From Sphingomonas sp. (GTDB lineage: Bacteria > Pseudomonadota > Alphaproteobacteria > Sphingomonadales > Sphingomonadaceae): a stretch of 64,000 nt of DNA. Numbering within the stretch: position 1 is the stretch's first letter; each line of letters begins with the position of its first letter. Positions 1 to 64,000 of this stretch are shown here, piece by piece. The notes beneath the pieces were generated by a model, which saw nothing but the letters and a program-made list of their open reading frames with translations, had not been told where the DNA came from and did no database searches. The stretch is from contig PAOI01000022.1 of assembly GCA_002707985.1 (NCBI GenBank), positions 1 through 64,000 on the forward strand. The letters are read 5' to 3'. A program made the translations under genes and the position numbers.

Positions 1-608
<608 letters not shown>

Positions 609-640
609 TCGCCCGGGCCCATCCGGCCTGACCGAAACAG

Positions 641-678
641 AAAAGCCGCCGTCCGGTCATCCGGGCGGCGGCTTTTTC
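641..678. terminator. bidirectional rho-independent terminator
   Basis: A 12-bp GC-rich stem (GCCGCCGTCCGG / CCGGGCGGCGGC, one G-T wobble) with a TCAT loop is flanked by AAAA on the left and TTTTT on the right. It can therefore end transcription from rpoC on the plus strand and from the convergent phosphatase gene on the minus strand. Confidence 0.92.
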
Positions 679-695
679 GTACGATCAGTGCAACC

Positions 696-1166
696 TCAAC
701 CTGGCAGACGATGCGGCAGCGCCACTGCGGCATCGTCACCGATGAACGCCGCCCAGACTCCGCCCGGCCGCCAGATCCTGTCCAGATCGGCACGCGCGAC
801 CGTCTCCGGCACGCCCAGCACATCGCGGCGATAGCGATAGAGAAATGCGGAAACACGGGCATTGACGATGCAATGGACGTGCACCTTGTCCGCCCCGAAT
901 CCCTGCATCGCGTCGCAGAACCTTTCGAAGTCCTCTTCGGTCGGTGCATCGAACACGACCGGGATATGGGTGTAGGTCATCCCCAGTGCACGCACGCGTA
1001 GCGCTTCATCGGGGATCGCGCGTTCGTGGCTGTGCAACGCCAGATTGACGACATGGCGAATGCCGATTGCCTGTAGCGCGGCCAGTTGCGCCGCCTGGGG
1101 CTGGCCGGAACTGGTTATCCGCGCATCGATACGGTGCCAGTTGGAAATGTCGGTGGGATCGCGCAT
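696..1166 (-). CDS. DUF442/TIGR01244-like protein phosphatase (tyrosine/dual-specificity fold)
   Basis: A 156-residue cytoplasmic protein of the small cysteine phosphatase group typified by DUF442 (beta-lactamase-hydrolase-like phosphatase). The signature loop reads VHCIVNARVSAF: catalytic Cys preceded by His, with Arg five positions after it, the CX4R spacing seen in this family rather than CX5R. The start was set to the ATG at 1166 because AGGAG lies 8 nt upstream and the protein then begins MRDPTDISNWHRID, as family members do. The ORF-track start at 1256 adds 30 low-complexity residues without a ribosome site. It is convergent with rpoC. The substrate cannot be told from sequence. Confidence 0.8.
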   Translation of the reverse strand: MRDPTDISNWHRIDARITSSGQPQAAQLAALQAIGIRHVVNLALHSHERAIPDEALRVRALGMTYTHIPVVFDAPTEEDFERFCDAMQGFGADKVHVHCIVNARVSAFLYRYRRDVLGVPETVARADLDRIWRPGGVWAAFIGDDAAVALPHRLPG

Positions 1167-1301
1167 CGGGACACTCCTCGATCGGGAATTGATGCCCAGG
1201 CGCGCGGCAGCTCGCTCCGCGCTTCCCGATGGTGCTCCATCCTGCTCGCCAGTCACGCGGATGACGCAGGCATAGCACCCGGCCTGTCAGCGAAAAAGCC
1301 G

Positions 1302-1913
1302 TCAGATTTCGACGATCCGGGTGCCCAGACGGTCGGCTTCCTCGCGATCGTGCGTCACCATCAATATGGGCAGGCGCACGGCATCGCGCAGATGTTCGAT
1401 CACGCGCATGACATCCTCGCGCCGGGCGCGATCGAGCGAGGATAGCGGCTCGTCGAGCAGCAGGAAGTGCGGGTCCGACAGAAGTGCGCGACCGATCGCC
1501 ACGCGCCGCGCCTCGCCACCCGACAAGCTGCGCGGCCAGCGATCAAGCAGATGCCCGATGCCCAGAAAATCGAGTTCCGCGATCCGGTCCGCAAACTCGC
1601 TGTCGGGCGCCATGCCATAGCGAAGGTTCGCCGCCACGCGCAGATGCGGGAACAGCCGGGGCTCCTGAAACACCATGCCGCCGCGTCGCGCTTCGGCGGG
1701 GATATCGATCCCGGCATCGGCATCGAACAGCGGCGTGCCGCCGACACGAATATGACCGCGATCGGGACGCAGCAGCCCGGCGATGGCGTGCAGCACGCTG
1801 GTCTTGCCGGCGCCCGACGGGCCGAACAGGATCGTCAGCCCCTCGCCCGCTGCGATCCGGCAGGCAATGTCTCGCTCACCCCGACGCAGCGAGATATCGG
1901 CGTCAAAGGACAT
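1302..1913 (-). CDS. modC: molybdate ABC transporter ATP-binding protein, short form
   Basis: ATPase subunit that powers molybdate import through ModB. Walker A is GPSGAGKT (about residue 35), the Q-loop lies in MVFQEPRLFPHL, the ABC signature is LSGGEARRVAIGRAL, and Walker B is LLLDEPLSSLD followed by the switch-histidine region MVTHDREEA. The protein is 203 residues and stops soon after the switch region, so it lacks the C-terminal TOBE/Mop molybdate-binding domain present in the roughly 350-residue E. coli type. The ATG at 1913 overlaps the end of modB by 11 bp. The longer ORF to 2225 is only modB read in another frame. Last gene of modA-modB-modC. Confidence 0.93.
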   Translation of the reverse strand: MSFDADISLRRGERDIACRIAAGEGLTILFGPSGAGKTSVLHAIAGLLRPDRGHIRVGGTPLFDADAGIDIPAEARRGGMVFQEPRLFPHLRVAANLRYGMAPDSEFADRIAELDFLGIGHLLDRWPRSLSGGEARRVAIGRALLSDPHFLLLDEPLSSLDRARREDVMRVIEHLRDAVRLPILMVTHDREEADRLGTRIVEI

Positions 1914-2592
1914 GCAGCCCCCTGCCCGCGCGCCGCGCCAGCAATTCGGAGCCGACCAGCGCCGCCAGCGCCAGCAGCACCGATACTGCCGCCAGTCGCC
2001 ACACCACGCTCTCGCCATCGGGCAATTGCAGCGCCGAATAAATCGCAAGCGGCAGCGTCCGGGTCTGGCCCGGGACGTTCGAAACGAACGTGATCGTCGC
2101 GCCGAATTCGCCGAGCGCCCGCGCGAAGCCCAGCACCGCACCCGCCAATATGCCCGGCAGGCTGAGCGGCAATGTGATCGTCGCGAAAACCCGGCGGCGA
2201 TCGGCGCCCAGCGTGCGCGCCGCATCCTCCAGCCGGCGATCGACCGCCTCGATCGACAGCCGCATCGCCCGGACCATCAGCGGCAGGGCCATGACGCCCG
2301 CGGCAATCGCTGCCCCGGTCCAGTGGAACAACACGGTAGCGCCGAACAACGCCTGCGTAACTTTGCCGACCGGTCCCGACGGCGCGAACAGCAACAGCAG
2401 CAGCCAGCCCGTCACCACCGGCGGCAGGACCAGCGGCAGATGCACGATCCCGTCGAGCAGCACCTTGCCGCGAAACCGCCCGCGCGCGAGCAGATAGGCG
2501 AGCGCAAACGCCACCGGCAATGTCGCGAGGATCGCCACGCCCCCGACCTGAAGCGACAGGAGGACGATGGTCCAGAACTGGCCATTGTCCAT
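1903..2592 (-). CDS. modB: molybdate ABC transporter permease
   Basis: A 229-residue inner-membrane permease with five or six hydrophobic segments, starting MDNGQFWTIVLLSLQVGG. The EAA loop expected to contact ModC is visible as EAVDRRLEDAARTLGADRRRVF, followed by the G of ITLPLSLPGILAG. Length and order match ModB. It sits between modA, which ends 3 bp upstream of its start, and modC, which it overlaps. The three genes are therefore one transcript. Confidence is high for a molybdate/tungstate-type permease because of the gene neighbours. Confidence 0.95.
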   Translation of the reverse strand: MDNGQFWTIVLLSLQVGGVAILATLPVAFALAYLLARGRFRGKVLLDGIVHLPLVLPPVVTGWLLLLLFAPSGPVGKVTQALFGATVLFHWTGAAIAAGVMALPLMVRAMRLSIEAVDRRLEDAARTLGADRRRVFATITLPLSLPGILAGAVLGFARALGEFGATITFVSNVPGQTRTLPLAIYSALQLPDGESVVWRLAAVSVLLALAALVGSELLARRAGRGLHVL

Positions 2593-2595
2593 TGC

Positions 2596-3399
2596 TCAGC
2601 CCGCCATCGGTACAAAGCCGTGCCGCCGAAATATGGCAGCGGCGTCGGGCGACAACAGGAATCGGCGAAATGGCTCGGCGTCGGGATCGGTCGAGGCGCG
2701 GAGCCGCGCGAGCGGATAGCGGATCGGGGGATGGCTCTGCTCCGGGAATGTGCCGACCACGCGCACCTTGTCCGACGCCGCCGCGTCGGTCGCATATACG
2801 ATGCCCAGCGGCGCGGCGCCGCGTTCGACCAGCGCCAGCGCCGCGCGCACATTCTCTGCCCGCGCGACACGCGGTTCGAGCGCCTGCCACTGGCCGAGGT
2901 GCTGCAGCGCCGCCTTGCCATAACGCCCCGCCGGAACCGCATCGGGATCGGCCATGGCGAGCCGGCCGTCGGCGCCCAGCAGTGCAACAATATCGCTGCC
3001 ACCCGCGCCGTCGTCGGTCGTGGCTAACCCGACGCGGGCGATCAGGACCAGGCGATTGGCCAGAAACGTCGTACGCGTGCGGGGCGCGATCGCCCCCCTG
3101 CGTTCCAGATCGTCCATCCACGCCTCATCCGCCGAAACGAACAGATCGGCAGGCGCGCCATTGGCCGCCTGTCGCGCCAGCGCGGAGGACGCCGCGAAGC
3201 TGAGGCGCGGACGCGCATGCCCCTGCGCTGTCCAGGCATTGGCGGCTTCGGTCATCGCTTCCTGCAGGCTCGCCGCCGCCAGCACGACCGGCCCCTCACG
3301 GCTACGCTCCGGCGACCATAGCAGCGCGGCGATTGCGGCGATGGCGATCGTGACCGCAACAGCGGTCAACGCCGTCCGCACGGGTCTGCGCGCCTTCAC
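2596..3399 (-). CDS. modA: molybdate-binding periplasmic protein
   Basis: Periplasmic solute-binding protein delivering molybdate to ModBC. An N-terminal hydrophobic segment (ALTAVAVTIAIAAIAALL, about residues 10-27) is a signal peptide or anchor; no lipobox Cys is present. The mature part begins VVLAAASLQEAM, the typical ModA strand with an oxyanion-contacting Ser, followed by SFAASSALARQAANGAPADLFVSAD. The start is a GTG at 3399 without an obvious Shine-Dalgarno, so the exact start is tentative. First gene of modABC, read away from a palindromic operator and the modE gene. Confidence 0.93.
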   Translation of the reverse strand: MKARRPVRTALTAVAVTIAIAAIAALLWSPERSREGPVVLAAASLQEAMTEAANAWTAQGHARPRLSFAASSALARQAANGAPADLFVSADEAWMDDLERRGAIAPRTRTTFLANRLVLIARVGLATTDDGAGGSDIVALLGADGRLAMADPDAVPAGRYGKAALQHLGQWQALEPRVARAENVRAALALVERGAAPLGIVYATDAAASDKVRVVGTFPEQSHPPIRYPLARLRASTDPDAEPFRRFLLSPDAAAIFRRHGFVPMAG

Positions 3400-3442
3400 C
3401 GCGCGGTTCGCAAGCCGCTTTCCATCATCGCCCGCATAGCCA

Positions 3443-3466
3443 AGCTATATTCCGCTGTATATAGCT
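3443..3466. promoter_or_regulatory. probable ModE operator
   Basis: A perfect 8-bp inverted repeat, AGCTATAT-N8-ATATAGCT, lies between modA (minus) and modE (plus). It resembles the known ModE box, whose half-sites are TATAT/ATATA with a similar spacer. The position would let a ModE-like repressor control modABC and its own gene together. Confidence 0.8.
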
Positions 3467-3480
3467 CAGGCTCCGTCGAC

Positions 3481-3494
3481 AGGAGGCCGCCATC
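3481..3494 (+). promoter_or_regulatory. ribosome binding site deciding the modE start
   Basis: AGGAGG, the full anti-Shine-Dalgarno match, is followed by CCGCC and then ATC in the modE frame. The spacing of 5 nt is near-optimal and no standard start codon is in range. This is why the non-canonical ATC at 3492 was chosen. Confidence 0.65.
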
Positions 3495-3830
3495 GCCCGG
3501 CTGAAGCTCAAGATCCAGATATATGCGGGAGAGGATATCGCATTCGGGCCGGGCAAGGCCGCGTTGCTTGAGGCGATCGACCGCACCGGTTCGATCTCTG
3601 CCGCCGCGCGCACGCTGGGGATGAGCTATCGCCGTGCCTGGTTGCTGGTCGATACCTGCAATCGTTGCTTCGCCGAACCGCTGGTGGAGGCGATCCGCGG
3701 CGGCGGCTCCCGCATTACGGAGCCAGGGCGGGCGGTTCTGAATAGCTATCGCGCGCTAGAGCGGCACGCTGACTCGTTAACGACAATGGCTGATTATCAT
3801 CGCATTTCGGACAGTCTGCTACCCGACTGA
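3492..3830 (+). CDS. modE: ModE-type molybdate regulator, HTH domain only, probable ATC start
   Basis: A winged-helix repressor of molybdate genes. The core LLEAIDRTGSISAAARTLGMSYRRAWLLVD is a textbook ModE DNA-binding domain. The upstream frame gives ARLKLKIQIYAGEDIAFGPGK, which also matches the family N-terminus, but there is no in-frame ATG, GTG or TTG before the TTG at 3564; that TTG would delete the first strand and helix. An AGGAGG sequence ends 5 nt before ATC at 3492, exactly where the family has its initiator Met, so an ATC start is proposed. CTG at 3501 is the alternative. At about 112 residues it has no C-terminal Mop/TOBE molybdate-binding domains. Its 3' end overlaps the convergent kinase gene by 116 bp. 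Confidence 0.82.
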   Translation: MARLKLKIQIYAGEDIAFGPGKAALLEAIDRTGSISAAARTLGMSYRRAWLLVDTCNRCFAEPLVEAIRGGGSRITEPGRAVLNSYRALERHADSLTTMADYHRISDSLLPD

Positions 3831-5805
3831 GCATCGCGCCATCCGATAGCGGTTCGTCCCCTTCCTCTTTCCGGGTCCAGATCGTCGTATCGGCCGGTGC
3901 GCCATCGGCAAGTTCGGCGTCGGACCGCGCCCGTTTATTGAGCTGTTCCGCCTGTCGCCGGTTGGCGCGCATTCGGCATGGCTCGGGATCGAACGCGCTC
4001 GCGCATTGCCGCAAGTCGCTTCCCCAGTTTCGCCGGTTTTCGGTCAGCGAAATCCGCTCATATCCGCGTGAGGACGCGATTGCGCTCCGATATTGCTGCG
4101 CGACCTGTCGACCCAGGCCGGAGGCCCGACCGACGGCGCAATCCAGCGATGCCTTCGTCCCCGATCCCGGGGTGCCGCACAGCGATCCATAGTCGCTCCT
4201 GTCGGTCACAAACCCGGTTTCCTGGGGCACCAGCGCCGCTTCCTGGACGAAACCCGGAGCGCCATCGCTTTCGCGGACGATCCAGATCCAGACCTGGCCA
4301 TCCGGTGCACGCGTGCTAGCCCGACCGATCACATTTTCGTGCAGGCTCAGGCGATTGAGGAGCGGATATTCCTCGCCCGGTCCCTCGCGCAGATCGGCGG
4401 TCAGCGTTCCGTCTCCCGGCAGCACCACATATTCGCGCCCGCGATCGAAACTGTCGACCGGATAGCGCGGATCGTCCGAAAGTTCGAAGCCCGCCGCGCC
4501 ATCGTTCGCCGCACCGGCAAATCCGCCGACGATCGCGCTGTTGCCGCGCGCCATCGCCCACCAGTCCTGCGGCACGATCAGCATCGTTCCGACCAGCACC
4601 GCAAACACCGCCATGATGCTGCCCAGCACGCCGATACCGCGCGGTCGGGCGGGACGGCGTAGCGGAGCCGTCAGGACCGGCAACTGCCGGATCGGAACGG
4701 TGCCGCGGCCCCCGACCGCCAATGCAGAGGCAGCGGCGGGGCGCTTCGCCGTCGTCCGCTCTGCCCGGCGGCGGCGTGGCTTATGCGCCGATGCGGTGAC
4801 GCGGGCATCATGTGCGCAAAACCCGCAGCCAAGGCCGAAATGGGCATGTTCGTTGGGTTTGGAGGTGCAGGGAACCAGTTGCGAAATCAGCGTGTCGAGA
4901 TGGTCGCGCCATTCGGCGGCGGCGGGGCGTTTGGCTCCGCCGAGGAACGCGCGATCGAACAATGTCCGCGTTGCCCGGCGGAACGATTTGTGAATGCTCG
5001 CGGCGCTCGGCACCACATCGTCCGGCGGGCTCGCGCCATAGGCGTACAGCCCCTTCAGGATGCGTGTCTGCAGATCGGCGGGCTGCGCGCCCGCCCCCTC
5101 GCTCGGCTTGCCGGCAAAGGGATGCACGCCATTGTCGAGCAGTTGAAAGATGATCACGGCCAGCGCGAACAGATCCTGTTCCTCGCCCAGTTCGGCCGGT
5201 GCCGTCTTCCAGCTTTCGGGCGCGATATATTCATCGCTCACCTGTTCGGCCGGAATACGCCCGTCCCCGCCGATGCTGAACCCGTCGGTATCGACCACCG
5301 CCATCCAGCTGACCGAGGGATAGAAACGCAGATTCGCCGGCTTCATGTCGATCATGTGATGCCCGGCGCGGTGCAGTTCGGCGAAAACCGAAGCCAGGTT
5401 GCGCGCCACCAGCACGCGATAGCCGTAATAGTCCGACAGTTTCTCGACCCGGCGGCTGCTCTTCTGCAGCAGATTGACCAGGCTGGTCGATCGCCGGAAA
5501 TCAATCTCCGGCATCACGAATCCGATGAACCGCCCGGCCTTGTCGTACAGCTTTGCCTCGGGCCAGGCGATCTGGGGATAGCGTTTGCCCTCATGCACCG
5601 CCGCCGCCAGCTCCGGCGGATTGGCGAGCATGCGGTCGACCTTGGCTTCATATCGCCGGCATTCGGCTTCGCTGTGATAGATTTTGGCCGCCGACCCCGG
5701 CATTTCGGCGATCGAATGGACCTTGCCCGCCGCGCCTTCGCCCAGCAGCCTGCCCAGATGGAGCAACCGCCGCTTGCTCCCCTTGCCCAGATAGACTTCG
5801 GTCAT
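3715..5805 (-). CDS. membrane-bound Ser/Thr protein kinase with zinc-ribbon and SH3 regions (TerY-P triad kinase)
   Basis: A 696-residue kinase. Glycine loop GEGAAGKV (22-29), the ATP lysine in AAKIYH (about 41), catalytic loop HMIDMKPANLRF (about 150), a variant metal loop VVDTDGF in place of DFG, and IAPES for APE. After the kinase domain comes a Cys/His cluster CTSKPNEHAH...CGFC that looks like a zinc ribbon. A single membrane span near 395-415 (IGVLGSIMAVFAVLVGTMLI) follows. Then comes an SH3-like domain (TADLREGPGEEYPLLNRL) and a Cys-containing helical tail, presumably periplasmic. It starts 4 bp inside the PP2C gene (ATGA), so kinase and phosphatase are co-translated. Its 3' end overlaps modE on the other strand. 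Confidence 0.85.
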   Translation of the reverse strand: MTEVYLGKGSKRRLLHLGRLLGEGAAGKVHSIAEMPGSAAKIYHSEAECRRYEAKVDRMLANPPELAAAVHEGKRYPQIAWPEAKLYDKAGRFIGFVMPEIDFRRSTSLVNLLQKSSRRVEKLSDYYGYRVLVARNLASVFAELHRAGHHMIDMKPANLRFYPSVSWMAVVDTDGFSIGGDGRIPAEQVSDEYIAPESWKTAPAELGEEQDLFALAVIIFQLLDNGVHPFAGKPSEGAGAQPADLQTRILKGLYAYGASPPDDVVPSAASIHKSFRRATRTLFDRAFLGGAKRPAAAEWRDHLDTLISQLVPCTSKPNEHAHFGLGCGFCAHDARVTASAHKPRRRRAERTTAKRPAAASALAVGGRGTVPIRQLPVLTAPLRRPARPRGIGVLGSIMAVFAVLVGTMLIVPQDWWAMARGNSAIVGGFAGAANDGAAGFELSDDPRYPVDSFDRGREYVVLPGDGTLTADLREGPGEEYPLLNRLSLHENVIGRASTRAPDGQVWIWIVRESDGAPGFVQEAALVPQETGFVTDRSDYGSLCGTPGSGTKASLDCAVGRASGLGRQVAQQYRSAIASSRGYERISLTENRRNWGSDLRQCASAFDPEPCRMRANRRQAEQLNKRARSDAELADGAPADTTIWTRKEEGDEPLSDGAMLSRVADCPKCDDNQPLSLTSQRAALARDSYSEPPALAP

Positions 5806-6593
5806 GTCCCGGCCACCTGTGCCCAGACGAGCGTCTTGTCGTCCGACGTGCGCTCGCGCACCGCGCTGCTGTCGAGCGTCGCGCTGAGCGCTTCCTCGCC
5901 TTCCTCACGCGTCGCGCCGGCAAGATAGCGGCCGATCGGGCGGAAGAAGGGCATGAACGGCTCATGCGCGCCCTGTCGCGCCGACAGCGCCAGATCGGTG
6001 ACGCCATCGGTCATCACGAAGATCGTGTCATAGCCTTCATCGATCAGCGAAAAGCGCAGGTTGCGCCGCCAGTCGGGCTCGGTGAAGAAATAGGTCGTAT
6101 CGGCATATTCGCCGTTGCGCGGGCCAGACATCTGCCAGCGTTCGCCATCGCCGCCGATCGCAAGCGCGGCGCCATCGCCGATATGGAAGAAAATCCCGCC
6201 CTGTCGCGGCAGCATCGCCGCACCGACCAGGGTCGCGTGAAACGCCTCCAGTCCCACGCCCCGTTCCTCGCCGAGCGCCAGCGCCGCTTCGCGCGCCTCG
6301 GCAATGCCGGCATGGATCGCCCGGCAAATGCCCATCAGGCTCGCCCGCGTGATCGGTTTGCGGATGCCGGCGCGCAAATGCCGGTCGAGCCGTGCGACCA
6401 GCGCGTCGCACAGCAAAGCCGCGCCTTCGCCGCCGAATCTTGCCGATCCGGCACCATCCGACACCACAGCGATCAGCGCGCCCGATTGCGTGACGTGCAG
6501 GCGATAGCGGTCCTGGCACGGGGTTCCCGTCTGCATATGCGACGGCCCGGTGATCGACGTACCCGCCATGCGCCAGGCAGGTGCCGCGAGCAT
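5802..6593 (-). CDS. PP2C-family protein phosphatase
   Basis: A 263-residue metal-dependent Ser/Thr phosphatase of the PP2C_2 type. Motifs: CQDRYRL near the N-terminus (metal Asp), VVSDGAGSARFGGEGA (the DGxG metal motif), FFHIGDGAALAI, and VMTDGVTDL, ending with TSDDKTLVWAQ (DD). The ATG at 6593 overlaps the vWA stop codon as TGATG; the extra N-terminal 102 residues in the ORF track are antisense-like and were dropped. It should counteract the downstream kinase, whose start overlaps its stop by 4 bp. The order vWA-PP2C-kinase is that of the TerY-P triad described by Aravind and co-workers. Confidence 0.88.
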   Translation of the reverse strand: MLAAPAWRMAGTSITGPSHMQTGTPCQDRYRLHVTQSGALIAVVSDGAGSARFGGEGAALLCDALVARLDRHLRAGIRKPITRASLMGICRAIHAGIAEAREAALALGEERGVGLEAFHATLVGAAMLPRQGGIFFHIGDGAALAIGGDGERWQMSGPRNGEYADTTYFFTEPDWRRNLRFSLIDEGYDTIFVMTDGVTDLALSARQGAHEPFMPFFRPIGRYLAGATREEGEEALSATLDSSAVRERTSDDKTLVWAQVAGT

Positions 6594-7273
6594 CAGTCGC
6601 TCCGGCCCGGAACCATGGCCCAATCCTGCGGCGGCGCCATCTGGATGTTGTCGCTGGGCGCCGATTTCGATCCCGCACGGGCCGAACGGCTGAGCCAGAG
6701 GAAGAATTCGCGGAATGCCAGGCCCTTCAGCGCCAGCGGCTGACGCTGCGAAAACCGACCCAGCTTGTCCATATTGGCATCGCCCACGCCGACGCAGAAG
6801 GTAGAGACATGCCCCGCCTCTTCGGCGGCCCGACATTCGGCGGCGGCGGTTTCCCAATCGGCGTCGGTCGGCTCGCCATCGGTCAGGATGAACAGCCATG
6901 GCCGGTTATAGGGGATGCCGTGCTCGCGATAGCGATCCTTCTCGTCCTCGATCTCGTCGAGCGCGCGGCGTACCGCAAGGCCAAGCGGCGTCATGCCGTT
7001 GGCCTCGATCTCGGGCGCTTCGAATTCGATCGCGTCGGTCCAGTCGGTGACGACTTCCACATCCTGCGGCGCGCCGACGCGCAGCACCATGATCCGCACC
7101 CGCTGGCGCGCGACATCGTCCGCCTTCAGATCCTGTTCGAGCAGGCGCAGCCCGTCGTTGAGCGCGCCGATGGCGTTGTTCTGCGACATCGATGTCGAAC
7201 CGTCGAGAACCACCACGCATGGCAGACGCTGGCTGCTGTTTTCAGCAAGTGCCACGTCGGGAATCAAATTCAT
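6593..7273 (-). CDS. TerY-like von Willebrand factor A domain protein
   Basis: A 226-residue soluble vWA protein. The MIDAS metal site is complete: DGSTSM (DxSxS), the Thr in NGMTPLG, and the Asp in FILTDGEPTD. No signal peptide is seen, so it should be cytoplasmic. TerY-type vWA proteins pair with PP2C and kinase partners and probably act as phosphorylation-dependent scaffolds. Here the gene leads that operon and is divergent from an Hsp70 gene with a 205-bp shared upstream region. The ter-specific TerD/TerC genes are not in the window, so the triad is acting in another context. Confidence 0.87.
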   Translation of the reverse strand: MNLIPDVALAENSSQRLPCVVVLDGSTSMSQNNAIGALNDGLRLLEQDLKADDVARQRVRIMVLRVGAPQDVEVVTDWTDAIEFEAPEIEANGMTPLGLAVRRALDEIEDEKDRYREHGIPYNRPWLFILTDGEPTDADWETAAAECRAAEEAGHVSTFCVGVGDANMDKLGRFSQRQPLALKGLAFREFFLWLSRSARAGSKSAPSDNIQMAPPQDWAMVPGRSD

Positions 7274-7478
7274 CGCGCCCTCCCGCGATCGACGCCGGGA
7301 AACCCCCTCCCGGAATCGACGGTGGGCGAAGTATGAAACATGTGGCCCCCGCCTGCAAGAAGCGCCGGGAAGCGCCGCGATCCGGGCAATCGGGCGCGAC
7401 GCGAGATCGCCATCGGCAAGTGTAAAATGGGTCTGGCGTGGCTATTCGCGCCTCGCTACCAAGTTGCCGGGGGACGAC
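7274..7478. promoter_or_regulatory. divergent intergenic region between vWA triad and hscC operon
   Basis: A 205-bp gap between two divergent operons. It holds a short inverted repeat CCGGGA-N7-TCCCGG at 7295-7313 near the vWA start and an AT-richer GTGTAAAATG element at about 7420-7430 that could serve as a -10 for the hscC side. No sigma-32-like or other named operator could be identified by eye. The arrangement suggests co-regulation. Confidence 0.4.
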
Positions 7479-9182
7479 ATGATCATCGGCATAGATCTGG
7501 GAACGACAAATAGCGCCGTCGCGATCTGGAAGGACGGTGCGCCGCATCTGATTCCGAATTCGCTGGGCGATCTGCTCACGCCGTCGGCGATCAGCATGGG
7601 CGACGACGGGTCGCTGCTCGTCGGCATGGCCGCCCGCGACCGCCAGCCGACGCATCCCGACGACACGGCAACCGCCTTCAAGCGCCGCATGGGCACGCAG
7701 GCGACCGTCCGGCTCGGCAAGCAGACGTTCTCCGCCGAAGATCTTTCCGCGCTGGTGCTGCGCAGCCTCAAGGCGGATGTCGAAAGCCATACCGGCGAAA
7801 AAGTGACCGGTGCGGTCGTCACCGTCCCGGCCTATTTCAACGACCGGCAGCGCCGCGCGACGCGCCGTGCGGGCGAGCTGGCTGGACTTGAGATCAAGCG
7901 GCTGATCAACGAACCCACGGCCGCCGCGCTCGCCTTTGGCGTACACACGCGAGAGCAAGAGCCCTTCCTCGTCTTCGATCTTGGCGGCGGCACGTTCGAC
8001 GTTTCGATCGTCGAAGTGTTTGAAGGCATTGTCGAAGTGCGAGCGAGCGCGGGCGACAACCGGCTCGGCGGGGAAGATTTCAACGAAGCGCTGATCGAAC
8101 TGGTCCGTCGCCGGATCGACCCCGACCGCAAGCTTGTCGGAGCCGAAACCGGGCAATTGCACGAACTACTCCGCGCCGCGGCAGAGCGCACGCGGCGCGC
8201 GCTTACCGATGGCGCTTCGGCGCCCTTCACCATCGTGCAGGGCGAAAACGAATTTTCGACCGAGGTAACCGCCGAGGAATTCGAAAATCATGTCGAACCG
8301 CTGATCGCGCGGCTGCGCGAACCGGTTCTGCGGTCGCTGCGCGACAGCAATATTCGCGTCGATTCGCTCAGTGAAGTCGTGCTGGTCGGCGGCGCGACCC
8401 GAATGCCGGTCGTCCGTCGCGCGATCACACGCATGTTCGGCCGCTTCCCCAACCACACCGTGCATCCCGATCACGCCGTCGCGCTTGGCGCCGCGGTTCA
8501 GGCGGGACTGCTCGCGCGCGATTCGGCGCTCGACGAGATTCGCCTGACCGATGTCTGCCCCTTCACGCTGGGCGTCGAACATGCCGAACGCGACGCGCGC
8601 GGCAATCTTCACGGCGGGCTGTTTTCGCCGATCATCGATCGCAACACCGTGATCCCTACCAGCCGCGTCAACCATTATCAGACGCTGCAGGACAATCAGC
8701 GAGTCGTCGAATTCGGCATCTATCAGGGCGAATCGCGCGTGGTCTCCGCCAATGTGAAGCTGGGCGAAATCCGAATTCCGGTGCCGCCGCGACCCGCCGG
8801 CCATGTCGTGGTCGAATGCCGCTTTTCCTATGATACCAGCGGCCTCCTCGAAGTCGATGTGAAGGAGCCGGAAACGGGGGAGACCCGCAATCTGGTGATT
8901 GTCGAGGAAGAAGGCGCGATTTCGGAATCCGAACTGGCCGAACGCCGCGCCGCGCTGGCCGAACTCAAAGTCTATCCCCGCGACGAGGCGGTCAATGCCG
9001 CCGTGATCGCGCGCGCCCAGCGCTGCTATGAAAGTTTCATCGGCGACCGGCGCGAACTGGTCAGCCGCTGGCTACTGCAATTCGAAGCGGCACTCGACAC
9101 TCAGGATCCGAGAACGATCGCGGAAGTGCGCGAACAGCTAACCACCGCACTCGACAGTATCGAAGGCGAGCGCTTCCTGTGA
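7479..9182 (+). CDS. hscC: HscC-like Hsp70 chaperone
   Basis: A 567-residue Hsp70, shorter than DnaK (about 638) and matching the length of HscC/Hsc62. The nucleotide-binding domain begins IIGIDLGTTNSAVAIW; phosphate-2 and adenosine motifs are VFDLGGGTFDVSI and VVLVGGATRMPVVRRA; RLINEPTAAALAFG precedes the linker. The substrate-binding part is present but the C-terminal lid is short. The start is ATG 7479 after GGGGGAC; the ORF-track extension to 6993 is antisense to the vWA gene. It overlaps the next gene by GTGA, and two J-like membrane proteins follow, as with E. coli HscC and its DjlB/DjlC partners. Confidence 0.88.
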   Translation: MIIGIDLGTTNSAVAIWKDGAPHLIPNSLGDLLTPSAISMGDDGSLLVGMAARDRQPTHPDDTATAFKRRMGTQATVRLGKQTFSAEDLSALVLRSLKADVESHTGEKVTGAVVTVPAYFNDRQRRATRRAGELAGLEIKRLINEPTAAALAFGVHTREQEPFLVFDLGGGTFDVSIVEVFEGIVEVRASAGDNRLGGEDFNEALIELVRRRIDPDRKLVGAETGQLHELLRAAAERTRRALTDGASAPFTIVQGENEFSTEVTAEEFENHVEPLIARLREPVLRSLRDSNIRVDSLSEVVLVGGATRMPVVRRAITRMFGRFPNHTVHPDHAVALGAAVQAGLLARDSALDEIRLTDVCPFTLGVEHAERDARGNLHGGLFSPIIDRNTVIPTSRVNHYQTLQDNQRVVEFGIYQGESRVVSANVKLGEIRIPVPPRPAGHVVVECRFSYDTSGLLEVDVKEPETGETRNLVIVEEEGAISESELAERRAALAELKVYPRDEAVNAAVIARAQRCYESFIGDRRELVSRWLLQFEAALDTQDPRTIAEVREQLTTALDSIEGERFL

Positions 9183-10795
9183 CGGCGCGGCGCGGCCCCT
9201 GGGGCGTGCTCGGGCTCGCGCCCACATCGGACAAGCGCGCGATCCGGCGCGCCTATGCCGCAAAGCTGAAGGCGATCGACACCGAAAGCGATACGCACGC
9301 CTTCGTCGCGCTGCGTGCCGCGCTCGATCATGCGATGGCGGAGGCGCAATGGGTCGATGGCGATACGCAGGACGATCTGCACGAGCCGCTTGCCGACGCG
9401 GCGCCGGAAGTCGACGCGGCAGATCCGGTAGATACAGACAGCGTCTCGCCTGCAACACCGCCCGCCCCTGCCCCTCAGCCCGACGCAAAGCCCGTCAGCC
9501 CCTGGGCGCCCCCCAGCAGCGAAAGCATCGACGCAGCCGGCAACGAGCTTGCGCAAATGCTGCTTGCCGAACGCGAGCATCAGCAGGCGCGACTGGCAAC
9601 GCCCGAGGAAACCGAGCGCATGCTGGCATTGTGGCGCCTGATCGCCGGCGATCCACGGCTCGAACAGGTCGGCCATTATGCCGCGGCGGAAACCAATATC
9701 GCGCATCTGGTCGCGCAGAGCTTTCCCTTCTCCGCACCGCTGGTCGATCCGGTGGTCGAGCGGTTCGGCTGGCGCTACGACCATGACACGGTGCATCGCC
9801 CGCCGGTGGTGGAATATCTGCTCGCCTGCCGCAGCGACACCTTCTTCCTCGAAACGATTTCAACCCGCGGCAACGAATATCACCGCGCCTGGAGCGACTT
9901 GCGCGGAACGCTCGACAGCAAATGGGCGGGTTCGGTCAGCCGGACGCAGGTCGGCGAATTGCTGGGGAAGCTGCGGCTGGATCACAGCCGCCTCGAACCT
10001 TTGCTCGATCCCGAACGCGTGGCGTATTGGGATAAGCGCCTCAATCGCCGTAACTGGTCCGGGTATATTCTCGCGATCGGATTGGTACTGCTGTTGTTCG
10101 GCATCGCCATATTCGGCCGCGACGGCGATCCATCAAGAGAGATCAATTTGCCGCCGCCCTATCCCATGTCGAATCGCCAACTTGATCCGATGCACGAAGA
10201 AGCCGACATCGATTACGCGCTTGAGCAGTTGTTCGGTAGCGAGCTGAGTTTCAGCGACCTGTTCGATCATCCTGTGTTGCTGGCAATCGCGCGCGATTCA
10301 CGCAGTGACGCGCTACGTGAGCGCGGCGATACTCGCCTGTTGCAGGAAAAGCTCCTCGCTGCATTTGCCGACCGCTATCGCAAGGTCGCGCCCTTCGCTG
10401 CCGCCGACCTTCAGCGGGAGATGGTGCAGCTGAAAATCGACCGCGCCGAATTCCTTCGCGAGGGCAACCCCGCCGCATGTGCCGCGATGTTTGTCGACCG
10501 CCCGGACGTCGACTTACCCAACGTGGCTTTTCCCGCGGAATTCGGTCGTCGCCAGCAGAGTCTGATTGCGCGCGCACTGGCCGCGACCGAGGTTGAAAAC
10601 ACCGACTTCCCGTCCGGTTTCAATCTGCCCGACGATGCGTTGCGCCATCTGGCGGCCGACCTCAGGCTGAACAACGCCAGTGTCATTGGCGCGCTTTCCG
10701 GGTTTGGCGAGGACAGCCGCGTTTGCGAAACATGGATCGCGCTTGATCGTTACGCGGTCGAGCGCGATCCTGAACTTCTGGCGCATCTGATATGA
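9179..10795 (+). CDS. membrane J-like domain protein 1 (DjlB/DjlC-type, HPD lost)
   Basis: A 538-residue protein. Residues 1-55 look like a J domain (GPWGVLGLAPTSDKRAIRRAYAAKLKAID): the GVLGL helix I and RRAYA helix II are clear. The HPD tripeptide needed to stimulate Hsp70 is replaced by a KAIDTESD stretch, as in some type III J-like proteins. A Pro/Ala-rich linker (about 70-110), a conserved helical block, a membrane span at about 293-313 (SGYILAIGLVLLLFGIAIFG) and a roughly 220-residue C-terminal domain of unknown function follow. Starts at GTG overlapping the hscC stop, and its own stop overlaps the paralogue by ATGA. Probably positions the Hsp70 at the inner membrane. Confidence 0.78.
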   Translation: MTARRGPWGVLGLAPTSDKRAIRRAYAAKLKAIDTESDTHAFVALRAALDHAMAEAQWVDGDTQDDLHEPLADAAPEVDAADPVDTDSVSPATPPAPAPQPDAKPVSPWAPPSSESIDAAGNELAQMLLAEREHQQARLATPEETERMLALWRLIAGDPRLEQVGHYAAAETNIAHLVAQSFPFSAPLVDPVVERFGWRYDHDTVHRPPVVEYLLACRSDTFFLETISTRGNEYHRAWSDLRGTLDSKWAGSVSRTQVGELLGKLRLDHSRLEPLLDPERVAYWDKRLNRRNWSGYILAIGLVLLLFGIAIFGRDGDPSREINLPPPYPMSNRQLDPMHEEADIDYALEQLFGSELSFSDLFDHPVLLAIARDSRSDALRERGDTRLLQEKLLAAFADRYRKVAPFAAADLQREMVQLKIDRAEFLREGNPAACAAMFVDRPDVDLPNVAFPAEFGRRQQSLIARALAATEVENTDFPSGFNLPDDALRHLAADLRLNNASVIGALSGFGEDSRVCETWIALDRYAVERDPELLAHLI

Positions 10796-11952
10796 TGACG
10801 CGCAGCGCAGCATGGAAATTGCTCGGTATCGCGCCGACCGAGGATGTTCGCGCGATCCGGCGCGCCTATGCAACCGCGCTGAAAGCCATCGATCCGGACA
10901 GCGACCCGGAAGCGTTTCGCCAATTGCGCGACGCGCTGGATCTCGCCACGGCTGCCTCTGCTTCCGGCTCGCCTCCGGTTGGTGCCGAACCGGAAAACCT
11001 GGACACGCCCGCCGCCCCGGCAACAGACGCCGAAGCCGAAACCGAGCAGGACGTTTCGGTTCAGCCATATAACGACGCCGGCAGCGCCCTGATCACCATG
11101 CTCACCAGCCTGGAACCGCTGCGCGCGCCCGGCGCGCACGAGTCGCAGCAGATGCTCGCGCTTTGGGAAGTGATCGCCGCCGACCCGCGGCTGCAACAGC
11201 TCGACGCCTTCGAGCATGCCAGCCGGGTGCTCGCCGATCTTTTCGCGCGAACCTTTCCCTTTTCGGCGCCCTTGATCCATCCGGCGAACGGCTTTTTCGG
11301 GTGGGATCGCGCTCCGAACGATATTCGCCAGGACCCGGCAGCGGAATTTCTGACCGCTCGCATGTACGAGATGGACTTTATCCGGTCGGTTGAACAGCCC
11401 GACAGCAAATTCCATCGGGCGTGGACCGAACTGACGACTCCGCATGACGGAAGCGACCGGCTGGGCAAGGTTCCCAAACGGGAAATCATCGCCCTGATCG
11501 AGGCGATTGACGGCTGGTATCCGGCGGCTCGTTCCCACCTCGATATTGAGCGCGTCGGCAGCTGGGAACGCAGGCTGGAGGGAGGAAACCACACCCCATG
11601 GTGGAAGCTGCTCCTCGACCTTGGCTGGGTCTTCCTGATCATAATCGTCGTCGCGTTACTGCGGCACGCCACCGCACCGGCGGAGCCTCCGCGCACAGCA
11701 TATGACCCTGTGGTGCTTCCCCAGCCCGATCCGACCCCGATGATGCCGCTTGCCGTGCCCGCCGGGTTGCGGGACCCGTCAGGCGACCGCCTGGACTACG
11801 CGCTTCCGCCCATCGACGTGCACGGCGCGCCGCGCGCTGCCGCCAAAGCTACGATCGATGCGATGCGCGACGGCCAAAACAGCAACGGTGCGGGGGGCGG
11901 TTCGTTCGGGTCCGTCAAAGCCAGCGAACCGGAGGCGCCGGACGAGCGATAG
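10792..11952 (+). CDS. membrane J-like domain protein 2 (paralogue)
   Basis: A 386-residue paralogue of the preceding protein. It shares the N-terminal J-like region (AWKLLGIAPTEDVRAIRRAYATALKAIDPDSD, no HPD) and the central block (LALWEVIAADPRLQQ against LALWRLIAGDPRLEQ, and FPFSAPLI against FPFSAPLV). It has a membrane span near 269-290 (LLDLGWVFLIIIVVALL) but only a short Gly/Ser-rich tail instead of the large C-terminal domain. Starting at ATG 10792 gives an ATGA overlap; ATG 10795 is equally possible. The two proteins probably arose by tandem duplication and may form a heteromer around HscC. Confidence 0.78.
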   Translation: MMTRSAAWKLLGIAPTEDVRAIRRAYATALKAIDPDSDPEAFRQLRDALDLATAASASGSPPVGAEPENLDTPAAPATDAEAETEQDVSVQPYNDAGSALITMLTSLEPLRAPGAHESQQMLALWEVIAADPRLQQLDAFEHASRVLADLFARTFPFSAPLIHPANGFFGWDRAPNDIRQDPAAEFLTARMYEMDFIRSVEQPDSKFHRAWTELTTPHDGSDRLGKVPKREIIALIEAIDGWYPAARSHLDIERVGSWERRLEGGNHTPWWKLLLDLGWVFLIIIVVALLRHATAPAEPPRTAYDPVVLPQPDPTPMMPLAVPAGLRDPSGDRLDYALPPIDVHGAPRAAAKATIDAMRDGQNSNGAGGGSFGSVKASEPEAPDER

Positions 11953-11957
11953 GGCGA

Positions 11958-11978
11958 GCTTCGCGCGAAGCGCGTTTT
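11958..11978 (+). terminator. possible terminator after the hscC operon
   Basis: A short hairpin GCTTC-GCGC-GAAGC followed by GCGTTTT lies just after the last J-like gene and before the convergent lepA stop. The stem is short, so it is weak or context dependent. Confidence 0.4.
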
Positions 11979-11980
11979 CC

Positions 11981-13792
11981 CTAGCTCTCGTCCCCCATGC
12001 GCAACGCGGCGATGAACGCTTCCTGCGGGATGCTGACCGAGCCATATTCGCGCATCCGCTTCTTGCCTTCCTTCTGCTTTTCCAGAAGCTTGCGTTTGCG
12101 CGTGATGTCGCCGCCATAGCATTTGGCGGTCACGTCCTTGCGCAGCGCCGCGATCGTTTCGCGCGCGATCACCTTGCCGCCGATCGCCGCCTGAATCGGG
12201 ATCTTGAACAAATGGCGCGGAATCAGATCCTTCAGCCGCTCGCACATATGCCGTCCGCGCGCTTCGGCCTGGCTGCGGTGCACGATCATGCTCAGCGCGT
12301 CGACCGGCTCGCCATTGACGAGGATGTTCATCTTGACCAGATCGCCCGCGCGCAGCCCGATCTGCTCATAATCGAAGCTCGCATAGCCGCGGCTGATCGA
12401 TTTCAGCCGGTCATAGAAATCGAACACGACTTCGTTGAGCGGCAGTTCATACGTGATCTGCGCGCGCCCGCCGACATAGGTCAGGTCCTTCTGGATCCCG
12501 CGCCGGTCCTGACACAGTTTCAGGATCGCCCCCAGATGCTCGTCGGGCACATAGATCACTGCCTTGATCCACGGCTCCTCGATCTCCTCGATCCGGTTGG
12601 GATCGGGCATGTCGGCGGGATTGTGCAGCTCGATCACCTGCGCTTCGGCCTCGCCCGCCGCCTTGGTCAGTTGCAGGCGATAGACGACCGACGGCGCTGT
12701 CGTGATCAGATCGAGGTCATATTCGCGCGTCAGCCGCTCCTGAATGATCTCGAGGTGCAACAGCCCCAGGAAACCGCAGCGAAAACCGAACCCCAGCGCC
12801 GCGCTCGTTTCCATTTCGAAACTGAACGAAGCATCGTTGAGCCGCAGCTTCGAAATGCTCTCGCGCAGCTTCTCAAAGTCATTGGCATCGACCGGGAACA
12901 GGCCGCAGAACACCACCGGCTGGACTTCCTTGAACCCCGGCACCGGTTTGTCGGTCGGCTTTTTCGCATCGGTGATCGTGTCGCCGACCATGGTCTGCGC
13001 GACTTCCTTGATCTGCGCGGTGACAAATCCGATTTCGCCCGGCCCCAGCTCGGCCAGCTGCTCGATCTTGGGGCGGAAACATCCGACGCGATCGATCAGA
13101 TGCGTCGTGCCGGCCTGCATGAACTTTACCTGCTGGCCCTTTTTCAGCACCCCTTCCATCACCCGGACAAGGATCATGACGCCCAGATACGGGTCGTACC
13201 AGCTGTCGACCAGCATCGCCTTCAGCGGCGCATTCGCGTCGCCGCCGGGCGCCGGAATCCGCTCGATCACGGCGTCGAGCACTTCGTCGATGCCGATCCC
13301 GCTCTTGGCGCTCGCCAGCACGGCGTTCGACGCGTCGAGGCCGATGATATCCTCGATCTCGGTCTTCACCTTTTCGGGTTCGGCGGCGGGCAGATCGATC
13401 TTGTTGATGACCGGAATGATCTCATGATCATGCTCGATCGACTGATAGACATTCGCCAGCGTCTGCGCCTCGACGCCCTGCGCGGCATCGACCACCAGCA
13501 GCGCGCCTTCGCACGCGGCAAGCGACCGCGACACTTCATAGGCAAAGTCGACATGCCCCGGCGTGTCCATCAGGTTGAGCGTATAGCCCTTCCATTCCAG
13601 CCGCACCGTCTGCGACTTGATGGTGATCCCGCGTTCGCGCTCGATATCCATGTTATCGAGCACCTGTGCGCTCATTTCGCGATCGGTGAGCCCCCCGGTG
13701 CGCTGGATCAGGCGATCGGCAAGCGTCGACTTGCCATGATCGATATGGGCGATGATCGAAAAGTTACGGATCTTGGAACGGTCAGTGGACAT
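11981..13792 (-). CDS. lepA: elongation factor 4 (LepA), ribosome back-translocase GTPase
   Basis: A 603-residue translational GTPase of normal length. G1 [10 protein letters not shown]2/G3 including [10 protein letters not shown] and DTPGHVDF, G4 NKIDLP and G5 region [13 protein letters not shown] are intact. The C-terminal LepA-specific domain ends [24 protein letters not shown], the family signature, then [11 protein letters not shown]. Acts on the ribosome in the cytoplasm. The ORF on the opposite strand (11750-14914, 1054 residues) is a GC-driven shadow. Convergent with the hscC operon. Confidence 0.98.
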
Positions 13793-13987
13793 CGCGCGCG
13801 CTTAGCAGGGGTGCAGGCGCTTGGGGAGAGGGATTGGTTGTATGGCGGATGGCGGACAACGCCGCGATCCGACAGCCGGGTTGCGCGCGCATCACACGCG
13901 TCGCCCGCATCGGTTACGCTGAAGCAGGGGCCGGTCGGATGCCGACCCCGCAGGACGATTCGGGGAGGAGGCGCCTCTCAATCACGC

Positions 13988-16255
<2,268 letters not shown>

Positions 16256-16287
16256 GTTCGCCCCTCGCTTCGAAGCGCCGCCAGCCC

Positions 16288-17322
16288 TTACTGCGTCAGG
16301 TCCAGAACGATGCGCCCTTCGATCTGGCCCTTGTGCATCTTGTCGAACACCGAATTGATGTCTTCCAGCCTGGCGGTTGAGATCGTCGCCCTGACCTTGC
16401 CGTCGGCTGCGAAATCCAGCGATTCCTGCAGGTCCAGTCGCGTGCCGACGATCGAGCCGCGCACGGTGATGCCGTTCAGCACCATGCCGAAGATATTGAG
16501 CGGAAAATCGCCCGGCGGAAGGCCATTGAGCGCCACGGTGCCGCCGCGCCCGACCATGCCGACCGCCTGTTCGAACGCCTTTTCGCTCACCGCCGTCACC
16601 AGCGCGCCGCGCGCACCGCCGCCGGTCAGCCGCTTTACCGTGGCGGCGGGATCAGCCTCGGTGCGCGCGTTGACGGTCTCCACCGCGCCGAGCTTTCGCG
16701 CGAAATCGAGCTTGGCATCGTCCACGTCCACCGCGACCACTTTCAAGCCCATCGCGGTCGCATATTGCACCGCCATGTGCCCGAGCCCGCCGATGCCGGA
16801 AATGACCACCGCATCGCCCGGCTTGGTGTCGGTCATCTTCAGCCCCTTATAGACCGTGACGCCCGCGCACAGCACCGGCGCGATCTCGTTGAAGCCGATA
16901 TTGTCTGGCAGGTGGCCGACATAATTGGGGTCGGCCAGCACATAGTCGGCAAACCCGCCATTGACCGAATAGCCGGTATTGAGCTGGCTTTCGCACAGCG
17001 TCTCCCACCCGCCGAGGCAGTGGGTGCAATGGCCGCAGGCGGTGTAGAGCCAGGGCACGCCCACCCGATCGCCTTCCTTCACATGCGTAACGCCCTTGCC
17101 CACGGCAGAGACGAAACCCACGCCTTCATGGCCCGGGATGAAGGGCGGCTCCGGCTTCACCGGCCAGTCGCCTTCCGCTGCGTGCAGATCGGTATGACAC
17201 ACGCCCGAGGCCTGGATCGCCACCTGGATCATGCCGGGGCCGACTTCGGGGACGGGCACTTCCTCGATCCGCAGCGGCTCGCCGAATGCGCGGACGACCG
17301 CGGCTTTCATGGTCTTGCTCAT
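16288..17322 (-). CDS. adhP: zinc-dependent alcohol dehydrogenase (AdhP type)
   Basis: A 344-residue medium-chain zinc alcohol dehydrogenase. Catalytic zinc ligands are in [15 protein letters not shown] and [10 protein letters not shown]; the structural zinc loop is [15 protein letters not shown]; the NAD-binding Rossmann motif is [13 protein letters not shown]. The start at ATG 17322 ([10 protein letters not shown]) has AGGAG 8 nt upstream; the ORF-track start adds 20 non-conserved residues. Oxidises short-chain alcohols to aldehydes. The aldehyde dehydrogenase lies immediately upstream and the acetyl-CoA synthetase fusion downstream, giving a complete alcohol to acetyl-CoA route. Confidence 0.93.
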
Positions 17323-17394
17323 GACATCGCTCCTGAATTTCGTTTTATCGGGGCGGCGCGGCGGACATCCGCCGCACCGCATCGGGCCATCGCC

Positions 17395-18915
17395 TCAGAA
17401 GAAGCCGAGCTTCTTCGCGCTGTAGCTGACCAGCATGTTCTTGGTCTGCTGATAGTGATCCAGCATCATGCGATGATTCTCACGCCCGATGCCCGATTGC
17501 TTGTAGCCGCCGAACGCCGCATGCGCGGGATAGGCGTGGTAGCAATTGGTCCACACGCGACCGGCCTGAATCGCGCGGCCGAACCGGTAACAGGTATTGG
17601 CATCGCGGCTCCATACGCCCGCGCCCAGACCATAGAGCGTGTCGTTGGCGATCTGCAGCGCCTCGTCCTGATCCTTGAAGGTGGTGACCGAGAGGACCGG
17701 GCCGAAAATCTCTTCCTGAAAGATGCGCATCCGGTTGTTGCCGCGAAACACCGTCGGCTTGACGTAATAGCCGCCCGCGATGTCACCTTCGAACCGGGCC
17801 GCCTCGCCGCCGGTCAGCAATTCGGCACCTTCCTGCTTGCCGATGTCGATATAGGACAGGATCTTTTCGAGCTGCTCGGAAGATGCCTGCGCGCCGATCA
17901 TCGTTCCGATGTCCAGCGGGTTGCCCGCCTTGATCGCTTCGACGCGCTGGATCGCCCGTTCCATGAAACGGTCGTAGATGCTTTCGTGCACCAGCGCCCG
18001 GCTGGGACAGGTGCACACCTCGCCCTGATTGAGCGCGAACATCACAAAGCCTTCGATCGCCTTGTCGAAATAATCGTCATCGTCGCGGCACACATCCTCG
18101 AAGAAGATGTTCGGGCTCTTGCCGCCCAGTTCCAGCGTCACCGGGATCAGGTTCTCGCTGGCATATTGCATGATAAGGCGGCCCGTCGTCGTCTCGCCGG
18201 TAAAGGCGATCTTGGCGATGCGCTTGCTGCTGGCGAGCGGCTTGCCCGCTTCGACACCGAAACCGTTGACGACGTTGACCACGCCGGCGGGCAGCAGGTC
18301 GCCGATCAGCTCCATCAGCACCATGATCGATGCCGGGGTCTGTTCGGCGGGCTTCAGCACCACGCAATTGCCCGCCGCCAGCGCCGGCGCCAGCTTCCAC
18401 ACCGCCATCAGGATCGGGAAGTTCCACGGGATGATCTGGCCGACCACGCCCAGCGGCTCGTGAAAATGATAGGCGACCGTATCGTGGTCGATTTCCGAAA
18501 TACTGCCTTCCTGCGCACGGATGCAGCCCGCGAAATAGCGGAAATGGTCGATCGCCAGCGGGATATCGGCCGCCATCGTCTCGCGCAGCGGCTTGCCATT
18601 GTCCCAGGTTTCCGCGATCGCCAGCTTCTGGAGATTGTCCTCCATCCGGTCGGCGATCCGGTTGAGGATCAGCGCGCGTTCGTCCGCGCTGGTGCGACCC
18701 CATGCGTCTTTCGCGGCATGCGCTGCATCGAGCGCGGCTTCGATGTCGACCGCCTGGCTGCGCGCGACCTTGCCGACCGATTTGCCGGTGACGGGCGAGA
18801 TATTGTCGAAATAGCGCCCGTCGCTGGGCGCGGTCCATTTGCCGCCGATGAAGTTGTCGTACGTCTCTGCAAAGGGCGCGGTCATCGAAGCCGCCGGATT
18901 GGTTTGCATGTCCAT
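17395..18915 (-). CDS. ExaC/AcoD-type aldehyde dehydrogenase
   Basis: A 506-residue NAD-dependent aldehyde dehydrogenase, the usual length of the ExaC/acetaldehyde dehydrogenase II group. [21 protein letters not shown] marks the cofactor region, [12 protein letters not shown] the catalytic Glu, and [12 protein letters not shown] the catalytic Cys (CTC doublet typical of this group). The ATG at 18915 follows GAGGAT; the 97 upstream residues in the ORF track come from the neighbouring gene's other frame. DUF779 partners are usually found beside this ALDH type; here that partner is fused to acetyl-CoA synthetase two genes away. A perfect inverted repeat about 104 bp upstream may be the regulator's site. 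Confidence 0.94.
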
Positions 18916-19018
18916 CAGTTCATCCTCATCAAGATCGCCGGATGCTCCGGTCTTGGGGAGGATGGTTTCGCGAAAGGGCGGCGCTGCAAAGAGGCGCGCG
19001 CGCGACGCTGTGCGAAAC

Positions 19019-19036
19019 TGTCTCGCTATCGAGACA
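19019..19036. promoter_or_regulatory. inverted-repeat operator upstream of the aldehyde dehydrogenase
   Basis: A perfect palindrome TGTCTCG-CTAT-CGAGACA in the gap between the regulator gene's stop and the ALDH start. Its position just upstream of the alcohol/aldehyde operon and the presence of a Fis-type HTH regulator next door make it the likely binding site of that regulator. Confidence 0.7.
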
Positions 19037-19054
19037 GGTTGGAAGAACGGACTG

Positions 19055-20002
19055 TCAGCCCCGCGCCAGCCCGACCTTTTCCATCCGCCGATACAGCGTG
19101 GCCCGACCGATTCCGAGCGCTTTGGCGGCCTGGGTGGCATTGCCGTCGGCCTGCGCCAGCGCGCGTCGCAACACCGCGCGTTCCGAGTCGCGGAACGATG
19201 CCGCACGCTCGCCGCCCAGAATTTCAGCAGCGCTGCGGCACCCGGTCAGGCACGCATCGGTAAGGCTGAAGCGATGGCGCGCCGCATGCGTGGCACCGAT
19301 GACCAGATCGTCGCGATCGACCGCCAGCAATGCCGCATCGCCGCCGGGAAGGTTCGCGTCGATGATGCGATGCCCTTCGAAATACCGGCGAAACACGCCG
19401 CTTTCGATCCTGCGCGCGGCATCCTGAACGATCTTCTGGACCAGAGCGCCCATCGCGGCCGTATGATCGTCGCGGCAACTGGAGATATCGAGCGCGCCCA
19501 CCAACTGCCCCGCCGCATCCCGGACCGGCGCATCCATGCAGCTGATGCCGATGTTGCGGCTGGCGAAATGCTCGTCGCGGTGGATCGTGACCGGCCGCCC
19601 TTCGACGAGGCAGGTGCCGATCCCGTTGGTCCCCTCGCGGCTCTCGCTCCAGACGCCGCCCGGCGTCAGCCCGACCGCGTCGAACGTTGCGCGATCGCCT
19701 GCGCTGCTGCGCGCTTCGAGAATGACGCCGTCATTGTCCGACAGCATGACGGCGCAACCGGTGGCCGCAACGGTCTGGAACAACTGGTCGAGCAGCGGGC
19801 GCGCCACCTCCAGCATCAGTTCGTGACGCTGTCGCCGCTGGGTAAGATCGGCGCCCGAAATCAGCTCGGGCGCCCGCGCATCCCCTGCGTCTAGCCCGTG
19901 TTTCAGGCCCGATCGACACCAGCTCGCCGCGACAAAGGACTTCGCGGCACTCGAGGACGAGTGCAACACCGCCTCCACGGAATCTTCGTGCTGGCCTGCC
20001 AT
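19055..20002 (-). CDS. AcoR-like transcriptional regulator: GAF plus Fis-type HTH, no AAA+ domain
   Basis: A 315-residue regulator. The N-terminal two thirds carry a GAF-like sensor as in AcoR ([26 protein letters not shown] and [18 protein letters not shown]). The C-terminus is a Fis-type helix-turn-helix ([31 protein letters not shown]). The central sigma-54-interacting AAA+ domain of true AcoR (about 650 residues) is missing, so it must act on sigma-70-type promoters. Its gene is upstream of and co-directional with the ALDH, ADH and Acs genes, making it their probable activator or repressor. Confidence 0.85.
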
Positions 20003-20151
20003 ATTGCCAACCTAATCCATTTCGCGCCGGATGACGAGTTTCGAAACAGCAAGGTCAGGCCGGATCGGCAAGACTGGCGAGAACCCGGCGCGACAGTCGC
20101 TCGCCAGATCACGATTGACCGAGCGCCCACCAGCCGTTCAGGTGCTTCCCG

Positions 20152-22776
20152 ATGCTGACCGATATGCAGTTCAAAGGCGCTTGGCGCGACTATCAGGCGC
20201 GGGTGCTGGCGGAAATGGACAGCCATCTCGATGACGCGCGACTGCACATCGTAGCTGCGCCAGGGTCGGGCAAGACTATATTGGGCTTGGAGTTGATGCG
20301 GAGGATTGGGCGCCCTGCGTTGATCCTTTCCCCCAGCCTGACAATCCGCAACCAGTGGCGTGATCGCCTGTTTCCGTTGTTTCTCGACGAACAACACGCT
20401 TGGGACGCCCATATCTCAACCGATATCGACGCGCCTGCGACGATGACGATCACAACCTACCAGGCGCTGCACGCTGTCCATGCCAGCGGAGCAGCGCGGT
20501 TCAATGCCCTCGTCACGGCATTGGAACATATGGGACCGATTACTTTGATCGTCGACGAGGCGCATCATCTGCGCCGCGAATGGTGGAGCGCCCTGTTCGC
20601 GTTGCGCGAACGATTGCAAGGCACGCTGCTTGTCGCGCTGACAGCGACGCCGCCCTATGATGCACCATTTTCCGAATGGGCGCGCTACGAAGCGCTGTGC
20701 GGACCGATCGATTGCGAGATTTCGGTGCCGGGACTCGTTCGCAACGGCGACCTGTGCCCGCATCAGGACTATATCCATCTCTCTCGCCCACATCAGGACG
20801 AATGGGCGCTGCTCGTTGCGCGCCGTCAGGCCATCGAGCGCCTGACCGAAGCATTGATCGCCGATGCCGGGTTGATCGACTGCCTGATGGCGCATCCCTG
20901 GCTGCGCGATCCCGAAGCGCATGAAGAGGAGATGCTCGACCGACCCGAATATCTGACGGCGTTGATGATCGTGATCCACGCTGCCGGACGGACCATTCCG
21001 CGAGCGGCGACGAAACTGCTCGGCATCGCGGACGCAGCTCTGCCTTCTTTGACTTCCGATTGGCTCGAGCGGCTTTTGCAGGGCTTGCTCGATGAGCCGC
21101 GCAGCAAGAGCGTTCTCGGGGACGAACGCTGGCGCGATCTGCACCGCGAACTCGATGGCCTGGGGCTGATCGAGAACAAGCGTGTCACCCTGCGCGAAAC
21201 CAGGGCGATCTTTACTGCGGTGGCAGGCAGCGTCGCAAAGGTGGACAGCGTAGTTCAGATCGCGCGAGCGGAAGCGGAGGCCCTCGGAAACCAACTACGG
21301 CTGGTCATTCTTTCTGACCGGGTACGCGCCAACGAACTGCCAAGGCGAGCCGACGAGCCATTTTCGCCGACGAAGTTGGGCGTGGTGCCAATTTTCGAAG
21401 CGTTGCGTCGCGCGAATGTCATGCCTGATGCGCTTGCGGTCCTTACCGGGACACTGGTCATCCTGCCGACTGACGTTTTGCCAGCCTTCGATGTCCACGC
21501 GAAAGCCATGCGAATCGATCTGGCTCGGCTGACCCGTCGCGCGATTCCAGGATGCTCTGAGCATATCAGCCTGGAGGCCGAGGGCGATATCGGCCAGGCC
21601 GTCGTCACTGTGGTGACGCGACTGTTCGAAAGCGGCGCCATCCGGGTGCTGGTGGGCACCCAGGCGCTGCTTGGCGAAGGCTGGGATGCGCCGGCGATCA
21701 ACAGCCTGATTCTCGCGAGCAATGCCGGCTCATACATGCTGTCAAACCAGATGCGAGGCCGTGCAATCCGCATTGATCCCAACACGCCCGGAAAGGTGGC
21801 CGCGATATGGCACCTCGCAACTATTGTCCCCGGCGCTTCCGAGGATCCGGCCATGCACGAAGGCGATATGGCACTGCTTATTCGGCGCTTCGAGGCGTTC
21901 GAGGGAATTACCAACGGCCCATGCCCCACGGTCGAGAACGGAATCGACCGACTGGCGCTCAATCTCACAACGTCTCCAGAGACCGAGAATGCCAGGACAT
22001 TGGAGCGGGTTCGCGACCGTGAGGGGGTTGCGGCAAAATGGCGGACTTCCCTGGGAGGCGCGACCGAGCGCAGTCATGTCCGGCGCATCGCCGAAGCGAG
22101 CTACGCGCCCCGCGCGCTGGCATGGCACGACACGTTACATGCGTTGGTGGTCTCGGGGGTCAGTGGTGGCGCCCTCTCCGGAACGGGGGTCGTCCGTCAA
22201 TTCATTGGTACAGGCAACTGGGTAACGCTGCCGATGATCTTCTTTGGCGCGACCTTCCTCTACTCTTTGCCCAAACTCTCGCGCGCTGTGATGCTATGGC
22301 GACGAAATGGCACTCTTGAGCGGAGTCTGAGGCAAGTCGGCGAGGCGCTCGTCGCCAGTCTGCACCATGCCGGGAAGTTATCGCGGGATGAGAACGGTTA
22401 TGAAATTCTTGTCCAACCGACCCTCACAGGTCGCGTCGAGGTGATCATCGATGGTGCCACCCGTGCAGAGGAGCGCACCTTTCTCGACGCACTCGCCGAA
22501 GTGCTAGGGCCAGTGCAGAACCCGCGTTACCTGCTAGTTCGTGAAAGCCGATTGTGGCGAGGTCATCGCGCCGACTATCATGCTGTACCCACGCTCCTGG
22601 GTGCACGCAAAGAAAGCGCCGAGCATTTCCTTCACCAATGGCGGCAGCGCGTCGGAACGTCGAGGCTGGTCTATACCCGCACCGGCGATGGGCGTCGCAC
22701 GCTGCTCCGGGCGCGCATTAATTCATTCGCGGCCGGCATGCAGCGGTTTTTCCAGCGGCGATCCGTCTGGATGTAA
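20152..22776 (+). CDS. SF2 DEAD/DEAH-type helicase with C-terminal membrane segments
   Basis: An 874-residue protein. Helicase motif I is APGSGKT, II DEAH, III TATPP, and motifs V/VI VGTQALLGEGWDAPAIN and NQMRGRAIR. The C-terminal third is not helicase-like: it has hydrophobic segments near 685-730 (ALVVSGVSGGALSGTGVV, VTLPMIFFGATFLYSL), then a conserved-looking soluble tail (YLLVRESRLWRGHRADYHAVP). No nuclease motif is seen. It stands alone between unrelated genes. Membrane-tethered SF2 helicases of this layout have no assigned role known to me; a defence or nucleic-acid surveillance role is only a guess. The ATG at 20152 is followed by a second in-frame ATG at 20164. Confidence 0.75.
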   Translation: MLTDMQFKGAWRDYQARVLAEMDSHLDDARLHIVAAPGSGKTILGLELMRRIGRPALILSPSLTIRNQWRDRLFPLFLDEQHAWDAHISTDIDAPATMTITTYQALHAVHASGAARFNALVTALEHMGPITLIVDEAHHLRREWWSALFALRERLQGTLLVALTATPPYDAPFSEWARYEALCGPIDCEISVPGLVRNGDLCPHQDYIHLSRPHQDEWALLVARRQAIERLTEALIADAGLIDCLMAHPWLRDPEAHEEEMLDRPEYLTALMIVIHAAGRTIPRAATKLLGIADAALPSLTSDWLERLLQGLLDEPRSKSVLGDERWRDLHRELDGLGLIENKRVTLRETRAIFTAVAGSVAKVDSVVQIARAEAEALGNQLRLVILSDRVRANELPRRADEPFSPTKLGVVPIFEALRRANVMPDALAVLTGTLVILPTDVLPAFDVHAKAMRIDLARLTRRAIPGCSEHISLEAEGDIGQAVVTVVTRLFESGAIRVLVGTQALLGEGWDAPAINSLILASNAGSYMLSNQMRGRAIRIDPNTPGKVAAIWHLATIVPGASEDPAMHEGDMALLIRRFEAFEGITNGPCPTVENGIDRLALNLTTSPETENARTLERVRDREGVAAKWRTSLGGATERSHVRRIAEASYAPRALAWHDTLHALVVSGVSGGALSGTGVVRQFIGTGNWVTLPMIFFGATFLYSLPKLSRAVMLWRRNGTLERSLRQVGEALVASLHHAGKLSRDENGYEILVQPTLTGRVEVIIDGATRAEERTFLDALAEVLGPVQNPRYLLVRESRLWRGHRADYHAVPTLLGARKESAEHFLHQWRQRVGTSRLVYTRTGDGRRTLLRARINSFAAGMQRFFQRRSVWM

Positions 22777-23132
22777 GACGCCAACGTCACGACGCCGACC
22801 AATTTATGAATCACCGTATCCAGGACGCTCGGCGGCCACCCCAACCTCTGTCCTACAACAAATGTTTCTGATACGTTCCGCCCCGATGCTTCCCCCGACC
22901 CCGCACCCGATCCTCTACTCTCGCGCGCACGCCTACGCCCACGCGCCTGCATCCCTCCGCCCACGCGCGTATAGGTGCGAACCGGTGCGAACTTTGCACG
23001 TAAAATTGCGGTTTTTTGGGCAGGCTACCCGCCCCTTCCTCTGGCCCGGCAGCGTAATCGCCCGGCCGCTCGGACGCATTCCGCGCCTTGGCCATATACG
23101 GAGTCTTAACGCTGTTTCGTCAGAATGCGTCG
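22777..23132. other. 356-bp noncoding gap with tandem 10-mer
   Basis: Between the helicase and GGDEF genes. ORFs over it have no coding character. It contains a C/A-rich stretch with repeated CCCACGCG-like words and a tandem duplication of GGTGCGAAC at 22974-22992, followed by TTTGCACG and a T6 run. No hairpin terminator, tRNA or mobile-element end was recognised. Confidence 0.5.
22974..22992. repeat. tandem GGTGCGAAC repeat
   Basis: Two copies of GGTGCGAAC separated by one C, directly before TTTGCACGTAAAATTGCGG. The purpose is unknown; it could be a regulatory binding site for the diguanylate cyclase gene or an edge of the helicase insertion. Confidence 0.55.
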
Positions 23133-24401
23133 ATGATGTTGCCGCGATCGCATTCCGAGCTTGAAACGCTACAGCATCGGCTCGACTGGTTCCCGCGGTT
23201 TATCACGGCAGCTGCGATACTGCTGATCGGGCTCCGCCTTGCCGGGCTGGTTGCCTATGGCCCGCTCGATATTTCTCTGATCTGGTTTGAATTCATCACG
23301 GTTGTCCTCATCGTGATAGCTGTCACCGTTGCCACGCCCATGGGTCGACGGCTGGTACAGGCACGCACGGAAGCGGCGCAGCGCGCCGATCACGAACGCC
23401 GCAATGTCGAACAATTGCTCCAGATGACCAACATGCTGCAGAGCGCGCGCGGTGCGAGCGATTCCTATACCGTGCTTCAGGCGACGGCGGAAAATCTGCT
23501 CGATGGCTTTGGCGGCGGGCTTTATGTCTTCAACAACTCGCGCGACCGGCTGGAGCTCACCCTCAGCTGGGGCTGGCCGGAGGAATCGCCGCTTCCCACC
23601 GCCCTGTCGCCGGACAATTGCTGGGCGCTGAAACGCGGCAAGCGCCAGCTCAATCATGAAGGTCGCGGCGCGATCCGCTGTGAGCACCACCAATCGAACC
23701 TGGCCGTGCTCGAAATCCCGATGCTGGCGCATGGCGAAATTCAGGGTCTGCTGAAGCTGACGCCGATTGTCGGGCAGGATGTTGCGGCGTTGGCGAATAT
23801 CGAATCGACTGCCGAGGCGCTGGCCGATGCGATGTCGCTCGCCGTGTCGAGCATCCGGTTGCGCGAAACGCTGCGGCATCAGGCGCTGCGCGATCCGCTG
23901 ACGGGTCTGTATAACCGCCGCTACATGCAGGATGCGCTGGAACGGCTCGCCGCTGTTGCGGATCGCACGCGCAGTTCGCTGTCGATCATCATGGTCGATC
24001 TCGATCATTTCAAGAAACTCAATGACGAGCATGGCCATGCCACTGGCGACGCGGTGCTACGCGACGTGGCCAGTGCGCTGATCGCGTCGCTCCGCAGCAG
24101 CGATGTCGCCTGCCGCTACGGCGGCGAGGAGCTGGTGGTGTTGCTGCCGGACTGCAGCCTCAGTCAGGCGACCGAAAAGGCCGAGGCGATGCGCGAGCGG
24201 ATCGAAATCCTCTCGTCGCGCTATGACGCGTCGATCTCCGCATCCTTCGGCGTCGCGGCGATTCCGGAAACGCACCGCACACCCGAAGACGCTCTGAAAT
24301 CCGCCGACGAAGCGCTGTATCAGGCCAAGGAGGCGGGCCGGAACCGGGTCGTCGCCGCGTCGATCACCGGACGTCCCACGCCGCTGATGGCCGCCGAATA
24401 A
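23133..24401 (+). CDS. membrane GAF-GGDEF diguanylate cyclase
   Basis: About 422 residues. Two membrane segments near the N-terminus (FITAAAILLIGLRLAGLV and FEFITVVLIVIAVTVAT), a coiled linker, a GAF-like sensor (about 110-250) and a GGDEF domain. The domain begins RDPLTGLYNRRYM and has active site YGGEEL; the inhibitory I-site RxxD (RSSD) sits exactly five residues before GGEEL, so product feedback is expected. Makes cyclic-di-GMP from two GTP. No EAL domain. The start is uncertain: ATG 23133 or 23136 were preferred over TTG 23088, and none has a good Shine-Dalgarno. Confidence 0.88.
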   Translation: MMLPRSHSELETLQHRLDWFPRFITAAAILLIGLRLAGLVAYGPLDISLIWFEFITVVLIVIAVTVATPMGRRLVQARTEAAQRADHERRNVEQLLQMTNMLQSARGASDSYTVLQATAENLLDGFGGGLYVFNNSRDRLELTLSWGWPEESPLPTALSPDNCWALKRGKRQLNHEGRGAIRCEHHQSNLAVLEIPMLAHGEIQGLLKLTPIVGQDVAALANIESTAEALADAMSLAVSSIRLRETLRHQALRDPLTGLYNRRYMQDALERLAAVADRTRSSLSIIMVDLDHFKKLNDEHGHATGDAVLRDVASALIASLRSSDVACRYGGEELVVLLPDCSLSQATEKAEAMRERIEILSSRYDASISASFGVAAIPETHRTPEDALKSADEALYQAKEAGRNRVVAASITGRPTPLMAAE

Positions 24402-24531
24402 CCCTCCGCCACAAGGGCGCGGTTCAGGCCCCGCTCCCCGTTCCGGCAATGCGGACCGGCGCCTTTCCCGCGGTATCGCTTGCCCTTGTTCGAATGGCGG
24501 CTAGGCTGCGCGCAGATTCGAGGAGAGGCGC

Positions 24532-25845
24532 ATGCGCCATATCGCAGTAATCGGTTCGGGCCCGGCGGGCTATTACACTGCCGAAGCATGTCAGAAGGCG
24601 TTTGGCGAGGATGTTCGCATCGATGTGATCGATCGATTGCCCGTCCCCTTCGGCCTGATCCGCACCGGCGTTGCGCCCGATCACCAGTCGATCAAGAATG
24701 TATCGCGCCGGTATGAAGCAGTCGCGCTGACCGACAATGTCCGTTTCGTCGGCAATGTCAGCGTGGGCGAAGATATTACCGTCGCCGAGTTGCAGGAGCT
24801 GTACGACGCCGTCGTGCTCGCCACCGGCGCTCCGGCGGATCGCAAGATCGATATTCCAGGAGCGGACCTGCCCGGCGTCGTCGGATCGGCTGCGTTCGTG
24901 GGCTGGTATAACGGCCATCCCGATCATGCCGACCTCGCCCCAGCCCTGCACGGTCCCGGCGCAGTCGTTATCGGCAACGGAAATGTCGCGCTCGATGTCG
25001 CGCGTATCCTGGCCAAGGCCGAAAGCGAATTCGACGGGTCGGACATCGTCCAGCACGCGCTGACCGCACTCCGCGCTGCGAAGATCGACACCATCACCAT
25101 CCTTGGTCGGCGCGGGCCGCACCAGATCGCAATGACGCCGAAGGAACTGGGAGAGCTGGGCAACCTGTCACGCGCCACCCCGGTGGTCGATCCGGCGGAT
25201 ATGCCGCCGGAGGAAAGCGATGCCGCGCTCGATCCGGGTCAGCGCAAATCGGTGACGCATCTGCGCGGCTATGCGGCGGCTGGGGCGGCCGCCGACAAGC
25301 CGATCCGGATCGTCTTCGATTTCTACGCACGCCCGGTCGAAATTCGCGGGCAGGGCCAGGTGGACAGCGTGGTCGTCGAACGCACCCGGCTGACGGCCGA
25401 TGGCCGCGCGGAGGGCACCGGCGAAACCTATGAAATCCCAGCCGGGCTGGTGGTAAGCTGCATCGGCTATCGCACGCCGGCCATCCCCGGCGTCCCTTAT
25501 GACGAAAAACAGGGCCGCTTCGCCAATGACGAGGGCCGCATTGCGCCGGGCCTTTATGCGGTCGGCTGGGCGCGGCGCGGGCCCACCGGCACGATCGGTA
25601 CGAACAAGCCCGACGGCTATGCCATTGCCGAGAAGATCGGCGAGGACATAACCGGCGGCAGCGGCAAGGCCGGACGACCCGGTCTCGATTCGCTGCTGGC
25701 ATCACGCGGCGTCGATGTCGTCACCTTTCGCGACTGGCAAAAGATCGATGTCGCCGAAATCGCCGCTGCCCGCGACGGCGCCCCGCGTGAGAAATTCACG
25801 CGGATCGACGCGATGCTGGCCGCCAGAGGCGCGCCCGCCGATTGA
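24532..25845 (+). CDS. FAD-dependent ferredoxin/adrenodoxin-NADP+ reductase (FprA type)
   Basis: A 437-residue flavoprotein. The FAD-binding motif is at the very N-terminus (IAVIGSGPAGYYTAEAC), PFGLIRTGVAPDHQSIKNV is the adrenodoxin-reductase signature, VVIGNGNVALDVARIL the NADP fold, and the C-terminal GWARRGPTGTIGTNKPDGYAIAE closes the flavin site. GAGGAG 6 nt before the ATG supports the start. It transfers electrons between NADPH and a ferredoxin, for P450 or iron-sulphur redox chains. No ferredoxin or P450 gene is adjacent, so the partner is encoded elsewhere. Confidence 0.93.
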   Translation: MRHIAVIGSGPAGYYTAEACQKAFGEDVRIDVIDRLPVPFGLIRTGVAPDHQSIKNVSRRYEAVALTDNVRFVGNVSVGEDITVAELQELYDAVVLATGAPADRKIDIPGADLPGVVGSAAFVGWYNGHPDHADLAPALHGPGAVVIGNGNVALDVARILAKAESEFDGSDIVQHALTALRAAKIDTITILGRRGPHQIAMTPKELGELGNLSRATPVVDPADMPPEESDAALDPGQRKSVTHLRGYAAAGAAADKPIRIVFDFYARPVEIRGQGQVDSVVVERTRLTADGRAEGTGETYEIPAGLVVSCIGYRTPAIPGVPYDEKQGRFANDEGRIAPGLYAVGWARRGPTGTIGTNKPDGYAIAEKIGEDITGGSGKAGRPGLDSLLASRGVDVVTFRDWQKIDVAEIAAARDGAPREKFTRIDAMLAARGAPAD

Positions 25846-25948
25846 GCCGCACGAACCGCTTGCGCACCGCCCCGCGCCTCGTTATAGGCGCCGCTCCAAG
25901 CTCAAGCCGGTTCGCTCCCGAAAGCGAAAAAGAGGACCGGTTCTCCGT

Positions 25949-26025
25949 CGGGGAGTAGCTCAGCCTGGTAGAGCACTGTCTTCGGGAGGCAGGGGCCGGA
26001 GGTTCGAATCCTCTCTTCCCGACCA
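25949..26025 (+). tRNA. tRNA-Pro(CGG)
   Basis: A full 77-nt cloverleaf with encoded CCA. Acceptor CGGGGAG pairs with CTTCCCG, D-arm GCTC/GAGC, anticodon stem CTGTC/GGCAG with loop TTCGGGA giving anticodon CGG (reads CCG), and a T-arm with TTCGAAT. The acceptor has one G-T wobble. Confidence 0.97.
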
Positions 26026-26040
26026 TTTCCTTTTATGGCG

Positions 26041-26940
26041 TCAACGAACGCCGGAGGCGGCGGGTAATTGCGGTGCATCGGGCGGGATCGCCGCGCCGCG
26101 CCAGCGCTCGACCGGCACCACTTCGATTTCGCCTTCCTCACCCTTTCGCCGACGGATCAAAGCCGCCTCCTGCTGGCTGGTCGTGCCGATCGTCGCGCGG
26201 GTGCGCACCCAGAATGTGTCGGAGGTAAAGGACGCGCCCCGCGGCATTGGCACCTGCAGATCGTCAAGATCCTTCTCGCTGAGAAATCCTTGCCGGTCGC
26301 GAATCTCCAGCAATCGAGAGGCGACCACGCCGTCGCGGAAAAGCAGGCCGATCAGTTCCGCATCGGCAGTGTTGAGATTGATCGCGGTCTCCCCCGGCAG
26401 GGCAGTGACGAGTCGTTCCAGCACCGCAGCTACTTTCGGATCGACTCCCGCCATCCGCAACGGGCGGAGGTCAGTCACAGGACCGGTTGCGACGATCAGT
26501 TCGATCAGCCGTCCCGCCTGTTCGGGCGTCGCACCGGCATAGGCGGCGATGTTGCGGAACAGGATGACCGGGGCCACCGATCCGCTGCGCACCATGTTTA
26601 TGTTGAAGCGCCCCTGCGCGTCGGCGATGGCGAGGTCGAAACTGCCGCCTTCGATCGGCGCGCCGCTTTCGGAAAGGCGTGCCCAGGCTTCGTTGCGGTG
26701 ATCCGCCGCGATCTTCTGCTCCTCGGCGTCGCGGCGCAGCGCGACGATCGCCGATAGCTCTCCCCCCCGCGCAATCGCCAGCGCGCGAGAGGCCTCCCGC
26801 ATGCGCAAGCCCCGGTCGAGCGCCAGCTCTTCGCGGCTGACGAGCAGCAGCACCAATGCCGCCGCAATCGCCACGAACATCAGCACGTTGACGAGGATCA
26901 TGCCCTCCTCGCCAACAGCATCGCAGCGCCGACGGGTCAT
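26041..26940 (-). CDS. gspK: type II secretion minor pseudopilin GspK
   Basis: A 299-residue large pseudopilin that caps the pseudopilus tip with GspI and GspJ. N-terminus MTRRRCDAVGEEGMILVNVLMFVAIAAALVLLLV: a short basic leader, prepilin cleavage after the Gly of EEG, then the hydrophobic helix. The long globular part includes INLNTADAELIGLLF, the helix-hairpin-helix-like GspK region. The ATG at 26940 overlaps the gspJ stop (ATGA). The ORF-track extension to 27057 lies in gspJ and was dropped. Last gene of the minus-strand group LppC-like, gspJ, gspK. Confidence 0.93.
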   Translation of the reverse strand: MTRRRCDAVGEEGMILVNVLMFVAIAAALVLLLVSREELALDRGLRMREASRALAIARGGELSAIVALRRDAEEQKIAADHRNEAWARLSESGAPIEGGSFDLAIADAQGRFNINMVRSGSVAPVILFRNIAAYAGATPEQAGRLIELIVATGPVTDLRPLRMAGVDPKVAAVLERLVTALPGETAINLNTADAELIGLLFRDGVVASRLLEIRDRQGFLSEKDLDDLQVPMPRGASFTSDTFWVRTRATIGTTSQQEAALIRRRKGEEGEIEVVPVERWRGAAIPPDAPQLPAASGVR

Positions 26941-27500
26941 TCGCCGCGCCTCGTCTCTTCCGCAACCCGCGCGGGCAAGGTGACGATACGACGCAGCGTA
27001 CCGCTCCCCGGCCCCTGCCCCGCCAGTTGCAAATCGACCGACACGGCCCGCGGCCAATCGTCGGCATGATCGTCATCGATCGGCCAGCTGTCGTGCCATT
27101 CGCCGTCCCAATACCGCCAGCGCGCCGCAGTGACGCCGGGCAACAGCAATTGCGGCATGCCACCGATGGTGCGGACCATCGTCTCCCCGCTGAGGCTATA
27201 GCTTAACGTCACCGGAGCCCCGCCCATGCCCGGCGCCGCGCGCGTGAAACTGATGCCGGTCGCGGTTCCGGTGATCCGGCCACGCGCAATCTGATCGAGA
27301 TCGTCGGTGACGACATAGGTCGTACGCTGAAGCTGAGTCAGCCGGTCGAGCCGCACTTCGGTGCGCCGCTGCACCCCCAATATGCCGTCGACCATCGCAA
27401 GGCCTGCCACTGCGATCAGCGCGAACAGACCCAGCGAGATCATCACTTCGATCAGCGTGAAGCCCGACTCTCGCCCGGCCTCACGCGGATGCACGCTCAT
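26937..27500 (-). CDS. gspJ: type II secretion minor pseudopilin GspJ
   Basis: 187 residues with a type IV prepilin leader, RESG|FTLIEVMISLGLFALIAVAGLAM, cleaved before Phe with the conserved Glu at +5. The rest has the GspJ hallmarks: the region QLQRTTYVVTDDLDQIARG and a late WRYWDGEWHDSWP segment. The ATGA overlaps on both sides tie it to the upstream periplasmic-binding-like gene and to gspK. Confidence 0.93.
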   Translation of the reverse strand: MSVHPREAGRESGFTLIEVMISLGLFALIAVAGLAMVDGILGVQRRTEVRLDRLTQLQRTTYVVTDDLDQIARGRITGTATGISFTRAAPGMGGAPVTLSYSLSGETMVRTIGGMPQLLLPGVTAARWRYWDGEWHDSWPIDDDHADDWPRAVSVDLQLAGQGPGSGTLRRIVTLPARVAEETRRGE

Positions 27501-28531
27501 GCTCCCGAACTCGCCGCCACTTTCTCAAAGCCGTCATGCGATGCCAGCAGGATCGCAAAGTCGCGCGCGACGCTGCCGTCGGTGCGGAACCGAACCGCGC
27601 CCGTGACGCAGCGGAACCCCTGGCTGGCGAGCAACCCCTCGCCGCTCAATGCGTCGCGCTGGCGAAGCGCGTGGCAGATGCTGGCAGCGTCATAGGCAAG
27701 CGCCGTGATCGTCCCTGCGCTGCCGCCGTTGCGCGCTTCATATTCGGTCGCGAAATCGCCGAATTTTTCCGGGTCGGGGCTGGCGATCCATGCACCATCG
27801 AGCGCTTCCAGCGCGTCGGGGCGATTGTCGATCGCCTGCACCGTGCCAAGCAATTGTATCCCCGAACCGCGCAGCCGCCGCGCAACCGCAAGCATCGGTT
27901 CGCCGCTGCCGGGAAGCAGCACGGCATCGGGCGTCGCATCGGCTGCAAAGGCCAATGCTTCGGATGTGGCCTGAACCACAGAGACACGCATGCCCAGTTC
28001 GGACTCCATCCGCCCGGCCTCGACCGCCGAAGCGGCGCTCCATGGCGTCCCGTCATCGACGACTGCGACTGCGCGGACGCCGCGCCCGCGCGCATAGCGC
28101 AGGATCGCACTGGTCACCTGAGACGGCGTAATCCCGAACACCCAATTGCCCGAAGAACGCTGAACCGCGTCGTTGGTGAAGGAAATGATCGGCACGCGCC
28201 CGTTCACGCGCCCCACCACCGCAGGCACTTCAGGTCCGGTGAGCGGACCCAGGATCGCACCGGGATTGCGGCGCAGCGCCTGTACCGCCGCCGCCGCGGC
28301 ACCTTCGGCTGTCCCGACAGTGTCATATGCCTGTACCATGTCGGCACTTTCGGCGAGCAACGCCGCCTGCCGCATGCTAAGCCCCAACGCCGCATGCTGA
28401 CCGGTGAGGGGAAGCAGCAATGCCAGCGGCCGCCGGTCCTCGCGACCTGCCGCGAATGAGGGGAGTGATGCCAATGCCGCAGATGCTGCGATTCCCGATC
28501 CTGTCGCGCGCAGCAGCCGGCGCCGGTTCAT
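27497..28531 (-). CDS. LppC/LpoA-like periplasmic-binding-fold protein inside the T2SS operon
   Basis: 344 residues. The N-terminus MNRRRLLRATGSGIAASAALASLPSFAAG has a twin Arg/basic stretch and Ala-rich hydrophobic region and looks like a Tat-type signal. The mature part is a type 1 periplasmic-binding fold: LALLLPLTGQHAALGLSMRQAA, then ILGPLTGPEVPAVVGRVNGRVPIISFTND, as in LppC/penicillin-binding-protein activators and branched-chain amino-acid binding proteins. It overlaps gspJ by ATGA, so it is made with the pseudopilins. It might sense a peptidoglycan fragment or open the wall for the secretion machine, but this is inference. The start is 23 bp from the divergent gspN start. Confidence 0.75.
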   Translation of the reverse strand: MNRRRLLRATGSGIAASAALASLPSFAAGREDRRPLALLLPLTGQHAALGLSMRQAALLAESADMVQAYDTVGTAEGAAAAAVQALRRNPGAILGPLTGPEVPAVVGRVNGRVPIISFTNDAVQRSSGNWVFGITPSQVTSAILRYARGRGVRAVAVVDDGTPWSAASAVEAGRMESELGMRVSVVQATSEALAFAADATPDAVLLPGSGEPMLAVARRLRGSGIQLLGTVQAIDNRPDALEALDGAWIASPDPEKFGDFATEYEARNGGSAGTITALAYDAASICHALRQRDALSGEGLLASQGFRCVTGAVRFRTDGSVARDFAILLASHDGFEKVAASSGA

Positions 28532-28554
28532 CGGCGCATCCAGGCGAAGGTTCA

Positions 28555-29247
28555 GTGGCACGTCGTTCTATTATCCTGTTCGCGGTGATCGGCATAGTCT
28601 CCTACGCCGTGGCAATGCTGGTCACGATGCCGGCAAGCGTGGTGTTCAAGAACCATAGCTGGCGCACCGGCGTATCGGGCACCTTGTGGTCCGGCGAAGT
28701 GGGCATCGCGGGCGGCAGCACGCTGCGCTGGCGCTTCGCGCCGCTGCGTTCGCTGACTAGCCTGGGCTTCGCTGCCGACTGGACCGCCAGCGGGCCCGGC
28801 ACCGATCTGGGCGGGCGAATGCTGATGCGAACGGGCCGCGTGGTGCTGGATCAGGTGAGCGGTTCGGCGCATGCCAGCCTGTTGCAACTGGCGGGCGCGA
28901 GCCTGCCCTTTACCTGCGACTTCACGATGCAGGTGAAGATGGAGCGCATCGCGATCGGCGGGTCGGGCCAGAGGATGCAGGGCAGTGCGATCACCGATCC
29001 GGGTAGTTGCACAGGTCAGGGCGTTTCCACACCGGCCAGCCCGGTCCCTGCCCTCTATTTCGACGCACAGGCGATCGGGAATGAATCGCGGCTTCGCCTT
29101 ACCCCCGCGACGCAGCGGCGCAATGCGCTGGTCTCGGCAGTGTTGCAGGCCAATGGCAGCATGGAAATCACCGCCACGCCCGAGGGCGCGACCACGCTCC
29201 CGTTTCTGGGCATCCCGCCCGGCGCAACGATCCAGACGCAGTTCTGA
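28555..29247 (+). CDS. gspN: type II secretion protein GspN
   Basis: 230 residues with one N-terminal membrane anchor (RRSIILFAVIGIVSYAVAMLV) and a periplasmic beta-rich body containing VFKNHSWRTGVSGTLWSGEVGIAG, the GspN pattern. The GTG at 28555 follows GAAGG; the 45 residues upstream in the ORF track are antisense to the LppC-like signal region. It stands alone on the plus strand between two minus-strand gsp groups. GspN is an accessory, not universal, T2SS component with an inner-membrane location. Confidence 0.85.
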   Translation: MARRSIILFAVIGIVSYAVAMLVTMPASVVFKNHSWRTGVSGTLWSGEVGIAGGSTLRWRFAPLRSLTSLGFAADWTASGPGTDLGGRMLMRTGRVVLDQVSGSAHASLLQLAGASLPFTCDFTMQVKMERIAIGGSGQRMQGSAITDPGSCTGQGVSTPASPVPALYFDAQAIGNESRLRLTPATQRRNALVSAVLQANGSMEITATPEGATTLPFLGIPPGATIQTQF

Positions 29248-29303
29248 CCGGACCGGGTCGGTCGATCGGCGCGGAGCCTGACAAGGCTTAGCAAGCCCAG
29301 TCA

Positions 29304-30521
29304 TCACATCGTCACGAGATCGTTGAGGTTGATGATCGGCAGCAGGATCGCCAGCACCATCATCAGCACCAGCCCGCCCATCACGAGCAGCACGAGCGGT
29401 TCGGCGAGCGCGACCAGCGTCGATACCTGCGCATCGAGTTCGCGCTCAAGCTCGCCCGAGGCTCGCGACAGTGCGGGCGCCAGCTTGCCGCTGGATTCGC
29501 CCGATGCGACGATCGCGGTGAGCATCGTCGGGAATACCCCCGATTCCTGCATCGCAGCGCGCAGGCTCATCCCTTCGCGCACGCGCATCGCAACGCCGAG
29601 CGTCTTTTCGCGGACATGGTGATTGGGCGTAACCGCGGCGGCCGCCTGAAGCGCCTCGACCAGAGGCACCGCGCTGCCAACAAGCGTCGCCAGGCTCCCG
29701 GCGAAGCGCGCGGCGTTGAGCTGGCGCGAGAAACGGCGCAGCGGTGATTTTTCATTGAACAGGCGGTGCAGTGTCAGCCGGTTCTTCGGCACACGCGACC
29801 AGCGTCCCAGGATCAGCGCAGCAACCGCAATCCCGAGCAACAACCATAGCCCGAAGGTCTGGAGAAACCAGCTGATCGCGATCAGCGCGCGCGTCAGGAA
29901 CGGCAGGTCCGCCCCCCGGCTGACGAACACCCGCACGATATCGGGCACGACATAGACGAGCAGCAGCACCATCATGCCGAACGACACCGTTGCGAGCAGC
30001 GCGGGATAGAGCAGCGCCAGTTGCAGCTTCTGTCCGTTCGCCTGACGATTCTCCACGAACTCGGCGAGATGCTCGAGCACGCTGGGCAATTTGCCCGACG
30101 CTTCACCGGCGGCAACCGAGGCGCGATAGAATTCGGGAAACGCCCTGGGATGCTGGCCGAGCGCCACTGCGAAACTGCGTCCGTCGAGGATCGCCGCGCG
30201 TACGTCGAGCAGCAGCGTGCTGACGGTAGCCTGTTCCGATTGCGTCGCGACGAGGCGCAGCGCCTCCTCGACCGAAATGTCCGATCCGACCAGCGTCGCG
30301 ATCTGTCGCGTCAGCGTCGCAAGATTGCGCGAACTGATCCCCCGGCCGCGCAGCGCAGGCAGCACGACGCCGCGCCCCCGTTGCGATGCGACCTCCACCG
30401 AAACTGGCAGCAACCCCTGTTCGCGTAGCGTCGCGCGCGCGGCGGCAGCACTGACGGCCTCGATCACGCCCTTTTTCGCTGCACCCGATTTATCGGCGGC
30501 ACGATAGGAATAGGCCGGCAT
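29304..30521 (-). CDS. gspF: type II secretion inner-membrane platform protein GspF
   Basis: 405 residues, the usual length. Opens MPAYSYRAADKSGAAKKGVIEA, has the two repeated T2SSF domains (first FPEFYRASVAAGEASGKLPSVLEHLA, second VFPTMLTAIVASGESSGKLAPAL) and three membrane spans, ending LILPIINL-like. It works as the rotor/platform contacted by the GspE ATPase. It is separated from gspE by the DUF421 gene but on the same strand. Confidence 0.97.
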   Translation of the reverse strand: MPAYSYRAADKSGAAKKGVIEAVSAAAARATLREQGLLPVSVEVASQRGRGVVLPALRGRGISSRNLATLTRQIATLVGSDISVEEALRLVATQSEQATVSTLLLDVRAAILDGRSFAVALGQHPRAFPEFYRASVAAGEASGKLPSVLEHLAEFVENRQANGQKLQLALLYPALLATVSFGMMVLLLVYVVPDIVRVFVSRGADLPFLTRALIAISWFLQTFGLWLLLGIAVAALILGRWSRVPKNRLTLHRLFNEKSPLRRFSRQLNAARFAGSLATLVGSAVPLVEALQAAAAVTPNHHVREKTLGVAMRVREGMSLRAAMQESGVFPTMLTAIVASGESSGKLAPALSRASGELERELDAQVSTLVALAEPLVLLVMGGLVLMMVLAILLPIINLNDLVTM

Positions 30522-30536
30522 CGAAGCTCCCGATTG

Positions 30537-31052
30537 TCAGCAGGTTCGGACATTCTCGAGCAGCACGGGATCGCAATGATCGCCATGCAGCACGGAAATA
30601 TCGCCGGTGGTCTCGAGCACGACGGCATGGACTCGCGAAAGATCGAGCGCGTTCGCCTCGCGCAGCTTTGCGATGATGTCGCTGCGGGCCACGCGCGATT
30701 TGCGCATGGCGGTTTCGTCAAACTCGCCATGTCGCATCAGCAGCAATGGCTCATTACCGAGCGCCTTTTCCGCAGTTTTCGAATAGCGCCGCAACCCGGC
30801 AAGCGACGCCTGCGCGCCGAGCAGCAGCACGATCGCAACCAGTGCCTGCGCAAAAGCGCTCCACCCGCTCGCCGTAGCTGCCGTAGCGAGCAGTGATCCG
30901 ACCGCCAGGGTCACGACGAAATCAAACGCCGTCATCTTGGAAAAAGCCCGCAGCCCGACGCATCGAACAACCAGAACGATCCACGTCAGAGCCAGAAGTG
31001 CAAGCAGAGCGCCGCGCAATACGGCATCGGGGAGTGGTGCAAGATCAAACAT
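30537..31052 (-). CDS. YetF-like DUF421 membrane protein
   Basis: 171 residues: three predicted membrane segments at the N-terminus (ALLALLALTWIVLVVRCVGL, FVVTLAVGSLLATAA, ALVAIVLLLGAQASL) followed by the cytosolic DUF421 domain (LLLMRHGEFDETAMRKSRVARSDIIAKLRE and VHAVVLETTGDISVL). ATG 31052 was chosen; residues before it in the ORF track are antisense to gspE. DUF421 proteins are of unknown biochemical role. The location between gspE and gspF in the same direction is unusual, and it may be a passenger gene rather than a secretion component. Confidence 0.85.
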   Translation of the reverse strand: MFDLAPLPDAVLRGALLALLALTWIVLVVRCVGLRAFSKMTAFDFVVTLAVGSLLATAATASGWSAFAQALVAIVLLLGAQASLAGLRRYSKTAEKALGNEPLLLMRHGEFDETAMRKSRVARSDIIAKLREANALDLSRVHAVVLETTGDISVLHGDHCDPVLLENVRTC

Positions 31053-31110
31053 ATAGCGGTTATGCACGCTTTCGTGAGGGCAATGAACCGGGGAGATGGC
31101 ACGCCATCTG

Positions 31111-32607
31111 CTACCCCTCGTCCCGGACGACGCGGGCGATCTCTTCGACCGTCGTCGTGCCGTCCCGGACCTTTGCGATGCCATCGTCGAGAAGGCTGGG
31201 GTTGTTCGCGCGGGCGTGGCGTTCGAGTTCGGCTTCGGATGCGCCGTCATGGATCATCGACTGGAATGTATCGTCGACGGCGATGACTTCGTAGATGCCC
31301 GCGCGGCCACGATAGCCTTCGCCATGGCACTGGTCGCAGCCGACGGCGCGCCACAGCTTCTTGCCCGGTTTGATCGCCCCGCCGAGCAGCACTGCATCGG
31401 CTTCGGTCGCTTCATCCTTGCGGCGGCATTCGGGGCAGAGGCGGCGGACGAGCCGCTGGGCGCAGAGACCCACCACCATCGGCGCGAGCAGATAGCGCTC
31501 GACACCCATGTCGATCAGGCGGGTGACCGATCCCACCGCACTGTTGGTGTGCAGCGTCGACAGGACGAAATGGCCGGTCATCGCTGATCGCACCGCGACC
31601 TGCGCGGTTTCATGGTCGCGGATTTCGCCGACCATGATCACATCGGGGTCCTGACGCAGGATCGCGCGCAGGCCGCGCGCGAACGTCATGTCGGTGCGCG
31701 GATTGACCTGCGTCTGGGCGACGCCGGCGAGCTCATATTCGATCGGGTCCTCGACCGTCATCACATTGCGCTTGCGGTCGTTCAGCCGGGTGAGCGCAGT
31801 GTAGAGCGTGGTCGTCTTGCCCGAGCCGGTGGGTCCGGTGACGAGCAATATGCCGTGCGGGCGCTCGAGCAGGCGACCGAAGACCTCGCGGTCACGCTCG
31901 CTCATGCCCAGGCCGCCGAGTTCGAGCTTCATGCTGCCGCGTTCGAGCAGGCGCAGGACCACACGTTCGCCATGCTGGGTCGGGATGGTGGAGACACGCG
32001 CATCGACATCGTGACCGCCGATGCGCAGCGTGACACGGCCATCCTGAGGCACGCGCTTTTCCGCGATATCGAGCTTCGCCATCACCTTGATCCGGCTGAC
32101 CAGCAACGGCGCGAGCGCGCGCGGGGGCTCGATCATGTCGCGCAGCACGCCATCAACGCGAAAGCGGACGACGAGGCGCTTTTCCTGCGTTTCGATATGG
32201 ACGTCCGACGCGCCTTCCTTGATCGCTTCGAGCAGCAGCGCATTGATCAGGCGGATGACCGGCGCATCGTCGCGCGTGTCGAGCAGATCGTCGACGGCCG
32301 CAGCGCTGTCGGCGAGCGCGGCAAGGTCCATATCGCCCAGATCGATATCCGAAGACGCGCCGCCCACGCCCGAAAAGGCAGCGGCAAGCGCGGTGGCGAA
32401 GACGTCTTCTTCCACCGCGACGAACCGCGCATCGGGCGCGACCCGCTGCACTTCGAGCAGCGCATCGAGCGATGCGTCGCGCCGATGCACGCATTCGGTG
32501 CCGCCGTCAGCGCCGGGGCGCAGCAGCACCCCCTGTCGGCGCGCAAAGCCATAAGGGAGCGTGGGCGGTGCGAAGTCATCGCCGGAAAGGGCAAGTGTTT
32601 CGTTCAT
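31111..32607 (-). CDS. gspE: type II secretion ATPase GspE
   Basis: 498 residues. N1E-like N-terminus, then Walker A GPTGSGKTTTL, Asp box and Walker B (VMTVEDPIEYEL, ILRQDPDVIMVGEIRD), His box STLHTNSAVG, and the tetracysteine zinc module CPECRR...CDQCHGEGYRGRAGIYEV. Hydrolyses ATP in the cytoplasm to drive pseudopilus growth. ATG 32607 overlaps the gspM stop (ATGA); the 35 upstream residues in the ORF track belong to the gspM region. Bound to the membrane through GspL, whose gene is two upstream. Confidence 0.97.
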   Translation of the reverse strand: MNETLALSGDDFAPPTLPYGFARRQGVLLRPGADGGTECVHRRDASLDALLEVQRVAPDARFVAVEEDVFATALAAAFSGVGGASSDIDLGDMDLAALADSAAAVDDLLDTRDDAPVIRLINALLLEAIKEGASDVHIETQEKRLVVRFRVDGVLRDMIEPPRALAPLLVSRIKVMAKLDIAEKRVPQDGRVTLRIGGHDVDARVSTIPTQHGERVVLRLLERGSMKLELGGLGMSERDREVFGRLLERPHGILLVTGPTGSGKTTTLYTALTRLNDRKRNVMTVEDPIEYELAGVAQTQVNPRTDMTFARGLRAILRQDPDVIMVGEIRDHETAQVAVRSAMTGHFVLSTLHTNSAVGSVTRLIDMGVERYLLAPMVVGLCAQRLVRRLCPECRRKDEATEADAVLLGGAIKPGKKLWRAVGCDQCHGEGYRGRAGIYEVIAVDDTFQSMIHDGASEAELERHARANNPSLLDDGIAKVRDGTTTVEEIARVVRDEG

Positions 32608-33098
32608 TGCGCGAAATCCGCCGTGACGCTGACCTGCCCCGGCGCGGCGCCGCGCTTCATGTCCAGGCGAGTGAGGTTGAGGCTGCTGGTGGACGCAAGA
32701 TCGGCGATCCATGCAAGGACATTGTCGTACTTCGCCTGCGCGATTTCGACGCGGATGCCTTGCTCCGCCTCGCTGATCGCAGCGTCGATGCCGAAACGCT
32801 GCGCCGAGGCCGTCAGGATATCGCTTGCCGGGCCGCTCTGCATCGCGGGCGGCGGCGTGGCGGAAAGCGACCCGGCAGCGCGGATGCGCGCATTGAGTGT
32901 TTCATAGGTGCGGATCTGCTGCAGAGCATCGGCACGCGCCGCCTGCAGCGGCTTTACCACGCCATAGATCAGGATCAGCGCGGCGAGGAACAGGCCAAGC
33001 CCGCCGACCATCCAGCGCTCGCGGTTGCTGAGCCCTTCCCACCACGCGCCGATGCGCGCGAACATGGGTTCGATTACGGAGATGCGGACACGGCTCAT
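32604..33098 (-). CDS. gspM: type II secretion protein GspM
   Basis: 164 residues with one membrane helix (WMVGGLGLFLAALILIYGVV, about 29-48) preceded by an ISNRER-like motif (GLSNRERWM), typical of GspM. A coiled region and a ferredoxin-like periplasmic domain follow (FGIDAAISEAEQGIRVEIAQAKYDNVLAWI). It partners GspL. ATGA overlaps on both ends show translational coupling with gspL and gspE. Confidence 0.93.
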   Translation of the reverse strand: MSRVRISVIEPMFARIGAWWEGLSNRERWMVGGLGLFLAALILIYGVVKPLQAARADALQQIRTYETLNARIRAAGSLSATPPPAMQSGPASDILTASAQRFGIDAAISEAEQGIRVEIAQAKYDNVLAWIADLASTSSLNLTRLDMKRGAAPGQVSVTADFAQ

Positions 33099-34216
33099 GC
33101 GGCGCTCGCCGTAATGCGGAGCGTGCCGTCGGTCGCCTGCGCGACAGTGGCCGCTATACCGGCGGCACGAAGCGCGGTTTCGACGCGTGCAGCCATCCCC
33201 GCTTCGGCAGGAGCGAAATCCATCGTCAGCGTATCCGCCTGAAATGCCAGCGCCTGCATGGTAAGTCCGCCGCCGATCGACGCCAGCGCACCGGAAATGC
33301 GCGAGAGCATCGGCAGGAACGGTTGGGGCACGCCGCCCGAAGCAGCGACCGGCAACATATCGGCGACCGAACCGGCCACGTCATCGCCCAGCGCCGCGCC
33401 CGGTGCGAGTTGCGCCACCAGCGCGCGCGTTTCGGCTTCGCGGCGGTCGGCAATCACATGGAGCATCACCGTATCGCCGATCGCGATCAAGACATGCGCC
33501 GCCACACCGATCGCGAGGATGATCGCCGCGCGACGCCAGAAACGGCTCCCTGCCCCGCCGCGCGCAAATGCGCCCTGCCGCAGATCGAGCGCGGGTCTGG
33601 CAAGCTGCGCGACCATCGTTTCGCGGTCGAACATGCCTTCCCTTGCAGGCTGCATCGCCTCGGGAAACGGTTCCCCGCTATGGACGATCGCGGGACGACC
33701 GGCGGCTTCCCAGGCAGCACCAAGCAGCCCTTCAGGGCAGGCAAAGCCGCCTTCATCGGTACGCACCACCGCGCGACCGCCATCGATATCGACCCACCAT
33801 TCGCCCGGCGACACCGGCGGCAGCGCAAGTGCGTCGGGCACCATCGCGGCGTGGCCAAGGCCATGTTCGTTCGCGATGGCGACCCAGCGTTCCATCACCT
33901 CACGGCGCACGACACCGACCAGATAGCGTTTGTCGCCGACCGATTCGCCGAGAGCGAGATGCACCTTGTCGATCGGATCGGCGATTCGGTCCTCGATCGC
34001 AAAGGGCAGCGCCTCGCGCCGTTTTGCCGGGGAAGCAAGCGGCAGATCGACCGCGAGCATTCGCACTGATTCGGCAGGCACAAGCAAGGTTGCAGGCCCC
34101 TCCGGCTCGACTATGCTGGGCACGCCGCCGGCAAGGCTCCACACGCCGTCGGCACGATCCGGCACCGCCGAAACCGCTTCGTCGGATGTCATCATATTTT
34201 CATCGACCGAACGCAT
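33095..34216 (-). CDS. gspL: type II secretion protein GspL
   Basis: About 373 residues. The cytoplasmic actin-like domain includes LASPAKRREALPFAIEDRIADPIDKVHLALG, which binds GspE. One membrane span follows (AAIILAIGVAAHVLIAIGD), then a periplasmic ferredoxin-like domain. ATG 34216 was used; ATG 34195 or 34192 inside are possible and have a slightly better upstream sequence. The divergent gspG start lies only 9 bp away, so both promoters must sit in coding sequence. First gene of the gspL-M-E group. Confidence 0.9.
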   Translation of the reverse strand: MRSVDENMMTSDEAVSAVPDRADGVWSLAGGVPSIVEPEGPATLLVPAESVRMLAVDLPLASPAKRREALPFAIEDRIADPIDKVHLALGESVGDKRYLVGVVRREVMERWVAIANEHGLGHAAMVPDALALPPVSPGEWWVDIDGGRAVVRTDEGGFACPEGLLGAAWEAAGRPAIVHSGEPFPEAMQPAREGMFDRETMVAQLARPALDLRQGAFARGGAGSRFWRRAAIILAIGVAAHVLIAIGDTVMLHVIADRREAETRALVAQLAPGAALGDDVAGSVADMLPVAASGGVPQPFLPMLSRISGALASIGGGLTMQALAFQADTLTMDFAPAEAGMAARVETALRAAGIAATVAQATDGTLRITASAA

Positions 34217-34225
34217 GGGACAGCG

Positions 34226-34699
34226 ATGCGCATAGTTTTCCAACAATTTTGTGACAGCCTGACAGCCGCACGCACTGTCCGCAAGGATTCGCCGTCGGGG
34301 GAAGACGGACTGACGCTCGTCGAAATGCTGGTCGTGCTGGTGATCATCGCGATCGTCGGCAGCATGATCGCGATGAATGTCATCGACCGTCCGGATCAGG
34401 CGCGCATCACCACGACCAAAACCAATATGAGCACGGTGTCGGCCGCGCTGAAGATGTACCGGATCGACAACGGCATGCTCCCGACCACGCAACAGGGACT
34501 GCAGGCGCTGGTCGAAAAGCCGTCGACGCCGCCGGTCCCTTCCGCATGGGCGGATGGCGGCTATCTTTCCTCCCCTGCGCTCGACGGGTGGGAACGCCCC
34601 TTTGTCTATACCAATGAAGGATCGCGGTTCACGCTCAAGTCGCTCGGTCGCGACGGCAAGCCCGGTGGCGAAGGCGTCGATGCCGATATCGAAGGCTGA
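34226..34699 (+). CDS. gspG: type II secretion major pseudopilin GspG
   Basis: 157 residues. Prepilin cleavage site GEDG|LTLVEMLVVLVIIAIVGSMIAMNVIDRPDQAR, Glu at +5. The GspG globular domain follows with TNMSTVSAALKMYRIDNGMLPTTQQGLQALVEKP and the calcium-loop region DGWERPFVYTNEG. The leader is longer (28 residues) than usual; no other in-frame start exists. Forms the pseudopilus shaft after processing by a prepilin peptidase not found in this window. Confidence 0.96.
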   Translation: MRIVFQQFCDSLTAARTVRKDSPSGEDGLTLVEMLVVLVIIAIVGSMIAMNVIDRPDQARITTTKTNMSTVSAALKMYRIDNGMLPTTQQGLQALVEKPSTPPVPSAWADGGYLSSPALDGWERPFVYTNEGSRFTLKSLGRDGKPGGEGVDADIEG

Positions 34700-34821
34700 T
34701 CCCGCGCCGCTTTCCAAAGCTGAACGAACGCCGTTGATCCGGTTCATTGACGGTCCATATCGCGCCCGGCATCCCATGTTTCGGCGCCACAATATTGCGG
34801 TACGGATGGGGGATTATAGGG

Positions 34822-35190
34822 ATGACGAAAGCGTTTTTCGGCTGTGCGGTCGCAACGGCACTCGCCGCGTTTGCCGCGCCTTCCGCAGCCTTTGCGCAGG
34901 ACAGCTATAATCGTGAGGTGGTCATCGAAAATGCCGGCAATTCGGCGATCTACTTCATCTATTTCTCGCACAGCGACGACGACCACTGGGGCGACGACCG
35001 GCTGGGCGAGGAGGAAGTCGTCGAAGCCGGTGCGACGCGTCTGTTCGACTTCAATGACGGCAGCGGCGAATGCGTGTTCGACGTCCAGGCCACATTCGAG
35101 AATGGCGAAACCGTCGAACTCTATGAAGTCAATGTGTGCGGCGTATCGACCCTCGACGCAAACGAACAGCGTATGTGGATCGAGGAATAG
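34822..35190 (+). CDS. small secreted beta-rich protein, unknown function
   Basis: 122 residues with a clear Sec signal (MTKAFFGCAVATALAAFAAPSAAFA|QDS). The mature part of about 97 residues has the pattern VVIENAGNSAIYFIYFSHSDDDHWGDDRLGEE, then a DDGSGEC-type acidic turn and a second Cys (VNVCGV), so one disulphide is likely. Similar small exported domains occur widely without known function. ATG 34822 has GGGATTATAGGG upstream; the 25 residues before it in the ORF track lack a signal peptide. Between gspG and gspH, same direction: a possible secretion substrate or accessory of this T2SS. Confidence 0.65.
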   Translation: MTKAFFGCAVATALAAFAAPSAAFAQDSYNREVVIENAGNSAIYFIYFSHSDDDHWGDDRLGEEEVVEAGATRLFDFNDGSGECVFDVQATFENGETVELYEVNVCGVSTLDANEQRMWIEE

Positions 35191-35266
35191 TCGCTTCATC
35201 GGCGCGCGCGAGCCCCTGACGCGCTCCGGCCAACTGCCAGCATTAGCCGATGTCCGCGACGTAGCA

Positions 35267-35719
35267 GTGCATGAACGCGGACTGACTCTGATCGAAATGC
35301 TGATCGTCCTGGCGATCATCGGCGTTGCCGCAGGTGCCGTGTCGCTGGGGATCGGCAGCGTAACGCGCGCGCCCAATGTCGAAACCGAAGCGCGGCGGCT
35401 GGCAACGCAGCTTCAGGCGGCGGCCGACGATGCGATGCTGGGCGATCACATGATCGCCTTCACCGTCGAAAAACACGGCTATGGCTTTGCCGACTACGGC
35501 TCGGACGGGCTGGTCGCGCGCACCGGAGAAGCGTTCGGGTTTCACCGACTGCCCGGTGGGATCGTGATGACACTGAACGTCAAACCGCCGGTCGTGCTGG
35601 GTGTCGACGGCGCGGGACAACCGCTGCTCGCCACGATCGAAAGCGGCGACCAGCGCTGGAGAGTGACGTTCGACGGCCTGACCGCGAGCGCGATACCTGC
35701 GACGGCATCCGGATCATGA
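35267..35719 (+). CDS. gspH: type II secretion minor pseudopilin GspH
   Basis: About 150 residues. A very short leader, VHERG|LTLIEMLIVLAIIGVAAGAVSLGIGSV, with Glu at +5, then ETEARRLATQLQAAADDAMLGDHMIAFTVE as in GspH. The GTG at 35267 is the only reasonable start: the ORF-track frame reads on upstream through the secreted-protein gene in another frame. It overlaps gspI by ATGA. Confidence 0.88.
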   Translation: MHERGLTLIEMLIVLAIIGVAAGAVSLGIGSVTRAPNVETEARRLATQLQAAADDAMLGDHMIAFTVEKHGYGFADYGSDGLVARTGEAFGFHRLPGGIVMTLNVKPPVVLGVDGAGQPLLATIESGDQRWRVTFDGLTASAIPATASGS

Positions 35720-36078
35720 GCACGGGCGCCGTACAATCCGGCTTTTCGCTGATCGAGGCGCTGGTCGCGCTGTCGGTGCTGGCGATTGCCGCCGTGGGGC
35801 TGACGCGAACGGTGGAATCACACATCGATTCGACGCGCGCGCTGGAACGGCGGGCCACCGCGATGTGGGTTGCCGAAAACCGGCTGGCCGAACTGTCGCT
35901 CGGCGCGCGCGGGATGCCGGAGCAAGTCGAGATGCTCAACCAGCAATGGCTGGTGACCGCGAAACGCGAACCCACCGACGATCGCGCAATCGAACGCGTG
36001 CGGATAGCGGTGCGTGCTCCCGGCGAAGAAGCGCCACTTGCAACGCTCGATGGCTTCGTTGAAGCAGAGCGTCGATGA
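35716..36078 (+). CDS. gspI: type II secretion minor pseudopilin GspI
   Basis: 120 residues. Leader MSTGAVQSG|FSLIEALVALSVLAIAAVGLTR with Glu at +5, followed by RRATAMWVAENRLAEL and QWLVTAKREPT, typical of GspI. The small size fits. It is coupled to gspH and gspC by overlaps and forms the pseudopilus tip complex with GspJ and GspK encoded on the other strand 9 kb away. Confidence 0.93.
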   Translation: MSTGAVQSGFSLIEALVALSVLAIAAVGLTRTVESHIDSTRALERRATAMWVAENRLAELSLGARGMPEQVEMLNQQWLVTAKREPTDDRAIERVRIAVRAPGEEAPLATLDGFVEAERR

Positions 36079-36839
36079 GTCCGCGAATCGCCCTTTCCCC
36101 GCGTCAGGCGCGTACGACACTCGATCTGCTGACCGGTGCGGTCGTCATTTCGGTCGCCTTTGCGCTGGCCGGTCTGACCTGGCGGATTGCCGGACATGCC
36201 GGCACCGGCGCGATCACGGTTCCGGCAGGCACGCCTGCTCCGGCAACCGACATTGCGCCTGCACTCGCTCTGGCACCGTTCGGCACGGCAAGCGTAGAGG
36301 CGATGCAACGCACGTCGCTGCCGCTCGAGCTGAAGGGCGTGGTTTCGGCCGTCCCGGCGTCGCTCTCGACTGCCTTCATCTCTGTCGAAGGCGGGCCGGT
36401 GGAGAGTTTCGGTGTGGGCGCGAGCATCAGCGGCGGCACGATCCGCAGCATTCTGCGCGACCGGGTGGTGATCGAAAATGGCGGACGCATCGAGGCGCTA
36501 ACCTTCCCCGATCCGACGCTTTCGCCCGAACAGCGTCAGGCACAGGGCGCGCCGCAGGAGCCCCAAGGCGGAGCTGCAGCCGCGCCCGCGCAGCCCGCAA
36601 GCGCAGCCAGCCTGTTGCAGCGTTTCGATGCCACTCCGGGAGCGGACGGCTTGCATATCGGCGACAGCCCGCCCCCGGGGCTGATGCCCGGCGATGTCAT
36701 CGAATCGATCAACGGCGCCGCGCTCAACGATCCGGCATCGGCCGCTGCTGCCATTCAGGCGGCACAGGCAAATGGTAACGCAAGCGTCACAGTGATCCGC
36801 CAGGGTAACCGGCTGACCGTCACCATGCCTCTCCGCTAG
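36075..36839 (+). CDS. gspC: type II secretion protein GspC with PDZ domain
   Basis: 254 residues. One membrane span near residues 17-38 (LLTGAVVISVAFALAGLTW), a homology region (LPLELKGVVSAVPASLSTAFISVEGGPVESF), a Pro/Ala/Gln-rich linker and a C-terminal PDZ-like domain (LHIGDSPPPGLMPGDVIESINGAALNDP). It links the inner-membrane platform to the secretin. Located just upstream of gspD, the usual order. Confidence 0.92.
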   Translation: MSPRIALSPRQARTTLDLLTGAVVISVAFALAGLTWRIAGHAGTGAITVPAGTPAPATDIAPALALAPFGTASVEAMQRTSLPLELKGVVSAVPASLSTAFISVEGGPVESFGVGASISGGTIRSILRDRVVIENGGRIEALTFPDPTLSPEQRQAQGAPQEPQGGAAAAPAQPASAASLLQRFDATPGADGLHIGDSPPPGLMPGDVIESINGAALNDPASAAAAIQAAQANGNASVTVIRQGNRLTVTMPLR

Positions 36840-36850
36840 GGATATCTTTC

Positions 36851-38911
36851 GTGCATTCGATCCGCATTTCCACGCATTTCCTGGCGGTCATTGGCATGTT
36901 GCTGACGCCGCCCGCAACGGTGATGGCACAAACCGTGCCGGTTCAGGATGCCGCGGATATCGTGATCAACATGCGCGGCGTGGAAATCGCCGATGTCGCC
37001 GAACAGATTTCGCGGATCACCGGTCGGACCCTGATCCTCGATCCCGCCGTGAAAGGCGTGGTCACCGTCACGTCCGCCCAGCCGCTGACGCGAGAAGGCG
37101 TGTGGGAGCTGTTTCAGTCGGTGCTGCGCGCCAACGGCTTTGCGGCTGTGCGCTCAGGCCGTTCATGGCGGATCGTGCCGCAGGCGAGCGCCGTTCGCGA
37201 CGGCGGCACCCCGACCCGCAGCACTGCCGGGCAGGAACTGACGACGCGGATGATCCGCCTGTCGAACGTGCCCGCCGGGGAGGCTGCGCGGGTCGTCCGG
37301 CCGCTGGTCGCCAATTTCGGCAGCGTCGAACCGCTGACCAGTCCCAATGCCATCGTCGTTACCGACTATGCCGACAATGTGCGCCGCATCGAAGCCATCG
37401 TCCGCCAGCTCGACGGCGATGGCGGATCGAGTTTCGCCACGATCACTCTGCGCCATGGCAATGCGGCGCAAGTAGCTGAATCGCTGCAGAATGTGATGGG
37501 CGGCGGCAACGGAGAGCAGACGGTGGGCGCCACCCGGATTGCCGCCGACACGCGCAGCAACGTCGTGATCGTGCGCGGTACTCCCGCCGCTGTGGCGGAG
37601 GCACGCCGGATCGCCGCTTCGCTCGACGAACCCGGTGGCGCCACTCCGATAACCCGCGTTTTCCGCCTTTCCTATGCCGATGCCGAAAGCGTGACGGAAG
37701 TGCTGCGCGGCACGCTGGGAGTCGAATCCGAAGCGACCAATCCGGTGGCGCGCAGCCTGTCGGGCAATGGCTCGACACGGATCAGCCCGACGCGCGCGCT
37801 CTCCAACCTTACTTCGGCCGGCAGCGCCGATGCCAACGACATGGATGCCGCCTCGCAAGCCGCTTCCGGCCAGATTTCCGCGACGCGCGCCGAAACGCCC
37901 GCCGGCTTTTCAACGCCCGACGTGACCGTGCAGCCCGCGCCGGACATCAACGCCATCGTCGTGCGCGGGACACCCGCGATGATGGCCACTATCGAGGAAT
38001 TGCTGGCCGAGCTCGATGTGCGTCGCCCGCAGGTGCTGATCGAAGCGGCGATTGCCGAAATCACCGGCGACGATGCGGAATCGCTGGCGGTGCAGCTGGG
38101 CACGAGCGGCGCGGTGCTCGACGATATCGAGGGGGCGGGAACCTCATTCAGCACGCCCGGCCCGTCGCTGGGCACGATCCTGACGCTGCTGGGCGTGCCC
38201 GCCGGCCGCCTTTTGGGCGACGGCTTTAGCGGCAATGTGGCGATCGGCGACGATTTCTCGATCCTGGTTCAGGCACTGGCGACCTCGACGCGCGCCAATC
38301 TGCTTTCCACGCCGCAGATCACGGTGGTCGACAATGGCATGGGCGAATTCGTCGCGGCACAGGAAGTGCCGTTCGTAACCGGATCGATCCTGACCAGCGA
38401 TTCCGGCGCGACGCCGTATACCACGATCGAACGCAAGGATGTCGGCATCACATTGCGCGTGCTGCCCCGGATCAACGCGGGCGACACGATCCGGCTCGAC
38501 GTGACGCAGGAAGCCTCATCAATCTCTCCCGTACAACTGAGCAGCGCCTCCGACATCATCACCAACAAGCGATCGGTGACGACGACGGTGCTGGCCGACA
38601 ATGGCAGCACGATCGTGCTCGGCGGCCTGACGTCCGACAATTATCAGCAGGTGATTTCAGCGGTCCCCATCCTGGGCCAGATCCCGATCATCGGCGAGCT
38701 TTTTCGATCGCGACAGGAAAGCCACGACAAACGGACGCTGTTCATTTTCCTGAAGCCCACCATCTTGCGCACTGGCGAGGATGCTTTGGCAGCGGCGGCG
38801 GATCGCTATGCCCGGCTGCGCGCTGAAGAGCAGGAAAATCGGGAGCATCATTCGATGCTGCTGCGCCCGCCCGCCCCGCGGCTGACGGTCGAAATCGACG
38901 GGATTTACTGA
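36851..38911 (+). CDS. gspD: type II secretion secretin GspD
   Basis: 686 residues. Signal peptide (FLAVIGMLLTPPATVMAQ), N0 domain (INMRGVEIADVAEQISRITGRTLILDP), N1-N3 modules (IRLSNVPAGEAARVVRPLV; TITLRHGNAAQVAESLQNVM; VFRLSYADAESVTEVLRGTL) and the secretin pore domain (RPQVLIEAAIAEI, EVPFVTGSI, VGITLRVLPRI, IPIIGELFRS). The end RTLFIFLKPTIL is typical, and a short tail follows. GTG start at 36851; the ATG at residue 17 would shorten the signal peptide. Its stop overlaps the convergent gspC-like gene by 7 bp. Confidence 0.97.
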   Translation: MHSIRISTHFLAVIGMLLTPPATVMAQTVPVQDAADIVINMRGVEIADVAEQISRITGRTLILDPAVKGVVTVTSAQPLTREGVWELFQSVLRANGFAAVRSGRSWRIVPQASAVRDGGTPTRSTAGQELTTRMIRLSNVPAGEAARVVRPLVANFGSVEPLTSPNAIVVTDYADNVRRIEAIVRQLDGDGGSSFATITLRHGNAAQVAESLQNVMGGGNGEQTVGATRIAADTRSNVVIVRGTPAAVAEARRIAASLDEPGGATPITRVFRLSYADAESVTEVLRGTLGVESEATNPVARSLSGNGSTRISPTRALSNLTSAGSADANDMDAASQAASGQISATRAETPAGFSTPDVTVQPAPDINAIVVRGTPAMMATIEELLAELDVRRPQVLIEAAIAEITGDDAESLAVQLGTSGAVLDDIEGAGTSFSTPGPSLGTILTLLGVPAGRLLGDGFSGNVAIGDDFSILVQALATSTRANLLSTPQITVVDNGMGEFVAAQEVPFVTGSILTSDSGATPYTTIERKDVGITLRVLPRINAGDTIRLDVTQEASSISPVQLSSASDIITNKRSVTTTVLADNGSTIVLGGLTSDNYQQVISAVPILGQIPIIGELFRSRQESHDKRTLFIFLKPTILRTGEDALAAAADRYARLRAEEQENREHHSMLLRPPAPRLTVEIDGIY

Positions 38912-39348
38912 GGCGGGTCTTCGGCTTGCGATACGTCGTCAGTGGCGATCGCGACGCGAATCTGCCGCCCGCCGCGTGTGAACGATGCCGCATCGATCGC
39001 GAGCGCGTCGAGCCGCCAGCCATCGACGCTTTCGCCAATCCCTATCGTACGGCTCGATCCGTCGGCCAGCCGCACCAGCGCGACCGCCCCATCGCCCAAC
39101 CGTCCGACAATGCCGATCAGATCGGGCGCGTCGGCAGGAAGCGCGTCATCCCCCGCCGCCTGCACGAACAGGCGCCGCGAATAAGCGGTGGCGATCGCGG
39201 GCGGAGGTTCGATCGCCAGCGGGCCAGTCGGCGCCGGGTCGGCGCTCGTCGGCACAGCGCGGCCGCCGGCAAGCATAAACGGCGCGGCGAAGGCCAACAG
39301 GATTACGCACGCCAGCGCGAACAGCAGGCGGCGTTCGATCACTGCCAT
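38905..39348 (-). CDS. second GspC/PilP-like inner-membrane protein
   Basis: 147 residues. One N-terminal span (RRLLFALACVILLAFAAPFML), a Pro-rich linker, then a compact periplasmic module (DLIGIVGRLGDGAVALVRLADGSSRTIGIGESVDGWRLDAL), which is the HR/PilP-like beta domain found in GspC and PilP that docks on a secretin. There is no PDZ domain. ATG 39348 starts within the previous gene (10-bp overlap). Third gene of a minus-strand trio convergent with gspD. The fold assignment rests on pattern and context. Confidence 0.65.
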   Translation of the reverse strand: MAVIERRLLFALACVILLAFAAPFMLAGGRAVPTSADPAPTGPLAIEPPPAIATAYSRRLFVQAAGDDALPADAPDLIGIVGRLGDGAVALVRLADGSSRTIGIGESVDGWRLDALAIDAASFTRGGRQIRVAIATDDVSQAEDPPQ

Positions 39349-39806
39349 GGCGTCACCGCAATGCCGCTCATGCGCACGCCTCCTCCCTCGCCCTGCGCGA
39401 ATTGCCATTGGCGCAAGCGGACCAGCGGCGGGTCGCGACCAATCGTGTCGGCAAAGGCAATCACCGACTTTTCGGGACCGGAAATGCGAAATGCGACCGC
39501 GGCAAGCCCTTGCGGCGCGCGGCGCAGTTCCAGCATCTCGACCAGCAGGCCGCCAGAGGTGGCGACCGAACGGATCCGGTTCGACAGCGCCCGCGACGCC
39601 GCCGTCGCATCGCCCTGCGTCGCGCGCCATGTCGCTTGTACCAGCGGCTGCGCTGCGCGTTCGGGGCGCGCAGCCTGCGAGACCAGCTGAGCATGTTCCG
39701 TGCGCGCGTCGGACAGACGGTCGAGCGATTGCAGCGCCTGCGGCAGGATCAGAGCCGCGCAAAGCAACCCGCCCGCCGCGCCAGCGCCAAGCCGCGATAT
39801 CCTCAT
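39339..39806 (-). CDS. second GspM/PilO-like protein (T2SSM_b type)
   Basis: 155 residues. One N-terminal hydrophobic helix (RLGAGAAGGLLCAALILPQALQ), a short coiled stretch, then a ferredoxin-like periplasmic domain (VATSGGLLVEMLELRRAPQGLAAVAFRISGPEKSVIAFADTIG) as in GspM subtype b and PilO. Overlaps the upstream gene by ATGA and the downstream gene by 10 bp, so the trio is a single translation unit. Confidence 0.68.
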   Translation of the reverse strand: MRISRLGAGAAGGLLCAALILPQALQSLDRLSDARTEHAQLVSQAARPERAAQPLVQATWRATQGDATAASRALSNRIRSVATSGGLLVEMLELRRAPQGLAAVAFRISGPEKSVIAFADTIGRDPPLVRLRQWQFAQGEGGGVRMSGIAVTPWQ

Positions 39807-40339
39807 CGCAGCGGCCCGGAGAACGTCACGATCATAGTTCCATCGCCGCGCGTCTGACCGGTGACACGCAGCGCTTCGAATATCGTCTCATGGCGCAGTG
39901 CCGCACGCAGTCGATCGGGATCGGGGGCATTTGCTTCGATCTCGATCAAACCCTGCGCCGTCATCCCCACGCGCACCAAGCCAGCATCGGTCGGCAGCGC
40001 CCGCGCCAGCGCCTCCAGCACCGATCCCGGCACCGGGCGGGCAACCATATTCGCCATATCTTCACGCGCCACACGGTCGCGTTTCTCGCTGGAAAATCGC
40101 GGGGCAAGCAATGCGCGCAATTTCGCATTCTGCGCTTCGACGGACGCAGCCGACAGCGAAGCGCTGATCCAGAGCGCCAATGGTCCCGCCGCAATAAGCA
40201 GCCCGGCCAATGCAGCGACGCGCCAGCCATGCGGAGGTCTCGCTTCGGAGCGCGTTTCCCGCGCACGGAGCCCGGCGAGCAGTTGGCTCACCAGGCTTTC
40301 GCGCCGGGGCGCGGGTTCGGAATCGGGCCAGAGCTCCAT
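39803..40339 (-). CDS. second GspL/PilN-like protein
   Basis: 178 residues. Short cytosolic N-terminus, a membrane helix at about 45-67 (VAALAGLLIAAGPLALWISASL), a coiled segment and a periplasmic ferredoxin-like domain (PGSVLEALARALPTDAGLVRVGMTAQG and LRAALRHETIFEALRVTGQ). This is the layout of PilN or of GspL without its actin-like cytosolic half. First gene of the trio. A complete gspL also exists in the locus, so the role is additional, not replacement. Confidence 0.65.
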   Translation of the reverse strand: MELWPDSEPAPRRESLVSQLLAGLRARETRSEARPPHGWRVAALAGLLIAAGPLALWISASLSAASVEAQNAKLRALLAPRFSSEKRDRVAREDMANMVARPVPGSVLEALARALPTDAGLVRVGMTAQGLIEIEANAPDPDRLRAALRHETIFEALRVTGQTRGDGTMIVTFSGPLR

Positions 40340-40382
40340 GCAGCGGCGCTTAGCCCAATTCCGGTCTCAGCGGTATCGCGAC

Positions 40383-40745
40383 CTAGTTGTTGCGGCTGAC
40401 AGTATAGGCCGTCCCGTCGGCAGTGAAGGACACGAGATGCTGTGTCCCGTCGGTGCAGGTCGCGCGCCAGGTCGGAAGCCCGTCGCGATCCGAAACGCGT
40501 TCGGATTCGGTCACGCCCTGGCATTGCAATCCGGCGTCGATCAGCGCACGGACAAGCACGACATTGCGCGTATTGTCGTTCATTTCAATAATCGCGGATT
40601 GCACATTGGTCGCCATGCCATTGTCGATCGCATCGTTGGCCACCACAGCGTTTTCGGACGGCAGGGTGTTGGTTTCCGGCGATTCCCCGCAGCCTCCAAG
40701 CGTCAGTGCAGCGGCGGCGGTGGCGGCGAATATCCAGCGTCTCAT
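40383..40745 (-). CDS. small lipoprotein
   Basis: 120 residues with a lipoprotein signal MRRWIFAATAAAALTLGGC, Cys at 19 in an LGGC lipobox. The residue after Cys is Gly, not Asp, so sorting to the outer membrane is likely. The mature part has two further Cys (QCQG, ATC) and no recognised family. Start at 40745 fits the signal; the ORF-track start adds 13 residues. Confidence 0.75.
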   Translation of the reverse strand: MRRWIFAATAAAALTLGGCGESPETNTLPSENAVVANDAIDNGMATNVQSAIIEMNDNTRNVVLVRALIDAGLQCQGVTESERVSDRDGLPTWRATCTDGTQHLVSFTADGTAYTVSRNN

Positions 40746-40805
40746 GTCTTCACTCCCAAATAGCCGCATGCGCATAAGCACCATGCGGCGCGACTCCTAA
40801 CCTGC

Positions 40806-42116
40806 TCAACGGCGATAGGCGTTCGGAAGTTGCCCGTCTGGCGGAGTCAGATACCGGTCACGCAGCAATTGCTGGCGCGTTTCCAGCGGCTGGGCGACGC
40901 CATCGATATAGACGGCAACGGCCGTGCTGCCGATTTCCAACGGATCGCCGTCCCAGATCACGACATCGCCCTGACGCCCCGGTTGCAGCGAACCGAACCG
41001 GTCACCCATACCCAGCGCTTCAGCAGGGCCCGAGCTGATCGCGGCAAAGGCATGGCCCCAGTCGAGCCCGGTGGCACCCGGCACACGCGAGAGGCCGACC
41101 AGATTGCCGGCATATTGCTTTACCCAGCGCGCCTGATGACTCTCGTCATTATTGATCGTGCCGATCGCGACGGTAACGCCTGCCGCCTGCATCCGGCCGA
41201 TGTTCGACTGTGTCGAGGCGAGGCTTTCGAACGAGGAAGGAAGATCGGCCAACGGCTTGGCGATCACCGGCACGCCTGCTGCCGCGATCTGCGGTGCGAC
41301 GGTCCAGCCCTCGGTCGCGCCGACCAGCACGAGTTTCAGACGTGGGAACTCCTCGCGCAGACCCAGGATCACCAGAATGTCGGATCCTCGCTCGACATGG
41401 ACCATCAACGGCACCTTGCCCTGAACCACCGGCACCAGCGCGGCGGCATCGAGCCGGGTCAGGAAGGCGTCGGGCCCGCGATCGGCAAAGCTTGCCGGAT
41501 TGCGCGCATAATCCTGCGCCTCCATCAGCGCGTTGCGCAAAAAGGCATAGGCCGCAGGACGGCTGCCGCCCGCTTCACGCGACCCGGCCTCGCCATATTC
41601 CATGAACTGGAAAGCGCGCGGCACGGTGACGGCATCCATATCGGCGCCGAGATCGATGATCGCTCCCTGCCCCGCGAACATGCTGCTGCCGGTATCGGGA
41701 GCGACGACGGCGCGCGTGATCCCCTCGGCACGGTTGAGCGCGAGCGACGAAGTGCGCGGATTGACCGCAGGCGTCACGTCGATCGCTGCGTGGAACGGCG
41801 AATCCCCGGCCGCAGCGTCGTTGGTCTGACTGACCCCTGAGATTTCGACGATGCCCAGCCGCGTGAAGCCGGCGAAGATGCCCGGCGTCACCCATTTGCC
41901 GCCGGCGTCGATGGTTTCCATACCCGCGGGCACGGCAACCCCCTGCCCCGCAGCGACCACGCGACCGCCGCGAACGATGACGGTGCCGCCCTCGATGGGG
42001 CCGTCACCCGTCCCGATCACCAGCTTTGCGTTGACGATCGCCACATCCTGCGCTGCAGCGGGAGCGAGCGGCGCGGCGGCGATGGCCGCGGCCGCGAAAA
42101 GAAGACGCCGGATCAA
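40806..42116 (-). CDS. exported amidohydrolase-like protein lacking the HxH metal site
   Basis: 436 residues with a Sec signal (RRLLFAAAAIAAAPLAPAAAQ). The fold is amidohydrolase: composite beta domain (VAIVNAKLVIGTGDGPIEGGTVIVRGGRVVAAG), then VTPGIFAGFTRLGIVEIS where active members have a DxHxH motif; here no His remains. The C-terminal return GMGDRFGSLQPGRQGDVVIWDGDPLE is intact. The TTG start overlaps the upstream amidohydrolase stop (TTGA). Probably a partner or non-hydrolytic subunit for that enzyme rather than an independent metalloenzyme. Confidence 0.82.
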   Translation of the reverse strand: MIRRLLFAAAAIAAAPLAPAAAQDVAIVNAKLVIGTGDGPIEGGTVIVRGGRVVAAGQGVAVPAGMETIDAGGKWVTPGIFAGFTRLGIVEISGVSQTNDAAAGDSPFHAAIDVTPAVNPRTSSLALNRAEGITRAVVAPDTGSSMFAGQGAIIDLGADMDAVTVPRAFQFMEYGEAGSREAGGSRPAAYAFLRNALMEAQDYARNPASFADRGPDAFLTRLDAAALVPVVQGKVPLMVHVERGSDILVILGLREEFPRLKLVLVGATEGWTVAPQIAAAGVPVIAKPLADLPSSFESLASTQSNIGRMQAAGVTVAIGTINNDESHQARWVKQYAGNLVGLSRVPGATGLDWGHAFAAISSGPAEALGMGDRFGSLQPGRQGDVVIWDGDPLEIGSTAVAVYIDGVAQPLETRQQLLRDRYLTPPDGQLPNAYRR

Positions 42117-43537
42117 TTGAAATTCCCCCCGCCCGGCTGGCCGAGCTCGAAATCGGACACCGGCCTGCGGCTCGGGTCGTTCATGTCATACATCAGCGCG
42201 CCGTCGATCCAGACGCGTTCGGGCCGCGTGTAAACACTGAACGGATTGCCGTTCCACAGCACGATGTCGGCCATCTTTCCGGGCTTCAGGCTGCCGGTCT
42301 TGTCGGCAATGCCCAGCACGCGCGCCGGATTGATCGCCGCCCAGGTCCAGGCCTGTTCCTCGGAAATATCGATACCCGCACGCCTGCCGGCAGCGCGCGC
42401 CTTGGCGACTTCCTGATTGAGGCGCTGGATGCCGTTTTCGTCGTCGGAATGAATGAGCGCGCACGCGCCCTGATTTTCCAGGATCGCCAGATTGGCGTCG
42501 GTTTCGTCATAGGCTTCCATCTTGAAGCCCCACCAGTCCGCCCAGACGGCGGCGCACGTGTCGTTTTCCTTGAGGAGATCGGCGATCTTATATGCTTCCA
42601 CCGCATGGTGAAACGCGGTCACATGATATCCGAATTCCTTCGCCATATCCATGACCACGGCCATTTCATCGGCGCGATAACAATGGTTCTGGACCAGGAT
42701 TTCGCCGTCGAGCACGCCGCGCAGCGTATCCATGGCAATATCGCGTCCGGGCGGGCTTTCGCCGCCTTCGCGCTCATATTTATCCCATTTGCGATCATAT
42801 TCCTGCGCGCGTGCCCAGGTTTCGCGATCGACCGCGATATTGCCCATCCGCGTCGAAGGCATCCGCCCGCGGCTGCCATAGACGCGCTTGGGGTTTTCGC
42901 CGCACGCCATTTTCAGGCCATAGGGAGCGCCGGGGAACTTCATCCCCTGCACCGTGCGGGCATAGACATTCTTTACCGTGACCGAACGCCCGCCCATCAA
43001 ATTGGCGGAGCCGGGCAGAATCTGAAGCGTGGTGACCCCGCCATTGACCAGCGCGCGGGCAAAACCCGGATCCTGTGGCCACACGCTATGCTCGGCCCAG
43101 ACTTCGGGCGTGGTCGGGCTGGTCGCTTCATTGCCGTCGGAAAGCGCTGCCACCGATGGCGAGGGATAATCGCCCAGATGGCTGTGCACATCGATGACGC
43201 CGGGCGTAAGATATTTGCCCGTCCCGTCGATCACGGTCACGCCGGGTTCGGCGGCGATATCGGTGCCCACCGCCACGATCACGCCGTCACGAAACAGGAT
43301 CGACCCGTTCTCGATCCGGCCACCCTCGCCGTCGAAGATCGTCACGTTGGTCACCAGCGTGGGAGCGCCGGGATAGCGATGATAGGTGGAGGGATAGGGA
43401 TCGCGCGAATAGCGCTGCACATCCTTGGTCGATGAAGACGAAGCGTTCGTGCTGCCCGCACTCTGAGTTCCGCCACCGTCCGGCGTGCATGCCATCAGCG
43501 CGGCCGCCGCGCCGATCGCGATCGTCATTCGCAACAA
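42113..43537 (-). CDS. lipoprotein amidohydrolase
   Basis: About 474 residues. Lipoprotein-type signal ending AAALMAC. Active-site motifs of the amidohydrolase family are present: VIDVHSHLG (HxH), an NHC segment, VTAFHHAVEAYKIADLL and a HSDDENG Asp. Acts in the periplasm on an unidentified cyclic amide or dipeptide-like substrate. Start is uncertain: TTG 43537 lies 8 nt from GGGGAG, ATG 43528 is three codons further, and the ORF-track ATG at 43582 has no ribosome site and a non-signal N-terminus. Coupled to the HxH-less paralogue. Confidence 0.83.
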   Translation of the reverse strand: MLRMTIAIGAAAALMACTPDGGGTQSAGSTNASSSSTKDVQRYSRDPYPSTYHRYPGAPTLVTNVTIFDGEGGRIENGSILFRDGVIVAVGTDIAAEPGVTVIDGTGKYLTPGVIDVHSHLGDYPSPSVAALSDGNEATSPTTPEVWAEHSVWPQDPGFARALVNGGVTTLQILPGSANLMGGRSVTVKNVYARTVQGMKFPGAPYGLKMACGENPKRVYGSRGRMPSTRMGNIAVDRETWARAQEYDRKWDKYEREGGESPPGRDIAMDTLRGVLDGEILVQNHCYRADEMAVVMDMAKEFGYHVTAFHHAVEAYKIADLLKENDTCAAVWADWWGFKMEAYDETDANLAILENQGACALIHSDDENGIQRLNQEVAKARAAGRRAGIDISEEQAWTWAAINPARVLGIADKTGSLKPGKMADIVLWNGNPFSVYTRPERVWIDGALMYDMNDPSRRPVSDFELGQPGGGNFN

Positions 43538-43718
43538 GATCAGATCTCCCCACACGCCCCCGTCAGCGGGAGCCCCGGACATTGTCTCGCGCGTCAGCCC
43601 CGGAATGGCAAGCCATTGCGGAGAGGCAAGAAGGTTGCGCTACCGGACTTCACTTTCCGTTTCCCGAGCTGCCTTTTTTTGGCTAGGCTAAGGTAGCCAG
43701 GGTCAGGGGCCAAGAGGC

Positions 43719-46436
43719 GTGTCGACAAAAGACGTAATAACCAGAGAGAATAGCGAAGGCGGCACAGAATGGCCCGCCGGCGTGATAGCAACCCTGCTGT
43801 GCGCATTATTTGCGGTTTTCTGCAGCCTAATTTCCGTAATGGGGTGGATACTGCATTTTCCCTGGGTTGACGAATGGACCCGCCACTATCTCACGATACG
43901 TCCCTTAACTGCTCTGGGCTATTGCGCGCTGGGATCGGGCATCATGGCGCTCGTTTTCGGCCGTCATAGTGTCGCCTGCGGCTGCTGGATCGTCACCGCC
44001 TTCATCGCGTTGCTCTCGATCATTCAGGCCGCGATCGGCGGCGCCCCGGTATTCGGGCTGTTCGGAAACCTCGCTGCCGGTGCGGCTACGGGCCTGCCGC
44101 TGGAAAATCCGACTGCCTTGTTCGTTCTCCTTACACTCTCCGCATTCGCATCCTGTCGCGCCGCTCTGATCAAGAACGAAAACAGGGCCGTTTTCGCCAG
44201 TACGGCAATTGCCTTTTCGGTTATATCCATACCCTTGGCGCTCCTGTCTTCGCACAGGGCCGGAGAACAAGGATTGTTCGCCAATTCGATCCCCGGATCA
44301 TTGTCTGCGCTGGCGATCGCTGCCGCACTGATAATCTGGAATTGTCGCCTGACGCTGATTGAAGGTCGGGCGGAACCCGATCCGTCCTGGCGGATGGCCC
44401 GCGTGCTTCTGCCGGTCATGCTGCTTTTGCCTGGACTGCCGTCGCTGATCGAAGTGCTGCTGGAGGACCGCTCGCTGCTCTCCCCCGCATCGCGCGAACT
44501 GACGGTAGTTATCGGCAATATCCTCATCATCGCCGGTTTCTCGATATGGGCACTGCGGCGCGTCGGGACGGACCATGAGCGGATGGCCGATCTCAACCGA
44601 ACACTCGATTATGCGTCTATCGTCACCGTCGATCAGGAAGGCATTATCCGGCACTGGCCGAGAGGATGCGAACAATTTTACGGATGGTCGGCCGCCGAAG
44701 CGGTAGGCAAAAACAAATATGAGCTGCTCCAGTCGCGATGCCAGTCGCATTGGTCATCCGGCCTTCCTCAGCGGCCGCCATCGGATACCCAGGAACTGGT
44801 CGAGGTTCGCAAAGACGGGACCGAAGTTTCGGTGGTCGAACATCTCAACCATTTCTCGGGTCAAAACGGGGATTTGCGTCAGGTTTTGACCATGATCGAC
44901 GTATCCCCCACCGCAGAAGCGGTTCGGGCGCTCCAGGTGAGCGAGGAGCGGCTCGCTGCTGCGACCGCAGCGCATCAGCTCGGCGTGGTGGATTTCAACG
45001 TTACCACCGGAATGTTCGAGTGGTCCCCGGGGGCGGAAAGCCGCCTGGGTCTGAAGCCGGGAAGCGTTCGCGACTTCGAAAGCTGGCTGACCATGGTCGA
45101 TGCGGAGGACGCCGCACACTTTATCGAAACATTGCGACATGTGATGGACGAGCAGGCGGAGTATTTCAATTATCGCTACCGCTTTCTTCCGCCCGATGGC
45201 CCTCCGCGCTCGATCGAAGGGTCGGCGCGCGCCTATTACGATGCCGACGGCATGCTTGTCCGGATCGTTGGCGTCATACTCGATGTGACCCAGCGCGCAG
45301 AAAGCGAGGAAGCGCTGCGCGCAAGCGAGGCGCAGCTACGATCGATCTTTGACACGGTCCCGGATCCGATGGTCGTGCTCGACGCGAAGGGCAAGATCGA
45401 GCGGTTCAGCTCGGCCGCCGAAAAACTATGGGGCTATTCGAGCAGAGAGGTTATCGGAAAACATATATCGCTCCTGATTCCGTCGGCGACCTGGGACGAG
45501 GCCGAAGAAGCAGGCGAACAACCCTATCTCCTCCGCCGGGCGAACAATTTCGTCGATCGCGCGGTCACCCTCACAGCGAAGGCGTCTTCGGGTCGGCTCA
45601 TCCCGGTGGAAGCCCGGACCAGTGCGGCAAAAGCGGGCGGTCAGACGCTTTTCACTGTCTTCTATCGCGATCTGAGCGAACAGTTGGCAAACAAGGAACG
45701 GATGAGCGACCTCAACGCCGAGCTGGCGCATGTGTCGCGCCAGAGCGCCATGAGCGAGTTGGCGGCCGATCTTGCCCATGAACTCAATCAACCGCTCAGT
45801 GCCGCGGCCAATTTCCTCGCCGCAGCCCGAATGCTGATCGACAGCGACGGCGAAGCCGAGCGTGTCAGCGACCTGCTGCGCATGGGCGCAGAGCAGACCC
45901 AGCGTGCCGGACTCATCATTCGCCGGCTGCGCGAGTTCCTGGCCAAGGGCGAAGTTGAGATGCGCGCCGAAGCGCTCGAGCCGACATTGCGGGAAGCGGC
46001 GGAACTGGTCCTGCTCGGCACCGGGCAGTTCGACATTCAGGTGACCTATGACCTCGACCCTGCAGCACGGCTGGTATTTGCAGACCGGATTCAAATTCAG
46101 CAGGTGGTTGTCAATTTGTTGCGCAATGCGATGGAAGCCTTGCGCACTTCGCGCAACGACAGCCGACAGATAGAAATAGCGTCGCGCAAGCTGGACGACG
46201 AACAGGTCGAAATATCCGTATCCGATAATGGTCCCGGCATTCCCGACGCATTGTTGACGCAACTTTACGCGCGATTCACTTCTACAAAGGATGGTTCCGG
46301 AATGGGGATTGGACTTTCGATCAGTAAGCGTATCATCGAAGCACATGGTGGAACATTAGGCGCCGAGAACAGGCCGGGGGGCGGAGCGAAATTCTGCTTC
46401 ACCCTACCCACCGTGGGAGAGGTGGAGGAAGTATGA
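43719..46436 (+). CDS. FixL-type membrane sensor histidine kinase with PAS domains
   Basis: 905 residues. The N-terminal half holds about eight hydrophobic segments, an integral-membrane sensor region (residues about 20-285). Then come three PAS-like domains (LDYASIVTVDQEGIIRHW; HQLGVVDFNVTTGMFEWSP; FDTVPDPMVVLDAKGKIERF), HisKA with phospho-His in DLAHELNQPLSAAANFL, and HATPase (QVVVNLLRNAMEAL, VSDNGPGIP, GMGIGLSISKRIIEAHGG). The HELNQPL box is the FixL-type HisKA form. Whether any PAS carries heme cannot be read here. GTG start at 43719 after AAGAGGC. Overlaps the response-regulator start by ATGA. Confidence 0.9.
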   Translation: MSTKDVITRENSEGGTEWPAGVIATLLCALFAVFCSLISVMGWILHFPWVDEWTRHYLTIRPLTALGYCALGSGIMALVFGRHSVACGCWIVTAFIALLSIIQAAIGGAPVFGLFGNLAAGAATGLPLENPTALFVLLTLSAFASCRAALIKNENRAVFASTAIAFSVISIPLALLSSHRAGEQGLFANSIPGSLSALAIAAALIIWNCRLTLIEGRAEPDPSWRMARVLLPVMLLLPGLPSLIEVLLEDRSLLSPASRELTVVIGNILIIAGFSIWALRRVGTDHERMADLNRTLDYASIVTVDQEGIIRHWPRGCEQFYGWSAAEAVGKNKYELLQSRCQSHWSSGLPQRPPSDTQELVEVRKDGTEVSVVEHLNHFSGQNGDLRQVLTMIDVSPTAEAVRALQVSEERLAAATAAHQLGVVDFNVTTGMFEWSPGAESRLGLKPGSVRDFESWLTMVDAEDAAHFIETLRHVMDEQAEYFNYRYRFLPPDGPPRSIEGSARAYYDADGMLVRIVGVILDVTQRAESEEALRASEAQLRSIFDTVPDPMVVLDAKGKIERFSSAAEKLWGYSSREVIGKHISLLIPSATWDEAEEAGEQPYLLRRANNFVDRAVTLTAKASSGRLIPVEARTSAAKAGGQTLFTVFYRDLSEQLANKERMSDLNAELAHVSRQSAMSELAADLAHELNQPLSAAANFLAAARMLIDSDGEAERVSDLLRMGAEQTQRAGLIIRRLREFLAKGEVEMRAEALEPTLREAAELVLLGTGQFDIQVTYDLDPAARLVFADRIQIQQVVVNLLRNAMEALRTSRNDSRQIEIASRKLDDEQVEISVSDNGPGIPDALLTQLYARFTSTKDGSGMGIGLSISKRIIEAHGGTLGAENRPGGGAKFCFTLPTVGEVEEV

Positions 46437-47053
46437 CTCGTACCATTTACATCGTCGATGACGACGATGCCGTTCGCGCGTCATTGCATGGGCTTTTGTC
46501 GGTTCAGCCGGATCTGGTAATTCGAGGGTTTCGAACCGGAGATGCCTTTCTGGAAGAAGTGCCCGAACTCGACCCCGGCGTGGCCTTGCTCGATTTTCAC
46601 ATGCCCGGCTCCAGCGGCCTCGATGTTCTGAAGAAGATCGGCGACGATGTCCGCTTCGCACCCGTCATCCTCACCGGACAGGGCAATGTCACGCTCGCCG
46701 TGGAAGCCATGAAGGAAGGCGCGCTCGACTTTATCGAAAAGCCTTATGAAGCCGAGGAATTGCTATCGATCGTCGGTGCGGCCTTCTCGCGGCTGGATCA
46801 GGACAGTGTCGAAGCCTCTCGCGTCCAATCCGCGCAGGCAAAGATCGACAAGCTGTCGCCGCGCGAAACCGATGTGCTGAAGGGATTGATCGAAGGCCGT
46901 TCGAACAAGATCATCGCCTATGATCTGGATATCAGCCCGCGCACGGTGGAAATCTATCGCGCCAACCTGATGGAGAAGCTGGAAGTGCGCAGCCTTTCGG
47001 AAGCGTTGCGGATTGCTTTCGCTGCCGGACTTTTTCCCAAGGATACGCCCTGA
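46433..47053 (+). CDS. FixJ-type response regulator
   Basis: 206 residues. Receiver domain with acidic pocket VDDDDAVR, phospho-Asp in ALLDFHMPGSSGLDVL, Thr in VILTGQGNV and Lys in FIEKPYEAEEL. LuxR-type HTH at the C-terminus (SPRETDVLKGLIEGRSNKIIAYDLDISPRTVEIYRANLMEKL). Coupled by ATGA to the kinase. Its targets are unknown; oxygen or redox control is a family expectation, not shown here. Confidence 0.94.
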   Translation: MTRTIYIVDDDDAVRASLHGLLSVQPDLVIRGFRTGDAFLEEVPELDPGVALLDFHMPGSSGLDVLKKIGDDVRFAPVILTGQGNVTLAVEAMKEGALDFIEKPYEAEELLSIVGAAFSRLDQDSVEASRVQSAQAKIDKLSPRETDVLKGLIEGRSNKIIAYDLDISPRTVEIYRANLMEKLEVRSLSEALRIAFAAGLFPKDTP

Positions 47054-47069
47054 AACGCCCGCTGGCGGG

Positions 47070-47444
47070 TCAAGTGACGTTCAGCCAACCCTGGACCAGT
47101 TCCACAATTTGAACCGCAACCTGCCCGCGCGGCAAGTAACGAATGCGGCCGTCACTCGCCGCCTCTTCGGGTGGTTGATGCGATATGATGACGATGTCGC
47201 TCCAGCGGGGTTGCGCAAGGAGCCGGTCCCGGTCGCCATCTGGCAGACGCCCGAGCGTGTCGTCGTCGAGTACGAGGACGGTGCGCTTGCGAACCATTCT
47301 TGCCAATACGCGATCGTCCGGGTCGCGAATGCTGATCACATCGACGCCAAGAAGCGACAGCCGCGCGGCGAGAATGCTGCGCAATCCCGGGTCGGCGATG
47401 TTCAGAACGAAAAGAGCGCTTGCCGCCAACACGCGTTTTCCCAA
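47070..47444 (-). CDS. degenerate receiver-like protein
   Basis: 124 residues. A CheY-like fold is suggested by ALFVLNIADPGLRSILAARLSLLGVDVI (strand and helix 1), VLVLDDDTLGRLP at the phospho-site position, DIVIISHQPP (strand 4) and IRYLPRG (strand 5 with no Lys). The N-terminal acidic pair is absent, so normal phosphorylation is unlikely. TTG start at 47444 is tentative. Convergent with the FixJ-type gene, 16 bp apart. It may be a decoy or anti-regulator. Confidence 0.5.
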   Translation of the reverse strand: MGKRVLAASALFVLNIADPGLRSILAARLSLLGVDVISIRDPDDRVLARMVRKRTVLVLDDDTLGRLPDGDRDRLLAQPRWSDIVIISHQPPEEAASDGRIRYLPRGQVAVQIVELVQGWLNVT

Positions 47445-47542
47445 GAACCAAGCGATTTCGACGGCGGCCTACTCCCCGATGCCGACGCAAGTCGATATCG
47501 GGGATGTACCTAGCGACCAGCGAACAATGCTGAAACGAACGC

Positions 47543-48916
47543 CTAAAAGCTCGCCGAAAGAGCGGCGTAGCCATAATGCGTATCGCCATTGCCCGACGCA
47601 TTTGGCGCGTCTTCCAGGAAGCGGCCATTGGCGAATACCGCACCGCCCAGTTCGAGCCGGAGCCGTTTCTTGATCAGCCAATAGCGGGCGCGTGCTTCGA
47701 CCTGGGTTCCGGCATAGGTGCCGGCATTACCGCTGGCGTCGCGCACGCCGGTCTTGGCGAAGCTGTCGGTTTCGCTGTCGAGCCATGCGCCGCGTACCGC
47801 CGCGAAAAAGTCGAGGTCGGCCGCCGGCTGGAACGAAAAACGCACGCCGGGCGAAACGATGTTGTTCCAGCTGAGCGGGCCATAGATTCCGGTCGGGCCG
47901 AATGGCGTGCGGCGCGCACCGTACAGCATATCGAAACGGCCGAACTGACCGGCATCGCGGCCGTCGCCGGTGGCATAATCGAATTCGAGCGCAATCCGGG
48001 GTTTCATCGACCCGGCAAAGGACCAGCCCGCTTCGATATGCGCGAAGGCTGCGCCGACATCGATATCGGTGGTATTCGAAGCGGCCGAACTGCTGCGGAT
48101 CGTGCCGAACTGGCCGGCGCCCTCGATATCGAAGTCCACGCGACCCGTCGTCGGCTTGCGATAGAGGCGCGCGCCGATCGTCGTCAGATGCCGGTTCTTG
48201 GTCGCGCTGTCCGGCGTATCATGCTCGGCAAGGCGATAGACATAGATTTCGCCGGACGTCGCGGAAAACAGCCCGGCGCGGGCGACATGCGCACCGAATA
48301 TCGTCACGCCGTCGGACACGCTATCCAGCGCGACCTTGTTGTCGCGCAGTTCAGCGGCGCTGGAAGGCCGCGTATCAAACGGGTGCGCCCAGAATCCGGT
48401 TACATTCGTCCCGCCGGTCTTCCAGTTCAGCTGCGCTCCGGCATAGCTGACGATGTTGTTGGCATAGCCGGGGGTGCCGATCAGGCGGCCCGATCCGATC
48501 GATTGGGTAAAGCGACCCGCCTTCAGGCGCGCTTCGCCGCCCATCGGCGCGAAATCCACTGCAATCCAGGCCTGTAGCGGTTCGAGCGCGTTCATGCTGC
48601 TGCTGCCCGCAACCGAATCGCTTTCGATCGAAAGCGCGCGCGAATCGCGCAGTTCGCCACCGATCGCGATTGGACCGAAATCGGCCTCGGCACTCACCTG
48701 AAGCCGCGAGGTCAGCAGAAATTCCCCGTTTGCCGATCCGGGCCGGAACTGCCCGTCGATCGCTTCGGCAAGAACGCGCAGATCGGCGTCAATCGAAAGC
48801 GTCGTGCCGCCGTCTTCGACGGTCTGCGCCTGAGCCGCCGTGGCGCAGAACGAAACTGCAATCGCCAGCGCGGAGGCACGCAACATCGGCGCCTGGTGAA
48901 CGGGCTTGAAACGCAT
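47543..48916 (-). CDS. alginate-export-family outer-membrane porin
   Basis: 457 residues with a Sec signal (LRASALAIAVSFCATAAQAQ) and a beta-barrel pattern ending YAALSASF with terminal Phe. The alginate-export family pattern is visible: LKAGRFTQSIGSGRLIGTP, FWAHPFDTRP, and GPTGIYGPLSWNN. Alternating hydrophobic strands continue through the length. AGGAGAATATGA precedes the ATG. Probably an outer-membrane channel for an acidic sugar or other solute rather than a true alginate exporter, as no alg genes are near. Confidence 0.85.
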   Translation of the reverse strand: MRFKPVHQAPMLRASALAIAVSFCATAAQAQTVEDGGTTLSIDADLRVLAEAIDGQFRPGSANGEFLLTSRLQVSAEADFGPIAIGGELRDSRALSIESDSVAGSSSMNALEPLQAWIAVDFAPMGGEARLKAGRFTQSIGSGRLIGTPGYANNIVSYAGAQLNWKTGGTNVTGFWAHPFDTRPSSAAELRDNKVALDSVSDGVTIFGAHVARAGLFSATSGEIYVYRLAEHDTPDSATKNRHLTTIGARLYRKPTTGRVDFDIEGAGQFGTIRSSSAASNTTDIDVGAAFAHIEAGWSFAGSMKPRIALEFDYATGDGRDAGQFGRFDMLYGARRTPFGPTGIYGPLSWNNIVSPGVRFSFQPAADLDFFAAVRGAWLDSETDSFAKTGVRDASGNAGTYAGTQVEARARYWLIKKRLRLELGGAVFANGRFLEDAPNASGNGDTHYGYAALSASF

Positions 48917-48944
48917 TCATATTCTCCTGTCGGATGTTCGCATT

Positions 48945-48953
48945 AATTATAGG
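48945..48953 (-). promoter_or_regulatory. CCTATAATT -10-like element, porin
   Basis: On the minus strand CCTATAATT lies 28 nt before the porin ATG. Same core as elements before the MCP, HAD and motA genes. Confidence 0.45.
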
Positions 48954-49109
48954 AACATATCGAGCAGGCAGCGCTCCACGCGTCATCCGTGAAACTACGG
49001 TCGGCCGATTAACGCCTGAATCGCATTGTAATTCAAATATATAAAGCAAAGCCGTCGATTGCTCGGCGGTCAACCTTTGTGCGCAAAACACGTCAGCATG
49101 CACAACCGT

Positions 49110-49118
49110 CCTATAATG
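49110..49118 (+). promoter_or_regulatory. CCTATAATG -10-like element, MCP
   Basis: CCTATAATG 49 nt before the MCP start. TATAAT is a perfect -10 hexamer; no TTGACA-like or TAAA -35 is found at the right distance. Confidence 0.45.
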
Positions 49119-49167
49119 CTGCTGATTTCTCGATTTCGTTGCTAACCCAAAAAAGCCGGAGCCAACC

Positions 49168-51123
49168 ATGCTCGCACTCTTTTCCAATCTGCGCATTTCG
49201 GCGAAGATCCTTCTCGGTATCTCGCTGCTGGCGTTGCTTTCCGTTTTTGTAGCCGGGCTGGGAGCGGTGTCGCTGAACACCACGGCCAAAGAAGCCCTGA
49301 CGCTGTCAGACCGCGACGCCGAGGCGATCCGCCTGGCGGGTGTCATCACCACGTCGCAAAATCGCGCCGAGCGCCTCTGGCTTATGTCGGTGATCGAACA
49401 TGACCGGGCGGACTTCGAAACGATTGTCGGCAATGTCGAGAGCACGTTCGCCAAAATCGATGAATCGGTCACTTCGCTCGAAAAACTGATGGGCGAGGAT
49501 CAGCGCGCAAAGTTCGTCGAGCTGCGCAGCGCGCTGGAGGAATATCAGAAGCAGACGGCAAAGATCCCGCCGCTTTGGTACCAGGAGCGTCTGGGCGATG
49601 CCGAAGACGTGCTGCAGCATGATTCGAAGGAGCCGTTCGAAGCGGCAGACGCCGCCGCCAATGCGATCGCGGACTCGGTGCACGAACGCGCCGTAGCCAG
49701 CTCGGTGGCGCTGCGCGAAGATGCCAATGCCACGATCTGGACCCTGATTGTCGTATCCGGGATTGGCCTGCTGGTGATCGTCGGCATGATCTATCTGATG
49801 ATCCGCAAGCAGATCACCGGACCGCTGGTGGCGATGACCGAACGCATGGGCCGTCTGGCCGAAGGCGACACTTCGATCGAAATCCAGGGCAATCAGCGCG
49901 GCGACGAAATCGGCGACATGGCACGCGCAGTGGTCGTATTCCGCGACAATGCGCGCGCGCAGGCCGCTGCCGCCGCCGAGAAGGCACAGGCTGAGGCCGA
50001 GCAGAAGCGCGTCGTCGAAACGCTTGGCGAATCGCTGCACGCTCTGTCGCAGGGCGACCTGACCGTTACCATCGTTCCTGAATTCCCATCGGCCTATGCT
50101 CAGGTACGCGCAAACTTCAACGATGCGACCAACGCACTCCGCGACCTGATCGGCTCGGTAATGGAATCGACCACCATTATCCGCACCGGCTCCCAGGAAA
50201 TTGCCGCCGCATCCGAGGATCTGGCGCGCCGTACCGAAGGCAATGCCGCCAGCCTGGAGGAAACCTCCGCTGCCGTCACGCAAATGGACGATCGCCTGAG
50301 GGCGACGGCCGCCGCTGCCCAGCGCACCGTCGAACGCGCCGATGGCGCCATCGCCACCGTCACCGGCGGACGCAATGTCGCGGACGAAGCGGTTCAGGCG
50401 ATGGGCCGCGTGTCGGAAAGCGCCAAGGGCATCGACAGCGTGATCGAAGGACTCGACAAGATCGCGTTCCAGACGCGCGTTCTCGCGATGAACGCTGCCG
50501 TCGAAGCCGGCCGTGCGGGCGAAGCCGGCCGCGGTTTCGCGGTGGTCGCTGACCTCGTTTCCGCGCTTGCCATGCGCGCCGAAGAGGAATCGAAACGCGC
50601 CCGCGATCAGCTGACCGTTACCCAGACCGACATCGTCGCGGCGGTGGACATGGTGCAAAAGGTCGATGGCGCGCTCCAGAACATCTCGGGCGACGTCAGC
50701 GAAGTTCACGCACTGCTCGGCAATATCGCCACCGACAACCAGGCGCAGTCGAGCGCAATCACTCAGGTGAGCGCCGCCATCGGCACGATGGATCAGACGA
50801 CTCAGCAGAATGCGGCGATGGTCGAGGAAACTTCGGCGGCCGCCCGCAACCTGTCGAGCGAAGTCGTTGCACTCGCCGAGCGCGCTGCGAAATTCCGCGT
50901 CGGCAACACGCATGTGTCGGCATTGTCGGTTACTGCGGCAACGCGCTCGACCCAGCCGGCTCCGGCAAAGGCCAGCGTCAAGGCAGTCGAGAGCAAAGCG
51001 ACCGCTCCGGCCAGAAGCGCTGCCGGTGCGGCAAAGACGTCGGGCGAATATCGCTCGCCGGTCAAGGCACTGCCCGGCCCCGCGCCGAGCGCCGATGGTG
51101 GTGAGGATTGGACGTCCTTCTGA
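49168..51123 (+). CDS. methyl-accepting chemotaxis protein with CheR-type C-terminal pentapeptide
   Basis: 651 residues. Membrane span 1 at about 10-30, a periplasmic four-helix-like sensor, span 2 near 192-212 (TLIVVSGIGLLVIVGMIYLMI), HAMP, and a long signalling coil. The hairpin tip reads LDKIAFQTRVLAMNAAVEAGRAGEAGRGFAVVAD; the usual QTNLLALNA has Arg for Asn. Two MH-type segments (ASLEETSAAVTQ, AMVEETSAAARNL) flank it. After an Ala/Pro/Ser-rich linker the protein ends EDWTSF, matching the xWxxF tether that binds CheR/CheB. The matching che operon lies 5 kb downstream. Confidence 0.94.
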   Translation: MLALFSNLRISAKILLGISLLALLSVFVAGLGAVSLNTTAKEALTLSDRDAEAIRLAGVITTSQNRAERLWLMSVIEHDRADFETIVGNVESTFAKIDESVTSLEKLMGEDQRAKFVELRSALEEYQKQTAKIPPLWYQERLGDAEDVLQHDSKEPFEAADAAANAIADSVHERAVASSVALREDANATIWTLIVVSGIGLLVIVGMIYLMIRKQITGPLVAMTERMGRLAEGDTSIEIQGNQRGDEIGDMARAVVVFRDNARAQAAAAAEKAQAEAEQKRVVETLGESLHALSQGDLTVTIVPEFPSAYAQVRANFNDATNALRDLIGSVMESTTIIRTGSQEIAAASEDLARRTEGNAASLEETSAAVTQMDDRLRATAAAAQRTVERADGAIATVTGGRNVADEAVQAMGRVSESAKGIDSVIEGLDKIAFQTRVLAMNAAVEAGRAGEAGRGFAVVADLVSALAMRAEEESKRARDQLTVTQTDIVAAVDMVQKVDGALQNISGDVSEVHALLGNIATDNQAQSSAITQVSAAIGTMDQTTQQNAAMVEETSAAARNLSSEVVALAERAAKFRVGNTHVSALSVTAATRSTQPAPAKASVKAVESKATAPARSAAGAAKTSGEYRSPVKALPGPAPSADGGEDWTSF

Positions 51124-51145
51124 ACGGATAAACACCGCAACGATC

Positions 51146-51179
51146 GAGGCCCGGAGGCGATTGCTTCCGGGCCTCTTTT
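51146..51179 (+). terminator. rho-independent terminator of the MCP gene
   Basis: Stem GAGGCCCGGAGGC / GCTTCCGGGCCTC (one wobble) with a 4-nt loop, followed by TTTT, 22 nt after the stop codon. Confidence 0.9.
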
Positions 51180-51308
51180 GATTCCGGTGCAGGCGTGCTC
51201 TGTGCTGTCCGAAAGGGAGCCCGCCAGCCCTGGCGCGCTTGTGCAATGCCAATGCGTCAATTGCGCGTCACGCGTCCGGCACGACGGAGATCGCGCCCTG
51301 TCGCGGAC

Positions 51309-51345
51309 AAAAAAAGGGAGCGTACCGGCATCGGTACGCTCCCTT
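51309..51345 (-). terminator. rho-independent terminator of flaF
   Basis: A perfect 14-bp stem AAGGGAGCGTACCG / CGGTACGCTCCCTT with loop GCAT. Read on the minus strand the stem is followed by seven T, 24 nt after the flaF stop. Confidence 0.92.
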
Positions 51346-51368
51346 CGATTTCGCAGGATGCTGGCCGG

Positions 51369-51731
51369 TCAGGCAGCGAGCGATTGGGTTCCCCGCAGGC
51401 CATCGAGAATCGTGCGGTTGATTTCGATGAGATCATCGATGCTTTCGCGGCCGGCCATCACTTCGCTGGTGAAGCGATCGACCCACAAGGAAAGCGATAC
51501 GATCTGCGCACGGAGTGCATCGGGCAAGCCATTGCCCTGCGCACCGCAATCGGTGGCAAAGGCCGACCACATCTCGCGATTGCGATGCAGCGGCGTCATG
51601 AGCGCCGCGCCGGTCAGTCCGGCGTCGCGCGCAATCATCATGTCGCCGATGATTTCGCCGATCAGGCGCTGTTCGGCCGCGCGGGGAGTTTCGGCCCGGC
51701 TTCGGGCCGCCTGGTAAGCATTGACGGACAT
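51369..51731 (-). CDS. flaF: flagellar biosynthesis regulator FlaF
   Basis: 120 residues, MSVNAYQAARSRAETPRAAEQRLIGEI then LMTPLHRNREMWSAFATDCGAQGNGLPDALRAQIVSLSLWVDRFTSEVM, the characteristic FlaF core. FlaF acts with FlbT in alphaproteobacteria to control flagellin synthesis and secretion. AAGGAG lies 6 nt before ATG 51731. The usual neighbours flbT and flagellin genes are absent; it is monocistronic with its own terminator. Confidence 0.96.
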   Translation of the reverse strand: MSVNAYQAARSRAETPRAAEQRLIGEIIGDMMIARDAGLTGAALMTPLHRNREMWSAFATDCGAQGNGLPDALRAQIVSLSLWVDRFTSEVMAGRESIDDLIEINRTILDGLRGTQSLAA

Positions 51732-51791
51732 CGAATACTCCTTCGGTGACCTCACCATTTTAGACGGTTCCGACGGTCATGCTGAACTCAT

Positions 51792-51800
51792 CCTATAAGA
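51792..51800 (+). promoter_or_regulatory. CCTATAAGA -10-like element, HAD gene
   Basis: CCTATAAG 40 nt before the HAD gene start; it is also the left arm of CCTAT-AAGAA-ATAGG, a perfect 5-bp inverted repeat. Same core as at the MCP, porin and motA genes. Confidence 0.4.
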
Positions 51801-51840
51801 AATAGGCGTGCATCAGGGCGCGCGCTTTCCGTGAGGAACC

Positions 51841-54273
51841 ATGTCCGAATTTATCCTGCCGCATGCGATGCCGCACGCGCTCGACGGGCGCGACGACATC
51901 AAGCTGCTTTCGCTCGATTGTTTCGACACGCTGTTGTGGCGCGATACACACGCGCCGACCGACCTGTTCGAAGCCTTTACCGACACATCGAAGCTCCAGC
52001 GCTGCTGGGCTGAACATCGCGCACGCGACGCTTCGAAAATCCGGCGCGGGCGCAAGGAAGTGGCGATCGCCGAAATCTATGCCGAACTGCTGCCGAATGC
52101 AGGCAAGCGCGACCGCGATGCCGCCGTGCAGCAGGAACTGGACGCCGAAGCGCGGCACTGCTTCGCCTTCGCGCCGACCGTGCGTCTGATGCAGGAAGCG
52201 AAGCGGCGCGGCATTCCCACCATCATCGTCAGCGACACCTATCTCGACGCCGACCAGCTTCGCGGCCTGATCGCGGCAGCGGCAGGCGAGGATGTCGCCG
52301 CGCTGATCGACCGGATCTTCTGCTCCTCTGTTCTCGGACTCTCCAAGTCCGAAGGGCTGTTCCGCGAAGTGCTGAAGCGCATCGATGTGAAGCCTTCGGA
52401 AATCCTGCATATCGGCGACAATGCCAAAGCGGACGTGGAGGGCGTCAAACCCTTTGGCGTGCAGACGCTGCACCTCAAACAATTCAGCGACTCCAATGCC
52501 CAGCGCCTTCGCCTGGAAGCCGCCGCCGGCGCGATGATCCATGCGGAAGTCGCCGGAACCGCCGGGACGCCGCAGCCGCACCGCGCGGCGCTGGCCGCAG
52601 TAGAGCCGCAGATCGCGGACAATGCCGAACGCTTCGGCTTCGCGTCGTTGGGACCGGTATTTTACAGCTTCGCGCGCTGGCTGACCGACGAGGCCGCAGC
52701 GATCGAAGCCGAACGCGGCGGGCGCGTCCACTACCTCTTCATGATGCGCGACGGGCATTTGCCCATGCGCATGCACGCGGCAGCGGGCAACCCTGCCCCC
52801 GCCCATGCGATCGAAATCAGCCGCTACACCGCCACGGCAGCCAACCTGCGCACGCCGGAAAGCATCGCCCGCTTTCTGGAGGCCGAAGGCAGCACCGACA
52901 TGCCGACGATCGCCAAGCAGCTGCTGCTGACCCCGACCGAAATCGCGACGCTGGCGCGCGAAACATCCGACATGACATCGGGTGCGGCATTCCTGAAGGC
53001 GGTGCGCGGCCCGCGCTGGACCCGCGTCATCACGCGAAAGAGCCGTTCCTTCGCCAAACGGCTGGTCGAGCATGTTCGCGCCAGCGTGCAGCCCGAAAAG
53101 GGCGACACGCTGATGCTGGTCGACCTGGGTTATAACGGCAGCGCGCAGAACGAAGTCGATGCGCTGTTGCAGGAATCGCTGGGCGTGCATGTCGCGGGCC
53201 GCTACCTGCTGCTGCGCGAACAATGCCGCACCGGGCTCGACAAGCGCGGCTTCATCGATGCCGTCGATTATGACGGCAACACACTGGAAGCGATGTGCGG
53301 CAATGTCGCCGTGATCGAACAGCTGTGCACTGCCGCCCAGGGCTCGGTCGTCGATTATGCCGAAGACGGCACGCCCGTTCGTCGGGGATCGAGCATCAAG
53401 GCCCGCCAGAGCGAAGTGCGCGAACGGGTTCAGTCCGGTTGCCTGCGCTTTGCCGGGGAACAGGATCGCGAAATACTGCGCACCAGCCCGGGGCCGACCA
53501 CGACGATGTGGCGTCAGGCGGCTGCGTCCGGCCTTATGCGGCTGATGTTCCTGCCGCTGGCGCCCGAGCTCGAAGTGCTCGGCGAGTTCGAGCATGACGT
53601 CAATCTGGGCACCGACCAGACGGTGTCGCTGTTCGACCGCGCGATCGCGTCGCATGGCCTGCGTCAGCGGGGGCTCTTCTACATGAAGGGCGCGTCGCGC
53701 ATGTATCTGCCCGCCGAGCTGCAGGGCGAAGGGCTTTCGCTCAAATTGTCACTGCTGGCGCATCGCCGGTTCGGATTGCAGCTCAAGAACGCCGATTTCG
53801 CCGACCGCAGCATCGCCCTGCCCGTCATTGTTTCCGACGGCACGCAATCGACAACCGGCAAGGTGACCGCCACTGCGACACATGACGGCTATTATGTCGC
53901 ACCGATCCCGGTGGGCGATTGCCGTTTCACTGTTGGCGTCCAGTTCGGCGCATTGTTCGAATATGTTCAGATCGACAGTGCGATCTTCATGCCGGTCGAG
54001 CGGTTCATGAGCGACAAGCAACGTCCCGGATTCGACGAAGCGGAAGCGCTGCCCGGCCTGCACGGCATGGAACAGGTCGCGCCGCACCTGTTCCGCTGCG
54101 ACGACGGTTTTTCGTTCATGACGGTTCCGCCGCCGCCGCGGAAGGACGGGCGCCCGATGATGCTCGCGCTCGTCTTCCGCCCGATCGCGGAACGTGGCGG
54201 TCAACAGGCGAGCGCAACCCCGCCCGCCACGCAGGCAAGTTCCAGAGACCAGCTTAGCGGAGTAGCCGCATGA
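51841..54273 (+). CDS. large two-domain HAD-family protein (COG5610-like) in the motility region
   Basis: 810 residues. N-terminal HAD hydrolase: motif I LLSLDCFDTLLW, motif II TIIVSDTYLD, motif IV ILHIGDNAKADVEGV. A second related module, typical of COG5610-like proteins, shows FMMRDGHLPMRM, then IEISRYTATAAN and LMLVDLGYNGSAQNEV. The last 300 residues are a beta-rich region of unknown function with no signal peptide. Such proteins occur in glycan-assembly loci. Here it is coupled by ATGA to a methyltransferase and sits between flaF and motA, so a role in flagellin or surface-glycan modification is possible but unproven. Confidence 0.72.
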   Translation: MSEFILPHAMPHALDGRDDIKLLSLDCFDTLLWRDTHAPTDLFEAFTDTSKLQRCWAEHRARDASKIRRGRKEVAIAEIYAELLPNAGKRDRDAAVQQELDAEARHCFAFAPTVRLMQEAKRRGIPTIIVSDTYLDADQLRGLIAAAAGEDVAALIDRIFCSSVLGLSKSEGLFREVLKRIDVKPSEILHIGDNAKADVEGVKPFGVQTLHLKQFSDSNAQRLRLEAAAGAMIHAEVAGTAGTPQPHRAALAAVEPQIADNAERFGFASLGPVFYSFARWLTDEAAAIEAERGGRVHYLFMMRDGHLPMRMHAAAGNPAPAHAIEISRYTATAANLRTPESIARFLEAEGSTDMPTIAKQLLLTPTEIATLARETSDMTSGAAFLKAVRGPRWTRVITRKSRSFAKRLVEHVRASVQPEKGDTLMLVDLGYNGSAQNEVDALLQESLGVHVAGRYLLLREQCRTGLDKRGFIDAVDYDGNTLEAMCGNVAVIEQLCTAAQGSVVDYAEDGTPVRRGSSIKARQSEVRERVQSGCLRFAGEQDREILRTSPGPTTTMWRQAAASGLMRLMFLPLAPELEVLGEFEHDVNLGTDQTVSLFDRAIASHGLRQRGLFYMKGASRMYLPAELQGEGLSLKLSLLAHRRFGLQLKNADFADRSIALPVIVSDGTQSTTGKVTATATHDGYYVAPIPVGDCRFTVGVQFGALFEYVQIDSAIFMPVERFMSDKQRPGFDEAEALPGLHGMEQVAPHLFRCDDGFSFMTVPPPPRKDGRPMMLALVFRPIAERGGQQASATPPATQASSRDQLSGVAA

Positions 54274-55109
54274 CCAATCTTCTGATCCATTCGATGTCGG
54301 AATTCAGCGATCTGATCCTCGGTTGCCTGAACGCCGCCGAAGCACGTCATATCGCAGAAATCGGCGCCGAATTCGGCGGCATGTCGCAACTGCTCGCCAA
54401 TCATGCTGCGCAGCATGAAGGGTCGCTGACCAGCATCGATCCCGCGCCCAAGCCCGGCTTTGCCGAATGGGCCGCATCGTCGGATTGCGTCACGCACATC
54501 GCCGACACCAGCCACCGCGCCATGCCGGGGCTGAGCGATATCGACGCATGGGTGATCGACGGCGATCACAATTATTACACAGTGCTGGGCGAACTGCGCA
54601 TTGCCGACGAACTGGCGCGTCGCGATGGCAAGCCACTGCTTGCCTTTCTGCACGATGTCAGCTGGCCGTGCGCGCGGCGCGACATGTATTACGCGCCCGA
54701 TACGCTTCCGCCCGAATGGGTGCATCCGCACAGCTGGGACGGAGGCGTGACGCTGGACGATCCGGGCATCCGCCCCGGACGGGGGTTTCGCGGCGCGGGG
54801 CAGTTCGCCTTTGCCAATCGCGCCGGCGGGCCGCGCAACGGCGTGCTGACGGCAGTCGAGGATTTTCTCGAGGAAGCGCGCTCGGCTGGACAGTCGCTCG
54901 CCTGGGCGCATGTCCCGGCGGTGCTGGGTCTCGGCATCCTGTTCGACGCGACGGCCCCCTGGGCGGCCGACATCGCCGCGCTGGTCCATCCCTGGCACGA
55001 CAACAACCTGATCGCGACGCTCGAGCTCAACCGGCTGCGCAACTATCTCGCGGTCATCGATTGCCAGGATCGTGAGGCTTCGCGGATCGGTGGCAGGGTT
55101 GCAGCCTGA
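54270..55109 (+). CDS. class I SAM-dependent methyltransferase (Methyltransf_24-like)
   Basis: 279 residues. SAM motif I region HIAEIGAEFGGMSQLLA, acidic end of strand 2 SLTSIDPAPK, and motif IV-like LSDIDAWVIDGDHNYYTVLGEL, the pattern of the Methyltransf_24 and cephalosporin-hydroxylase-like groups with DGDHxY. Later CARRDMYYAPDTLPPEW may shape the substrate pocket. No membrane segment. Overlaps the HAD gene by ATGA, so they should modify the same substrate, perhaps a sugar. Confidence 0.75.
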   Translation: MTNLLIHSMSEFSDLILGCLNAAEARHIAEIGAEFGGMSQLLANHAAQHEGSLTSIDPAPKPGFAEWAASSDCVTHIADTSHRAMPGLSDIDAWVIDGDHNYYTVLGELRIADELARRDGKPLLAFLHDVSWPCARRDMYYAPDTLPPEWVHPHSWDGGVTLDDPGIRPGRGFRGAGQFAFANRAGGPRNGVLTAVEDFLEEARSAGQSLAWAHVPAVLGLGILFDATAPWAADIAALVHPWHDNNLIATLELNRLRNYLAVIDCQDREASRIGGRVAA

Positions 55110-55115
55110 ACATTT

Positions 55116-55150
55116 CGGGACGCGGAACATGCTTTTGTTTTCGCGTCCCG
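55116..55150. repeat. 9-bp inverted repeat before motA
   Basis: CGGGACGCG-N17-CGCGTCCCG is perfect, starting 6 nt after the methyltransferase stop. The loop contains CTTTTGTTTT, but there is no T-run after the right arm, so it is a weak terminator candidate or a regulatory hairpin. Confidence 0.6.
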
Positions 55151-55169
55151 CCCCGCCCCCTCAATTCTT

Positions 55170-55178
55170 CCTATAATT
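55170..55178 (+). promoter_or_regulatory. CCTATAATT -10-like element, motA
   Basis: CCTATAATT 33 nt before the motA ATG; identical nonamer to the one facing the porin gene. The region 17 nt upstream is C-rich without a TTGACA-like box. Confidence 0.45.
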
Positions 55179-55211
55179 CTATCGTATCCAGGGAAACGAA
55201 GCACCTAAGTC

Positions 55212-56096
55212 ATGTTAAACGCGGTCGGTTTCATAATCATTCTGGGCTGTGTCTTCGGCAGCTTCATGATGGCTGGCGGGAAGATGGACATCATCACCCA
55301 CGCCCTGCCGCATGAGCTGATGGCAATCGGCGGTGCCGCGATCGGCGCCTTCATCGTCGGCAATTCGATGGCCACGGTGAAGAAGGCGGTTGCCGGCCTG
55401 CTCCGCGCGTTCAAGGGCTCGCGCTGGAAGAAGACCGACTATGCCGATCTGCTGACGCTGTTGTTCCAGCTGCTTTCGACCTTCAAGAAGGGCGGCGCCA
55501 CCGCGATCGAGCCGCATCTGGACAACCCGCACGAAAGCAATCTGTTCAGCGCCTTTCCCCGGATCGTGAAGGATCACCATCTGGTCGAGTTCATCGCCGA
55601 CTATCTGCGGATGATGACGGTGAATTTCGAAGACCCGCATCAGATCGAAGCGGCAATGGAAGCCGATATCGAAAAGCACCATCATGAAGAGCTGGGGCCG
55701 CAGCACGCACTGCAGCTCATGGCCGACGGCCTGCCGGCGATCGGTATCGTCGCGGCGGTGCTGGGCGTCATCAAGACGATGGGCTCGATCGACCAGCCGA
55801 CCGAAATCCTGGGTGCGATGATCGGCGGCGCGCTGGTCGGCACCTTCCTGGGCGTGTTGCTCAGCTACTGCGTGGTCGGCCCGCTCGCCGCCAAGCTCAA
55901 CGAAACCATCGAGGAGGACAGCAAGCCCTTCTCGATCGTGAAGACCGCGATCGTCGCCTATGCACAGGATGTGCCGGTGCAGGTCGCGATCGAAATCGCC
56001 CGACGCATGACGCCCAGCGCCTATGCGCCGACTTTCCAGCAACTTGAAACTGCACTCGACGAGGCGAAAAATGGACTCTCCCCAGCAGCCGCCTGA
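55212..56096 (+). CDS. motA: flagellar motor stator protein MotA
   Basis: 294 residues with four membrane segments: 1 (VGFIIILGCVFGSFMMAGG) and 2 (ELMAIGGAAIGAFIVGNS) at the N-terminus, 3 and 4 near 175-220 (DGLPAIGIVAAVLGVIKTMG; IGGALVGTFLGVLLSYCVVGPLA). The cytoplasmic loop with SNLFSAFPRIVKDHHLVEFIADYLR is the torque-generating region. The proline/glycine-rich LPAIGIVAAVLGV segment is the conserved proton-channel helix. First gene of the long che operon here; its MotB partner is eleven genes downstream. Confidence 0.97.
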   Translation: MLNAVGFIIILGCVFGSFMMAGGKMDIITHALPHELMAIGGAAIGAFIVGNSMATVKKAVAGLLRAFKGSRWKKTDYADLLTLLFQLLSTFKKGGATAIEPHLDNPHESNLFSAFPRIVKDHHLVEFIADYLRMMTVNFEDPHQIEAAMEADIEKHHHEELGPQHALQLMADGLPAIGIVAAVLGVIKTMGSIDQPTEILGAMIGGALVGTFLGVLLSYCVVGPLAAKLNETIEEDSKPFSIVKTAIVAYAQDVPVQVAIEIARRMTPSAYAPTFQQLETALDEAKNGLSPAAA

Positions 56097-56535
56097 GTTC
56101 GTCCCCCAGTTGGTCGATCTCGAGGACATCCTGCCTGTCGATGGCGATCCTGTCGCTGCCGAAGGCGTGGAAACAACAGCCGAAACCGAAGCGGCCGAAG
56201 CCGTCGCCGAAGGCTCCGACGCCATCGAAACCGCGCCCATACCGGCGGAAGACCGCGCGATACGGTTGCCGGCGCACAGCACGACCGTCACTGCCGAGGA
56301 CCTGAAGGTCCGCATGGTGCTCGCCGCCGATCTCGACGGCGAAGTGTCGGTCGATGCCGGCGGCGTCGAAAGCGTCGGCCAGGCCGTGCTTCAGTTGCTG
56401 GTCGCCGCTCGCCAGGAGGCAGAGCGGTCGTCCTACGCATTTTCCATCAACCACCCCAGCCCCGCATTCGTCGACCGCGTCACGCGCTGCCGTCTGGCCG
56501 ACGCCATCGGTATTCAGTCCGGAGAAAGTCTGTGA
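56071..56535 (+). CDS. STAS-domain protein of the chemotaxis operon
   Basis: 154 residues. An acidic/Ala-rich N-terminus (about 1-60) is followed by a STAS/MlaB-like domain (DRAIRLPAHSTTVTAEDLKVRMVLAADLDGEVSVDAGGVESVGQAVLQLLVAARQEAE). ATG 56071 lies inside motA (26-bp overlap). STAS proteins at this position are typical of alphaproteobacterial che operons; the exact function is not established. No phosphorylatable Ser was identified with confidence. Confidence 0.8.
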   Translation: MDSPQQPPEFVPQLVDLEDILPVDGDPVAAEGVETTAETEAAEAVAEGSDAIETAPIPAEDRAIRLPAHSTTVTAEDLKVRMVLAADLDGEVSVDAGGVESVGQAVLQLLVAARQEAERSSYAFSINHPSPAFVDRVTRCRLADAIGIQSGESL

Positions 56536-56897
56536 GCAAGTTGATCCTTACTGTCGATGACTCGGCGAGCATGCGCATGCTGCTCAAGGCGTCGCTGACC
56601 GCGCAGGGGTATCGCATCGAAAGCGCAAATGACGGCGAACACGGCCTTGAGCGCATGCACGAAGTGAAACCCGACCTGCTGATTACCGACATCAACATGC
56701 CGAAGATGGATGGTTTCCAGCTGATCGAAGCGGTCCGTGCCGAGGGCGGTTTCAAGGGCACGCCGATCCTGGTGCTCTCGACCGAATTTTCGGACGAGAA
56801 AAAGGCCCGCGCGCGCAATGCCGGCGCCACCGGCTGGATCACCAAGCCTTTCGAGGCCGAGAAACTGGGGGCGGCGATCCGCCGCGTGTGCCCGTGA
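56532..56897 (+). CDS. cheY: chemotaxis response regulator CheY (first copy)
   Basis: 121-residue single receiver domain. Acidic pocket TVDDSASMR, phospho-Asp in LLITDINMPKMDGFQL, Thr/Ser in LVLSTEFSD, Lys in GWITKPFEAEKL. GTG start overlapping the STAS gene (GTGA). It probably competes with the second CheY for phosphoryl groups from CheA. Confidence 0.95.
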   Translation: MSKLILTVDDSASMRMLLKASLTAQGYRIESANDGEHGLERMHEVKPDLLITDINMPKMDGFQLIEAVRAEGGFKGTPILVLSTEFSDEKKARARNAGATGWITKPFEAEKLGAAIRRVCP

Positions 56898-59083
56898 GCG
56901 ACGAACTCGACGAAATCCAGGCGATCTTCTTCGAAGAGTGCACGGAAGGCCTGACGGTCGCCGAAGAGGGACTGTCGGCCATGCAGAATGGCGACACCTC
57001 GGCGGATACCATCGCCAGCGTGTTCCGTGCGGTCCATTCGATCAAGGGCGGCGCCGGCGCCTTCGGCCATGTCGCGCTGACGCATTTCGCGCACAGCTTC
57101 GAAAACCTGCTCGACGCAGTTCGCGGCGGCAAGATCGAACCGACTCTGCCGCTGGTAAAGGTCATGCTGATCGCGTTTGACACCTTGTCGGATCACGTCT
57201 CGGCAGCAACCGGTCAGGCTGACGTGCCCGAAGACGCCGATATGATCGCGCGCCTGGACGGCATATTGGCCGCCGGCGGCCTGAGCGACGAGGATGAGGA
57301 CCCAGCGCCTGCAGCGTCGACACAGGCCCCTGCCCCGGATGCTGAAGAAGCGCCCGACCCGCCCGCCGAGGACGCCGATCCGTTCGGTTTCGAACCGGTG
57401 ACGGTCGATATCGCCCAGCTCGACGGCGACAAGGTCGGCCCTGCCGACTGGCTGGTCCGGTTCGTGCCCGGCAATGGCGATCTGGCAAATGCCGGCGAAC
57501 CGCTGCTCGTTGTGCGCGAAGTCGAGACACTGGGCGGCGAGATCATCGCAGTCGATTTGGGAGATATGCCCGGGCTGCGCGATCTGGACACCGAATCCGC
57601 CTATTTCGGCTGGACGCTGCGCGTGCCGGGAACGGTCGAGGAATCCGCGATCCGCGATTGCTTCGATTTCGTCTCGCCCGAGGCGGTGGTCGAAATCACG
57701 CGTGAGGAAGGCGCGGTCGCAATGGCAGCGGCGCCGGAACTGCCCGATGTGCGTGCCCAGATCGATCCGGCGGGCGATCTCGACCAGATGCTGTCGGTGG
57801 TACAGTCGATCGCCGACGTGACTGCGGTCGCTTCGCCGTCGCCCAGCCCCGATGCGGCCAGGGATGTCGGCACCAAATTCCCCGACAAGCCGTCGGAAGC
57901 TGTGTCGCAGACCATCCGGGTGGACCTGGTCAAGCTCGACATGCTGCTCAACCTTGTCGGCGAACTGGTGATCCGCAACTCGATCCTGTCCGATCGCCTG
58001 TCGTCCGCCGATCAGCAGCGGGTTGAGCTGCCCGAACTGGCGCGCCTGACGCGTCAGATCCAGGACAATGTCATGTCGCTGCGCGCCCAGCCGATCCGGC
58101 AGGCATTCAGCCGCGTCCCGCGCATGTTGCGCGATCTGGGTGCGGAAACCGGCAAGAACATCAATCTGGAAACCATCGGCGATACGACCGAAGTCGACAA
58201 GGGCGTCATCGAGAAGATCGGCGATCCGCTGACGCACATGATCCGCAACGCCGCGGACCATGGCATCGAAAGCGCCGAGGAACGCATCGCGGCGGGCAAG
58301 ACGCCCGACGGCACGATCCGCCTGTCGGCCGAACAGAAGGGCGCGCGCATCTTCGTACGCGTCAAGGACGACGGCCGCGGCATCAATCGCGAGAAGGTGT
58401 TCGCCAAGGCAGTCGAAAAGGGCATCGTCCCCGCCGACGCACAGCTTTCGAACGAGGAAATCGATCAGCTGATCTGTGCGCCGGGCTTCTCGACTGCGGA
58501 CACGATCTCCAACATCTCCGGCCGCGGCGTCGGTATGGATGTGGTGCGTTCGAACGTCGAAGCGCTGGGCGGACGCGTCGAAATCGCGTCGGTTCCGGGC
58601 GAAGGCACGACCTTCACCATGATCCTGCCGCTGACGCTGGCGATCCTCGATGGCATGATCGTGCGACTTGCGGGTCAACGCTTCGTGTTGCCGCTCGCCC
58701 ATGTCATCGAAACGATCCAGCCCGAGCCGGGTCAGGTCAAGCGTACCACGCCGACCAACGAAGTGATCGACATGCGCGGCGAATATCTGCCGATCAAGCG
58801 TGCGACCGAGATTTTCGGTCTGAACGACGATCGTCCGATCGAGGAATCGCTGGTGGTGATCGTGGAAAGCGACACTGCCGGACAGGTCGGCCTGGTGGTC
58901 GATACGATCGACGACCGCCGCGAAGTCGTGATCAAGAGCCTCGACCAGAACCTGCACCCGATCCGCGGTCTGGGCGGCGCAACCATCCTGGGTGACGGGT
59001 CGATCGCCCTCATCCTCGACATCGAAGCGCTGGTCGCTTCGCCAACCCAAACTCGTTTCTCGCCGAAAGGAATGGCAGCATGA
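56888..59083 (+). CDS. cheA: chemotaxis histidine kinase CheA
   Basis: 731 residues. P1 HPt with phospho-His in FRAVHSIKGGAGAFG (about 50), a low-complexity P2-like linker, dimerisation domain P3 (IRVDLVKLDMLLNLVGELVIRNSIL), ATPase P4 (DPLTHMIRNAADHGIES, VKDDGRGIN, GRGVGMDVVRSNVE) and the CheW-like P5 at the C-terminus (LPLAHVIETIQ, GLVVDTIDDRREVVIKSL). The start could be GTG 56888 or 56894, both inside cheY. Autophosphorylates in response to MCPs and passes phosphate to the two CheY and CheB. Confidence 0.97.
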   Translation: MPVSDELDEIQAIFFEECTEGLTVAEEGLSAMQNGDTSADTIASVFRAVHSIKGGAGAFGHVALTHFAHSFENLLDAVRGGKIEPTLPLVKVMLIAFDTLSDHVSAATGQADVPEDADMIARLDGILAAGGLSDEDEDPAPAASTQAPAPDAEEAPDPPAEDADPFGFEPVTVDIAQLDGDKVGPADWLVRFVPGNGDLANAGEPLLVVREVETLGGEIIAVDLGDMPGLRDLDTESAYFGWTLRVPGTVEESAIRDCFDFVSPEAVVEITREEGAVAMAAAPELPDVRAQIDPAGDLDQMLSVVQSIADVTAVASPSPSPDAARDVGTKFPDKPSEAVSQTIRVDLVKLDMLLNLVGELVIRNSILSDRLSSADQQRVELPELARLTRQIQDNVMSLRAQPIRQAFSRVPRMLRDLGAETGKNINLETIGDTTEVDKGVIEKIGDPLTHMIRNAADHGIESAEERIAAGKTPDGTIRLSAEQKGARIFVRVKDDGRGINREKVFAKAVEKGIVPADAQLSNEEIDQLICAPGFSTADTISNISGRGVGMDVVRSNVEALGGRVEIASVPGEGTTFTMILPLTLAILDGMIVRLAGQRFVLPLAHVIETIQPEPGQVKRTTPTNEVIDMRGEYLPIKRATEIFGLNDDRPIEESLVVIVESDTAGQVGLVVDTIDDRREVVIKSLDQNLHPIRGLGGATILGDGSIALILDIEALVASPTQTRFSPKGMAA

Positions 59084-59571
59084 GCAACACCGACACCGTT
59101 GCCGACCGTAAGATCGTCACTTTCACGCTGGGCAAGCGGATCTTCGGGATCGACATGACCTCGCTGATCGAAATCCGCGAATGGGACGAGCCCACGCCGC
59201 TGCCCAATGTGCCGGCGTTCATCAAGGGCGTTACCAATCTGCGCGGCAATGTGATCCCGGTGGTCGGCCTGTCCGAACGCCTGGGCTGGGAACCAAGCGC
59301 CATTCATCCGCGCTCGTGCATCCTGGTCGTCAGCATCGCGGGCAAGCAGGCCGGTTTCCTGGTCGATGAAGTGACCGACATCGTTGCGATCAACAGCCAG
59401 GAAGTGCAGCCCGCACCCGAAGTGGAGATCGGCGAGCCGAGCGTGATCGCGGGGCTGGTGAGCATCACCGCACGCGGCGCCGACGGCACCAAGTCGCAGG
59501 AAGGCCAGATGGTCCTGCTCCTCGATCTCGACGCGCTGAGCCTCACCAAGCATCTGGACCTGGCGGCGTGA
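59080..59571 (+). CDS. cheW: chemotaxis coupling protein CheW
   Basis: 163 residues: ITFTLGKRIFGIDMTSLIEIREWDEPTPLPNVPAFIKGVTNLRGNVIPVVGL-type sequence, the full CheW beta fold, with the second half SCILVVSIAGKQAGFLVDEVTDIVAI. Couples the MCP tips to CheA. Overlaps cheA by ATGA and cheR by GTGA. Confidence 0.96.
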   Translation: MSNTDTVADRKIVTFTLGKRIFGIDMTSLIEIREWDEPTPLPNVPAFIKGVTNLRGNVIPVVGLSERLGWEPSAIHPRSCILVVSIAGKQAGFLVDEVTDIVAINSQEVQPAPEVEIGEPSVIAGLVSITARGADGTKSQEGQMVLLLDLDALSLTKHLDLAA

Positions 59572-60464
59572 TCCCGGCCGGCGCAAGCGCCCCGGCGGCG
59601 CTCGCCGGCGGCTCAGCGGTCATGTCGGCGGCGCATAATGCGGAACTCAATCCGCGTGAATTCGCCGCCATTGCCGCCATCATGCAGTCGGACGCGCGCA
59701 TCGCATTGAGCGAGGCGAAGGTGACGCTCGTCCAGTCGCGGCTGGCGCGGCGGCTTCGCCAACATGGTCTGGCATCGTTCGCAGAATATGTCCGGCTGGT
59801 CGAAAACGATGCCGACGAGCGCGGCAAGATGGTGGTGGCGCTGACGACCAACCACACGCATTTCTTTCGCGAACCGCATCATTTCGATCATCTGCGCGAA
59901 ACGCTGATACCGATGCTGCAGGAGAAAGCGGCGCGGCGCCAGCCGATCCGTATCTGGTCCGCCGGATGCTCGTCGGGCGAGGAAGTCTATACGATCGTCA
60001 TGTGCCTGCTCGGCACCGATCGCACTTCGGCCTCCTGGCTGCGCAACGCGGATATCAAGCTGCTGGCGACCGACATCTCGCCGCCGGTGGTCGAATCCGT
60101 CCGTCGCGCCTGGTATCCGGACAACGCCGTTCAGGCGATCCCGGAAGCGTATCGCAACGCATGGATGCAGCCGTCCGACGGCGGCTATGTGATGGCCGAT
60201 GCCGCGCGGGCGATGGTCACCGCACGGGTGCTCAACCTGTTCGAACCATGGCCGCTCAAGGCGCATTATGACGCGATCTTCTGCCGCAACGTCATGATCT
60301 ACTTCAACGACGACGCGAAGGAAGAGCTGGAGCAGCGCTTCGTCGATCAGCTGGCGCCCGAAGCCTATCTCTATATCGGCCATTCCGAACGGATGATCGG
60401 CCCCGCTTCGCAACAGATGCGGAGTTGCGGACACACAATTTATCAAAAGGGAGAGTCACGATGA
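59568..60464 (+). CDS. cheR: chemoreceptor methyltransferase CheR
   Basis: 298 residues. N-terminal helical domain (ALSEAKVTLVQSRLARRLRQHGLASFAEYVRLV), then TTNHTHFFREPHHFDHL, the SAM site IRIWSAGCSSGEEVYTIVM, DIKLLATDISPPVVE, and DAIFCRNVMIYFND. The GTG start overlaps cheW; ATG at 59622 is an alternative. Methylates MCP glutamates using SAM; its beta-subdomain would bind the EDWTSF tail of the MCP encoded upstream. Confidence 0.96.
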   Translation: MIPAGASAPAALAGGSAVMSAAHNAELNPREFAAIAAIMQSDARIALSEAKVTLVQSRLARRLRQHGLASFAEYVRLVENDADERGKMVVALTTNHTHFFREPHHFDHLRETLIPMLQEKAARRQPIRIWSAGCSSGEEVYTIVMCLLGTDRTSASWLRNADIKLLATDISPPVVESVRRAWYPDNAVQAIPEAYRNAWMQPSDGGYVMADAARAMVTARVLNLFEPWPLKAHYDAIFCRNVMIYFNDDAKEELEQRFVDQLAPEAYLYIGHSERMIGPASQQMRSCGHTIYQKGESR

Positions 60465-61498
60465 CGGCGCCGGTACGGACACTGATCGTCGATGACAGCG
60501 CCTCGATGCGCGCGACATTGAAGCGCATCTTGTCGGCAGACCCGGAAATCGAAGTGGTCGGCATGGCGCCCGAGCCCTTTGCGGCGCGGGAAATGATCAA
60601 GGCGCTCGATCCCGACGTTCTGACGCTCGACGTCGAAATGCCGGGAATGGACGGCCTGTCCTTTCTCGAAAAGATCATGCGGTTGCGACCGATGCCGGTG
60701 GTGATGTGCTCGACACTCACCGCGCGCGGCGCGGCAGTGACGATCGAGGCGCTGCGCCTCGGCGCAGTCGATTACGTGACCAAGCCGAGCGGCACGCCCG
60801 AAGACATTGCCCGGGACGCAGCATTGCTGTGCGCCAAGGTGAAGTCGGCGGCACGTGCAGCCGTGCGGGCGGGGCCCAATCCGCTGCCGCGCGCCGCAGC
60901 GCCTACTCAGGGCACTTCGTCCGACGCGGTGATCGGTATCGGCTCCTCCACCGGCGGCGTCGAGGCGCTGTTCTCGCTGCTGCCGGCGCTGCCGGACAAT
61001 TGCCCGCCGGTGCTGATCGTTCAGCACATGCCCGCCACCTTCACGCGCAGCTTTGCCGAACGTCTGAACGGCGATTGTGCGGTTCGTGTCGTCGAAGCGA
61101 CCGATGGCACCAGCCTGGAGCGTGGAACCGTCTATATTGCTCCTGGGAGCCAACGGCACATGGAATATGCAAGAGGACGGATAAAGCTGAAGGACGGCGA
61201 TCCTGTGGGCGGCCATCGCCCGGCGGTCGATGTCCTGTTCCGCTCGCTCGTTCCGCTGGGTCCCGCCGCAGTCGGCGTGATCCTGACGGGCATGGGGGCG
61301 GATGGCGCCGCCGGCCTTCTGGAAATGCGCCAGGCCGGCTCCCGCACACTTGCCCAGGCGCGCGACAGCTGCGTCGTCTGGGGAATGCCGCGCGCCGCGA
61401 TGGAAATCGGGGCGGTGGAAAAGGAACTCAGCCTGTCGGCCATGCCCGAGGTCATCCTCGCGGCCTGCCGCACACACACGTTGACAGGGGACGTCTGA
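60461..61498 (+). CDS. cheB: chemoreceptor methylesterase/deamidase CheB
   Basis: 345 residues. Receiver domain (LIVDDSASMRATL, LTLDVEMPGMDGLSF, YVTKPSG) then the esterase with catalytic Ser in IGIGSSTGGVEAL, His in IVQHMPATFT and Asp in GMGADGAAGLLEM. AAGGGAG precedes ATG 60461, which overlaps the cheR stop (ATGA); the ORF-track start is 12 codons too early. Removes methyl groups when phosphorylated by CheA. Confidence 0.97.
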   Translation: MTAPVRTLIVDDSASMRATLKRILSADPEIEVVGMAPEPFAAREMIKALDPDVLTLDVEMPGMDGLSFLEKIMRLRPMPVVMCSTLTARGAAVTIEALRLGAVDYVTKPSGTPEDIARDAALLCAKVKSAARAAVRAGPNPLPRAAAPTQGTSSDAVIGIGSSTGGVEALFSLLPALPDNCPPVLIVQHMPATFTRSFAERLNGDCAVRVVEATDGTSLERGTVYIAPGSQRHMEYARGRIKLKDGDPVGGHRPAVDVLFRSLVPLGPAAVGVILTGMGADGAAGLLEMRQAGSRTLAQARDSCVVWGMPRAAMEIGAVEKELSLSAMPEVILAACRTHTLTGDV

Positions 61499-61887
61499 TG
61501 CCAGCTGCATCGCAGATCAAAGTGATGGTGGTGGACGACCAGACCAGCATGCGCGCCATGATCCGGCGCGCCCTGCAGGATCTGGGTTTCAAGGACGTGC
61601 GCGACAAGGCGAGTGCTCCCGAAGCACTTGCCTCGGTGCGCAGCGACCGGGTCCATCTGATCATCTCCGATTACAATATGCCCGAAATGGACGGCCTGCA
61701 GTTCCTGCAGAATGTCCGCGCCGATCCCGTGATCGGCAAGACGGTGTTCATCATGCTGACGGGGTCTTCGGACCGCGAAGTGGTACAGAAGGCCGCGGCG
61801 CTGGGCGTCAACAACTATGTGGTGAAACCCTTTGCCCCGGCTGCGCTCAAGGAAAAGATCGAGCGCGTCTTTGGCGAGCTGACCTGA
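61498..61887 (+). CDS. cheY: chemotaxis response regulator CheY (second copy)
   Basis: 129 residues. VMVVDDQTSMRAMIRRALQDLGF, LIISDYNMPEMDGLQFLQNV, FIMLTGSSDRE and YVVKPFAPAAL are all receiver landmarks; this copy is closer to motor-binding CheY in its length and Thr/Ser pattern. Start shares one base with the cheB stop (TGATG). Probably the output that binds the flagellar switch. Confidence 0.95.
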   Translation: MPAASQIKVMVVDDQTSMRAMIRRALQDLGFKDVRDKASAPEALASVRSDRVHLIISDYNMPEMDGLQFLQNVRADPVIGKTVFIMLTGSSDREVVQKAAALGVNNYVVKPFAPAALKEKIERVFGELT

Positions 61888-61897
61888 GGATTGCCGG

Positions 61898-62425
61898 ATG
61901 CGCCGTATCCCCATCATCCAGGGCGAGCATGCAGTGGTCTCCGAACCGGGTGTGATGATCTCCACCCTGCTCGGCAGCTGTGTCGCCGTGTGTCTCTACG
62001 ACCCGATCGCGAAGGTGGGCGGCATGAACCACTTCTTGCTGGGCGAACCGAGTGAAGGCCAGGCGGTGTCCGCGATCGACATGCAACGCTATGGCGTTCA
62101 TGCGATGGAACTGCTCATCAACGGGATGATGGGGAAAGGCGCTTCGCGGGCACGGTTGCGCGCGCACATCTATGGTGGCGCCAACATCATTTCCGGGCTC
62201 GGATCGATCGGCTCGTCCAACGCCGCGTTCGCCCGTCGCTTCATGGAAACCGAAGCGATCACGATCGGCCATTGCGATGTTGGCGGCACGCTGGCGCGCA
62301 AGGTTGAGTTTCTGCCGCATGACGGCCGCAGCCGCTGCACCAAAGTGTCGCAGCCGGTGCCCGAGACCGCACCTGTCGCGAAACCCGAACCCGCCGCCCA
62401 TCGCGGCGAACTGGAGCTGTTCTGA
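61898..62425 (+). CDS. cheD: chemoreceptor glutamine deamidase CheD
   Basis: 175 residues. Catalytic Cys in LGSCVAVCLYDP and His in GGMNHFLLGEP, then the Thr/Ser region. YGVHAMELLINGMMGKGASRARLRAHIYGGANII and the later ETEAITIGHCDVGGTLARKVEF are CheD hallmarks. A short Pro/Ala tail is extra. Deamidates receptor glutamines and can stimulate methylesterase-type adaptation. Confidence 0.96.
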   Translation: MRRIPIIQGEHAVVSEPGVMISTLLGSCVAVCLYDPIAKVGGMNHFLLGEPSEGQAVSAIDMQRYGVHAMELLINGMMGKGASRARLRAHIYGGANIISGLGSIGSSNAAFARRFMETEAITIGHCDVGGTLARKVEFLPHDGRSRCTKVSQPVPETAPVAKPEPAAHRGELELF

Positions 62426-62757
62426 TGTCCTGTCTGCCCGTACCGTCGCAGCCCGTTCCCGCGCAGTCGCTGCCCGGATACGATCCCTATTCCCGGGTGC
62501 TGCACAGTGTTCTAGCCAAGGAGATCATCGAGATCCGCGAGAAGCTGGAGGCGCTTGCGGAGGTGCTGGTGTGCGACGAACATTTCGCCACCAATTACCT
62601 CGGGCAGCTGCAGACGTTCGACTATCTGATCCAGCATGCCGACGAATGTGCCGGGCTGATGACGCGGATCGCCGATGGCGAGGATTCGCTCGAAGCGATC
62701 GGCTATGTCCGCCTCGGCGCAGTACAGGATCGCCTCCGCCGGGCCCTGGGAGGCTGA
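62425..62757 (+). CDS. unrecognised small protein of the che operon
   Basis: 110 residues; I do not recognise the family. After a Pro-rich first 18 residues it is predicted mostly helical (YSRVLHSVLAKEIIEIREKLEALAEVLVC; DEHFATNYLGQLQTFDYLIQHADECAGLMTRI) with three Cys. Helical, amphipathic, no membrane segment. The start shares one base with the cheD stop (TGATG), and motB begins 1 bp after its stop, so it is translated with the chemotaxis and stator genes. Functions such as a CheY-P phosphatase or an adaptor fit the position but no CheZ or CheC/X motif is seen. Confidence 0.7.
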   Translation: MSCLPVPSQPVPAQSLPGYDPYSRVLHSVLAKEIIEIREKLEALAEVLVCDEHFATNYLGQLQTFDYLIQHADECAGLMTRIADGEDSLEAIGYVRLGAVQDRLRRALGG

Positions 62758-62758
62758 A

Positions 62759-63616
62759 ATGGCGGTTTCCAACGAGCGGCCCATCATCGTCAAGAAAGTG
62801 AAGAAGGTCGCCGGGGGACATCATGGCGGCGCCTGGAAAGTCGCCTATGCCGATTTCGTGACCGCGATGATGGCATTCTTCATGCTGCTCTGGCTCATCT
62901 CCAATCCCGACAAGGCGCGGCTGAAGGGGCTGGCGGAATATTTCACGCCGACTTCGCCCAACGCATCGCCCGCCACGACGATGACCAATGTGGTGGGCAA
63001 TCAGGCCGGTCAGGGCGGACGCAGCCGTTCCTCGCAAGGCAGCAACCCGGCGAGCGTGGGCGAACCCACGATGGAATCGGGCGTGGTCGGCACGTCGCGC
63101 GGCGGCACCGCCAATGTGCCCGATGCCGCACAGCGCGTACTCGCGAGCGAATTGCGCGTCGCGATCGACACCGTCCCGCAAAATGCCGAAGGCAAGCGCA
63201 ACGTGGATATTCAGCCCTCTCGCGATGGACTGCGTATCACGCTGATGGACAATGACCGACAGGCGATGTTTCGCAGCGGCACCGCCGAACTGAACCCCTA
63301 TGCCCGCGCGATCCTGACCCAGGTGGCGCAAAAGCTGGCGCCTTCGGGCGCTCAGATCGCGATCGAAGGCCATACCGATGGCGGCGGCGGCGACAGCGAT
63401 GCCAATTGGCGGCTGTCGGGCGAACGCGCGCTCTCCGCGCGCCGCGCGCTGATCACCGGCGGACTGCCCGGCGATCGCTTTTCCGAAATCGTTGCGATGG
63501 GCGCGACCAGGCCGGTCTATCCCGGCCAGCCTGACCGCGCCGAAAACCGGCGCATCACCATCATCGTCATCGGAGAGGCTTCCGCCCTGCCGAGCGACAC
63601 CAGTTTCAAATTCTAG
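62759..63616 (+). CDS. motB: flagellar motor stator protein MotB
   Basis: 285 residues. One membrane segment with the essential proton-binding Asp (AYADFVTAMMAFFMLLWLIS), then a Ser/Gly-rich linker and the OmpA/MotB peptidoglycan-binding domain (AIEGHTDGGGGDSDANWRLSGERALSARRALI, with the NRRITIIV end). The start at 62759 (MAVSNERPIIV) follows the upstream stop by one base; the ORF-track start lies in the previous gene. Anchors MotA-MotB stators to the wall. Confidence 0.96.
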   Translation: MAVSNERPIIVKKVKKVAGGHHGGAWKVAYADFVTAMMAFFMLLWLISNPDKARLKGLAEYFTPTSPNASPATTMTNVVGNQAGQGGRSRSSQGSNPASVGEPTMESGVVGTSRGGTANVPDAAQRVLASELRVAIDTVPQNAEGKRNVDIQPSRDGLRITLMDNDRQAMFRSGTAELNPYARAILTQVAQKLAPSGAQIAIEGHTDGGGGDSDANWRLSGERALSARRALITGGLPGDRFSEIVAMGATRPVYPGQPDRAENRRITIIVIGEASALPSDTSFKF

Positions 63617-63628
63617 CGGGAATCGCAC

Positions 63629-64000
63629 GTGAAAAAGCTGCTCTTCCCCCTGTTGCTGCTCGTGCTGGGCGCTCTCGTCGGCGGCGGAGCCGGCTTTGCC
63701 GTCGTGACGTTCGTGGCGCCGCCGCCGGCATCCGCGGCAGAGGGCACCCATGACGAAAGCGACAAGGACGTCCCGACGGCCTTTGTGCCGGCTGAGAAGA
63801 TCCTGGCGCCGCTGGTGTTCGAGGACGGACGCCTGAGCGGCTATGTTAGCTTCGACGTCAGCCTTGAGGTGCCCGAGGACCAGGCAGCGTTGGTCACCGC
63901 GCGGCTTCCGCTGCTGTTCCACGCAATCAACATGCGCACCTATCGCACGCCGCTTGCCAGCGGCCCCGACGGCATGCTGCCCGGAATGGACGGATTTCGC
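63629..64000 (+). CDS. FliL-like membrane protein, 3' truncated by window end
   Basis: The first 124 codons only. GTG start at 63629 (MKKLLFPLLLLVLGALVGGGAG), one membrane span, an acidic periplasmic stretch, then FVPAEKILAPLVFEDGRLSGYVSFDVSLEVPEDQAALV. This resembles FliL, which has the same layout and often lies by motor genes, but the match is loose. It follows motB by 12 bp, so a stator-associated role is likely. The C-terminal end is outside the window. Confidence 0.5.
   Translation, partial: MKKLLFPLLLLVLGALVGGGAGFAVVTFVAPPPASAAEGTHDESDKDVPTAFVPAEKILAPLVFEDGRLSGYVSFDVSLEVPEDQAALVTARLPLLFHAINMRTYRTPLASGPDGMLPGMDGFR

Follow-up and report, generated by a model that had tools for sequence, protein, structure and literature searches.

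A short L-M-C trio beside a complete type II secretion locus

In the window (the whole stretch of DNA analysed, 64,000 nucleotides, contig C22 in a draft assembly of 3.48 Mb), three small genes next to gspD, here called l1, m2 and c3, probably encode a reduced Xps-type L-M-C platform module that is accessory to the adjacent type B type II secretion system (T2SS) and docked on the same secretin, a reading to which we give a probability of about 0.6. The ORFs overlap head-to-tail by a few bases, the l1-m2 junction being an ATGA overlap, and the stop of c3 overlaps the 3' end of the convergent gspD; these coordinates confirm the arrangement of three overlapping genes convergent with gspD that an earlier note on this DNA had described. 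The start of c3 is the ATG at 39348, and the 285-aa TTG frame given by the ORF caller is over-extended.

l1, 40339-39803, minus strand: short GspL-like bitopic protein of 178 aa, no actin-like cytoplasmic domain
m2, 39806-39339, minus strand: GspM subtype b / XpsM / PilO-like bitopic protein of 155 aa
c3, 39348-38905, minus strand: GspC-like bitopic protein of 147 aa, TM helix and HR-type domain, no PDZ

The neighbouring genes form a complete classical T2SS with intact gspL, gspM and gspC, as the same note had stated and as Pfam and NCBIfam matches now establish:

gspK, 26041-26940, minus strand: PF03934 3e-4, slightly below its cut-off
gspJ, 26937-27500, minus strand: PF11612 2.7e-7
gspN, 28474-29247, plus strand: PF01203 6.8e-8
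gspF, 29304-30521, minus strand: TIGR02120 417 bits
gspE, 31111-32607, minus strand: ATPase, TIGR02533 640 bits
gspM, 32604-33098, minus strand: classical, PF04612 1e-27
gspL, 33095-34216, minus strand: classical, with cytoplasmic actin-like domain, TIGR01709 166 bits, PF05134
gspG, gspH and gspI, 34226-36078, plus strand: pseudopilins, from synteny and HMM matches (N_methyl in gspH)
gspC, 36075-36839, plus strand: classical, HR and PDZ, PF11356 2e-14, PDZ_2
gspD, 36851-38911, plus strand: secretin, TIGR02517 481.8 bits, PF21305 N0

The secretin of the window thus has the N0 domain, the domain that HR domains bind. A PF00482 search of the window's own genome recovered one GspF and a two-gene pair of shorter T2SSF proteins on another contig (C26), the pair being probably Tad-like. 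Given this single GspF, the trio appears to have no platform protein of its own, and since the assembly is about 90% complete, a partner of the trio may be missing from it.

Identity of the three proteins

On their own, l1, m2 and c3 of the window match no Pfam or NCBIfam family. A PF10741 search of the window's own genome gave no match, so that m2 of the window alone is too diverged to be recognised, and profile matches of l1 and m2 to PDB entries were rejected as chance. For c3, the sole PDB profile match was to a GspC (7oio), and it was weak (E 0.41). Among the relatives, PF10741 (T2SSM_b) was matched by 13 of the 27 aligned m2-family members (best 4.4e-6; the window's m2 unmatched) and PF11356 (T2SSC) by 3 of 27 c3 relatives, while one full-length c3 relative weakly matched pilP_fam. 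The M proteins of two Xps-like operons, L058 and L059, lie just above the cut-off of PF10741 and reach 38-56 bits against NF040576 (T2SS_GspM_XpsM, cut-off 60); the C proteins of the same operons match GspC models, weakly.

Profile-profile comparison with hhalign against the classical counterparts gave 50.7 for l1-GspL, 69 for m2-GspM (rising to 81 once a fused member was left out) and 88.6 for c3 against GspC from the same loci, where the match spans 102 columns; the controls GspH, GspI and GspN gave at most 1.1. Against the L, M and C proteins of Xps-like operons, the values were 98.6-99.4 for all three (l1-L 98.6, c3-C 99.4). A profile match between m2 and c3 (98.6) was rejected, as it was due to the fused protein of L057 and was gone without it.

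The AlphaFold (AF2) model of m2 (pLDDT 93) has a TM helix followed by a PilO/GspM-type ferredoxin-like periplasmic fold, and its Foldseek matches were to PilO (E 3e-5, and 1.2e-4 for 2rjz), EpsM standing lower in the list. That of l1 (pLDDT 90) has a TM helix at about residues 43-62, a long helix and a ferredoxin-like periplasmic domain, with periplasmic domains of EpsL, PulL and XcpY filling Foldseek ranks 1-5 (E 2e-3 to 4e-2, probability 1.0). By profile match, c3 has the single TM helix and HR domain of GspC; its 147 aa end shortly after the HR domain, with no PDZ match and no PDZ or coiled-coil second periplasmic domain. Relatives, profiles and predicted folds together support the assignment of the trio as GspL-like, GspM (XpsM/PilO)-like and GspC(HR)-like, in line with the PilN/GspL-, PilO/GspM- and PilP/GspC-like identities proposed earlier from the sequence. 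Among the profile searches, those with relatives and the profile-profile pairing fit that proposal, while the curated families miss the window's own proteins.

Xps-like relatives and loss of the motor-binding domain

The nearest full-length relatives of the trio are the sole L, M and C genes of Xps-like operons within the same family, ordered E-F-G-H-I-J-L-M-C-D (L058, L059, L104 and L114). The l1 homologue in these operons is full-length (348-360 aa), whereas l1 of the window has only about 42 residues ahead of the TM helix, the actin-like GspE-binding cytoplasmic domain being gone. This domain is partial in L056, L060 and L106 and absent at most type B loci. The cytoplasmic domain of GspL binds the ATPase, as does that of XpsL in Xanthomonas (PMC11981180); with no GspE-binding domain in l1, the trio would therefore be unable to recruit a motor by itself. 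The cytoplasmic tail of l1 in the window carries the PSLxxRL-type motif ESLVSQLL, and PSLxxRL-like motifs, predicted to form a short helix, occur in 27 of 28 l1 tails against 5.6 expected by shuffling.

XpsC, XpsL and XpsM of Xanthomonas form a trimer, are essential as the sole platform of the Xps system, and XpsC has a single helix where GspC has a PDZ domain or coiled coil (PMC11981180). The trio shares with this Xps-type set the L-M-C order next to D, an M protein probably of subtype b/XpsM, ferredoxin-like folds of L and M, and a C protein with an HR domain and without PDZ. It differs in that l1 of the window is without the cytoplasmic XpsE-binding domain, and in that it stands apart from any E, F and pseudopilins of its own, beside a second, classical L/M/C set. 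With the classical GspL-GspM-GspC it has the three-protein logic and the domain types in common; that set, however, is already present here, l1 is without the actin-like domain and c3 without PDZ, and the sequences are related at the profile level only.

Co-occurrence with the type B T2SS

Relatives were searched for in 151 genomes of the family and 61 of the genus. Because homologues in the same gene order occur in more than 25 genomes and dN/dS lies well below 1 in close pairs, the trio is not a chance arrangement. A scan with c3 as a single protein found ten loci, all of them in Sphingomonas or Sphingosinithalassobacter (including Sphingosinithalassobacter portus), and a class sample of 385 genomes, scored at nine candidates per genome and thus with limited sensitivity, held no trio match outside the window's family. 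The laboratory strain Sphingomonas leidyi DSM 4733 (L093) is one of the carriers of the trio.

A classical T2SS (with classical GspL) was present in 57 of the 61 genomes of the genus sample, in two layouts: type A is colinear (C-D-E-F-G-H-I-J-L-M), and type B is split (F-E-M-L / G-H-I-C-D). The trio was found in 21/21 type B versus 0/36 type A genomes, counts that do not represent independent events, since species phylogeny may account for part of the A/B split. In trees of GspD, GspE and GspF, the A, B and Xps-like sequences each form one clean group. Three genomes retain the trio apart from gspD: on different contigs in G205 (L038 and L065), about 20-25 kb away in G048 (L055/L103) and about 10 kb away in G085 (L105/L106). 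One type B genome, G136, is without the short trio and has an Xps-like operon instead; a distant c3 match in this genome was rejected as an unlinked short trio, as it belongs to that operon. Given that the trio occurs only with the type B machine, it is probable that type B runs with two different inner-membrane collars.

Selection, divergence and fusions

In close pairs the trio has a dN/dS of 0.2-0.7; this is below 1, yet D, E and F have values several times lower. The values for gspG, and for gspM in one pair, were inflated by over-extended ORFs and were ignored. Compared with L032, the window shows 97% identity in gspD and 54-74% in the trio. Judged from these comparisons, the trio is under purifying selection, yet evolving several times faster than the core T2SS, a divergence that would also fit a dispensable accessory.

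Natural fusions join l1 to m2 in L107 and L108, and m2 to c3 in L057. Furthermore, residues 1-46 of GspF precede l1 in three genomes of one genus (G116, G235 and G281; E 7e-15 in a single comparison), whose own gspF start is intact despite the GspF N-terminus on l1. The fusions, along with the divergence and selection data, suggest that the three proteins form a single complex, on the GspF/GspE side of this T2SS. The type B co-occurrence and the GspF N-terminus on l1 both support a tie between the trio and this particular T2SS, and to this extent the second inner-membrane assembly unit envisaged in the earlier note stands; as a unit able to recruit the motor alone it does not, given the missing GspE-binding domain of l1.

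Proposed arrangement on the shared secretin

In the reading that we prefer, l1 and m2 would pair through their TM helices and ferredoxin-like periplasmic domains, and the HR-type domain of c3 would engage the N0 ring of the common GspD, competing or alternating with classical GspC, which is plausible because one N0 site can serve the HR domains of both GspB and GspC. The trio would recruit no motor itself; as the ATPase-binding domain is absent, this collar would have to borrow one, and the PSLxxRL helix of l1 may dock to the existing GspF/GspE/GspL core. The outcome would be a machine in which a single secretin and a single motor operate with inner-membrane collars of two kinds, the net effect being either secretin scaffolding or substrate choice. 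A bolder version, which we advance tentatively and at less than even odds, is that type B is an obligate chimera in which motor-coupled classical and motor-free Xps-type collars alternate or mix on GspD and so gate substrates, possibly surface lipoproteins.

The components of the trio and their folds are already known, and the arrangement is the new part: in the literature searched, mostly outside subscription journals, we found no case of a secretin served by two L-M-C sets, one of them motor-stripped and tied to a single T2SS lineage. Both the stoichiometry of the T2SS and the part played in it by the C-L-M collar are unsettled in the field, and a natural two-collar machine with one collar lacking the motor link would separate secretin docking, substrate handling and ATPase coupling, which are fused elsewhere.

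Alternative explanations

The trio could instead be a secretin scaffold that anchors or targets GspD in the manner of GspB/OutB, with l1-m2 as a mere membrane collar and no substrate choice, an explanation that we take seriously while considering it somewhat improbable. Like GspB, c3 consists of a TM helix and an HR-type domain and has no PDZ, and the absent motor-binding domain of l1 fits a static role. OutB (TM + HR) binds the N0 domain of OutD at the site used by the HR domain of OutC and aids secretin assembly (PMC9239104), and the two systems have in common an additional bitopic HR protein beside GspC, which can occupy the N0 of GspD in the case of OutB and might do so in that of c3. However, GspB is described from gamma- and betaproteobacteria and works with GspA or GspS (PMC9239104), whereas c3 comes with l1 and m2, two PilN/PilO-like partners that are also conserved, and among the classical and Xps-like T2SS profiles compared, c3 is nearest to the Xps-like GspC (99.4). 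Among the window genes scanned, no gspA or gspS was recognised.

It appears unlikely that the trio is a substrate-specific adaptor, reprogramming the T2SS for some of its substrates, for instance the Tat-lipoprotein PhoX, which carries a Tat motif and a lipobox. The case for it comes from phoX and l1 lying head-to-head at 25 loci, among them L055 with its trio away from gspD, and from phoX adjoining the trio in 14 of the 15 genus-sample trio genomes that have PhoX; the rapid divergence of the trio would also fit changing substrates. XphA/XqhA of Pseudomonas aeruginosa (cited in PMC6567927) offers a precedent for alternative GspCD subunits, orphan paralogous T2SS parts that form a hybrid with one machine, although these are a GspC-GspD pair there and an L-M-C set without a secretin here. 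On the other side, PhoX had no match in six genus-sample trio genomes, that of the window (G000) among them, many type A genomes have PhoX and no trio, and no obvious substrate domain, PDZ or other, is present in c3. Pho-box scores in the shared l1-phoX intergenic region did not exceed those of shuffled sequence at nearly all loci, and shared Pho-box control of the two genes was rejected. PhoX was likewise rejected as the general cognate substrate for the window: with no detectable PhoX in its genome, PhoX is not the general purpose of the trio. Tuning to other substrates, the function proposed at the outset, is thus only suggested, through the conserved PhoX linkage in other strains. A lipoprotein role is possible because the locus includes gspN, and GspN serves lipoprotein export in Acinetobacter (PMC12802150).

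A relic is very improbable: the loss of the l1 cytoplasmic domain, the fast divergence and the lack of an E and F of its own would fit a functionless, decaying L/M/C remnant of a lost Xps-like T2SS, but every pair has a dN/dS well below 1, the ORFs are intact, all 21 type B genomes of the genus sample retain the trio, the tail motif is conserved and new domain fusions are found. Hardly credible, and the least probable of all, is that the three proteins belong, as PilNOP-like parts, to a type IV pilus or a Tad machine and not to the T2SS: the trio has in common with PilN-PilO-PilP the short cytoplasmic tail of the N-like protein, the PilO fold of m2 (its nearest structural match), an HR-type third protein, with the weak pilP_fam match of its full-length relative, and the gene order, but no PilM, PilQ or pilus genes lie alongside, and the trio goes with a T2SS secretin, adjoins gspD, tracks the type B T2SS clade and has its relatives inside T2SS operons.

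Genes neighbouring the trio and the split T2SS locus

Three further genes in the window lie within or beside the split (type B) T2SS locus and the trio of GspL-, GspM- and GspC-like genes (l1, m2 and c3):

27497-28561, minus strand: periplasmic-binding-protein-like protein, about 292-354 aa, the likeness being judged by eye
34822-35190, plus strand: 122-aa ORF with a Sec-type signal, interposed between gspG and gspH
40383-40745, minus strand: small putative lipoprotein, immediately upstream of l1 and on the same strand

The first of these overlaps the gspJ start. Homologues of its product were detected in the type B loci extending that far, at about 15 places, and none was found in the colinear type A loci; searches of Pfam, NCBIfam and PDB returned no match. 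This protein is a candidate further component of type B. No homologue of the 122-aa ORF was found in any other compared locus. The putative lipoprotein gene probably lies outside the trio, given that in other loci a gene of similar size accompanies two amidohydrolase-like genes, an assignment made by position.

In three genomes (loci L053, L136 and L137), l1 is fused to the N-terminal 46 residues of GspF, and all three retain their own gspF. A gene for a PhoX-family phosphatase carrying a Tat motif and a lipobox is head-to-head with l1 in loci L034-L037, L041-L044, L046-L052, L055, L086, L088-L094 and L110; a search of the window's own genome for this phosphatase gave no match.

In a freshwater Sphingomonas, a transposon screen on colony morphology struck gspL (RS07760) and gspH (RS07770) (PMC11340318), whose spacing suggests a type B arrangement in that strain.
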